Positions 1-35,266 of a DNA stretch of 35,266 nt are shown piece after piece. The position numbers and the translations under genes were made by a program. Below the pieces are notes generated by a model. That model was not told the DNA's origin, searched no databases, and worked only from the letters and a program-made list of their open reading frames with translations. Origin of the DNA: Myxococcota bacterium (GTDB taxonomy: Bacteria; Myxococcota_A; UBA9160; SZUA-336); assembly GCA_035498015.1 (NCBI GenBank), contig DATKAO010000004.1:1-35266 (forward strand), read 5' to 3'. Position 1 is the first letter of the stretch. Every line of letters starts with the position of its first letter.

Positions 1-427
1 CCTCAAACTGATCGACCGTCGCCCGTACCTTCATCTCTCGCCAAAGTCCGAGTGGGAGATGCTTGGCGAACGCGAAGTAGGCAAGGCTTAGTGCACTCCC
101 GGTGCGACCGAGGCTCCCTGGAGCCTCAGCCACGTAGAGCACTCCGTTTCTGATGAGGTGAACCGGATACTTGTGGTCATCCCAGAAGTCTCGGTCCATC
201 GTCAGCAGGACCCGACCCAGCCGCTGCGCAATCTGGAGGACGTGATTGTCCTCGCGGTTGCGGAGTTCGGGTCCCAGCTTGACGATAGAGACACCGGCAT
301 CCCGAACTTCGTCGACGAGAGGGTCCGGAACTCCGGCATCCGCAAGAAACCTGACCCGCCTCCGCGCGACGCTTCTACCCCGGATGGTCTCCTTGGTGAC
401 AGGAAACCAGTCCTCGTCGATGGCCAT
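1..427 (-). CDS. DUF5615-type PIN-like protein, 3' end cut by the window edge
   Basis: An open frame of 142 codons runs from ATG at 427 to the left edge without a stop, so the C-terminus lies outside the window. It contains FLADAGVPDPLVDEVRDAG, then RNREDNHVLQIAQRLGRVLL and TMDRDFW, the layout of DUF5615 PIN-like proteins: an early acidic residue (FLADAG), and the D of TMDRDFW as a second acidic position. The family is usually treated as toxin-like putative RNases, often paired with a DUF433 antitoxin; none is visible in the 114 bases up to the tRNA. A GTG at 436 is an alternative start, and an in-frame TAG near 449-451 limits further extension. Family assignment is fairly safe; nuclease activity and toxin role are inference. 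The gene ends close to the 3' end of tRNA-Pro and reads in the same direction. Confidence 0.72.
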   Translation of the reverse strand, partial: MAIDEDWFPVTKETIRGRSVARRRVRFLADAGVPDPLVDEVRDAGVSIVKLGPELRNREDNHVLQIAQRLGRVLLTMDRDFWDDHKYPVHLIRNGVLYVAEAPGSLGRTGSALSLAYFAFAKHLPLGLWREMKVRATVDQFE

Positions 428-541
428 CGTCGCCACACCACCCGCGCACTAAAGTCGACGTGTCGCCTGAAGACATCGCGCCGTCGTAGCACCAAACGGA
501 CGACACGTCGTCACAACTCCGAGCTAAGTGCTCGACATCTT

Positions 542-618
542 TGGTCGGGGCGCCCGGATTTGAACCGGGGACCTTCTGCACCCCATGCAGACGCGCTACC
601 AAGCTGCGCTACGCCCCG
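542..618 (-). tRNA. tRNA-Pro, anticodon GGG
   Basis: Read on the minus strand this folds as a complete cloverleaf. The acceptor stem is CGGGGCG with CGCCCCG. The D arm is GCGC-AGCTTGGTA-GCGC. The anticodon stem is TCTGC/GCAGA around the loop ATGGGGT, giving anticodon GGG. The T arm is CCCGG-TTCAAAT-CCGGG, followed by discriminator A and an encoded CCA (542-544). All stems pair perfectly. It reads proline codon CCC and perhaps CCU. Confidence 0.95.
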
Positions 619-689
619 ACGCGGCCGCAGTATAGCGTCGGGTTTGCCGCTGGCGCGGGGAAGCTCGGGAAACGGGCGGGGGAGGTTGG

Positions 690-1298
690 GTGCTCGAGCG
701 GGTCATCGACTGGATCGTCCACACGGTGGACCAGTGGGGCTACACGGGTCTCGTGATCATGATGGCGGTCGAGTCCACGATCCTGCCGTTCCCGAGCGAG
801 CTGGCGCTCATTCCCGCGGGCTACCTCGCGGCGCAGGGCAAGATGGACCCGGTCCTCGCGACGGTGTCGGGCGCCGTGGGCAGCCTGCTCGGCGCGTCGA
901 TCAACTACTTCGTCTCACTGTATTTCGGGCGGCCGGTGCTGGAGCGCATCGGGGCGTACGTGCGCGTGACTCCCGACAAGTTCGACGCGGCGGACCGCTA
1001 CTTCGCGCGGCACGGCGAGATCACGACCTTCATCGGGCGGCTGATTCCCGGCATTCGCCACTTCATCTCCATTCCCGCCGGGGTCGCGCGCATGAACTAC
1101 GCGCGCTTTGCGCTCTACACCACGCTCGGGGCCGGGCTGTGGAGCTCGGTGCTGGTGGGGATCGGGTACTGGGTGGGCAACAACGAGGCCCTCTGGCGCC
1201 CGATGCTCCACAAGGCGACCCTATGGCTGTTCGGGGGGATGGTCGTTCTGGTCGCGATCTACGTCTGGCGCCACCGCCGCCAACAGGCCGCTGATTGA
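690..1298 (+). CDS. DedA-family membrane protein
   Basis: A 202-residue integral membrane protein of the DedA (SNARE-associated/VTT) family, whose members act in membrane homeostasis and lipid or proton-dependent transport. Family marks are an early acidic residue and FPSE (residues 28-37), G-rich helices around 55-80 ending in YFGRP, and the paired arginines in GRLIPGIRH (R117 and R123), equivalent to the essential arginines of E. coli YqjA. These are followed by a PAG turn and two more hydrophobic segments. The GTG start at 690 is chosen because GGGGGAGG lies just upstream at about 678-685. The stop overlaps the next gene's TTG start within TTGA, so the two are probably translationally coupled. 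Substrate cannot be told from sequence. Confidence 0.93.
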   Translation: MLERVIDWIVHTVDQWGYTGLVIMMAVESTILPFPSELALIPAGYLAAQGKMDPVLATVSGAVGSLLGASINYFVSLYFGRPVLERIGAYVRVTPDKFDAADRYFARHGEITTFIGRLIPGIRHFISIPAGVARMNYARFALYTTLGAGLWSSVLVGIGYWVGNNEALWRPMLHKATLWLFGGMVVLVAIYVWRHRRQQAAD

Positions 1299-2065
1299 CG
1301 GTCCGCCGGCTCGCTGCCGCGGGCCTGTGCGTCGCACTCGCGGCGGGCTGCGGCACTTCCTCCGGGCCCGCGCCCGAGCCCGGGCAGCCGCGCGCGCGGC
1401 GGGACCTCCCACCCGTGACCCAGCCGCAGGCCACGCCGCAGGAGCAGCGCGTGATGGTTCCGCACACGGTCGCGCCCGGCGAGACGCTGTGGCGCATCTC
1501 GAAGCGCTACGGCACGACCGTGCCCGCGATCATGGCCGCGAACGGCATCGACGACGTGCGCAGCGTGCCGACGGGCGCGCGTCTCTTGATCCCGACCACG
1601 GCCAGCGTCGGGGCCGGGGCCGGCGGCGAGGGCGGCCGGCGCGGCGCGGCGAAGACCTACGCGTCGCGTGACCCGCGCGGTCACTCGGGCGGTGCGCCGC
1701 AGTTCGCGTGGCCCGTGAACGGCGAGATCATCAGCCGCTTCGGCATGCGCCACGGTGAGCACCACGAGGGCATCGACATCCGCGCCGCCAAGGGCACGCC
1801 CGTGCACGCGGCCGAGGCGGGCCGTGTGATCCACGCCGACGCCACACTCGCGGGCTACGGCAAGATGATCGTGATCAAGCACTCGGGCCGGCTCTACACC
1901 GTGTACGCTCACAACTCGAAGCTGCTCGTCGAGGTGGGTCAGTTCGTCGAGAAGGGCGAGGAGATCGCCCTGGTGGGCGAGACGGGCAACGCGACCACGC
2001 CGCACCTGCACTTCGAGATCCGCAACAACAACACGCCGCGCGACCCGCTGGAGTACCTGCAATGA
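1295..2065 (+). CDS. LysM / peptidase M23 (LytM) lipoprotein, NlpD/EnvC-like
   Basis: A 256-residue lipoprotein. The N-terminus is a signal peptide with lipobox LAAGC (Cys19), followed by a Pro/Arg-rich linker, a LysM peptidoglycan-binding domain at about 54-100 (HTVAPGETLWRISKRYG), another low-complexity linker, and an M23/LytM domain at about 150-252. The zinc-binding pattern looks intact: H157-x3-D161 (HEGID), H206 in YAH, and HLH at 237-239. It could therefore be a true endopeptidase, unlike E. coli NlpD/EnvC, which have lost catalytic residues and activate amidases. The likely role is remodelling peptidoglycan from the outer membrane. The TTG start at 1295 overlaps the dedA-like stop; a TTG start is unusual, but no better start lies before the signal peptide. 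The stop overlaps apt (ATGA). Confidence 0.9.
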   Translation: MTVRRLAAAGLCVALAAGCGTSSGPAPEPGQPRARRDLPPVTQPQATPQEQRVMVPHTVAPGETLWRISKRYGTTVPAIMAANGIDDVRSVPTGARLLIPTTASVGAGAGGEGGRRGAAKTYASRDPRGHSGGAPQFAWPVNGEIISRFGMRHGEHHEGIDIRAAKGTPVHAAEAGRVIHADATLAGYGKMIVIKHSGRLYTVYAHNSKLLVEVGQFVEKGEEIALVGETGNATTPHLHFEIRNNNTPRDPLEYLQ

Positions 2066-2595
2066 CCACCCCGAGCGACGTCGCGAAGCTCGCGGCGCAC
2101 ATCCGCGACGTACCCGACTTCCCGCGCGCGGGGATCCTGTTCAAGGACATCTCGCCCTTGCTCCAGGACCCCGAGTCTCTGCGCGTGGCGTGTCGCGCCA
2201 TGGCCGCGCCGTTCGCCAGCCGCCAGATCGACCTGGTGGTCGCGATCGAATCGCGCGGCTTCATCTTTGGCGCGCCGGTCGCGATCGCGCTGGGCGCGGG
2301 CTTCGCCCTGGCGCGCAAGCAGGGCAAGCTGCCCTGGCAGACACGGCGCGAGAGCTACGAGCTCGAGTACGGCTCGGCCGAGATCGAGATGCACAGTGAC
2401 GCCGTGCAGCCTGGCCAGCGCGTGCTCTTGATCGACGACGTGATCGCCACCGGCGGCACCGCCGCCGCGACGGCGCGCCTGGTGCGCGCGCTCGGCGGCG
2501 AGGTGGTGGCGGCGGGCTTCCTGATCGAGCTCGGCTTCCTCGAGGGCCGCAAGGCGCTCGAAGGCCTTCCCGTGGAGGCCGTGCTTCGGTTCTGA
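2062..2595 (+). CDS. apt: Adenine phosphoribosyltransferase
   Basis: A 177-residue cytoplasmic purine-salvage enzyme that makes AMP from adenine and PRPP. It carries the N-terminal IRDVPDFPRAGILFKDI block typical of Apt, the ESRGF segment at 63-67 that contacts adenine, the flexible-loop region RKQGKLPWQT, and the PRPP-binding motif VLLIDDVIATGGTA at about 121-134. Length matches bacterial Apt (about 170-180). Its ATG overlaps the stop of the LysM/M23 gene (ATGA), so it is the third member of the coupled set beginning at 690. A 7-bp inverted repeat at 2599-2614 follows the stop but lacks a U-tract. Confidence 0.97.
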   Translation: MTTPSDVAKLAAHIRDVPDFPRAGILFKDISPLLQDPESLRVACRAMAAPFASRQIDLVVAIESRGFIFGAPVAIALGAGFALARKQGKLPWQTRRESYELEYGSAEIEMHSDAVQPGQRVLLIDDVIATGGTAAATARLVRALGGEVVAAGFLIELGFLEGRKALEGLPVEAVLRF

Positions 2596-2705
2596 CGAGC
2601 GCCTGGACAGGCGCGACACGGGCCCTACATCGCGGCACGCGCGATGCCGAATCTCTGTGGGGGTGCGCGGTCCACGGCTCGACCTGCGCACGGCAGAGAG
2701 GTCCG

Positions 2706-4495
2706 GTGGCGCGAGTCCTCATCATCGACGATTCCGCGGGCAGCGCGCGCGGGCTGCAGGAGTGTCTCGCGACCAGCGGTGTCGAGCTGTGCGTGATTCC
2801 CTGGTCGGAGAGCGCCTCGCTCGCCGCGGCGGAGTTCGCGCCCGCGCTGGTCGTGCTGTGTCTCGCTTCCAGCACGGGACACGGCGCGGCGCGCTGCGCG
2901 GCGCTGCGCGCGGAGCCGGCGCTCGATGGCGTGCCGCTGCTCGTGAGCGGCGGCGCGCTCGAGCAGGACGAGCTCGCGCGCTGTCTCGAGCTGGGCGCCG
3001 ACGACGCGCTCGTGCTGCCCGTGCACCCGCGCATCGCCGCTGGCCGCGTGCTCTCGCTGTCGCGCGCCAAGGCCGAGCGCGAGGCGCACGCGCACCTGGC
3101 GCGCGTGGCCGAGCAGGGCCAGCAGGCCTTCCGCACCACGATCGACGCGCTGCGCCGCTCGACCGAGGCCATGGAGCACAGCGAGCGGCGCAAGCGCTAT
3201 CTCGAGACCCACGACGCGCTCACGGGCCTGGCCAACCGCGACTACTTCCGCGAGTTCGCGCGCCGCACGCTCGGCTACGCGCGCCGCTACGGCAACACGC
3301 TGGCGGTGCTCACGATCAACCTCGACCACTTCGACCGCGTGAACGAGAACCTCGGCCACGTGACCGGCGACCAGCTCTTGCAGTCGGTCGCCAAGCGCCT
3401 GAAGAGCTGCGTGCGCGGCAGTGACATCGCCGCGCGCTTCGGCGGCGACGACTTCGCGGTCATGCTGACCAGCCTGCAGAGCCGCGACGACGCGGCCCTG
3501 GTCGCGAACAAGCTGCTCGAGTCGATCACGCGCCCGCACGACGTCGCAGGCGGCGAGATCTACGTGACGCCGAGCATCGGCGTGGCCATGTACCCGGACG
3601 ACGGCGAGACACCCGACGGCCTCCTGCGCAGCGCGGACGTGGCGCTGCACCGCGTGAAGGAAGTGGGCCGCGGGCGCTACCAGTTCTACTCGCACGAGAT
3701 GCGCGGCGGCTCGTTCGAGCGCATGCAGCTCGAGGTCATGCTGCGCGACGCGCTCGAGCGCAACGAGCTCTCGCTCTACTACCAGCCGCAGGTGGACGTG
3801 GCCAAGGGCGAGCTCGTGGGCGCGGAGGCGCTCCTGCGCTGGATCCACCCCGAGCGCGGCATGATCCCGCCCAGTGACTTCATTCCGCTGGCCGAGGCCA
3901 ACGGCATGATCGACGCGATCGGCGAGTGGGTGCTGCGCACGGCGTGCGCGCAGAAGAAGGCCTGGGAGCGCGCGGGCCTGGGCGAGTTCCCGATCTCGGT
4001 GAACGTGTCGCGGCGGCAGTTCCGCACCGCGGGCCTGGTCGAGCTGATCACGCAGATCCTCCACGAGACCGGGCTCGAGCCGAGTCACCTCGAGCTCGAA
4101 GTCACCGAGAACGCCCTGATCGAAGACGTGGACCAGACGCTGGGCGTGCTGCGCCGCGCGCGCGAGCAGGGCATGGGCATCGCGATCGACGACTTCGGCA
4201 CCGGCTACTCGAGCCTCGCCGTGCTGGGTCAGTTCCCGGCCAGCGCGCTCAAGATCGACCAGGCGTTCGTGCGCGACATCTCGGCCGACCCCGCGCACGC
4301 GGCGATCACGCGCGCCGTGCTCGCGGTGGCGGCCGAGCTGCGGCTGGGCGTGGTGGCCGAGGGCGTCGAGACGCGCGCCGAGCGCGACTTCCTGGTCGAG
4401 CTCGGCTGCGAGCGCATGCAGGGCTACCTGTTCGGCCGGCCGCTGCCCAAGGACGAGTTCGAGGTCGTCTGGCGCCAGGGCGGCGAGATCCCCGA

Positions 4496-4499
<4 letters not shown>
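2706..4499 (+). CDS. GGDEF-EAL cyclic-di-GMP protein with degenerate receiver domain
   Basis: A 597-residue cytoplasmic protein: receiver-like domain (1-120), helical linker (about 125-165), GGDEF (about 170-330) and EAL (about 345-590). The GGDEF signature is GGDDF (246-250), a variant still compatible with cyclase activity, with an RxxD product-inhibition site (RGSD, 237-240) five residues upstream. The EAL half keeps what a phosphodiesterase needs: EAL at 374-376, NVSRRQF, LEVTEN, DDFGTGYSS from 495, LKIDQ, AEGVE and QGY. The receiver keeps the acidic pair D8-D9, but Cys52 sits where the phosphorylated Asp should be, and the conserved Lys is Leu (DDALVLPVHP), so phosphorylation is unlikely. 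GTG start after AGAGAGGT. The stop shares CTAG with the convergent oxidoreductase. Confidence 0.94.
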
Positions 4500-5776
<1,277 letters not shown>

Positions 5777-5943
5777 CGCGGCCTGCGATTCTACCTGGAT
5801 CGAGGCGGCAAAGGCGCAGCCGTCGCACAGAGCGGGCGCGGGCTGCCGGCCGGAATTGCGCCCGAGGCGCGCGCGCGTTGCCGGCGAGCTGCGTGTGACT
5901 TGGGTCATCAAGCCGCGGGGGCGGACCGGTCGTAAAGATCGAC

Positions 5944-6849
5944 ATGCTCCGGCGCGTTCTGACGCTGGGAATCTGCCTCCTCGCGGGGGCGGGCTGCGCG
6001 AACCACGTGCGCTTCGCGGACGAGGTGCGCGAGCACGAGGCCCGCGACGTGACTCGCGCGCTGACGCGTGTGGCGCCGCGCGACGGGCAGGTCGTGGTGC
6101 AGCCGCAGACCGAGCTGGCGATCAGCGTCGACGAGACGGTGCGCGTGCGGCGCCGCGAGACGATCGTGCGCCTGGACGAGGAGACTCCCTGGCGCGCGCG
6201 CAACGAGCTGTGGGAGGTGCCCGAGGGCCTGGTGACGGTGCCGTTCTTCATCGCCGTGCGCGCCTCGAACAAGATGCTGCTCGGGCTGATCCCCGACGAC
6301 TGGATCTCCTCGGGCATGGACTTCGGCTTCGCCGCGCTGAACCCGGCGCTCAACGTCGAGGCGCCCGACCGGGTCGTGGGACGCGAGGTCGGCCGCCGCA
6401 GCCGCGACGTCGACGGCGGGGAAGAGCGCGCGAGCCGGCCGCTGTCCGGCGTGCCGGTCGTGGTCACGCTCGCCGCCGGGCCGAGCCAGGCGCTGACCTG
6501 CGACGCCGACGGGCGCGTGCGCGTCGAGCTGCTCGAGCTCGTGCGCGGCGTGCCCGAGCCCGCGCCCGCGGTGCTGCACGTCGAGGTCGCGGGCGACGGT
6601 GTGCGCGCTCCGGCCTCGATCGAGCTGCCGCTCTCGCGGGCGCTCCGCGCGCGCCTGGTGCGCGCCGCGCGCGCCCGCGAGGCCGCCCTGGCGCCCGAGG
6701 TCTCGCCGGACGGGGCCGCGCGCGCCCTGGCCCTGCTGGACGGCCTGGGCTTCCGCGACAGCGCGCTGCGCGTCGAGCAGGAGCTGCGCGACCGCCAGCA
6801 CGCCAACGCCGCCTGGCTCTCGCGCCTGGACCTGGCGCTCGAGGACTAG
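5944..6849 (+). CDS. Hypothetical lipoprotein
   Basis: A 301-residue protein with a clear lipoprotein signal (hydrophobic GICLLAGAGC, Cys18). The body is rich in Val, Arg and Glu with a beta-strand-like character: residues 30-90 are alternating charged and hydrophobic, followed by a short hydrophobic patch LVTVPFFIAVRAS and then a Pro/Gly-rich region. The C-terminal third (about 215-300) is probably helical. No family was recognised. It starts 167 bases from the divergent oxidoreductase and is followed after 24 bases by an alpha/beta hydrolase on the same strand, so it may lead a three-gene unit. Confidence 0.75.
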   Translation: MLRRVLTLGICLLAGAGCANHVRFADEVREHEARDVTRALTRVAPRDGQVVVQPQTELAISVDETVRVRRRETIVRLDEETPWRARNELWEVPEGLVTVPFFIAVRASNKMLLGLIPDDWISSGMDFGFAALNPALNVEAPDRVVGREVGRRSRDVDGGEERASRPLSGVPVVVTLAAGPSQALTCDADGRVRVELLELVRGVPEPAPAVLHVEVAGDGVRAPASIELPLSRALRARLVRAARAREAALAPEVSPDGAARALALLDGLGFRDSALRVEQELRDRQHANAAWLSRLDLALED

Positions 6850-6873
6850 CGCTCGCAGCAGTCCCGTTGCCTT

Positions 6874-7770
6874 ATGATGCGCCGCATGGCGCGCGCACGA
6901 AGCAACGGAATCGAGCTCGAGTACGAAGTCGCCGGCAACCCCGCGGACCCGCCGGTCCTCCTGGTCATGGGGCTCGGGGCACAGCTCATCGTCTGGGAAG
7001 ACGAGTTCGTGCTGGGACTGGCGCGGCGCGGTCACTTCGTGGTGCGCTACGACAACCGCGACGTCGGCCTGTCGACTCACTTCGACGGCGTGGTGGCGCC
7101 GCCGCTGCCCGAGATCCTGGCGCGCCGCGCCGCGGGCCAGCCGATCGGCGCCCCCTACACGCTGTCGGACATGGCAGCCGACGCCGTCGGGCTGCTCGAC
7201 CACCTGGAGATCCCGGCCGCGCACGTGGTCGGCGCGTCGATGGGCGGCATGATCGCGCAGACGCTCGCGATCGAGCACGCGCGCCGCGTGCGCTCGCTGA
7301 CCTCGATCATGTCGACCACGGGGAACCCATCGCTGCCGCCGGCCAAGCCCGAGGCGATGGCGCGGCTCTCTCTGCCGGCGCCGGCCGACCGCAGCGCGTT
7401 CATCGCGCAGTCGGTCGAGTCGCAGAAGGTCATGGCGGGCTCCGGCTTCCCGTTCGACGAGGAGCGCGCGCGCCGGCTGGCCGAGCGCGGCTACGAGCGC
7501 GCGTTCTACCCGCAGGGCTTCGCGCGCCAGATCGCCGCGATCATGGCGTCGGGCAGCCGCCGCGACGCGCTCGAGAGCGTGCGCACTCCGACGCTCGTCG
7601 TGCACGGGCTCGAGGACCCGCTCGTGCCGCACGAGGGCGCGCTCGACACGCACGAGGCCGTTCCGGGCAGTGAGCTGCTCTTGATCGACGGCATGGGTCA
7701 CTCACTGCCGCGCGGCGTGTGGCCGACGCTGATCGACGCCATCCAGAAGCACGTCGCGCGCGCGACATGA
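6874..7770 (+). CDS. Alpha/beta-fold hydrolase, RdmC/aclacinomycin-methylesterase-like
   Basis: About 298 residues (294 if the ATG at 6886 is used; neither start has a good ribosome site, and homologues of this type begin near MARARSNGIELEYE). The fold marks are the oxyanion region VMGLGAQLIVW, the RYDNRDVGLST segment typical of RdmC-like esterases, nucleophile elbow GASMGG with the catalytic Ser, an acid in GLEDPLVP, and the His in GMGHSLP near the C-terminus. All three catalytic residues are present, so an active esterase or hydrolase is likely; the substrate is unknown. The stop overlaps the start of the coiled-coil gene (ATGA), suggesting co-translation. No signal peptide, so it is cytoplasmic. 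Confidence 0.9.
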   Translation: MMRRMARARSNGIELEYEVAGNPADPPVLLVMGLGAQLIVWEDEFVLGLARRGHFVVRYDNRDVGLSTHFDGVVAPPLPEILARRAAGQPIGAPYTLSDMAADAVGLLDHLEIPAAHVVGASMGGMIAQTLAIEHARRVRSLTSIMSTTGNPSLPPAKPEAMARLSLPAPADRSAFIAQSVESQKVMAGSGFPFDEERARRLAERGYERAFYPQGFARQIAAIMASGSRRDALESVRTPTLVVHGLEDPLVPHEGALDTHEAVPGSELLLIDGMGHSLPRGVWPTLIDAIQKHVARAT

Positions 7771-8492
7771 GCGCTGCCGTGCTCGGCTGGATCGCGTGCG
7801 CCTTCGCCCTGGCGATCGCCGGCGCGCTGTTCGCGCGCCTGCGCTCTGCCGAGGCGGGACGCAGCGCCGCGGCTGCGGAGCTCGCCGCCCGGAGCGCCGA
7901 GCTCGAGTCCACGCAGAAGCGGCTCGAGCAGCGCTCGGCGGAGCTGCGCGCGCGCGGCGAGGAGCTGTCCGAGCTGCGCAAGAAGCACGACAAGCTGAAG
8001 CGCCGCGCCGGCGACGAGCGCGAAGAGGAGAAGAGCGCGCCCGCGCGCATCCGCGCGCTCGAGACCGACCTGGCGGCGGAGCGCGCCGACAGCCGCGCCG
8101 CGCGCGACGAGATCGTGCGGCTGCACGGCGAGGCCGAGCGCAGCGCCGCCGAGCTGGCGCGCGTGGGCGCGGAGCTGGCCGCCGCGAGTCAGAAGCTCCG
8201 CGAAGTGACTCCCCTGGCCGACGCCGGCCAGCTCGACGCGCTCAGAGCCCGCGTGCAGGCCGGCGAGGAGCGCGCCGCGAAGCTCGCCACCGAGCTCGCG
8301 AGCGCGCAGCAGAACACGGCCAAGTACAAGGGCCGCTGGGAGACGCTCGACAAGACCTACATCGTCTTGCGCGGCGAGCTCGAGCTGAAGAAGGACGAGC
8401 TGCGCAGCCTGCGCGTCGAGGTCGAGCGCCTGCGCGCGCTCGAAGTGGTGCTGGTCGAGCCCGAGCCGCGCCCGGCCGAGCCCCCGGCCTAG
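7767..8492 (+). CDS. Membrane-anchored coiled-coil protein, unknown function
   Basis: A 241-residue protein: one N-terminal membrane segment (LGWIACAFALAIAGALF, residues 5-21), then almost 200 residues of Glu/Ala/Arg/Leu-rich heptad sequence predicted to form a long coiled coil, ending in a short acidic-proline tail (EPEPRPAEPPA). The ATG at 7767 is preferred over an in-frame start at 7719 because it overlaps the hydrolase stop and places the membrane segment at the N-terminus. The layout suits a scaffold or envelope-spanning protein, but no family was recognised. The stop shares CTAG with the convergent methyltransferase. Confidence 0.8.
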   Translation: MSAAVLGWIACAFALAIAGALFARLRSAEAGRSAAAAELAARSAELESTQKRLEQRSAELRARGEELSELRKKHDKLKRRAGDEREEEKSAPARIRALETDLAAERADSRAARDEIVRLHGEAERSAAELARVGAELAAASQKLREVTPLADAGQLDALRARVQAGEERAAKLATELASAQQNTAKYKGRWETLDKTYIVLRGELELKKDELRSLRVEVERLRALEVVLVEPEPRPAEPPA

Positions 8493-9391
8493 CGCGCGCG
8501 CACCTCGTGCAGCGCGAGCGCGAGCGCCCCGGTCGAGCGCCAGGCGTCGTCGAGCGCGAGCGCCACCCGCTCGCCGGGCTCCACGCGCACCGGCTCCGCC
8601 ACCCAGCCCAGTGACTCCTGCTCGGCGAACACGTCGTCGCCGAAGGCGAGTGACTGGCTGAACAGCACCGCCGTGAGCGTGCCGGGCGAGCCCAGGTGCA
8701 GCGTGAAGGTCTTGGGCAGCGGGTCGAAGCTGCGCGACACGTCGAGCCGGTGCACGTCGGCGGGCCGGCCCAGGAGCCGGGCGGCGGCGCGCTCGAGCCG
8801 GCCGTCGCGGCCGCGCCGCGGCTGCCAGGCCAGGTCGGGCTGGCGGCCCAGGTCCTCGAGCAAGGGCTCGAAGGCCAGCCCGTAGCGGCCGCGCAGCGCC
8901 TCGATGTCGGCGCGCTGCTGGCGCAGCCGCGTCGGGAGGTCCTGCTCGGCCCACTCGAGGGGGCTGGCGCGGGTCACGACCCGATCGGGAATCACGCGCC
9001 CGCTCGGCGCGAGGAAGCGGTCCAGGACCTGCGCGGTGAGTCGCAGGGTCGGCTCGTCGCGCCGCGGGTCACCGTCGCAGCGCGGCGCCACGATCAGGTC
9101 GAAGGGCATGCCCAGGTCGTCGCGCTGCAGGCGCGCCAGGTCGCCGCGCACCCAGCGGATGTGGTCGGCGACGCGGTTGGCCTCCGCCAGCCGGCGCGCG
9201 AGCTGCGTCTGGCCGATGTCCACGGCCACCACGCTCGCGCCCGCGCGCGCCGCCCACAGGGCCACCACTCCGGGGCCGCAGCCCGCGTCGAGCACGCGCA
9301 TGCCGGGGCGCACGATGCGCTCGAGCACCCTGCGCAGCGCGAGCGCACCGTCGGCGCGCCGCAGGACCTCGAGCTGCTCGTGCGGGTTCAT
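8489..9391 (-). CDS. PRMT-like class I SAM-dependent methyltransferase
   Basis: A 300-residue protein. The N-terminal half is a class I methyltransferase: motif I VLDAGCGPG at about 33-41, then VVAVD (motif post I) and IRWVRGDLARL (motif II). The segment APSGRVIPDRVVTRA followed by a beta-rich C-terminal half resembles the barrel of protein arginine methyltransferases. The paired-glutamate loop of true PRMTs is not evident (IVAPRCDGDPRRDEP at that position), so arginine methylation should not be assumed. It starts directly after the MFS gene's stop with no spacer (TGA then ATG) and is the last gene of the efflux operon, so its substrate may be something the operon exports or detoxifies (inference). 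Confidence 0.85.
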   Translation of the reverse strand: MNPHEQLEVLRRADGALALRRVLERIVRPGMRVLDAGCGPGVVALWAARAGASVVAVDIGQTQLARRLAEANRVADHIRWVRGDLARLQRDDLGMPFDLIVAPRCDGDPRRDEPTLRLTAQVLDRFLAPSGRVIPDRVVTRASPLEWAEQDLPTRLRQQRADIEALRGRYGLAFEPLLEDLGRQPDLAWQPRRGRDGRLERAAARLLGRPADVHRLDVSRSFDPLPKTFTLHLGSPGTLTAVLFSQSLAFGDDVFAEQESLGWVAEPVRVEPGERVALALDDAWRSTGALALALHEVRAR

Positions 9392-10771
9392 TCACACCCC
9401 ACGCGAGCTTGGATCGGACCCGGACGCCTGCGCCTGAAGCGCTTCGATGCGTTTCTGCAGGCGCCGGAAGCCCAGCGCCGAGACACCCGACATGAGCGCG
9501 GCCAGGGGCATGAGTCCGTCGCCCAGGCCGTCCCAGCCGGGCAGGGTGACTCCGAGGACCGGCAGCGTAGAGGCAGCCCAGCCGAGGTAGAGCGCCATGC
9601 CGAGGAACGGCGCGACCGCGCCGCGCAGCCCGGTGAGCGTCACGTGCGCGCCCATGTAGAGGCCGACCCGATCCGGCGGCGCGAAGTCGTTGTGGCCCAG
9701 GTTCCAGGCCAGACCGCCGCCGGCGCGCGCCGCCCCCAGCACCATGCGCGCGACCAGGAGCACGCCCAGCGAGTGAGTCGCCGCGCCGGCCCAGAGCAGC
9801 AGCTGCGAGAGCGAGAAGCTCCAGGCATGCGCGGCGCGGAAGGCGGACACGTGCACCCGGTCGAGATACACCGCCCAGAACGGCGTCGTGGCGATCGAGA
9901 GCAAGAGCGGGATCACGGTGGTGACCGAGATCGACTCGGCGTAGCTCGCGCCCATCTCGTGCGAGACCAGGTAGATGACCGGCGCCTCGACCATCATGTT
10001 CGAGATGCCCGAGAGCATCTGCCAGCCGAGGAAGCTCGCGTAGAGCGGGTCGGCGCGCAGCAACGCCCACATGCCCTCCGCGTGCGCGCCGCTCTCGGCC
10101 GCAGCCTGCTCCTGCGCGAGGTGGTCGCTCTCGCCCAGAAGCGGCACGCGCGAGAACACGAACACCCCGGCGGCGCCCAGCGCCGCGCCGGCCGCGTACA
10201 CGATGCGGAAGCTGTGCGGGTCGGCGTTCAGGACCTGCGCGCCCACCCAGGACGCGCCCGCGAGCGAGAGCACGCTCACGATCTGCAGCCGGGCCAGCAT
10301 TCTTCCGCGGGCTTCGCGCGGATAGTTCAAGCTCCACACGATGCTGCGCAGGCTGATGATCCCGCCCAGGACCAGCCGCGCCGCGACCTGCAGAGCGACC
10401 AGCGCTGCCGCGCCGATCGCGTTCTCGGGAATCAGCGCCACTGCGGCGACGCACGCCGCGAAGGCCGAGAGCAGCCCGGTGGTCCACGGTACGCGCCGCC
10501 GGCCGTGCGCGAGCCGCGCCCAGAACGAGCTCGAGAGATTGCCGAACATGGGCGCGGCAGTGACCAGCGCGATCACCGCGGGGTGCACGTGGAAGAGCTT
10601 GTCGGCGACGACGCCCACGAACGCGCCCTCGGTGAGCGCGAAGCTGGCGCCGAACAGCATCTCGAACAGTCGCTCGAGGCGATAGCCGCGCAGCGGCACG
10701 GGGGGTAGAGCGGGGCGCCGCAGGGACCGGCGCTCCGCCGCGGGGCGGAGCCCCGGCTCGGACGCACGCAT
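9392..10771 (-). CDS. Major facilitator superfamily transporter
   Basis: A 459-residue inner-membrane protein with about twelve hydrophobic segments in two halves separated by a charged, Ala/Glu-rich loop (SDHLAQEQAAAESGAHAEG). The first ~30 residues are basic and Pro-rich, and a short helical tail (RRLQKRIEALQAQASG) follows the last membrane segment. It has the general look of an MFS drug or solute transporter, including an early ARLAHGRRRVPW loop resembling motif A, but the subfamily cannot be named. Only 10 bases separate it from the RND gene upstream, and it abuts the methyltransferase downstream. An MFS pump in an RND operon is unusual. Confidence 0.88.
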   Translation of the reverse strand: MRASEPGLRPAAERRSLRRPALPPVPLRGYRLERLFEMLFGASFALTEGAFVGVVADKLFHVHPAVIALVTAAPMFGNLSSSFWARLAHGRRRVPWTTGLLSAFAACVAAVALIPENAIGAAALVALQVAARLVLGGIISLRSIVWSLNYPREARGRMLARLQIVSVLSLAGASWVGAQVLNADPHSFRIVYAAGAALGAAGVFVFSRVPLLGESDHLAQEQAAAESGAHAEGMWALLRADPLYASFLGWQMLSGISNMMVEAPVIYLVSHEMGASYAESISVTTVIPLLLSIATTPFWAVYLDRVHVSAFRAAHAWSFSLSQLLLWAGAATHSLGVLLVARMVLGAARAGGGLAWNLGHNDFAPPDRVGLYMGAHVTLTGLRGAVAPFLGMALYLGWAASTLPVLGVTLPGWDGLGDGLMPLAALMSGVSALGFRRLQKRIEALQAQASGSDPSSRGV

Positions 10772-10781
10772 CGCGCGGACG

Positions 10782-13700
10782 CTAGCGCGCCAGCGACTCC
10801 TTGTCCGATGGTCGCGCGGGCACGCTGCCCAGACTCCGGAAGCGTGTGCGCAGGCGCTCGACGGTGTCGTCGAGCACTACGTAGAACACCGGCACCACGA
10901 CCAGAGTCAGCAGCACCGACGACAGCATGCCGGCGCCCGTCGCCACGGCCATCGGCGCGCGAGTCTCCGCGCCCGGTCCGATGCCGAGCGCGGCGGGCAG
11001 CACGCCGAGCATCATCGACACTGCGGTCATCAGCACCGGCCGCATGCGCACGGGCGCGGCGGTGCGCATGGCCGCGACCTTGTCGAGCCCGCGTCTGCGC
11101 AGCTCGTTCGCGAAGTCGACCAGAAGGATCGAGTTCTTCGTGACCAGCCCCATCAGCAGGATGATGCCGATCACGCTGAACAGGTTGATGGTCATGCCCA
11201 GCCGGAAGAGGTGCATGAACAGGAGACCCCCGAACGCGCCGACCATGGCGAGCGGCAGGGCCAGCATGACGGTGAGCGGATGCAGGAGACTCTCGAACTG
11301 CGCCGCGAGCACCATGTAGATCACCAGCACCGCGAGCCCGATCGCCAGCGCGAACTGGCGCAGGCTCTGCAAGAACTGCTCGGCGCTGCCGCCGAAGCGC
11401 AGGCTCGCGCCCTCGGGCAGGAGGTCCTTGGTGACTCGCTCGACGGTCGAGATCGCCTCGCCCACCGGCACGCCTTCCAGGTTGGCCGAGATCGTGACCG
11501 AGCGCTGGCGCTGGTCGCGGCTGATGATCGACGCGGCGGCGCCGGTCTCGATGCGCGCCAGGTTGCGCAGCTCGGCCACGCCGCCGTCCTTGGTGCGCAC
11601 GAACAGCCCGCCGATCGCCTCGGGGTCGGCGCGGAACTGCTCGTCGAGCCGCACGCGGATGTCGTAGCGGTGACCGCCTTCCTTGAACTTCGCGGCGTCG
11701 AGCCCGCCGATGCCCGCCTGCACGATCTGCGAGAGACTGCGCGCGTCGACACCCAGCGCGCTGCACTTCTCGCGGTCGGGAATCACGCGCACCTCGGGCA
11801 GGCCGATGCGCAGTGACTTCGACAGGTCGACGAAGCCCTTCTCGGCGGCCAGCCGGCGCATGATCTGGTCGGAGATCTGGTCGAGCTGCTCGATCGGCAG
11901 ATTGCCGCGCAGCGCGAACTCGAGCTCGCCCCGGCCGCCGCCGGAGAGCATCGAGACCGGGTCGAACACGCGCACCTCGATGCCGGGGATCTCGCCCAGC
12001 GCCTTGCGCGCGGCGACCATCAGCTCCTGCGCGCTGCGCGCGCGCTCGGCGCGCGGCTTCAGGATCGCCACGAACACCGCGTTGGTCACGTTGCCGGGGC
12101 CGTCGGGACCCGAGACACCGATGCCCGAGAACAGGCCACGCAGCTCGGACTGCGCCAGGAGCCACTTCTCGGCCTCCTTCACGCGCTCGGTCGTGCCCTC
12201 GAGCGACGTGCCCGGCGGAGTCTCCATCATCACGAACATGCGGCCTTCGTCGCTGGGCGGGAAGAACTCACTGCCCAGGAGCGACCCGAAGCCGAGCGCG
12301 ACCACGAACGAAGCCGCCGCAGCCAGGAGGACCGCGCGCCGGTGACCCAGCGCCCAGTCGAGCACGCGCGCGTAGGCGCGCTCGACGCGCTGGAAGCCGA
12401 GCTCGAGCCGGTGGTACAGGCCGCCGTGGGCGTGCGGGGCCTCGGCGGGCAGCCGCGCCGCGAGCATGGGAATCAGGGTCAGCGCGACGAACAGCGAGAA
12501 CACCACCGAGGCCGCGACCGTGAGTCCGAAGTCGCGCAGGAAGCTGCCGACGATGCCGCGCACGAAGATCACGGGCAGGAACACGATCGCGATCGAGAGC
12601 GTGGCGGCGGTGGCGGCGAACGCGATCTCGCGCGCGCCGTTCGAGGCCGCCTCGCGCGGCGACTCACCGGCCTCGCGCCGGCGCTCGATGTTCTCGAGCA
12701 CGATGATCGCGTCGTCGATCACCACGCCCACCGCGAGCGCGAGCGCGAGCAGGGTCATGGTGTTGATCGTGAGCCCGAACACCCACATGGCGCCGAACGC
12801 CGCGACCAGCGACAGCGGGATCGACGTGCCGATCACCAGCGTCGGCCGCACGCGGCGCAGGAACAGGAGCACCGTGAGCGTGGCCAGGAAGGCGCCGAAC
12901 ACCAGCGCGAACTGGGTCTCGGCCACGGACTCGCGGATCGACGTCGAGAAGTCGATCACCTGGTCGCGCTCGGGGAAGGAGAGACCCTCCGGCATGTCCT
13001 TGCGCAAGAGGTCGACCTGGTCGTGGGTGCGGTTCGCGATCTCGACCGTGTTCGCGCGCGACTGCTTCATGATGCCGATGCCGGCACCGGGCGCGCCGTT
13101 GAAGCGCGCGATGAAGCGCTCGTCCTCGGCGCCGTCCTCCACGCGCGCCACGTCGGAGAGCCGCACGGGCGCGCCGTCGGCCTCGGCCACGATCAGGTCG
13201 CGCAGCTCGGCCACCGAGCGGAACTCGGCCTCGGTCTTCAGCGCGTACTCGAGCGCGTGACTCTGGAGACTGCCGCCGGGCACGTCGACGTGCTCGCGCT
13301 CTAGCGCCCCCACCACGTCCATCACCGACAGGCCGCGCGCGCGCAGCGCCTCGCCGTCGATCCAGATGCGGATCGCGCGCTCGCGCTTGCCGAAGATCTC
13401 GGTCGAGGCGACGCCGTTGATCGTCTCGAGCACGGGCTTCAGCGTGTACTTGATGTACTCGGTGGTCTCGACCGGCGAGCGGTCGGTGTTGAGCGGCAGC
13501 CAGATGATCGGGCTCGAGGTCAGGCTGCGCTTGTCGATGATCGGCGGCTCGAGCTCGCGCGGCAGCGTGGCGCGGGCACGCGCAACCTTGTCGCGCACGT
13601 CCTGGGCCGCCTGGTCGATGTCGCGCTCGAGCTCGAACTCGGCGGTGATCATGGTCGCGCCCGCCATGGTGGTGGACTTGAGCGAGCGCAGGCCGCCGAT

Positions 13701-13919
13701 CGTGTTCAGATTCTCCTCGAGCACCTCGGTGACGTCCTCCTCCATGGTCTCGGGGCTCGCGCCCTCGAGCTGGGCCATCACCGTGACCACGGGGAACTCC
13801 ATGTTCGGCATCTGGTCCACGCCGAGCTCGAGATACCCGAGCACGCCGAACACGACCAGCGACAGCGTGAGCATGAGCGTCAGCACCGGGCGCTGGATGC
13901 ACAGGTCGGAGAGACTCAC
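10782..13919 (-). CDS. RND efflux pump, HAE-1-type inner-membrane transporter (AcrB-like)
   Basis: A 1045-residue pump, full length for AcrB/MexB-like proteins. It begins MSLSDLCIQRPVLTLMLTLS (first membrane helix), has the conserved early porter-domain features (VDQMPNMEFPVVTV, GLRSLKSTT), the DD pair in TM4 (GVVIDDAIIVLENIERR, about 400-401) and the proton-relay Lys in GLVTKNSILLVDFANE (about 930). The hydrophobic repeat structure is two blocks of six helices with two large periplasmic loops. All proton-relay residues are present, so an active proton-driven exporter is likely; substrate unknown. GTG start overlaps the adaptor stop (GTGA). No outer-membrane TolC-like factor is encoded beside it, so it presumably recruits one from elsewhere. 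Confidence 0.95.
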   Translation of the reverse strand: MSLSDLCIQRPVLTLMLTLSLVVFGVLGYLELGVDQMPNMEFPVVTVMAQLEGASPETMEEDVTEVLEENLNTIGGLRSLKSTTMAGATMITAEFELERDIDQAAQDVRDKVARARATLPRELEPPIIDKRSLTSSPIIWLPLNTDRSPVETTEYIKYTLKPVLETINGVASTEIFGKRERAIRIWIDGEALRARGLSVMDVVGALEREHVDVPGGSLQSHALEYALKTEAEFRSVAELRDLIVAEADGAPVRLSDVARVEDGAEDERFIARFNGAPGAGIGIMKQSRANTVEIANRTHDQVDLLRKDMPEGLSFPERDQVIDFSTSIRESVAETQFALVFGAFLATLTVLLFLRRVRPTLVIGTSIPLSLVAAFGAMWVFGLTINTMTLLALALAVGVVIDDAIIVLENIERRREAGESPREAASNGAREIAFAATAATLSIAIVFLPVIFVRGIVGSFLRDFGLTVAASVVFSLFVALTLIPMLAARLPAEAPHAHGGLYHRLELGFQRVERAYARVLDWALGHRRAVLLAAAASFVVALGFGSLLGSEFFPPSDEGRMFVMMETPPGTSLEGTTERVKEAEKWLLAQSELRGLFSGIGVSGPDGPGNVTNAVFVAILKPRAERARSAQELMVAARKALGEIPGIEVRVFDPVSMLSGGGRGELEFALRGNLPIEQLDQISDQIMRRLAAEKGFVDLSKSLRIGLPEVRVIPDREKCSALGVDARSLSQIVQAGIGGLDAAKFKEGGHRYDIRVRLDEQFRADPEAIGGLFVRTKDGGVAELRNLARIETGAAASIISRDQRQRSVTISANLEGVPVGEAISTVERVTKDLLPEGASLRFGGSAEQFLQSLRQFALAIGLAVLVIYMVLAAQFESLLHPLTVMLALPLAMVGAFGGLLFMHLFRLGMTINLFSVIGIILLMGLVTKNSILLVDFANELRRRGLDKVAAMRTAAPVRMRPVLMTAVSMMLGVLPAALGIGPGAETRAPMAVATGAGMLSSVLLTLVVVPVFYVVLDDTVERLRTRFRSLGSVPARPSDKESLAR

Positions 13920-15031
13920 GGCCGGGTCACTTCGGAAGCCGGGAGCACGGCCGAGCCGTCGGGGTTGCGCGCTGCGATCGCGGCGCCTTCCACCAGCGCC
14001 GAGTGACCGCGCACGATCACCGTGTCGCCGGGCTCGAGGCCGGCGCGGATCTCGACCATGCCGTCCTTGATCGGCCCGAGCTCGACCTTGCGGCGCTGTG
14101 CGCGCGTGCCCGCGTCGACGGCGCGGAACACGACCTGGCCGTCGGCGCGCTGCAGCACGGCCTCCTCGGGCACGAGCAGCACGCCGGGGCGCTCTGCGAT
14201 GCCCAGGTCGGCGCGCGCGAACAGCCCCGGCCGCAGCCGGCCGTCCGGGTTCGCGAGCCCGGCCTTCACGCGCAGCGTGCGCGTGCGCTCGTCGATCACC
14301 GGCGAGATCATCGTGACTTCGCCGTGGAAGAGCTGGCCGGGGTAGGGCGCCACCGACACGTCGAGCGGCAGCCCCAGGCGCAGGCGCGCGGCATCCGACT
14401 CGGGCAAGCTGAACTCGACCTCGACCGGGTCGAGTGACACGAGCTCGAACAGCTTCTGGCCGGGCTGCACGAACTCGCCGCGCGAGACGAAGCGCCGCCC
14501 GATCACGCCGGCGAAGCGCGCGGCCACGCGCGAGTCGGCGAGCGCGTTCTCGGCGGCCGACAGGTCGGCCTGCAAGGCCTGCACGCGCGAGCGTGCGGCG
14601 GCGAGCGCCGCATCGGACGACTCGAGCTGCGCCTTCGACGCCACGTGTTTCTGCGCCAGCGCGCGCACGCGCTCACTCGCGCGCTGCGCCTCGAGCAGCC
14701 CCGAGCCCGCCTCGGACAGACGCGCGCGCGCCCGGTCGAGGTCGAGCGCGTGCCGGTCCGGGTCGATCTCGATCACGACCTCGCGCTCGCCCACGGTCTG
14801 GCCCTCGTCGACCCGGATCGCGGTGACTTCGCCCGCCACCTGGGCCGCGACGTCGGCGCGCTGCTTGGCCAGGATCTGCCCGGTGGCCGCCACGCGCTCC
14901 TCGACGTCGCGCACGGTGACCGGCGCCAGCACCACGCTGCGCGGCGGAGCAGCCTCGCTCGCGTCGCGGCGCCCGCAGGCCGCCAGCGCCAGCCCGGCGC
15001 TGAGCGCGAAGGCGACGCGCGCGCGGCTCAT
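13916..15031 (-). CDS. RND efflux periplasmic adaptor (membrane fusion protein)
   Basis: A 371-residue lipoprotein of the AcrA/MexA type: lipobox LAAC at about residue 19 of MSRARVAFALSAGLALAACG, a barrel-sandwich/lipoyl segment (GQILAKQRADVAAQVAGEV), a helical hairpin (about 85-150, heptad-rich), the second half of the lipoyl domain (ARFAGVIGRRFVSRGEFVQPGQKLFEL) and a C-terminal beta-barrel (GEVTMISPVIDERTRTLRVKA). It tethers the RND pump to an outer-membrane channel. The ATG at 15031 is preferred over an upstream in-frame start because it overlaps the tetR stop (ATGA) and gives a proper signal peptide. Second gene of the operon. Confidence 0.94.
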   Translation of the reverse strand: MSRARVAFALSAGLALAACGRRDASEAAPPRSVVLAPVTVRDVEERVAATGQILAKQRADVAAQVAGEVTAIRVDEGQTVGEREVVIEIDPDRHALDLDRARARLSEAGSGLLEAQRASERVRALAQKHVASKAQLESSDAALAAARSRVQALQADLSAAENALADSRVAARFAGVIGRRFVSRGEFVQPGQKLFELVSLDPVEVEFSLPESDAARLRLGLPLDVSVAPYPGQLFHGEVTMISPVIDERTRTLRVKAGLANPDGRLRPGLFARADLGIAERPGVLLVPEEAVLQRADGQVVFRAVDAGTRAQRRKVELGPIKDGMVEIRAGLEPGDTVIVRGHSALVEGAAIAARNPDGSAVLPASEVTRP

Positions 15032-15609
15032 CGCGCCGCCTCGCCGTGCAGGATGCCGCGCTCGATCGTGTCGAGGGCGAGATCGAGCAGCTCCGGGCGC
15101 CACGGGTGGTCCGGGCGACTCACACACAGCGAGACCACCCCGTGCAGCATGGCCCACAGCGCCTGGAACATGGCCTCGCGGTTGGCGCGCACCGCGCGCG
15201 CCTCGCAGGCCGCCTCGAGCGCGCCGAACACGATCAGCCGCGCGGCCTCCGCCGAGGGCAGGAGCCGCACCGAGTCACGCGGCGCCGAGATCAGCGCGTA
15301 GTGAGTCGGGTTGCGCAGCCCGAACTCCACGTAGGCGCGCGCCAGCGCGCGCAGGTAGGCGACCGGGTCGTCGCTCTGCGGCACGCGGCGCAGCACCGCG
15401 AGCAGCCGAGCGCAGCCTTCCTCGAGCAACGTGTCGATCAGGCCCGTCTTGTCGTGGAAGTAGTGGTAGATCGTGGGCGCGCGGCAGCCCGAGCGCTCCT
15501 CCACGCGGCGGATCGTGAGCTGGTCTGCGCCGCGCTCGAACAAGAGCTCGGCGGTCGCGTCGAGGATGGCGCGCCGCGTGGACCGGGTCTTGGAGCGTTC
15601 GGCTGGCAT
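15028..15609 (-). CDS. TetR/AcrR-family transcriptional regulator
   Basis: A 193-residue regulator: N-terminal helix-turn-helix (RRAILDATAELLFERG ... APTIYHYFHDKTGLIDTLL, about 12-62) and an all-helical ligand-binding domain. It heads the five-gene efflux operon and probably represses it in the absence of a ligand. The 19-bp palindrome at 15610-15628 touches its start codon, leaving no room for a ribosome site, so either the mRNA is leaderless or nearly so, or a later start is used. Its stop overlaps the adaptor start (ATGA). Confidence 0.93.
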   Translation of the reverse strand: MPAERSKTRSTRRAILDATAELLFERGADQLTIRRVEERSGCRAPTIYHYFHDKTGLIDTLLEEGCARLLAVLRRVPQSDDPVAYLRALARAYVEFGLRNPTHYALISAPRDSVRLLPSAEAARLIVFGALEAACEARAVRANREAMFQALWAMLHGVVSLCVSRPDHPWRPELLDLALDTIERGILHGEAAR

Positions 15610-15628
15610 GGTGTAACGGCGTTACACC
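15610..15628. promoter_or_regulatory. Probable TetR operator, perfect 19-bp palindrome
   Basis: GGTGTAAC-GGC-GTTACACC is a perfect dyad with odd centre at 15619, lying directly before the tetR ATG. Size and GTAAC/GTTAC half-sites fit TetR-family operators. On the minus strand TGTAAC (15627 to 15622) could be a -10 element inside the operator, which would start transcription almost at the ATG. The autoregulation role is inferred from position. Confidence 0.8.
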
Positions 15629-15697
15629 TATCGGCCGCGGGGAACCCGAGACACAGCGTTTCGAGTGACTGAATCGCAACCGCGACAGGAACGAAAA

Positions 15698-15725
15698 GGC
15701 CCGCCGGTGTCGCCACCGGCGGGCC
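15698..15725 (-). terminator. Intrinsic terminator after the DUF1329 gene
   Basis: A perfect 12-bp stem, GGCCCGCCGGTG paired with CACCGGCGGGCC around a 4-base loop. On the minus strand it is followed by TTTTC. It lies 30 bases past the DUF1329 stop and separates that gene from the tetR promoter. Confidence 0.85.
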
Positions 15726-15755
15726 CCTTCCAGGGAACCTGGAGTCAGTTTTGAG

Positions 15756-17102
15756 TCAGCGGCCCTTGTTCAGCCGGCCGATGTCGATGTAGCCGCGCAC
15801 CTTGCCCTTGGTCGAGAACGGAGTGCCTTCGCTGTTCCAGAACTCGATCCGGTTTCCGGTGCCCGTCTGGACGTTCACGATGATGTCCGAGACGATGCGG
15901 TTGTCGTTCGGCTTGTCGACGCCTTCCCAGCCGGGATACCAGACGCCGTTCTCGGCCTTCGGGTCCTTGTTGACCTTGCCGTCCCAGTCCTCGCTGTAGC
16001 GGTGGTTGTGCCAGATGACCTTCCACAGCTCCTTTTTGCGGTCGTAGGCGAAGCTGTACAGCGGCTCGAAGGTCTCCTTGTCGATGTAGATGTCCTTGTG
16101 GTGGTACGGGTGGTCTTCGTTCTTCGGGATGAAGCGGACGATCCACGCGTTGCGCACCTCCCAGCGGTCACTCGCGTAGGAGAAGCCGTACGGGCCGAAG
16201 TTGTAGGTATCGGTGTACGGGTAGGCGAGTGTCTTGGTGTTCATGGGCGCGATCACCGTCTTCTCGCCCAGACACTTCCACTCGTACTGGGGCGGAATGC
16301 CCGAGAAGCTGCGCAGATCGTCCATCGTGAAGTCGGTGCCCTGCACCGAGTCCGTGCGCTGGGCCGACGAGATGCGGCGCACGCGGCGCAGATCCGGGAC
16401 GTACACCCAGGTGTCGTCGTTCTTCATCTGCTTCAGCGGTCCATCGGCGGACTTGTAGCGGTAGGTCAGCACGAGGATGCCGCGCGCGTCGAACGGCGCT
16501 TCGACCTCGATGCCGAACGCGGAGTTCCGCTTCTCCTGCGGGAAGATGTCGCCGTCGTTCTCGGCGTACTGCGGCTCGACGCGGTTCGCGAGCGCGATCA
16601 CCTTGGCCGTGCCCTCGTAGTACAGCGGGAGCTGCTCGCCGCGGTCCCAGTAGGTGTACGACCAGCTCGAGCGCGCGCCATCGCCGTTCCAGGTCTTCAG
16701 GAAGTCCCAGATGATCTTGGCGCCGGCGTTCGGGTCACCTTTGCAGTCGATCGACTCGTTCAAGAAGGGCAGACCGCCGTGGTAGTCCTCGAGCGCGCCG
16801 TCCTGGCCGATCTTGGCCTTGCCCTTGTTCTTCTCGGTCATCGCGTTGTACGCGTCGGCGGCGCCGTACTTGCGCAGCGTGGGACCGATCTCGAGCTGCA
16901 TGCCCTCGTAGAAGAAGAACTCGCGGTTGTCCCAGAACTCGGTCGGCAGGAAGTCCTTGAGCTTGTCCACCTGCGCGAAGGTGATGGTGTCGCCCTCCTT
17001 GAAGGGCGTCGTGGGAAGAACGTCCTGCGCCTTCTTCTCCTGCGCGAATCCCGATCCGGGCAGTGAGAGGCAAAGCGCAAGCGCTAGAGCCAAACGTCGC
17101 AT
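15756..17102 (-). CDS. DUF1329 (LolA-like fold) secreted protein
   Basis: A 448-residue exported protein with signal peptide (RRLALALALCLSLPGSGFAQ). Family marks for DUF1329 include the early EGDTITFAQVDKLKDFLP segment, the central RYKSADGPLKQMKNDDTWVYVPDLRRVRR (long; key residues are the WVY-PxLRRVRR run), and the C-terminal PKNEDHPYHHKDIYIDKET. DUF1329 proteins are outer-membrane or periplasmic proteins of uncertain role, often near DUF1302 and RND genes; here no DUF1302 gene is present. The start at 17102 is chosen because AAGGAGGG precedes it by about ten bases and the signal peptide follows directly. A possible -10 box TAGAAT lies at 17149-17154. Terminated by the hairpin at 15698-15725. 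Base composition is slightly less GC-rich than its neighbours. Confidence 0.92.
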   Translation of the reverse strand: MRRLALALALCLSLPGSGFAQEKKAQDVLPTTPFKEGDTITFAQVDKLKDFLPTEFWDNREFFFYEGMQLEIGPTLRKYGAADAYNAMTEKNKGKAKIGQDGALEDYHGGLPFLNESIDCKGDPNAGAKIIWDFLKTWNGDGARSSWSYTYWDRGEQLPLYYEGTAKVIALANRVEPQYAENDGDIFPQEKRNSAFGIEVEAPFDARGILVLTYRYKSADGPLKQMKNDDTWVYVPDLRRVRRISSAQRTDSVQGTDFTMDDLRSFSGIPPQYEWKCLGEKTVIAPMNTKTLAYPYTDTYNFGPYGFSYASDRWEVRNAWIVRFIPKNEDHPYHHKDIYIDKETFEPLYSFAYDRKKELWKVIWHNHRYSEDWDGKVNKDPKAENGVWYPGWEGVDKPNDNRIVSDIIVNVQTGTGNRIEFWNSEGTPFSTKGKVRGYIDIGRLNKGR

Positions 17103-17196
17103 TCGAAATCCCTCCTTGGCCACTCGGTCGGAGCGCGAGCGGCGCGCCATTCTAGACCCAAACCCCATCGCGTGGATAGCGAGCGCGGCAGAGCGA

Positions 17197-18210
17197 TCAG
17201 GGCCCGGCTACCCAGTCGATTTCGGACAGGAATACGTCGTGGGGCGCCTGGTAGATGGGCTGTGCGTTGCCGGTGTTCAATTCGACGCGGTAGAGGTGCT
17301 GCGGGAGCTCGGCGTCGAGCTCTTCCGCGTGGTCGCGGACCAGCACCAGCGCCTGGTCCGCACCGACGGGGCGGCCTTCGAAGACGCGCTTCTCTCCACC
17401 CGGACTGAACACGAGCTGGCATCCGCTGCCTTCGGGATCGCAGCGCACGAGCCCGCGCCGCTGCCGCGCGTAGACGCCGCGCGCGTCCCACCACAGCGGC
17501 AGCGTGCCGCCCGCGGCGAGCGGTCCGCCCGGGTCACCATCGCGCAGCAGCACGAGCTTGCCCGTGAGGTTCGACGCCACGCGGTACAGGCGCGGGAACG
17601 CGACCTCCTGACCCTGGAACGACATGCCGGTGGCCGAATCGGCGCCGTCGGGGTCGGACACCGTCTGCAGAACGACCAGGTCCGCGCCGTCGGGACTCCA
17701 GCGCGGCCGGTCGAGCGCGCGCGGCGCGTCGAACAGCGGCCGCTCGCCCTTCGAGCGCAGCGAGAGCAGCACCAGCTCACTCTGTCCCTGGTCGTCGGTC
17801 TCGACGCCGGCCGCGAGCTTCTCGCCGCGCGGGTCGGGCTCGGCGTCGAACCAGCGCGCCGGGCGCGCGAACGGCTCGACCGCGCCCGTGTCGGCATCGA
17901 CGCGGAGTAACTGGGTGCGCGGCAGGCCGTACTCCTCGTCGGGCGGGAGCTCCTGACTCACGATCAGCGCGGAAGACGAGATCCAGCGCGCGGCGCGCGG
18001 GCTCGTCACGCGCAGCGCGCGCGCGCCGTTCCGGTCGTGGACCACGAGCACGCGCGGCACCTGCGGGTCGGCGTTCTCGAACAACAGCACGAGCCGCCCC
18101 GGGCCGCGGAACCCGGCGTCGTAGGGCGCGGGATCGGTCGCGCTCTTGCGCGCGCACGCGGCGAGCGCGAGCGCGGCGCACAGAAAAAAACATGCGCGCG
18201 TGGTTCGCAC
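17197..18210 (-). CDS. Putative beta-propeller (TolB/WD40-like) lipoprotein
   Basis: A 337-residue lipoprotein: GTG start at 18210, signal peptide TRACFFLCAALALAAC with lipobox LAAC, then repeating segments that alternate a beta-strand with D/G turns, such as LVVLQTVSDPDGAD, RPRWSPDGADL and GVYARQRRGLVRCDPEG. RPRWSPDGADL is the classic TolB/WD40-like blade motif. Function is unknown; such proteins often act as binding scaffolds. The start codon lies within the stem of a perfect hairpin (18191-18219) followed by seven T residues on the minus strand, which encode part of the signal peptide. An upstream in-frame start at 18324 would overlap the amtB end and put the signal peptide internally, so it is not preferred. 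Confidence 0.78.
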   Translation of the reverse strand: MRTTRACFFLCAALALAACARKSATDPAPYDAGFRGPGRLVLLFENADPQVPRVLVVHDRNGARALRVTSPRAARWISSSALIVSQELPPDEEYGLPRTQLLRVDADTGAVEPFARPARWFDAEPDPRGEKLAAGVETDDQGQSELVLLSLRSKGERPLFDAPRALDRPRWSPDGADLVVLQTVSDPDGADSATGMSFQGQEVAFPRLYRVASNLTGKLVLLRDGDPGGPLAAGGTLPLWWDARGVYARQRRGLVRCDPEGSGCQLVFSPGGEKRVFEGRPVGADQALVLVRDHAEELDAELPQHLYRVELNTGNAQPIYQAPHDVFLSEIDWVAGP

Positions 18211-18219
18211 GCGCGCATG
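18191..18219 (-). terminator. Terminator-like hairpin over the start of the lipoprotein gene
   Basis: CATGCGCGCGTG and CACGCGCGCATG are perfect 12-bp arms around a 5-base loop. On the minus strand the hairpin is followed by TTTTTTT (18190 to 18184), a textbook intrinsic terminator. The GTG start of the downstream lipoprotein gene lies at 18208-18210, in the stem. It may end the amtB transcript, attenuate the lipoprotein gene, or both. Confidence 0.7.
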
Positions 18220-18232
18220 ATACGACGAGAAC

Positions 18233-18273
18233 GCCGGCGCGAGAGAGCCGAGAGACGAGTCTCTCGCGCCGGC
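18233..18273 (-). terminator. 14-bp hairpin after amtB
   Basis: GCCGGCGCGAGAGA pairs perfectly with TCTCTCGCGCCGGC across a 13-base loop, 14 bases past the amtB stop. There is no U-tract directly after it, so it may be a transcript-end stabiliser or work together with the hairpin at 18191-18219. Confidence 0.55.
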
Positions 18274-18286
18274 CGTTACACGCCCG

Positions 18287-20092
18287 CTACCCGGCCAACG
18301 TCCTTCCGCTGCTGTGCAGCGCAAAGTCGGGATAGGCGAGCGTGCCCATCTCGGGACCGTCGAGACCCTCGAGCTCGGTCTCCTTCGAGACGCGGATCGG
18401 GGTGATCAGGTTGGAGAGCTTGAACCAGGCGTAGGCCATCGCGAAGCCGAACACCGCCAGCACGACACAGTCGACCGACTGCATGACGAGCTGCGAGGCA
18501 TCGCCGTACAACAGGCCGCGCACGCCGTCGGCGCCGTACTTCGCCACCATCTCGGGGCGCACCACGCCGTTCCAGCCGGCGCCGTACTGACCCGTCGCGA
18601 AGATGCCGACGGAGAGCACGCCCCAGAGGCCGTTCACGCCGTGCACCGAGATGGCGCCGACCGGATCGTCGATGCCGCGCGCCTCCCAGAAGAACACGGA
18701 GTAGACGACCAGCACGCCCGCAACCGCGCCGATCACGGCGCCGCCCCACGGGTCGACGAACGCGCACGGAGCGGTGATCGCGACCAGGCCCGCGAGCATG
18801 CCGTTGCACAGCATGGTCGGGTCAGGCTTCAGGCCCTTGGCGTAGAGCGCGAGCATAGCGCCCAGCGCACCAGTCACGCTGGCGAGCATCGTGTTCACCA
18901 CGATGTAGCTGATGCGCAGATCGGTGCCGGCCAGCGAGGAGCCCGGATTGAACCCGAACCAGCCGAACGCCAGGATGAACGTGCCCAGCACGACCATCGG
19001 CACGTCGTGACCAGGCAGCGCCAGTGGCTTCCCCTTCGCGTCGTACTTCCCGATGCGCGCGCCGATCACCATCGCGCCCGCGAGCCCGATGATGCCGCCC
19101 ATGCCGTGCACGACGCCGGAGCCCGCGAAATCCACCGCTCCGTGACCCAGGCCCCAGTTCACACCGCCCTGGGCCAGGAAGCCGCCGCCCCACATCCAGT
19201 TCGCGTAGATGCAGTAGGGCAGGGCCACCCACAGTCCGTAGAGACAGAAGTTCTTCCACGCCCAGCGCTCGGCCATCGCGCCGGTCGGGATGGTCGCGGT
19301 CGTGTCCATGAAGACCATCATGAAGAAGAAGATCGCGAGCACCGACACGTCGCCGACGGACGGTGACAGGAAGAAGCCCTTCAGCCCGAGGATCCCGTAG
19401 GTGAACACGCCGTTGCCGGTGCCGCCGAGGCCCCAGCCCTCGTTCAAGGCCGAGAGACCGGGCCCGAGCGATGCGTACCAGCCTGGAGCGACGGGGCCGT
19501 TGAACCAGTTGCCCCAGCCCAGCGCGAAGCCGTAGGCCCAGAACGCGAAGCAGCCCAGCGGGTAGATCATGAAGTTCATGGCCGAGGTGTGCGCCGCGTT
19601 CTTCGCGCGGCACAGCCCGGTCTCGACGTACATGAACCCGGCCTGCATGAACATGACCAGGAAGCCGGTGACCAGCGTCCAGACCATGTTGACGGCGAAC
19701 AGGTTGTGAGTGACTCGGTCGTACACGTCCCCGACCGTCATGGTCGCAGGAGTGTCTCCCTTGCCGTCACCCGCCGGAGTCGCCCAGACACCGGCGGCGC
19801 TGCCCGTCGGGTCGGGCCACACGGGCTTGGCAGGATCGGCGTTGGCGCCCGCGAAGTAAGCCGGCAGGACAGGTGCTTCTGCCGAGACTGGCGGCGTCGC
19901 TGGCGCGGCGTCCGCGGGTGCCGCAGCGGCTGCGGGCGCGGGTGGCGTGGCCTCCTCGTCGGCGCTGACACGGTGCGCACAGAAGAACGCCGTGCCGAGC
20001 GCCGCGGTCGCTATGGCACTGAGCCAGCGGCGCAGCTTGCGCCGCCTGTTGAAGGCTGAAGTTGGATCTGTTGAAACTCCCCGTTCGGTCAC
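18287..20092 (-). CDS. amtB: Ammonium transporter AmtB
   Basis: A 601-residue Amt/Rh-family channel. The N-terminus has a signal-like hydrophobic segment (LSAIATAALGTAFF) and a long Ala/Pro-rich stretch (about 45-120) before the transport domain, longer than E. coli AmtB (about 428). The domain shows MQAGFMYVETGLCRAKNA, the essential Asp and first pore His in VDFAGSGVVHGMGG, and the second pore His in ISVHGVNGLWG, so the conducting twin-His site is intact. Located in the inner membrane, it imports ammonium and is gated by P-II. GTG start at 20092 is preceded by GCGGGGAAG; glnK lies 18 bases upstream, and the two share the sigma-54 promoter. Ends with hairpins at 18191-18273. Confidence 0.95.
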   Translation of the reverse strand: MTERGVSTDPTSAFNRRRKLRRWLSAIATAALGTAFFCAHRVSADEEATPPAPAAAAAPADAAPATPPVSAEAPVLPAYFAGANADPAKPVWPDPTGSAAGVWATPAGDGKGDTPATMTVGDVYDRVTHNLFAVNMVWTLVTGFLVMFMQAGFMYVETGLCRAKNAAHTSAMNFMIYPLGCFAFWAYGFALGWGNWFNGPVAPGWYASLGPGLSALNEGWGLGGTGNGVFTYGILGLKGFFLSPSVGDVSVLAIFFFMMVFMDTTATIPTGAMAERWAWKNFCLYGLWVALPYCIYANWMWGGGFLAQGGVNWGLGHGAVDFAGSGVVHGMGGIIGLAGAMVIGARIGKYDAKGKPLALPGHDVPMVVLGTFILAFGWFGFNPGSSLAGTDLRISYIVVNTMLASVTGALGAMLALYAKGLKPDPTMLCNGMLAGLVAITAPCAFVDPWGGAVIGAVAGVLVVYSVFFWEARGIDDPVGAISVHGVNGLWGVLSVGIFATGQYGAGWNGVVRPEMVAKYGADGVRGLLYGDASQLVMQSVDCVVLAVFGFAMAYAWFKLSNLITPIRVSKETELEGLDGPEMGTLAYPDFALHSSGRTLAG

Positions 20093-20110
20093 ATCTTCCC
20101 CGCTGCGAAG

Positions 20111-20449
20111 TCAGAGAGCATCTCTGCCTCGCTCACTCGTGCGGATCCGCACGGCATCTTCGACGGGAAGCACGAAGATCCTCCCGTCACCGATGCGCCC
20201 GGTCCGCGTCACGCGCACCAGCTCTTCCACCAGAGCTGGCACGCGCCCGTCCTCCACGACGATCTCGACTTTGACCCTGGGAACCAGAATCACCTCGTGC
20301 TCTGCACCGCGATACAGCTCTGTATGGCCGCGCTCATGGCCGTAGCCTCGCACCTCGGTGACCGTCATCCCCTCCACCCCTACGCGTCCCAGTGAGATGC
20401 GTACCTCTTCGAGCTTTGAGGTGCTGACGATCGCCTCGACTTTCTTCAC
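20111..20449 (-). CDS. glnK: P-II nitrogen regulatory protein (GlnK-type)
   Basis: A 112-residue P-II protein, usual length. It carries the T-loop (about 36-55, RGHTELYRGAE) and the C-terminal signature TGRIGDGRIFVLPVEDAVRIRT. P-II trimers bind ATP/ADP and 2-oxoglutarate and block AmtB by inserting Arg47, which is present here (Y46-R47). The unusual point is position 51: uridylylated P-II proteins have Tyr51 (YRGAEY), but here it is His (YRGAEH). Arg also replaces Lys at 58 and at the nucleotide-binding positions in TGRIGDGRIF. So it should not be controlled by GlnD uridylylation; regulation is likely by effectors alone. GTG start at 20449 after CGAGGG. First gene of the glnK-amtB unit. Confidence 0.95.
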   Translation of the reverse strand: MKKVEAIVSTSKLEEVRISLGRVGVEGMTVTEVRGYGHERGHTELYRGAEHEVILVPRVKVEIVVEDGRVPALVEELVRVTRTGRIGDGRIFVLPVEDAVRIRTSERGRDAL

Positions 20450-20490
20450 CTGCCCTCGCGGGTGACTTTCCGTCCCCGCGCGCGACTCAG

Positions 20491-20506
20491 AGCAATTCGC
20501 TTGCCA
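20491..20506 (-). promoter_or_regulatory. Sigma-54 promoter for glnK-amtB
   Basis: The minus strand reads TGGCAAGCGAATTGCT, matching the -24/-12 consensus TGGCACG-N4-TTGCW with one difference (A for C). It ends 41 bases before the glnK start, giving a leader of about 30 bases. glnK-amtB is a standard sigma-54/NtrC target, so position and sequence agree. Confidence 0.82.
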
Positions 20507-20775
20507 GGGGCCCAGGACGCCGCGCCGGGGCGCGCGCGTGCGGTGAGTCCAGGGACTGGGCGGAGCGATGCCCGACTTCGAGGCAGCCCGGCGATCCCAG
20601 GAAAATCCCAGGTTCGGGAGACGAGCCGGCGCCTACACTCGAGCGCGAACGGCCCGGTGCGCGCGCGCGGTCTGGCCAGGACGAGGCTCCCTTCCCGATC
20701 CGGCATTCCGGCGCGCGCTCACCGCGGCCCGGCGCGCGACACCGGAGGGTGTCGCTTCGATGAGCGTCCGCTCAC
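20507..20775. other. Non-coding stretch upstream of glnK, with an inverted repeat
   Basis: The 326 bases between glnK and the GNAT gene hold no convincing gene; open frames on either strand are Arg/Pro/Ala-rich and lack family features. Besides the sigma-54 promoter there is a dyad GCGACACC-GGAG-GGTGTCGC at 20736-20755, about 230 bases upstream of the promoter. It could be an activator site for the sigma-54 promoter or the transcript end of the GNAT gene; its spacing does not match the usual NtrC dyad exactly. Confidence 0.5.
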
Positions 20776-21303
20776 TCAGCGCGGCAGCGACTTGAAGAAG
20801 ATCGTCGTCGCGCACAGCGGCCCGTCGGGCATGAGGGCGTAGCCCGGAATGCGGCCGCACAGCTGCCAGCCGCCGCGGGCGTAGAGCCGCTCGGCGTCGG
20901 GGCTCGCGGTATCGAGCACGAGCACGCTGCGGCCGGCCTCGAGCGCCGCGCGCTCGCAAGCGGCGAGCAGCGCCGCGCCCACACCGCGCCGCCGCGCGCG
21001 CCGGTGCACGAGCATCTTGGCCAGGTCGCCGCGGTGTGGCTGGTTCTCGGGCTGGGCGAACACCACCTGCGCCGTGCCCACGATCGCGCCCGCCGGGTCG
21101 AAGGCCGCCAAGAGCACCCGCTCGCCGCGCGCAAGGCTCGCCGCGACGCCGCGCCAGAAGGCTTCGGCCTTGGCCCGGGTCATCGGCAGCATGAACCCCA
21201 CCGAGTCACCGCCCTGCACGCAGTCGACCAGCACGTCGCACAAGCCGTCGAGCTCGTGCTCGCCCAGGGCTTCGAGCCGGCGCACTTCGAAGCGCTCAGT
21301 CAC
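20776..21303 (-). CDS. GNAT-family N-acetyltransferase
   Basis: A 175-residue GNAT protein. The acetyl-CoA motif A is KMLVHRRARRRGVGAALLAA (V/L-x4-R-R-x-G-V/I-G), and motif B includes LVLDTASPDAERLYARGGW. It likely acetylates a small molecule, perhaps an amine or antibiotic; substrate unknown. GTG start at 21303 overlaps the last 8 bases of the XRE-cupin gene, so the two form one transcript and are translationally coupled. It is followed by the glnK upstream region. Confidence 0.92.
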   Translation of the reverse strand: MTERFEVRRLEALGEHELDGLCDVLVDCVQGGDSVGFMLPMTRAKAEAFWRGVAASLARGERVLLAAFDPAGAIVGTAQVVFAQPENQPHRGDLAKMLVHRRARRRGVGAALLAACERAALEAGRSVLVLDTASPDAERLYARGGWQLCGRIPGYALMPDGPLCATTIFFKSLPR

Positions 21304-21901
21304 GTCGCGACCTGGGCGCGCGGGCGCGCACGCTGGCGATCACGACCACGTAGCGCGCCGCCCGCCGCGTGCGGTTGCGGAAGGAGACGGGCGCGTCCAG
21401 CCGCATCGCGAGACAGTCGCCGCTCTGGAGTCGATGGGTGACCCGGCCGACTGTGACCTCGATGCGGCCCTCCTGCAGCCACACCTGCTGGTGGACCGCG
21501 GGCTCGCGTGCGCCCGTCTCGTAGGTGACTCGCGCGCCCGGCGGGAACACCACCTCGACGATCTGGATCGGGGAGGGGAAGCCCGCGGGCGAGACGTTGC
21601 GCCGCACGTAGCCGGACTCCGGGTCGCGCCAGGGCGTGCGATCGGCAGGTCGCGACACCGGGCTCGCGGGCGCGGCCGCGTCGTCGAACAGCGAGGCGAG
21701 CACGACGCCCAGCCCGGTCGCGATCTTGTCGAGCACGACGGCACTCGCGCTGCTCTCGCCGCGCTCGACCAGCGAGAGCATCGAGCGGCTCACTCCGCTG
21801 CGCGCCTCGAGCGCGTCGAGCGTGAGACCCGACTCCGCGCGCAGGGAGCGAACCCGGCTGGCGATGCGCGCGTCGAGCGCCTCCTCCGTCATATTGGACA
21901 T
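21296..21901 (-). CDS. XRE-family regulator with cupin domain
   Basis: A 201-residue regulator: N-terminal helix-turn-helix (IASRVRSLRAESGLTLDALEARSGVSRSMLSLVERGES, about 13-55, XRE type) and a C-terminal cupin (about 105-190, SPIQIVEVVFPPGARVTYE ... HQQVWLQEGRIEVTVG ... LQSGDCLAMRLDAPVSFRN). Such proteins sense a small ligand and repress nearby genes, often themselves and a linked acetyltransferase, as seen here. A palindrome (21895-21909) overlaps its start codon. A second ATG three codons downstream is a possible alternative start. Confidence 0.93.
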   Translation of the reverse strand: MSNMTEEALDARIASRVRSLRAESGLTLDALEARSGVSRSMLSLVERGESSASAVVLDKIATGLGVVLASLFDDAAAPASPVSRPADRTPWRDPESGYVRRNVSPAGFPSPIQIVEVVFPPGARVTYETGAREPAVHQQVWLQEGRIEVTVGRVTHRLQSGDCLAMRLDAPVSFRNRTRRAARYVVVIASVRARAPRSRRD

Positions 21902-21909
21902 TCTGTCCA
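21895..21909. promoter_or_regulatory. Probable XRE-cupin operator over the start codon
   Basis: TGGACA-TTC-TGTCCA is a perfect 15-bp dyad whose centre covers the XRE-cupin ATG (21899-21901). Position implies autoregulation. It also lies in the 55-base gap to the divergent YjbR-like gene and might affect it. Regulator identity is inferred from position only. Confidence 0.7.
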
Positions 21910-21956
21910 GTACAACGGACGGAAGTCAAACGCGAACGCGGTGCTAGGCTGGCACC

Positions 21957-22418
21957 GTGAGCGAAGACCGCCGGCTGGCCCGGCTCACGCGCCTGTGTCT
22001 CGCGCTGCCCGACGCAACCGCCGAGCGGCACGGCAGCCACGCCACCTTCCGCGTGCGCAAGCGCGTATTCGCGTACTTCCTCGACGACCACCACGGCGAC
22101 GGGATCGTGTCGCTGTGTTGGAAGGCCGAGCTCGGCGAGGCGCACGAGCGGGCGGAAGCCGACCCCGAGCACTTCTACCTGCCCGCCTACATCGGTCCGC
22201 GCGGCTGGGGCGCGCTGCGGCTCGACCGCGGCCCGGTCGACTGGGAGGAAGTGGCCGACCTGGTGCGCGCGAGTTACTGCGCGGTCGCACCGCGAACGCT
22301 CGCGGAGCGCGTACCGAATCTACAAAGCGCTGCGGACGAATCGCGCTTCAGGGCGGCGAACTCGAGCGCGCGACCTCGAGCAGCTCGCGCACGCGGGGCG
22401 AGGCGAACTCGGCGGTGA
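21957..22418 (+). CDS. MmcQ/YjbR-family protein with an atypical C-terminal tail
   Basis: A 153-residue protein with the compact MmcQ/YjbR fold marks: CLALPDATAERHGSHATFRVRKRVFAYF, then SLCWKAELGEAHERA, YLPAYIGPRGWGALRL and WEEVADLVRASYCAVAPRTLAERV. The family is small, usually 110-125 residues and of unknown DNA-binding or sensor role. The last 30 residues here are Arg/Ala-rich and unlike the family, suggesting loss of the original stop by a frameshift or fusion to non-coding DNA. GTG start at 21957. Divergent to the XRE-cupin gene with a 55-base gap. Confidence 0.82.
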   Translation: MSEDRRLARLTRLCLALPDATAERHGSHATFRVRKRVFAYFLDDHHGDGIVSLCWKAELGEAHERAEADPEHFYLPAYIGPRGWGALRLDRGPVDWEEVADLVRASYCAVAPRTLAERVPNLQSAADESRFRAANSSARPRAARARGARRTRR

Positions 22419-22555
22419 GCGACCTGGGCGCCACGCCGCTGCGGCGCGCCCTGGTGCCGGGCACCCACCGCCTGGCCGCAGAGTTTCCCGGCGGGCGGCG
22501 CGTGACTCGCGAGATCCAGGTGGACGCTCGGCAACGGTTCGTCGCACTGCACTGA
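22415..22555 (+). pseudogene. PEGA-like fragment after the YjbR-like gene
   Basis: A GTG at 22415, overlapping the YjbR-like stop, opens a 46-codon frame: LGATPLRRALVPGTHRLAAE followed by FPGGRRVTREIQVDARQRFV. This looks like the second half of a PEGA surface/kinase-associated domain (xGxTPL...LxPGxHxL...G......V.V). No first half of the domain is seen in the same frame upstream, so it is more likely a remnant of a larger gene than a complete small gene. Confidence 0.4.
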
Positions 22556-22748
22556 CTCCGCTTGCCGGCGGAGATGAGAGAAATCTCCCGAAGACCCTCC
22601 GCCAGCTGGCGACGGTCCGTGCCGATGCAACTCGCATGCAACGCGCGCGGACCCGCCCGCGCCGAGTGACAGGCGACACACTCTGCACGTCGCCTGCGCG
22701 CTCGCTGCGTGCGCGCAACCCGGGCGCCATTGGAGGGTTTGAAGGGCC

Positions 22749-23150
22749 ATGATGAAACACAAGCTCAGCCTCTTCCTGGTCGTGGCAGCGGGAAGTCTGG
22801 CTCTCTCGTTTGCTGCCCGTGCCGACGACTCCACGAACAGCCCGGTCGATCCCGGCCACCCGCGTGTCACCGAGGTGCAGAAGCGCCAGGCGAACCAGCA
22901 GGACCGGATCGGGAAGGGCATCGAGAAGGGCTCGCTGACTCCCCAGGAGGCCCAGCACCTGGAGAAGCGCGAGGCGAACATCGAGAAGACCAAGGAAGCC
23001 GACATGGCGGCGCACAACGGTCACCTGACCAAGGCCGAGCAGCGCCAGCTCAATCGCAGAGAGAACAAGACCAGCCGCGCCATCTACCACAAGAAGCACA
23101 ACGCGAAGACCACGGGCACGCAGGCCCAGGCGGCGACGCCCAAGCAGTAG
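22749..23150 (+). CDS. Small secreted basic helical protein of a conserved periplasmic family
   Basis: A 133-residue protein with a clear signal peptide (LFLVVAAGSLALSFAARA, cut near residue 25). The mature part is charged and helical with two related segments: QANQQDRIGKGIEKGSLTPQ-EAQHLEKREANIEKT and NGHLTKAEQRQLNRRENKTSRAIYHKKHN. Each has an LT-x2-E/A pattern, resembling small periplasmic proteins known in Burkholderia-like and other proteobacteria. Their function is not established. A good ribosome site (GGAGGG, and GAAGGG closer in) precedes two consecutive ATGs at 22749 and 22752. Confidence 0.85.
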   Translation: MMKHKLSLFLVVAAGSLALSFAARADDSTNSPVDPGHPRVTEVQKRQANQQDRIGKGIEKGSLTPQEAQHLEKREANIEKTKEADMAAHNGHLTKAEQRQLNRRENKTSRAIYHKKHNAKTTGTQAQAATPKQ

Positions 23151-23243
23151 CTCCGCTCTCCTCGCTCCACGCTGGCGCTCGAGCTTCCGGCACCTGCTCG
23201 CCGGGGGCCCGGGCGCCGGCCACGCGAGCTCCACTGCCTGTTG

Positions 23244-23259
23244 ATTAGGATGTCCTAAT
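23244..23259. promoter_or_regulatory. Orphan operator-like palindrome
   Basis: ATTAGGA-TG-TCCTAAT is a perfect 16-bp dyad, AT-rich in a GC-rich region. It overlaps an ATG (23258) that opens only ten codons, and it sits just past the PPOX stop, between convergent genes. Size and symmetry are typical for dimeric repressors (MarR, TetR or HxlR type). No gene it could regulate survives beside it. Confidence 0.5.
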
Positions 23260-23270
23260 GGAACAGGCCC

Positions 23271-23864
23271 TCAGCCGTCGGCGGCGCTGAGTCGCGCCCG
23301 GAGCTCCTGGTTCTCCTGCTTCAGCGCCTCGAACGCGCGCGCCACGTCCGGCACGGGCAGGAGCTGCGGAATGTGCTGCGAGCAGTTCTCGTTCCAGTGC
23401 TCCACGGTGAGCACGATCGCCTGCTCGGGGCGTGCTTCGTAGCTCGGGTCGGCGAGCCGTGCCAAGAGCGCGGGATCGTCCTCGACCACACGCGCGCGGC
23501 ACCAGAGCTTGATGCGCCGCTGCTCGGCCCAGTCGATCAGGAACACGAACGCGCGCTCGTTCTCCGACAGGTTCCCGACCGTGATGTACTGGCGGTTCCC
23601 GCGGAAGTCGGCGAAGGCGAGGGTGCGGTCGTCGAGCACCTTCAAGAACCCCGGCGGCCCGCCGCGATGCTGCACGTAGGGCTGGCCGTCCGCGCCGGCC
23701 GTCGCCAGGAAGAAGCTGTCGCGCGCCGCGATGAACTCGGCCAGCTCGGGCGTGACGAGCGAGCCGAAGCCGCCCCGCGCCTCGAGCTTCTCGTACGCCG
23801 CGCGCGAGCCTCTGCGCACTTGCACGTCGCGGACGGCGGGACTGAAGATCTTGGACTCACTCAT
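23271..23864 (-). CDS. Pyridoxamine 5'-phosphate oxidase-family (FMN-binding) protein
   Basis: A 197-residue split-barrel flavin protein. The pattern is characteristic of a PPOX subgroup: RRGSRAAYEKLEARGG near the N-terminus, then FIAARDSFFLATAGADGQPY, VQHRGGPPGFLKVLDDRTLA, FADFRGNRQYITVGNLSENE and C-terminal NENCSQHIPQ. The C-terminus ends in a short coiled coil (ALKQENQELRARL). Proteins of this type bind FMN and probably act as oxidoreductases of unknown substrate; they are not the vitamin B6 enzyme PdxH. ATG at 23864 is chosen because it begins the conserved N-terminus; a longer in-frame extension covers the LysR gene antisense. Divergent from lysR with an 84-base gap. Confidence 0.9.
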   Translation of the reverse strand: MSESKIFSPAVRDVQVRRGSRAAYEKLEARGGFGSLVTPELAEFIAARDSFFLATAGADGQPYVQHRGGPPGFLKVLDDRTLAFADFRGNRQYITVGNLSENERAFVFLIDWAEQRRIKLWCRARVVEDDPALLARLADPSYEARPEQAIVLTVEHWNENCSQHIPQLLPVPDVARAFEALKQENQELRARLSAADG

Positions 23865-23921
23865 GGTGACAGTCTGATGCTCCGGCGTTTCCGGGGTATC
23901 CGCGGCGGCCGTGAAACTGCT

Positions 23922-23936
23922 TTGCTTCCGGCGCAA
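23922..23936. promoter_or_regulatory. Possible LysR-type box
   Basis: TTGC-TTCCGGC-GCAA in the gap between the PPOX and lysR genes has dyad symmetry and contains a T-N11-A core (T23923 to A23935), the general form of LysR-type binding sites. Its location supports regulation of the divergent pair. Confidence 0.4.
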
Positions 23937-23948
23937 TAATCGCGCGCC

Positions 23949-24884
23949 GTGGACCAGCTCGACGCCATCCGCGTGTTTCTCGCCGTCGCCTCGGCCGGGA
24001 GTCTCTCGGCGGCAGCGCGGCGGCTGGGCCTGCCGGTCGCCACGGTGAGCCGGCGGATCGCCGCGCTCGAGAAGCACGTGGGGGCGCGGCTGGTCTCGCG
24101 CACCACGCGGCGCATGGCGCTCACCGACGCCGGCGCGCGCTACCGCGAGGCCTGCGCGCGCATCGTGGCGGAGCTCGAGGCCGCGGAGCGCGAGATCACC
24201 GGCGCGCGCGACGAGCTGTCGGGCCCGCTCGTAGTGACTGCGCCCGTGATGTTCGGGCGCCTGCACGTGGTGCCGGTCGTGGCCCAGTTCCTGCGCGAGC
24301 ACCCGCGCGTCGACGTGCGGCTCCTGCTCGGCGACCGCAACGCGGAGCTGATCGACGAGGGCATCGACGTGGCCGTCCGCATCGGCGCGCTGCCCGACTC
24401 TGCGCTCGTGGCGGTCCGCGTGGGCTCGATCCGCCGCATCGTGTGCGCGAGCCCCGAGTACCTGCGCGCCCGCGGCACGCCGGAGTCACCCGAAGCGCTC
24501 GCCGGCCACGACTGCATCGCGTTCAGCGGCATCGAGTCGGCCGAGCGCTGGCTGTTCCGCCAGGCCGGGCGTGCGCTTCCGGTCGGGCTGCGCCCCCGGC
24601 TGGTCGTGACCACGGCCGACGCCGCGCTCGAGGCCGCGCTCGCGGGCGTGGGAGTCACGCGCGTGCTCTCGTACCAGGCCGCGGCGGGAGTCGCCGACGG
24701 CCGCCTCGTGCCGCTGCTCGAGCGCTTCGAGCCGCCGGCGGTGCCGGCCACCGTGCTCCACCGCGAAGGCCGCACGCCGCGCCCGAAGGTGAAGCACTTC
24801 GTGTCGCTCGCCGCGGCAAGGCTGCGCGCCGCGCTCGCCGGTGTGCGAGATGCAGCGCCGAGAAAGCTTAAAGTTGATCGGTGA
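23949..24884 (+). CDS. LysR-family transcriptional regulator
   Basis: A 311-residue LysR regulator: N-terminal winged helix (MDQLDAIRVFLAVASAGSLS ... AATVSRRIAALEKHVGARLVSRTTRRMALTD, about 1-60) and a periplasmic-binding-like effector domain (about 90-290, LVVTAPVMFGRLHVVPVV). GTG start at 23949. It is divergent from the PPOX gene, the usual layout for LysR and its target. The last ~15 residues (AGVRDAAPRKLKVDR) read into a remnant of another gene (24862-24915), so the natural end of the protein was likely altered by a rearrangement. Start choice is supported by the fold beginning at residue 1. Confidence 0.93.
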   Translation: MDQLDAIRVFLAVASAGSLSAAARRLGLPVATVSRRIAALEKHVGARLVSRTTRRMALTDAGARYREACARIVAELEAAEREITGARDELSGPLVVTAPVMFGRLHVVPVVAQFLREHPRVDVRLLLGDRNAELIDEGIDVAVRIGALPDSALVAVRVGSIRRIVCASPEYLRARGTPESPEALAGHDCIAFSGIESAERWLFRQAGRALPVGLRPRLVVTTADAALEAALAGVGVTRVLSYQAAAGVADGRLVPLLERFEPPAVPATVLHREGRTPRPKVKHFVSLAAARLRAALAGVRDAAPRKLKVDR

Positions 24885-24915
24885 GAAGCTCCTGCCGGTG
24901 ATTCGGAGCCGGTGG
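24862..24915 (+). pseudogene. Remnant of an LLM-class oxidoreductase C-terminus
   Basis: In the frame +1 to the lysR end the DNA reads ESLKLIGEKLLPVIRSRW, closely matching the last residues of the intact oxidoreductase at 29350-30411 (KSLRLLGEQVLPVIRSW). DNA similarity is strong around CTGCCGGTGAT-CGGAGC-GGT. No more of the protein is visible upstream, where the lysR frame is intact. The similarity is too long and specific to look like chance, but only about 18 residues remain. Confidence 0.6.
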
Positions 24916-25024
24916 CGCGTCTTTCGATTAACCGGCCCTAATCTGAAAGAAATACTCATGGAACCCGGCCCATCGCCCTCATAGCCTTCCGTGCGAGTCA
25001 CAGACTCGATGGAGGAGTCAGGCG

Positions 25025-28000
25025 ATGAGGATCGAAAGCGGTCACCGACTGTTTCGCTTCGCAATGACCCTGACGCTGCTGGCCTCGCCAGCGCGCGCTC
25101 TTGTGAGCGACTCGGCTGAGTTTGTGTTTCGCGCGGCCGGAGGGAGCGCCGTTGCCCCGAACGCGGGGCGTCGCTTCGACGCGAGTGTCTCCGCGAGCGG
25201 CGTAAGCCTCACGGCGTGCCGGGGCTCGAACGCCACGCTGGCGGTCGGTCTTCGCCTCGCGTCGGTCTCGCGCGGCTCCGAGCTCCGCTCGCCCGGCCGC
25301 GCCGAGGTCGACTTCTCCGGAAACAGCGCGCAGCTCCACTACGGCGGCCTGGGAATGACCGAGTGGTACGTGAACGACGCGCGCGGGCTGGAGCAGGGCT
25401 TCGATCTCGAGCAGCGCATCGCGCCAGGATCCAGGCCGCTCGAGCTCGCGCTCGCGGTCACCACGTCTCCCGGGGTCTCGCGCGGCCCGAGCGGCGATGG
25501 CTTCGCCTTCGCGCGGTCCGGCTGCCCGGACCGAATCGCGCTGCGCGACGTGCGCGCCTGGGACTCCCGCGGCACCACGCTCGGGGCCCGGCTGGAAGCT
25601 TCGGGCGAGCGCCTGAAGCTCGTGGTCGACGACTCACGCGCGGTCTACCCGATCACGATCGATCCGATCGCCTCGACGGCTACGGAGATCGTGCTCCCGG
25701 CTCACACCCTCTCGAACGAGGTCCAGATCGGCCCCGGCGGCGACTTGAATGGCGACGGCTTCAGCGATCTGGTCGTGATCGATTCACATGAGGACATCCC
25801 GTTCGTCGTCCCGCGCACCGAACACGGGACCGCGCGCGTGTTCTTCGGCTCGAGCTCTGGTCTCTCGACGACCCCGGGCTTCGTCGTTCAGGGCATCATC
25901 GACTTCGATCACTTCGGTAGCTCGTTTGCCGTCGGAGACCTCGATGGAGACGGCATCTCCGATCTCGCCGTCGGCATGCCCGGACTGGGCCCTGGAGACG
26001 TCGGGCAGGTGTTCGTGTGGTTCGGGTCCTCGAGCTTCAACACTCGAGGCGTGGTGTCCTTGCTGAGCGCCGACTGGTCGGCCACCGGGAGTCTCGGATT
26101 CGGCTTGTCGATGTCCGCAGGAGACTTGAACGGCGATGGCATCGACGATCTGGTCGTGAGCAGCCCCATTGCGGACCACGTGTTCGTCTGGACAGGCGAG
26201 ACGCGGAGTCAGTGGGCCACGCGGCCCAGAGACAACCAGGCCGTCCCTTCGTGGACCGCCAGTGGTGTAGCCGGACACGGCTTCGGCGAGTCTGTCTCCG
26301 CCAGCGGTGATGTGAACGGCGATGGCACCTACGACCTCGTGGTGGGCGCACCGAACGAATCGGCGTCCGGCGGCTCCGTGTTCCTGTACACGGGAGGTTC
26401 CAACTTCACGGCAACCCCGGGCACCGAGGCAAACGCCCAGGCCCGGGTGAACGGTACCCAGGGCCTGGGCACCACCGTTGCGATCAGCGGTGACGTGAAC
26501 GGCGACGGCTTCGCCGACATCCTGGCGACCGACGAAAGCAGCACTCCGTCCTTCAAGCTGTTCTTCGGGTCCGGCGGCCCGACACCCAATTTGACCGCTG
26601 TGTCTCCGTGGTCCGCAACGGTGAGCCATCCCGACTCGAACACCGCGTCGGCGGCGACGGCAGGGGACGTGAATGGAGACGGGTTGGCCGACTTGATCCT
26701 GGCTCAGCCCAACGTCTCGGACATCGACGGGAACGCCAATGTCTTCCTCGGGAGGATGGCGGGTCCCATACCCGCGCCGATCGTGGTTGCTCCCCAATTC
26801 CCGCAATTCAGCCTCCAGTCCGTCTCGCGAGTGGCGACCGCGGGAGACGTCGACGGGAACGGTTTCTCCGAGGTCGCCATGGTCGGCCAGGGCCCGACCA
26901 CCGGCGCCGACTTCGCAGCCAAGATTCAGGTCTTCGCAAGCACGGGCGACCCGACCGCGACCGAGTCACAGTTCTCGCTCTACGGTGATGCCACGACCGG
27001 GCAGGACGGGACAGGCTTCGGCATCGGTGCGACGGCCGCGGGGGACATCAACGGCGACGGCTTCAGCGACTTCGTCGTCGGGCAGCCGTTCTTCGCCGAT
27101 CCCGACTCACAGGAAGGTCGCTTCATGGTCGTCCTGGGCGGTCCCTGTACTCCGGATTGCACGGTGCCCCCCACGACCAGCCCGGCCGGCCACGAGGGCA
27201 ACCAGGCCGGAGCGCAGCTGGGCTGGAGCCTTGCGGGAGGCGGCGACTTCAACGGGGACGGATTTGCCGACGTGGCCGTCGGCGCGCCCCACTTCACGAC
27301 CAGCGAACGCTTCTTGACTCACCCGGACGCCGGGATCGTGAACGTCTATCTCGGAAGCGCGACCGGGCTCTCCGCGGATCCGAATCAGACTCTCAGTTCG
27401 CTGATCGACGGCAGTGAGCTCGGGAGCGCGGTCGCAAACGCTGGCGATGTGAACGGGGATGGCCTGGCCGACCTGCTCGTGAGCGCGCCCTTGGCGAACG
27501 GCGGCGCGGGGACGGTCTCGCTGTATCTCGGCACCCGCAATGGCGGGCCGCTCATGGCTCCGGCCTGGACGAAGAGCGGCACCCAGTCGAACGAGCACTT
27601 CGGCTCCCACCTGGCCGGCGCTTGCGACGTGGACGGCGACGGTCGCTCCGACGTGATCGTCGCAGCGACGACCTTCACGAATGGTGCGCCCGCGGCCTTC
27701 GTGTTTCTCGGCCAGAAGAACGGCCTCAGCTCGACACCGTTCGCCGTGCTCCTGAGCGACCAGGGCGCCGATGACAACGGCATTCAGGTCGCCTGTGCCG
27801 GTGACGTGAATGGGGACACGCTGGCAGACGTGGCCGTCGGCGAAGCGGAGTACAGCGTGACCATCGGAGCGCAACAAGGGCGCGTTCGAGTGTTCAACGG
27901 CGGCCCGACGCTGCCCGGCGCGGCGCCCGCGATCACGCTCGCCGGGACCCAAGCGGGCGGCCGCTTCGGCGCCGGCATTGGCGGCGGCGGCGACGTCGAT

Positions 28001-29281
28001 GCGGACGGATTCGGCGATCTAGTCGTCGGCCAGCAGTGGTTCAGCGACGGTGCGGCCCCGTTCGAAGGGCGAGCCTTCGCATTTCTCGGCAGCCCGACGG
28101 GCCTTGATGTCACCCGCAGCGTGACACTGCCGTTGCCGGCTCCGGCCGGGGCGGTCACCGCGGATTTCGGCCGCGACGTCGCCGACGACTTCGACTTCAA
28201 CGGCGATGGCTTCGCAGACGTTCTGATCGGTGCGTTCACCGTCCCCCGAGGCAATCTTTCCACCTCAGGCGCGGTGTTCGTCAACTTCGGCGGGGGAAGC
28301 CAGGGCACGCCGCGCATTCCGCGCATGACTCACGACAATCCGGTGGGTCCGCCGCTCGCTCTGCTGGGCGCGACCAACCCCGCCGACGCCCGGCTCTTCA
28401 ACGTTCGCAGCCTGCCGCGGAGCGCTGCGGGGCGGACGCGCGTGAGGCAGGAGGTCCAGACCAAGATCGGAGGACAGCCCTTCGACGGGGGCTTGCCGAC
28501 GTTCCTCTCGGCGCTGCAAGACTCCGGGGCCACCGACTTCATCGACGTGGAGTCTCACTGCAACACCGGAATCCTTCTCGGCGGCCCATCGTGTCGCTGG
28601 CGCACGCGGCTCCGCACCACCAATCCGTTCTTCCCGCGCACGCCGTGGCTCTCCCCGCCGGGCAACAGCCCGACCGAGGCGGACATCCGCGACGACAGTG
28701 ACTCCGACGGCGACGGCGTCGCCGACTTCGGCGACGTCTGCCCGAGCGTGCCGGATCCCAACCAGACGGATTCGGACGGCGACCTGGTCGGCGACGCGTG
28801 CGACAACTGCCCGGTCACTGCGAACTTCGACCAGGCCGACACGGATGGCGACACGGTGGGAGACGCCTGTGACAACTGCCAGCTGGTGAGCAATCGCCGA
28901 GTCAGCCCGACCTTCCTGACCGCAAACCCCTGGGCCACGCTCACGGGCGGGCAGCGCGACGACGACCACGACGGCTTCGGCAACGTGTGCGACGGAGACT
29001 TCCCACTCACCACGCAAGGCATCAACGTGAACGCGGCCGACACCAATCAGTTCAAGACCGCGGTGAACCAGGACAGGACCGCGAAGAAGTGCGGGACCAA
29101 CGGGAAGATCGCTTGCGCCATCTTCGATCTGGACACCAAGCAGAACGACCCGGGCGCCGCGAACAACATCAACGCCGCAGACACTGCCCGCTTCAAGCTC
29201 CTGGTCGGATTCCCTGCAGGTCCGAAGTGCCCGACGTGTCCGCTGCTGTGCGAGGCGGGTCCGCAGGGCAGCTGCAACTAG
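25025..29281 (+). CDS. Giant secreted FG-GAP / thrombospondin-3 / dockerin-like protein
   Basis: A 1418-residue exported protein. After a signal peptide (about 1-25) comes an N-terminal domain ending in VYPITIDPIA (about 30-215), common in large myxobacterial-type surface proteins. Then follow 14 FG-GAP/integrin-alpha type repeats (about 240-1065), each with a calcium loop D-x-N/D-G-D such as GDLNGDGFSDLVV. Fourteen blades would make two seven-bladed propellers. Thrombospondin type-3 repeats follow (about 1220-1310, DSDGDGVADFGDVCP, DTDGDTVGDACDNC), then a C-terminal region with two dockerin-like segments (NVNAADTNQFK and NINAADTARFK) and a Cys-rich end (CPTCPLLC). Calcium-dependent surface adhesion or binding is likely (inference). 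ATG at 25025 follows GGAGGAG. Base composition is somewhat less GC-rich than the efflux region. Confidence 0.92.
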   Translation: MRIESGHRLFRFAMTLTLLASPARALVSDSAEFVFRAAGGSAVAPNAGRRFDASVSASGVSLTACRGSNATLAVGLRLASVSRGSELRSPGRAEVDFSGNSAQLHYGGLGMTEWYVNDARGLEQGFDLEQRIAPGSRPLELALAVTTSPGVSRGPSGDGFAFARSGCPDRIALRDVRAWDSRGTTLGARLEASGERLKLVVDDSRAVYPITIDPIASTATEIVLPAHTLSNEVQIGPGGDLNGDGFSDLVVIDSHEDIPFVVPRTEHGTARVFFGSSSGLSTTPGFVVQGIIDFDHFGSSFAVGDLDGDGISDLAVGMPGLGPGDVGQVFVWFGSSSFNTRGVVSLLSADWSATGSLGFGLSMSAGDLNGDGIDDLVVSSPIADHVFVWTGETRSQWATRPRDNQAVPSWTASGVAGHGFGESVSASGDVNGDGTYDLVVGAPNESASGGSVFLYTGGSNFTATPGTEANAQARVNGTQGLGTTVAISGDVNGDGFADILATDESSTPSFKLFFGSGGPTPNLTAVSPWSATVSHPDSNTASAATAGDVNGDGLADLILAQPNVSDIDGNANVFLGRMAGPIPAPIVVAPQFPQFSLQSVSRVATAGDVDGNGFSEVAMVGQGPTTGADFAAKIQVFASTGDPTATESQFSLYGDATTGQDGTGFGIGATAAGDINGDGFSDFVVGQPFFADPDSQEGRFMVVLGGPCTPDCTVPPTTSPAGHEGNQAGAQLGWSLAGGGDFNGDGFADVAVGAPHFTTSERFLTHPDAGIVNVYLGSATGLSADPNQTLSSLIDGSELGSAVANAGDVNGDGLADLLVSAPLANGGAGTVSLYLGTRNGGPLMAPAWTKSGTQSNEHFGSHLAGACDVDGDGRSDVIVAATTFTNGAPAAFVFLGQKNGLSSTPFAVLLSDQGADDNGIQVACAGDVNGDTLADVAVGEAEYSVTIGAQQGRVRVFNGGPTLPGAAPAITLAGTQAGGRFGAGIGGGGDVDADGFGDLVVGQQWFSDGAAPFEGRAFAFLGSPTGLDVTRSVTLPLPAPAGAVTADFGRDVADDFDFNGDGFADVLIGAFTVPRGNLSTSGAVFVNFGGGSQGTPRIPRMTHDNPVGPPLALLGATNPADARLFNVRSLPRSAAGRTRVRQEVQTKIGGQPFDGGLPTFLSALQDSGATDFIDVESHCNTGILLGGPSCRWRTRLRTTNPFFPRTPWLSPPGNSPTEADIRDDSDSDGDGVADFGDVCPSVPDPNQTDSDGDLVGDACDNCPVTANFDQADTDGDTVGDACDNCQLVSNRRVSPTFLTANPWATLTGGQRDDDHDGFGNVCDGDFPLTTQGINVNAADTNQFKTAVNQDRTAKKCGTNGKIACAIFDLDTKQNDPGAANNINAADTARFKLLVGFPAGPKCPTCPLLCEAGPQGSCN

Positions 29282-29293
29282 TCGCCGGCCGTT

Positions 29294-29354
29294 CGCATCG
29301 CGATCTCCTTCGGAGTATGGTCGCAAGACCGACGCCGAAGGAGATCGCCATGCG
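29294..29354 (+). promoter_or_regulatory. Long hairpin covering the ribosome site and start of the LLM gene
   Basis: CGCATCGCGATCTCCTTCGG (29294-29313) and CCGAAGGAGATCGCCATGCG (29335-29354) are reverse complements with one mismatch in 20. The intervening 21 bases contain a small stem GGTC-GCAA-GACC with a GNRA tetraloop. The right arm carries the AAGGAG ribosome site and the ATG (29350-29352), so the folded mRNA would hide translation start. It could also be a transcript end for the upstream gene, but there is no U-tract. Confidence 0.6.
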
Positions 29355-30411
29355 CATCGGACTCCAGCTCGTGCTGCAGAACTACCTCGAGTCGACCACC
29401 GACGAGCACGTGCTCGATCTCGAGTACCGCCTGTCCGAGCTGGCCGAGCCGCTCGGCTTCGACTCGATCTGGTGCGTCGAGCACCACTTCGACTGGTACT
29501 CGATGGGCCCCGACACGCCGCAGATCCTCGCGTACCTGGCGGGACGGACGAGCCGCATCGGCCTGGCCACGGGCGCGGTGATCCTGCCCTGGAACGACCC
29601 GCTGCGCGTGGTCGAGAAGATGACGCTGCTCGACTACCAGTCGAAGGGCCGCGCCATCTTCGGCATGGGCCACGGCCTGGCGCGCATGGAGTACGACGGC
29701 TTCCAGATCGACATGAACGAGGCGCGCGATCGCTTCGCCGAAGCCGCGCGCATGATCCTGGCGGGCCTCGAGAGCGGCATCGTGCGCGGCGACGGCCCGT
29801 ACTACCCGCAGAAGCCCGTGCAGGTGCGCCCGAAGCCGCGCGGCTCGTGGAAGGACCGCACGTACATGGTGGCCATGTCGCCGCACTCCACGCCGCTGTG
29901 CGCCGAGCTCGGCGCGAAGCCGATGGTGTTCGTGCAGAAGCCGTGGGACGAGACCAAGGAGCACATCGCGCTGTTCAACAGCTCGTGGGAGAAGTTCCAC
30001 AAGTCAGCGCCGCCCGCGCCGACCTTCGCGGAGTTCCTGATCTGCTCCGAGTCACCCGGCGAGGCGCGCGACCTGGCCCAGGAGCACATTGCGAACTACT
30101 ACCACTCGGTGGTGAGTCACTACGAGTTCACCAAGGTCGAGAACTTCCAGAAGAAGGGTTACTCGTCCTACGCCGAGAACGCGGCCGCGCTCGGCGCCTT
30201 CGGCGTGGACAACGCGGCTCGAGGCTTCGTGGAGATCAACGCCTACGGCACCCCGGCGCAGATCCTCGAGAAGCTGCGCGCCCGCCGCGAGCTGATCGGC
30301 GAGTTCAACCTGTCGATCGTGCCGACCTTCGGCGGCCTGCCCGATGCGGCGGCGGAGAAGAGCCTGCGGCTCTTGGGCGAGCAGGTTCTGCCGGTGATCC
30401 GGAGCTGGTAG
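29350..30411 (+). CDS. LLM-class (luciferase-like) flavin-dependent oxidoreductase
   Basis: A 353-residue TIM-barrel flavoprotein. Family marks are MRIGLQLVLQNYLE at the N-terminus, EPLGFDSIWCVEHHFDWY, TSRIGLATGAVILPWNDPLR and the mid-protein GRAIFGMGHGLARMEYDGFQ. These enzymes use reduced flavin (FMN or F420) for oxidations of many substrates; the substrate here is not predictable. ATG at 29350 is preferred because AAGGAGATCGCC precedes it; an in-frame upstream extension would run into the giant gene. The start is held in a 20-bp inverted repeat (29294-29354). An AraC regulator follows, 58 bases downstream, and a related C-terminal remnant lies at 24862-24915. Confidence 0.92.
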   Translation: MRIGLQLVLQNYLESTTDEHVLDLEYRLSELAEPLGFDSIWCVEHHFDWYSMGPDTPQILAYLAGRTSRIGLATGAVILPWNDPLRVVEKMTLLDYQSKGRAIFGMGHGLARMEYDGFQIDMNEARDRFAEAARMILAGLESGIVRGDGPYYPQKPVQVRPKPRGSWKDRTYMVAMSPHSTPLCAELGAKPMVFVQKPWDETKEHIALFNSSWEKFHKSAPPAPTFAEFLICSESPGEARDLAQEHIANYYHSVVSHYEFTKVENFQKKGYSSYAENAAALGAFGVDNAARGFVEINAYGTPAQILEKLRARRELIGEFNLSIVPTFGGLPDAAAEKSLRLLGEQVLPVIRSW

Positions 30412-30417
30412 CCCCGA

Positions 30418-30447
30418 GATAGACGCGCGGTACGCCGCGGGCGTATC
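30418..30447. promoter_or_regulatory. Imperfect dyad between the LLM and AraC genes
   Basis: GATA-g-ACGC-GCGG-tacg-CCGC-g-GCGTATC-type symmetry spans 30418-30447, with inner arms CGCGG and CCGCG. It lies directly before the AraC-type start and just after the LLM stop. It could be an operator for the regulator or a weak transcript end; no U-tract follows. Confidence 0.35.
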
Positions 30448-30469
30448 TTCGCAGGAGCGAGAAGCGGAG

Positions 30470-31564
30470 ATGCGACGCGGGACTTCAACGCTGCGAGCTG
30501 CTGCACCGTCGCTGGCGAGCGCGCTGCCCGAGCCTCGCTGCGTGGCGAAGCTCGGCCGGTCCGGACCCACGGCGCCCAGTCAGACTTTCTCCGTGCGCCT
30601 TTGCGTGCCCTTCTTGCGCGTCCTGGAGCGGCGGGGCGCGCTCTCGGCCGAGGAGATTGCGCGCCTCACGCCGCGCGATCTCGAGGCGCGCATCCCCGTC
30701 TCGACCGCGCTCGCCATGCTCGACGGCGCGGTGGCGCTGACCCGCGACCCCGACCTTGGGCTCCACGCGGCGCTCGAGGCGGAGGCGGGGGAGTTCGACC
30801 TGCTCGAGTATCTGGCTTGCTCGGCGACGAGCATCGCCGACTCCGTGCCGCTCCTGGCCCGCTACTCGCGGCTCTTGAACGACGGGCTCGAGATCGTGCT
30901 CGAACGCATCGAGCGCCGCGCCATCCTGCGCTTCTCGAGCCGGGTGCAGCTGAACCGCGTCGCGGCCGACTTCCAGCTCGCTTCTTTCTTCCGCGGCTTC
31001 AGCCGCGAAGCCTCCGGCAGTCCCGTCGAGGTCTGGCTGATGCACGACGAGCCCGAGGACCGCACGATGTGCGAACGGGTCTTCGCCGGAGCGCTGCTGC
31101 GCTTCTCGGCGCCCTACGACGCGATCGTCTTCGACGCGGCGCGCGTCGATCGCTACGACCCCAAGCCCGACCGCAAGCTGCACCACCTGCTGCACCGGTT
31201 GGCCGAGCAGCGCGTGTCCGAGCTGCACGTCTGCGAGCCACTCGCCCAGCTCGTGCGCGAACGACTCGCTTCGGAGCTCGCCGGTGGCGATCCGAGCGCG
31301 GAGCACATCGCCGCCTTGCTCCACATGTCGCGGCGCACGCTGGTCCGCCAGCTCGAGCGAGAGGGGACTGGCTTCAAGGCGATCCTCGACGCTCTGCGCG
31401 CGAGCCTCGCCCGCCGCTACCTCGCCGTGGACCGGATCGGAGTGAGCGAGGTCGCGTCACGCCTGGGCTTCTCCGACGCGGCCGCCTTCACCCGCGCGTT
31501 CCGCCGATGGTCGGGCCAGTCCCCCAGCGAATACCGCCGCTCCCAGCTCGTCGTCGCGAACTGA
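30470..31564 (+). CDS. AraC-family regulator with Arabinose_bd-type N-terminal domain
   Basis: A 364-residue regulator. The N-terminal part (about 55-235, SVRLCVPFLRVLERRGALS ... LGLHAALEAEAGEFDLLEYL ... RFSSRVQLNRVAADFQLASFF) fits the PF12625 ligand-binding domain of OruR/ArgR-like regulators. The C-terminal pair of helix-turn-helix motifs (about 265-360) is HIAALLHMSRRTLVRQLEREG and GVSEVASRLGFSDAAAFTRAFRRW with GQSPSEYR, typical of AraC. The ATG at 30470 is preceded by a modest site (GGAG), and a GTG at 30542 could also be the start, which would remove an atypical Ala/Pro/Arg-rich leader. It lies between LLM oxidoreductase and a secreted hydrolase, either of which may be its target. Confidence 0.92.
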   Translation: MRRGTSTLRAAAPSLASALPEPRCVAKLGRSGPTAPSQTFSVRLCVPFLRVLERRGALSAEEIARLTPRDLEARIPVSTALAMLDGAVALTRDPDLGLHAALEAEAGEFDLLEYLACSATSIADSVPLLARYSRLLNDGLEIVLERIERRAILRFSSRVQLNRVAADFQLASFFRGFSREASGSPVEVWLMHDEPEDRTMCERVFAGALLRFSAPYDAIVFDAARVDRYDPKPDRKLHHLLHRLAEQRVSELHVCEPLAQLVRERLASELAGGDPSAEHIAALLHMSRRTLVRQLEREGTGFKAILDALRASLARRYLAVDRIGVSEVASRLGFSDAAAFTRAFRRWSGQSPSEYRRSQLVVAN

Positions 31565-31644
31565 CAAGAGAACGGCGCAAGCGGGCATTGTCGCTGCCAC
31601 CGGAGCCGTGCGGAAATCCTCCGTGAAACCAGGAGGATGCTGCA

Positions 31645-33228
31645 GTGACCCGAGTCGCCGATCTCGTCTTGACACTGATCTGTGTCGCCGCGTCGCCCCT
31701 TGCCGCCGCAGCGAGCTCGCCCACGCTGACCGAGAATCCAGCGGGGATCGGGCTGCACGGCCACCCCTACGACGCCGTCCCCACGGTCGCGGTCATCCCG
31801 CAGGCGCCGGCGCTCGACCTCGCGGCGCTGGGCTACGTGGAACGGGAGTTCCAGATGTCGGGCGGAGCCACCGTCTACCAGCAGCGGGGGCTGTGGAGCT
31901 CCAACGGCGCCTGGAGTGTCTCGGTCGCGCAGACGAACGTGCCCTATACGACCCGGATCCTCGTGCGCTATCCGACGGACCCGGCGCAGTTCAACGGCAC
32001 CGTGGTGTTCGAGTGGCTGAACGACACGACCGGCGGAGATCAGGACCCGCTGTGGTCGCAGATCTACCAGCAGGCGCTGCGCGACGGCTACGCCTACGTG
32101 GGAGTGACTGCCCAGGCCGCCGGAATGAAGGACCTCGCCGTCTGGGACCCCGTGCGCTACGGCTCACTCGGGGCCAGCAACGACGGACAGTCCTACGACA
32201 TCTTCAGCCAGGCGGCGCAGGCGGTTCGGGCCAACGCCGCGACGTTGCTCGGCGGCCTCGTCCCCCGGCGGCTCATCGGCGGAGGTGACTCGCAGTCGGC
32301 GTTCCGCATCGTCACCTACGTGAACGCGATCCAGCCGGTCTCGCACGCGTTCGACGGCTTTCTGGCCGTGGGCCGCGCCGCGGTGGGGGCTCCGCTCGGC
32401 AACGGGCTGATCGCGACCTCGCCGATTCCCGCGCTCATTCGCAGCGACAACCGCGCGCCGTTCATCCAGCTCAACACCGAGGGCGACATCGTCGAGCTGG
32501 GCGCGGGTCTCTCGAGACAGGCGGACAACAGCTATCTGCGCACCTGGGAGCTGCCGGGCGCGGCCCACATCGACGCGCACGAGGCCACCTACGAGCTGGC
32601 CACGCTGGCCCGCGACCAGCCGAACGTGCCGATCCCGATGTGCCAGTTCGGCACCCCGATCACCGGGACCGGCACGCCCCTGGATGGCATCAACCAAGTG
32701 AACAACATGCCGCTGTTCGAAGTGGAGGACGCGGCTCTCGTCGCGCTCCACAACTGGCTCAGCCTGGGCGTCCCGCCGCCTCACTCGCCGCGCATCTCGA
32801 CCACGACCTTCTTCTTCGTGTTCGACGTCGTGCAGCGCGATCAGCTCGGCAACGCGCTGGGCGGCATTCGCTTGCCGGACATCCAGGCCCCGAGCGAGTT
32901 CTACTCGCCAATCAACTTCTCGATCCAGAACCCCAACAGTCTCAGCATCGATCCAATGTCGCTGATCTCGCTGGTCCAGAGCACCCTGAACACGCTCTTC
33001 GTGACCGGCAGCATCGACGACGACACCCTCCGGTCCTCCGGGCTGTGTCTGCTCTCGGGCTTCTTCACGCCCTTGCCGAGCGCAACCCTGTCCCGGCTGT
33101 ACGCGACTCACGCCAGCTACGTCGCGAAGTTCACGGCAGCCGCAAACGCCGCAATGTCCGCCGGCTTCCTCACGCCCGCAGACCGGGACGCCGCGGTAGC
33201 CGCGGCGCAAGCAGCGCCGATTCCGTGA
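31645..33228 (+). CDS. Secreted alpha/beta hydrolase-domain protein (PF20091 type)
   Basis: A 527-residue exported protein with a signal peptide (VLTLICVAASPLAAAA). The fold matches the alpha/beta hydrolase domain family PF20091: GTVVFEWLNDTTGGDQDPLW early, DGYAYVGVTAQAAGM, GASNDGQSYDIFSQAAQAVR, nucleophile region LIGGGDSQSAFRIVTYVNAI (GGDSQSA), an acid in LNTEGD and a His in LPGAAHIDAHE. Together these resemble a complete catalytic triad. GTG start at 31645 has AGGAGG at about 31630-31635. Substrate unknown. It follows the AraC gene by 80 bases. Confidence 0.88.
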   Translation: MTRVADLVLTLICVAASPLAAAASSPTLTENPAGIGLHGHPYDAVPTVAVIPQAPALDLAALGYVEREFQMSGGATVYQQRGLWSSNGAWSVSVAQTNVPYTTRILVRYPTDPAQFNGTVVFEWLNDTTGGDQDPLWSQIYQQALRDGYAYVGVTAQAAGMKDLAVWDPVRYGSLGASNDGQSYDIFSQAAQAVRANAATLLGGLVPRRLIGGGDSQSAFRIVTYVNAIQPVSHAFDGFLAVGRAAVGAPLGNGLIATSPIPALIRSDNRAPFIQLNTEGDIVELGAGLSRQADNSYLRTWELPGAAHIDAHEATYELATLARDQPNVPIPMCQFGTPITGTGTPLDGINQVNNMPLFEVEDAALVALHNWLSLGVPPPHSPRISTTTFFFVFDVVQRDQLGNALGGIRLPDIQAPSEFYSPINFSIQNPNSLSIDPMSLISLVQSTLNTLFVTGSIDDDTLRSSGLCLLSGFFTPLPSATLSRLYATHASYVAKFTAAANAAMSAGFLTPADRDAAVAAAQAAPIP

Positions 33229-33305
33229 GAGAGTGACACCGATACGACCCGGCGTCCCCGGCGGAGATTGACAGCGCAGCGTCGATTCCAGGAAGATCCG
33301 ATTCA

Positions 33306-33671
33306 ATGCGGCGTTCGCTGTGTGTCTCGCTGATCGCGTTGGCGAGCTGTTTCGGGTGCGCGTCGGAGCCAATACTGGTCGCGCCTCGTCCGCCCGCGCA
33401 CTACGAGAGACTCGGGACGACGAGGGGCGAGGGTTGCGGTGCGCTGCTCCTGACCTTCATTCCGATCGAGATGAACTCGCGCCTCGAGCGCGCCTATGCG
33501 GATGCCCTGCAGCGGATGCCGGGTGCCACGGCTGTGGTCGACGTCGATCTGACCGAGACCTGGTACTGGTGGGTGGTCGGCGTCAACCACTGTACGATGC
33601 TCGAGGGGATCGCGATCCGGGAAGTCCAATCGCCGAGCGGCTCGAGCGGGCAGAAGTCACCCTCTTCATGA
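33306..33671 (+). CDS. Small lipoprotein, tandem paralogue 1
   Basis: A 121-residue lipoprotein: lipobox in LIALASCFGC (Cys18), then GCGALLLTFIPIEMNSRLERAYADAL, a Trp-rich segment TETWYWWVVGVNHC and LEGIAIREV. It resembles the TRL-like group of small outer-membrane lipoproteins (weak recognition). Its last codons overlap the next gene's start (ATGA), and the two proteins share the same pattern, so they arose by tandem duplication. ATG at 33306 follows AGGAAG. Function unknown. Confidence 0.78.
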   Translation: MRRSLCVSLIALASCFGCASEPILVAPRPPAHYERLGTTRGEGCGALLLTFIPIEMNSRLERAYADALQRMPGATAVVDVDLTETWYWWVVGVNHCTMLEGIAIREVQSPSGSSGQKSPSS

Positions 33672-34003
33672 GTCGGCACAGAATCTCGATCGCGGCTGGA
33701 CTGACCTTGCTCGTTGCCACTGCCGGCTGCTTCGTGCATCCGATCCGGCTCGACGACATCGAGTACGCACACTTCGACGACACCCGCCCGAGAGAGATCC
33801 GCGCGGAAGAGTGCGGTGCGCTGGTCTTCTTCCTTCCGTTCCGCCTCAACTCGCAACTGATCCGCGTTCAGCGGACTCTGGCAGCTCACGCGCCAGACTC
33901 CGTGCTTTCGGACGTTCGCGTCGAGCAGAGCTGGATGTGGATCGGCATCGGAGACCTCATGTGCACGAAGGTCTCGGCAATTGCCTATCCGAAGCTGCCG
34001 TAG
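33668..34003 (+). CDS. Small lipoprotein, tandem paralogue 2
   Basis: A 111-residue protein with lipoprotein signal (LTLLVATAGC, Cys21). Residues align with the preceding gene: EECGALVFFLPFRLNSQL with EGCGALLLTFIPIEMNSRL, and VEQSWMWIGIGDLMCTKVSAIAY with LTETWYWWVVGVNHCTMLEGIAI. Two Cys in the mature part (one in each conserved segment) are kept in both. ATG at 33668 overlaps the previous stop, so the pair is co-translated. They may form a heteromer or a diverged functional pair (inference). Confidence 0.75.
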   Translation: MSRHRISIAAGLTLLVATAGCFVHPIRLDDIEYAHFDDTRPREIRAEECGALVFFLPFRLNSQLIRVQRTLAAHAPDSVLSDVRVEQSWMWIGIGDLMCTKVSAIAYPKLP

Positions 34004-34071
34004 TCGGCCGCGCGCCAGACTCGCGGATGGGCGGCGCGAGCGACCGAACCCCGCATCATCTGGGACATAGT

Positions 34072-34127
34072 CACTGGCGTCCCCGGCGCGAATCGAACGC
34101 ACGACCTGCTGCTTAGGAGACCGCTTC
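34072..34127 (-). tRNA. tRNA-Arg(CCU) 3' fragment, 5' half missing
   Basis: The minus strand reads an anticodon loop CTCCTAA (anticodon CCT), variable AGGTC, T arm GTGCG-TTCGATT-CGCGC, acceptor 3' strand CGGGGAC, discriminator G and CCA. The anticodon stem has one mismatch. No matching acceptor 5' strand (GTCCCCG) or D arm lies upstream, where the sequence is repetitive. It is thus a truncated or decayed gene, not a working tRNA. Confidence 0.7.
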
Positions 34128-34135
34128 CGGGCGAT

Positions 34136-34159
34136 CTAGGACCAGACCTAGGACCAGAT
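34136..34159. repeat. 12-bp tandem direct repeat beside the tRNA fragment
   Basis: CTAGGACCAGAC and CTAGGACCAGAT are adjacent, differing at one base. The core CTAGGACC recurs inverted as GGTCCTAG at 34213-34220, over the stop of the NTF2-like gene. Their position next to the truncated tRNA fits an element junction or att-like region (inference). Confidence 0.6.
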
Positions 34160-34216
34160 GAAGTGAAGTTCGGCATCTCGCTCCTGTGGTCGCCCAACCG
34201 AAGGCGGAGACAGGTC

Positions 34217-34705
34217 CTAGTGCTTCGCTCCTCCCGAGAACGACCAAGACACCAGCTTCCAGTCTCCGCTCGCCTGGGTGGCGACGAAGGTCCAGAGGAG
34301 ATCCTCCCGCACCGCTCGTCCCTTGCGCTTGTATGCGAAGTGATCCTCGACGGTGACGTAAGCGCGGTCGCCCTCGATCCGGATGAACTTCGTCGCTCCG
34401 AGCCTGGACTTCGGGTCGGTCATCCCGCGCTCTTCCGAGTTGCGGGCAAGATCGTCCAGCCATGAAGAGAGGGCGTTGGACCCGGTCCAGATGAACGGTG
34501 GGAAGTTGTCGATGATGGCGTGGTCGCCGTCGGCGACCATGCTCGCCATCGCCTTGGCGTCGCCCGCATTGGCGGCCGCGATCATCCGGCTCGCCATCGC
34601 AACGAGCTGGGACGGTGCATCGCGCTGCGCCTCAGCGGCACCCGCCGGGGCCGCAAGGCAAAACAAGCTGATCAGAACTCCTCCGGACATGCCCCTGACT
34701 CTCAT
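34217..34705 (-). CDS. Secreted SnoaL/NTF2-like protein
   Basis: A 162-residue exported protein: signal peptide (VLISLFCLAAPAGAAEA) then an NTF2-like cone: SQLVAMASRMIAAANAGDAK, MVADGDHAIIDNFPPFIWTG, GDRAYVTVEDHFAYKRKGR and WTFVATQASGDWKLVSWSFS. These proteins bind small ligands or act as isomerase-like enzymes; nothing here fixes a function. ATG at 34705 has GGGAGAG upstream; a second ATG five codons later could also start it. The stop overlaps the inverted CTAGGACC repeat. Confidence 0.85.
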   Translation of the reverse strand: MRVRGMSGGVLISLFCLAAPAGAAEAQRDAPSQLVAMASRMIAAANAGDAKAMASMVADGDHAIIDNFPPFIWTGSNALSSWLDDLARNSEERGMTDPKSRLGATKFIRIEGDRAYVTVEDHFAYKRKGRAVREDLLWTFVATQASGDWKLVSWSFSGGAKH

Positions 34706-34775
34706 ATGCGCTCTCTCCCAAGGTGCGAAGTTTGACTGCTACTGGAACTTCCACCGACGGAACGCCCTCGCAGCA

Positions 34776-35266
34776 CTAGCCGGTCGTCTGCGCTCGGCCC
34801 CGCACTCCCCCCCAGAGCCCGAAGGCCAGGATCCAAGCCACAGTGAGTGATGCGCCGAGCTGCATGTTCATCGGGCCGCCCGGCTGGGTGAAGCCCGTGG
34901 AGCCGAAGATCGTCACCGTCTCGACGGCTTGCTCCACGAATGCGACCGCTCCGAGAGCGCCAAGCCACCGGGGGAGGCCCGCGCGGCCGCCGAGCGCAAG
35001 CAGCGTGACCGGTGCCATCATCGTCGTGGTTGCAGAGGTCAGGACCGGACCGAAGAACACGGCGACGTCCAGCAAGGCACGGGCGTTCGCAGGCTCCATC
35101 GTGGCCGCGTGCAGCGCCAGGCCAGCGAAGAACCAGCTGAAGACCGCAGTGGAGCCCGCAACGAGGAGTGCTCCGAACAGGAACACGTCGCGGTGCGGCT
35201 CCGGAAGCAGCCGGCGCAGCAGCGCAACCATGACTGCGAATGGCGGAGTCGAGACGGTCAGCGCCC
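34776..35266 (-). CDS. Integral membrane protein, 5' end beyond the window
   Basis: The frame stays open to the right edge (in-frame ALTVSTPPFAV before the first ATG at 35231), so the start is probably outside the window and at least 163 residues are seen. The visible part has about four hydrophobic segments (FLFGALLVAGSTAVFSWFFAGL; LDVAVFFGPVLTSATTTM; LLALGGRAGLPRWLGALGAVAF; TVAWILAFGLWGGV). No family was recognised; an internal start at 35231 is the alternative. It lies 70 bases upstream of the NTF2-like gene on the same strand. Confidence 0.65.
   Translation of the reverse strand, partial: ALTVSTPPFAVMVALLRRLLPEPHRDVFLFGALLVAGSTAVFSWFFAGLALHAATMEPANARALLDVAVFFGPVLTSATTTMMAPVTLLALGGRAGLPRWLGALGAVAFVEQAVETVTIFGSTGFTQPGGPMNMQLGASLTVAWILAFGLWGGVRGRAQTTG

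Follow-up and report, generated by a model that had tools for sequence, protein, structure and literature searches.

An inverted repeat over the ribosome-binding site of a luciferase-like monooxygenase gene in a Myxococcota bacterium as a possible read-through silencer

Fold-back inhibition of the IS10 and IS50 transposases relies on a hairpin of incoming transcripts that hides the ribosome-binding site (RBS). In Bacillus subtilis sigG, a hairpin of 20 or more pairs has been proposed as a block on RNA reading through from spoIIG; RNA initiated at the sigG promoter is unable to form it (PMC5942855). In gene e (lysozyme) of phage T4, long early RNAs form a stem in the initiation region with approximately 100-fold inhibition, and late promoters situated just upstream of the RBS give rise to short transcripts that are without the 5' strand of this stem and are translated (PMC3014915). 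Our analysis of a Myxococcota locus identified a long inverted repeat at the start of a luciferase-like (LLM) flavin-dependent monooxygenase gene, for which a read-through silencer is the most likely reading, with about an even chance of being correct.

The window, meaning the whole stretch of 35,266 nucleotides that was analysed, contains an FG-GAP-repeat protein gene and the LLM gene in tandem on the same strand, followed by the gene of an AraC-type protein (Table 1). The FG-GAP gene ends 68 nt before the LLM ATG and its stop lies about 12-13 nt from the left arm of the repeat; the terminator scan returned zero terminator-like sites on the + strand of the intergenic region. The LLM label of the initial annotation agreed with the PF00296 profile match, and in the homologue comparison the ATG at 29350 matched the N-termini of related proteins. 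A conserved operon of LLM with the FG-GAP or AraC genes was rejected as the neighbours are not conserved, the neighbourhood comparison having found no FG-GAP gene next to LLM homologues and no relative with an adjoining AraC-type gene except a distant one (L041). The FG-GAP protein itself ends in a module of ~170 residues (window 28700-29281) that is TSP3-like and continues with two INAADT..FK repeats resembling dockerin-type loops. This module is common to many otherwise unlike large proteins of the genus and is possibly a surface-anchoring or sorting module in the FG-GAP protein and its paralogues.

Table 1. Features at the LLM gene start, neighbouring genes and paralogues of the FG-GAP C-terminal module.
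Feature	Position	Strand	Basis
FG-GAP-repeat protein gene	25025-29281 (stop 29279-29281)	+	PF01839, E 1.4e-75; ORF
Candidate -35, TTCGCA (4/6)	29292-29297	+	inferred promoter
Left arm, complementary to SD and start	29294-29316	+	inverted-repeat search
Candidate -10, TATGGT, ending 28 nt before ATG, 18-nt spacer from TTCGCA	29316-29321	+	consensus match
Inner stem-loop GGTC-GCAA-GACC, only in transcripts starting upstream	29319-29330	+	sequence, fold
Predicted transcription start (A), 7 nt past -10, in loop between arms	29328	+	inferred from -10 position
Right arm with SD AAGGAG (29338-29343) and ATG (29350-29352)	29332-29354	+	inverted-repeat search
LLM flavin-dependent monooxygenase gene, 353 aa	29350-30411	+	PF00296, E 8.6e-51
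AraC-type protein gene, downstream neighbour of LLM gene	30470-31564		profile match
Paralogues of the module at window 28700-29281	G000 C141, C191, C32, C82, C68, C97; G001 C24, C79, C109, C95, C6		

The initial annotation had described a twenty-bp inverted repeat with a single mismatch, carrying the Shine-Dalgarno sequence (SD) and ATG of the LLM gene in its right arm and a GGTC-GCAA-GACC stem in its 21-nt loop, and the sequence bore out all of these features. Watson-Crick pairs are formed at 19 of the 20 positions between 29294-29313 and 29335-29354, the sole mismatch being C-C (29299/29349), and the loop spans 29314-29334. An automatic search extended the arms to 23 nt, with 21 positions paired (91%) and 15 nt between the arms. 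The minimum free energy of the 101-nt region was -52.6 kcal/mol (z -5.4), a stability that none of 200 shuffles attained, and in long RNA the hairpin consisted of 14+5 bp.

At the base composition of the window (70% GC), the expected number of repeats with at least 19 of 20 pairs and a loop of 3-40 nt is 0.0012 per window and 0.15 per 4.5-Mb genome, and a 4-Mb second-order Markov simulation yielded zero. The repeat is beyond chance at the scale of the window; over a whole genome, a single repeat of this kind would not be extraordinarily improbable. Comparisons within the same genome, which covered 1.1 Mb in stretches with simple gene calls made for this analysis, showed two repeats with arms of at least 20 nt, at most two mismatches and a loop of at most 40 nt, namely that of the window and one inside a MITE-like element. 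The score for SD-covering repeats was 17 at the LLM start in comparison to a best of 12 among 251 other gene starts, and the exact placement of the repeat on SD and ATG appears to add weight against coincidence. A dispersed repeat was rejected, as a second copy of the element was absent from its own genome and from 90 further genomes of the class, and the few short matches found elsewhere (27-32 nt) span RBS and start only. The MITE-like element (L112; G000:C41, 1-252) is ~250 bp long, is bounded by 18-bp terminal inverted repeats (CTGCGAAACCCACTCGTC) and contains a further inverted repeat of 25 bp internally, and its terminal sequence recurs in the genome at G000:C55:5849, C93:5275 and C176:8118.

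On the minus strand, the left arm also reads as a ribosome site (GAAGGAG-ATCGCG-ATG) with a frame of six codons up to a stop behind it, so an inverted duplication of the RBS could have given rise to the repeat. The repeat can be interpreted as lacking regulatory function, either a quasi-palindrome left by such a duplication or by template switching, or a remnant RBS of a divergent gene; we regard this as unlikely, though it is, together with a 3'-end structure, one of the two main rivals of the silencer. The complete SD and ATG with their short frame would fit this account, as would the lack of conservation of the repeat in homologues and the case of L021, whose similar left arm serves as SD for a divergent SDR-like gene; however, no divergent gene is present at the LLM start, the repeat runs on through spacer and start codon, and mismatches should have become more numerous in an old repeat that was not under selection. 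The same structure was not found among 26 LLM homologues, where the best SD-covering repeats scored 4-7, with 10 in L021. As the left arm in L021 is the SD of the divergent gene, the likeness there amounts to two ribosome sites in back-to-back orientation. The nearest LLM homologues are only ~50% identical in protein, and for this reason no meaningful leader alignment for covariation was obtained.

The repeat, its fold, the occlusion of the SD in long RNA and its release in short RNA were established in silico, with the SD unpaired at a probability of 0.00 in RNAs starting at or before 29294 and 0.62 in RNA from 29328. In RNAs starting at 29330-29332 the SD was less open (0.28-0.35), and 29328-29400 folded no more stably than its shuffles (z -0.3). 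An earlier proposal that LLM translation depends on unfolding of the hairpin held in silico for transcripts with both arms, in which SD and start are hidden, but not for RNA from the predicted start at 29328, whose ribosome site is mostly open.

Judging from the sequence, LLM probably has its own sigma-70 promoter between the hairpin arms. The candidate TTCGCA-18-TATGGT lies with its -10 at -34 relative to the ATG and matches the sigma-70-type consensus at 8 of 12 positions, below the 9/12 cut-off of the promoter scan, where it was unlisted. Sites of at least 8/12 located 20-50 nt before the reference point were seen in 0.3% of 5000 100-mers drawn at random from the genome in comparison to 4.4% of the 251 gene starts possessing an SD and upstream space. 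The motif TAnnnT, with its first base 22-45 nt ahead of the start codon, was present in 12 of 26 LLM homologues, whereas the control zone gave 2, the reversed motif 5 and shuffles 3.4 +/- 1.6; in homologue L022, TATGGT precedes the ATG by 27 nt, and in a paralogue from the same genome (contig C114) TATGCT stands 24 nt upstream of the ATG. Transcription starting between the arms, which the initial annotation had listed as counting against its own proposal, is the likelier situation given where the candidate promoter lies, with the start itself a prediction. Elsewhere in the genome, at ~10074 of L132 (G000:C61), a 14-bp hairpin directly upstream of the following gene's SD contains TATAGT in its arms and represents a further case in which hairpin, -10-like sequence and gene start coincide.

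The read-through silencer would work as follows. LLM would be transcribed from its own sigma-70-type promoter, with -35 and -10 lying within left arm and loop, and mRNA from ~29328 would carry the right arm alone and be translated normally. RNA running in from the FG-GAP gene, a read-through that we assume takes place, would carry both arms, fold into the 14+5-bp hairpin and give no LLM translation. Because RNA from 29328 lacks the left arm, the hairpin would form only in read-through RNA. Silencing may be the purpose of the repeat; selection for it is not demonstrable because the repeat is unconserved in homologues and the FG-GAP neighbour was not found beside them.

Overlap of the repeat with the candidate promoter and the adjoining AraC-family gene could also indicate a DNA operator for a dimeric regulator, such as the downstream AraC-type protein, and this we consider very improbable. 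Arms of 23 nt matching SD and ATG are no ordinary operator shape, AraC-type binding sites are usually direct repeats, and the AraC-type gene is not next to LLM in relatives other than the distant L041.

A ligand-, protein- or temperature-sensitive switch, as initially suggested, was not borne out. Such a leader would require that LLM mRNA normally has both arms and that a ligand, protein, sRNA or temperature opens them. SD and AUG are indeed fully occluded in the long RNA in silico and the GNRA-capped inner stem is a conceivable contact site, but the Rfam search returned no family (its only match, to a snoRNA, lay elsewhere and far below the gathering score), 26 homologues are without an equivalent, and the promoter is likely between the arms. 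Overall, a true leader switch is improbable. An RNA thermometer was rejected, as the stem remained closed to ~90 C in silico, with the SD unpaired at 0.001 at 50 C and 0.03 at 90 C. RNA thermometers and translational riboswitches resemble the LLM hairpin in having the RBS inside a stem, whereas the stem here is far too stable and has neither a family match nor conservation.

Alternatively, the hairpin may mainly be a 3'-end structure of the FG-GAP mRNA (a factor-independent or Rho-trimmed end, or a stabiliser), with its overlap of the LLM start reflecting compaction. In the same genome, hairpins scoring at least 12 followed 12 of 719 stops at a distance of no more than 80 nt, in comparison to 0 of 719 gene interiors, indicating that this genome does use post-stop hairpins, and that of the window, starting about 12-13 nt past the stop, is the strongest of the set. 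Some FG-GAP paralogues (L147, L149) also have 12-13-bp hairpins right after the stop, but most have none, and a 3' hairpin common to the FG-GAP family was rejected since few of 14 paralogues have a hairpin and the sequences are unrelated. The other post-stop hairpins are mostly tetraloops with T-containing tails and the window's hairpin has neither: its loop is 21 nt in comparison to the usual of about 4, and the next bases are CATCGGACTCC. An intrinsic terminator was rejected on these grounds (no T-run, loop of 21) together with its absence from the terminator scan. Pairing of 19/20 exactly over SD and ATG is furthermore unnecessary for a 3' end, and we hold it doubtful that this is mainly what the hairpin does. 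A double role in 3'-end formation and LLM silencing is possible for one hairpin. In its fullest form, a two-state RNA joint in which the hairpin ends or protects FG-GAP mRNA and keeps LLM off, with LLM switched purely by promoter choice, this appears rather unlikely.

The post-stop survey also revealed three near-identical 14-bp hairpins behind three different genes in L063 (G000:C132), near 3348 and 4273 (+) and 15660 (-), with the sequence cgaacgccgcgttc-NNNN-gaacgcggcgttcg. In L159 (G001:C95, ~5210-5265), an 18-bp perfect inverted repeat (CTCCTGGGTCAGATTTCC) with a REP-type look was located past a gene end.

In comparison with the known systems, the LLM start showed in silico both a long stem occluding SD and AUG and an open SD in the short transcript, and on this analysis its hairpin likely belongs with the sigG and T4 gene e type of read-through silencer. 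This membership is likely yet unproven, as the hairpin would work in the same way only if the putative promoter is real. The likeness to sigG comprises an SD in the right arm, a promoter (a candidate at LLM) in left arm and loop, and an upstream tandem gene, whereas the genes are unrelated, the organism is another and developmental control is documented for sigG. T4 gene e has the same geometry with a promoter close to the RBS (again a candidate at LLM), but is a phage gene with timed late promoters for which the effect was measured, while the LLM hairpin is known in silico. IS10 and IS50 differ in their mobile-element context, of which there is none at LLM. To our knowledge, no silencer with a promoter between its arms has been described in this bacterial class. 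It is important to note that a perfect-looking RBS hairpin beside a tandem gene is not necessarily a sensor, as an inter-arm promoter makes it a read-through insulator, and predicted RBS-sequestering hairpins should be tested for such a promoter before they are named switches. In summary, the arrangement is already known from sigG and T4 gene e, and the LLM start is likely another case of it.
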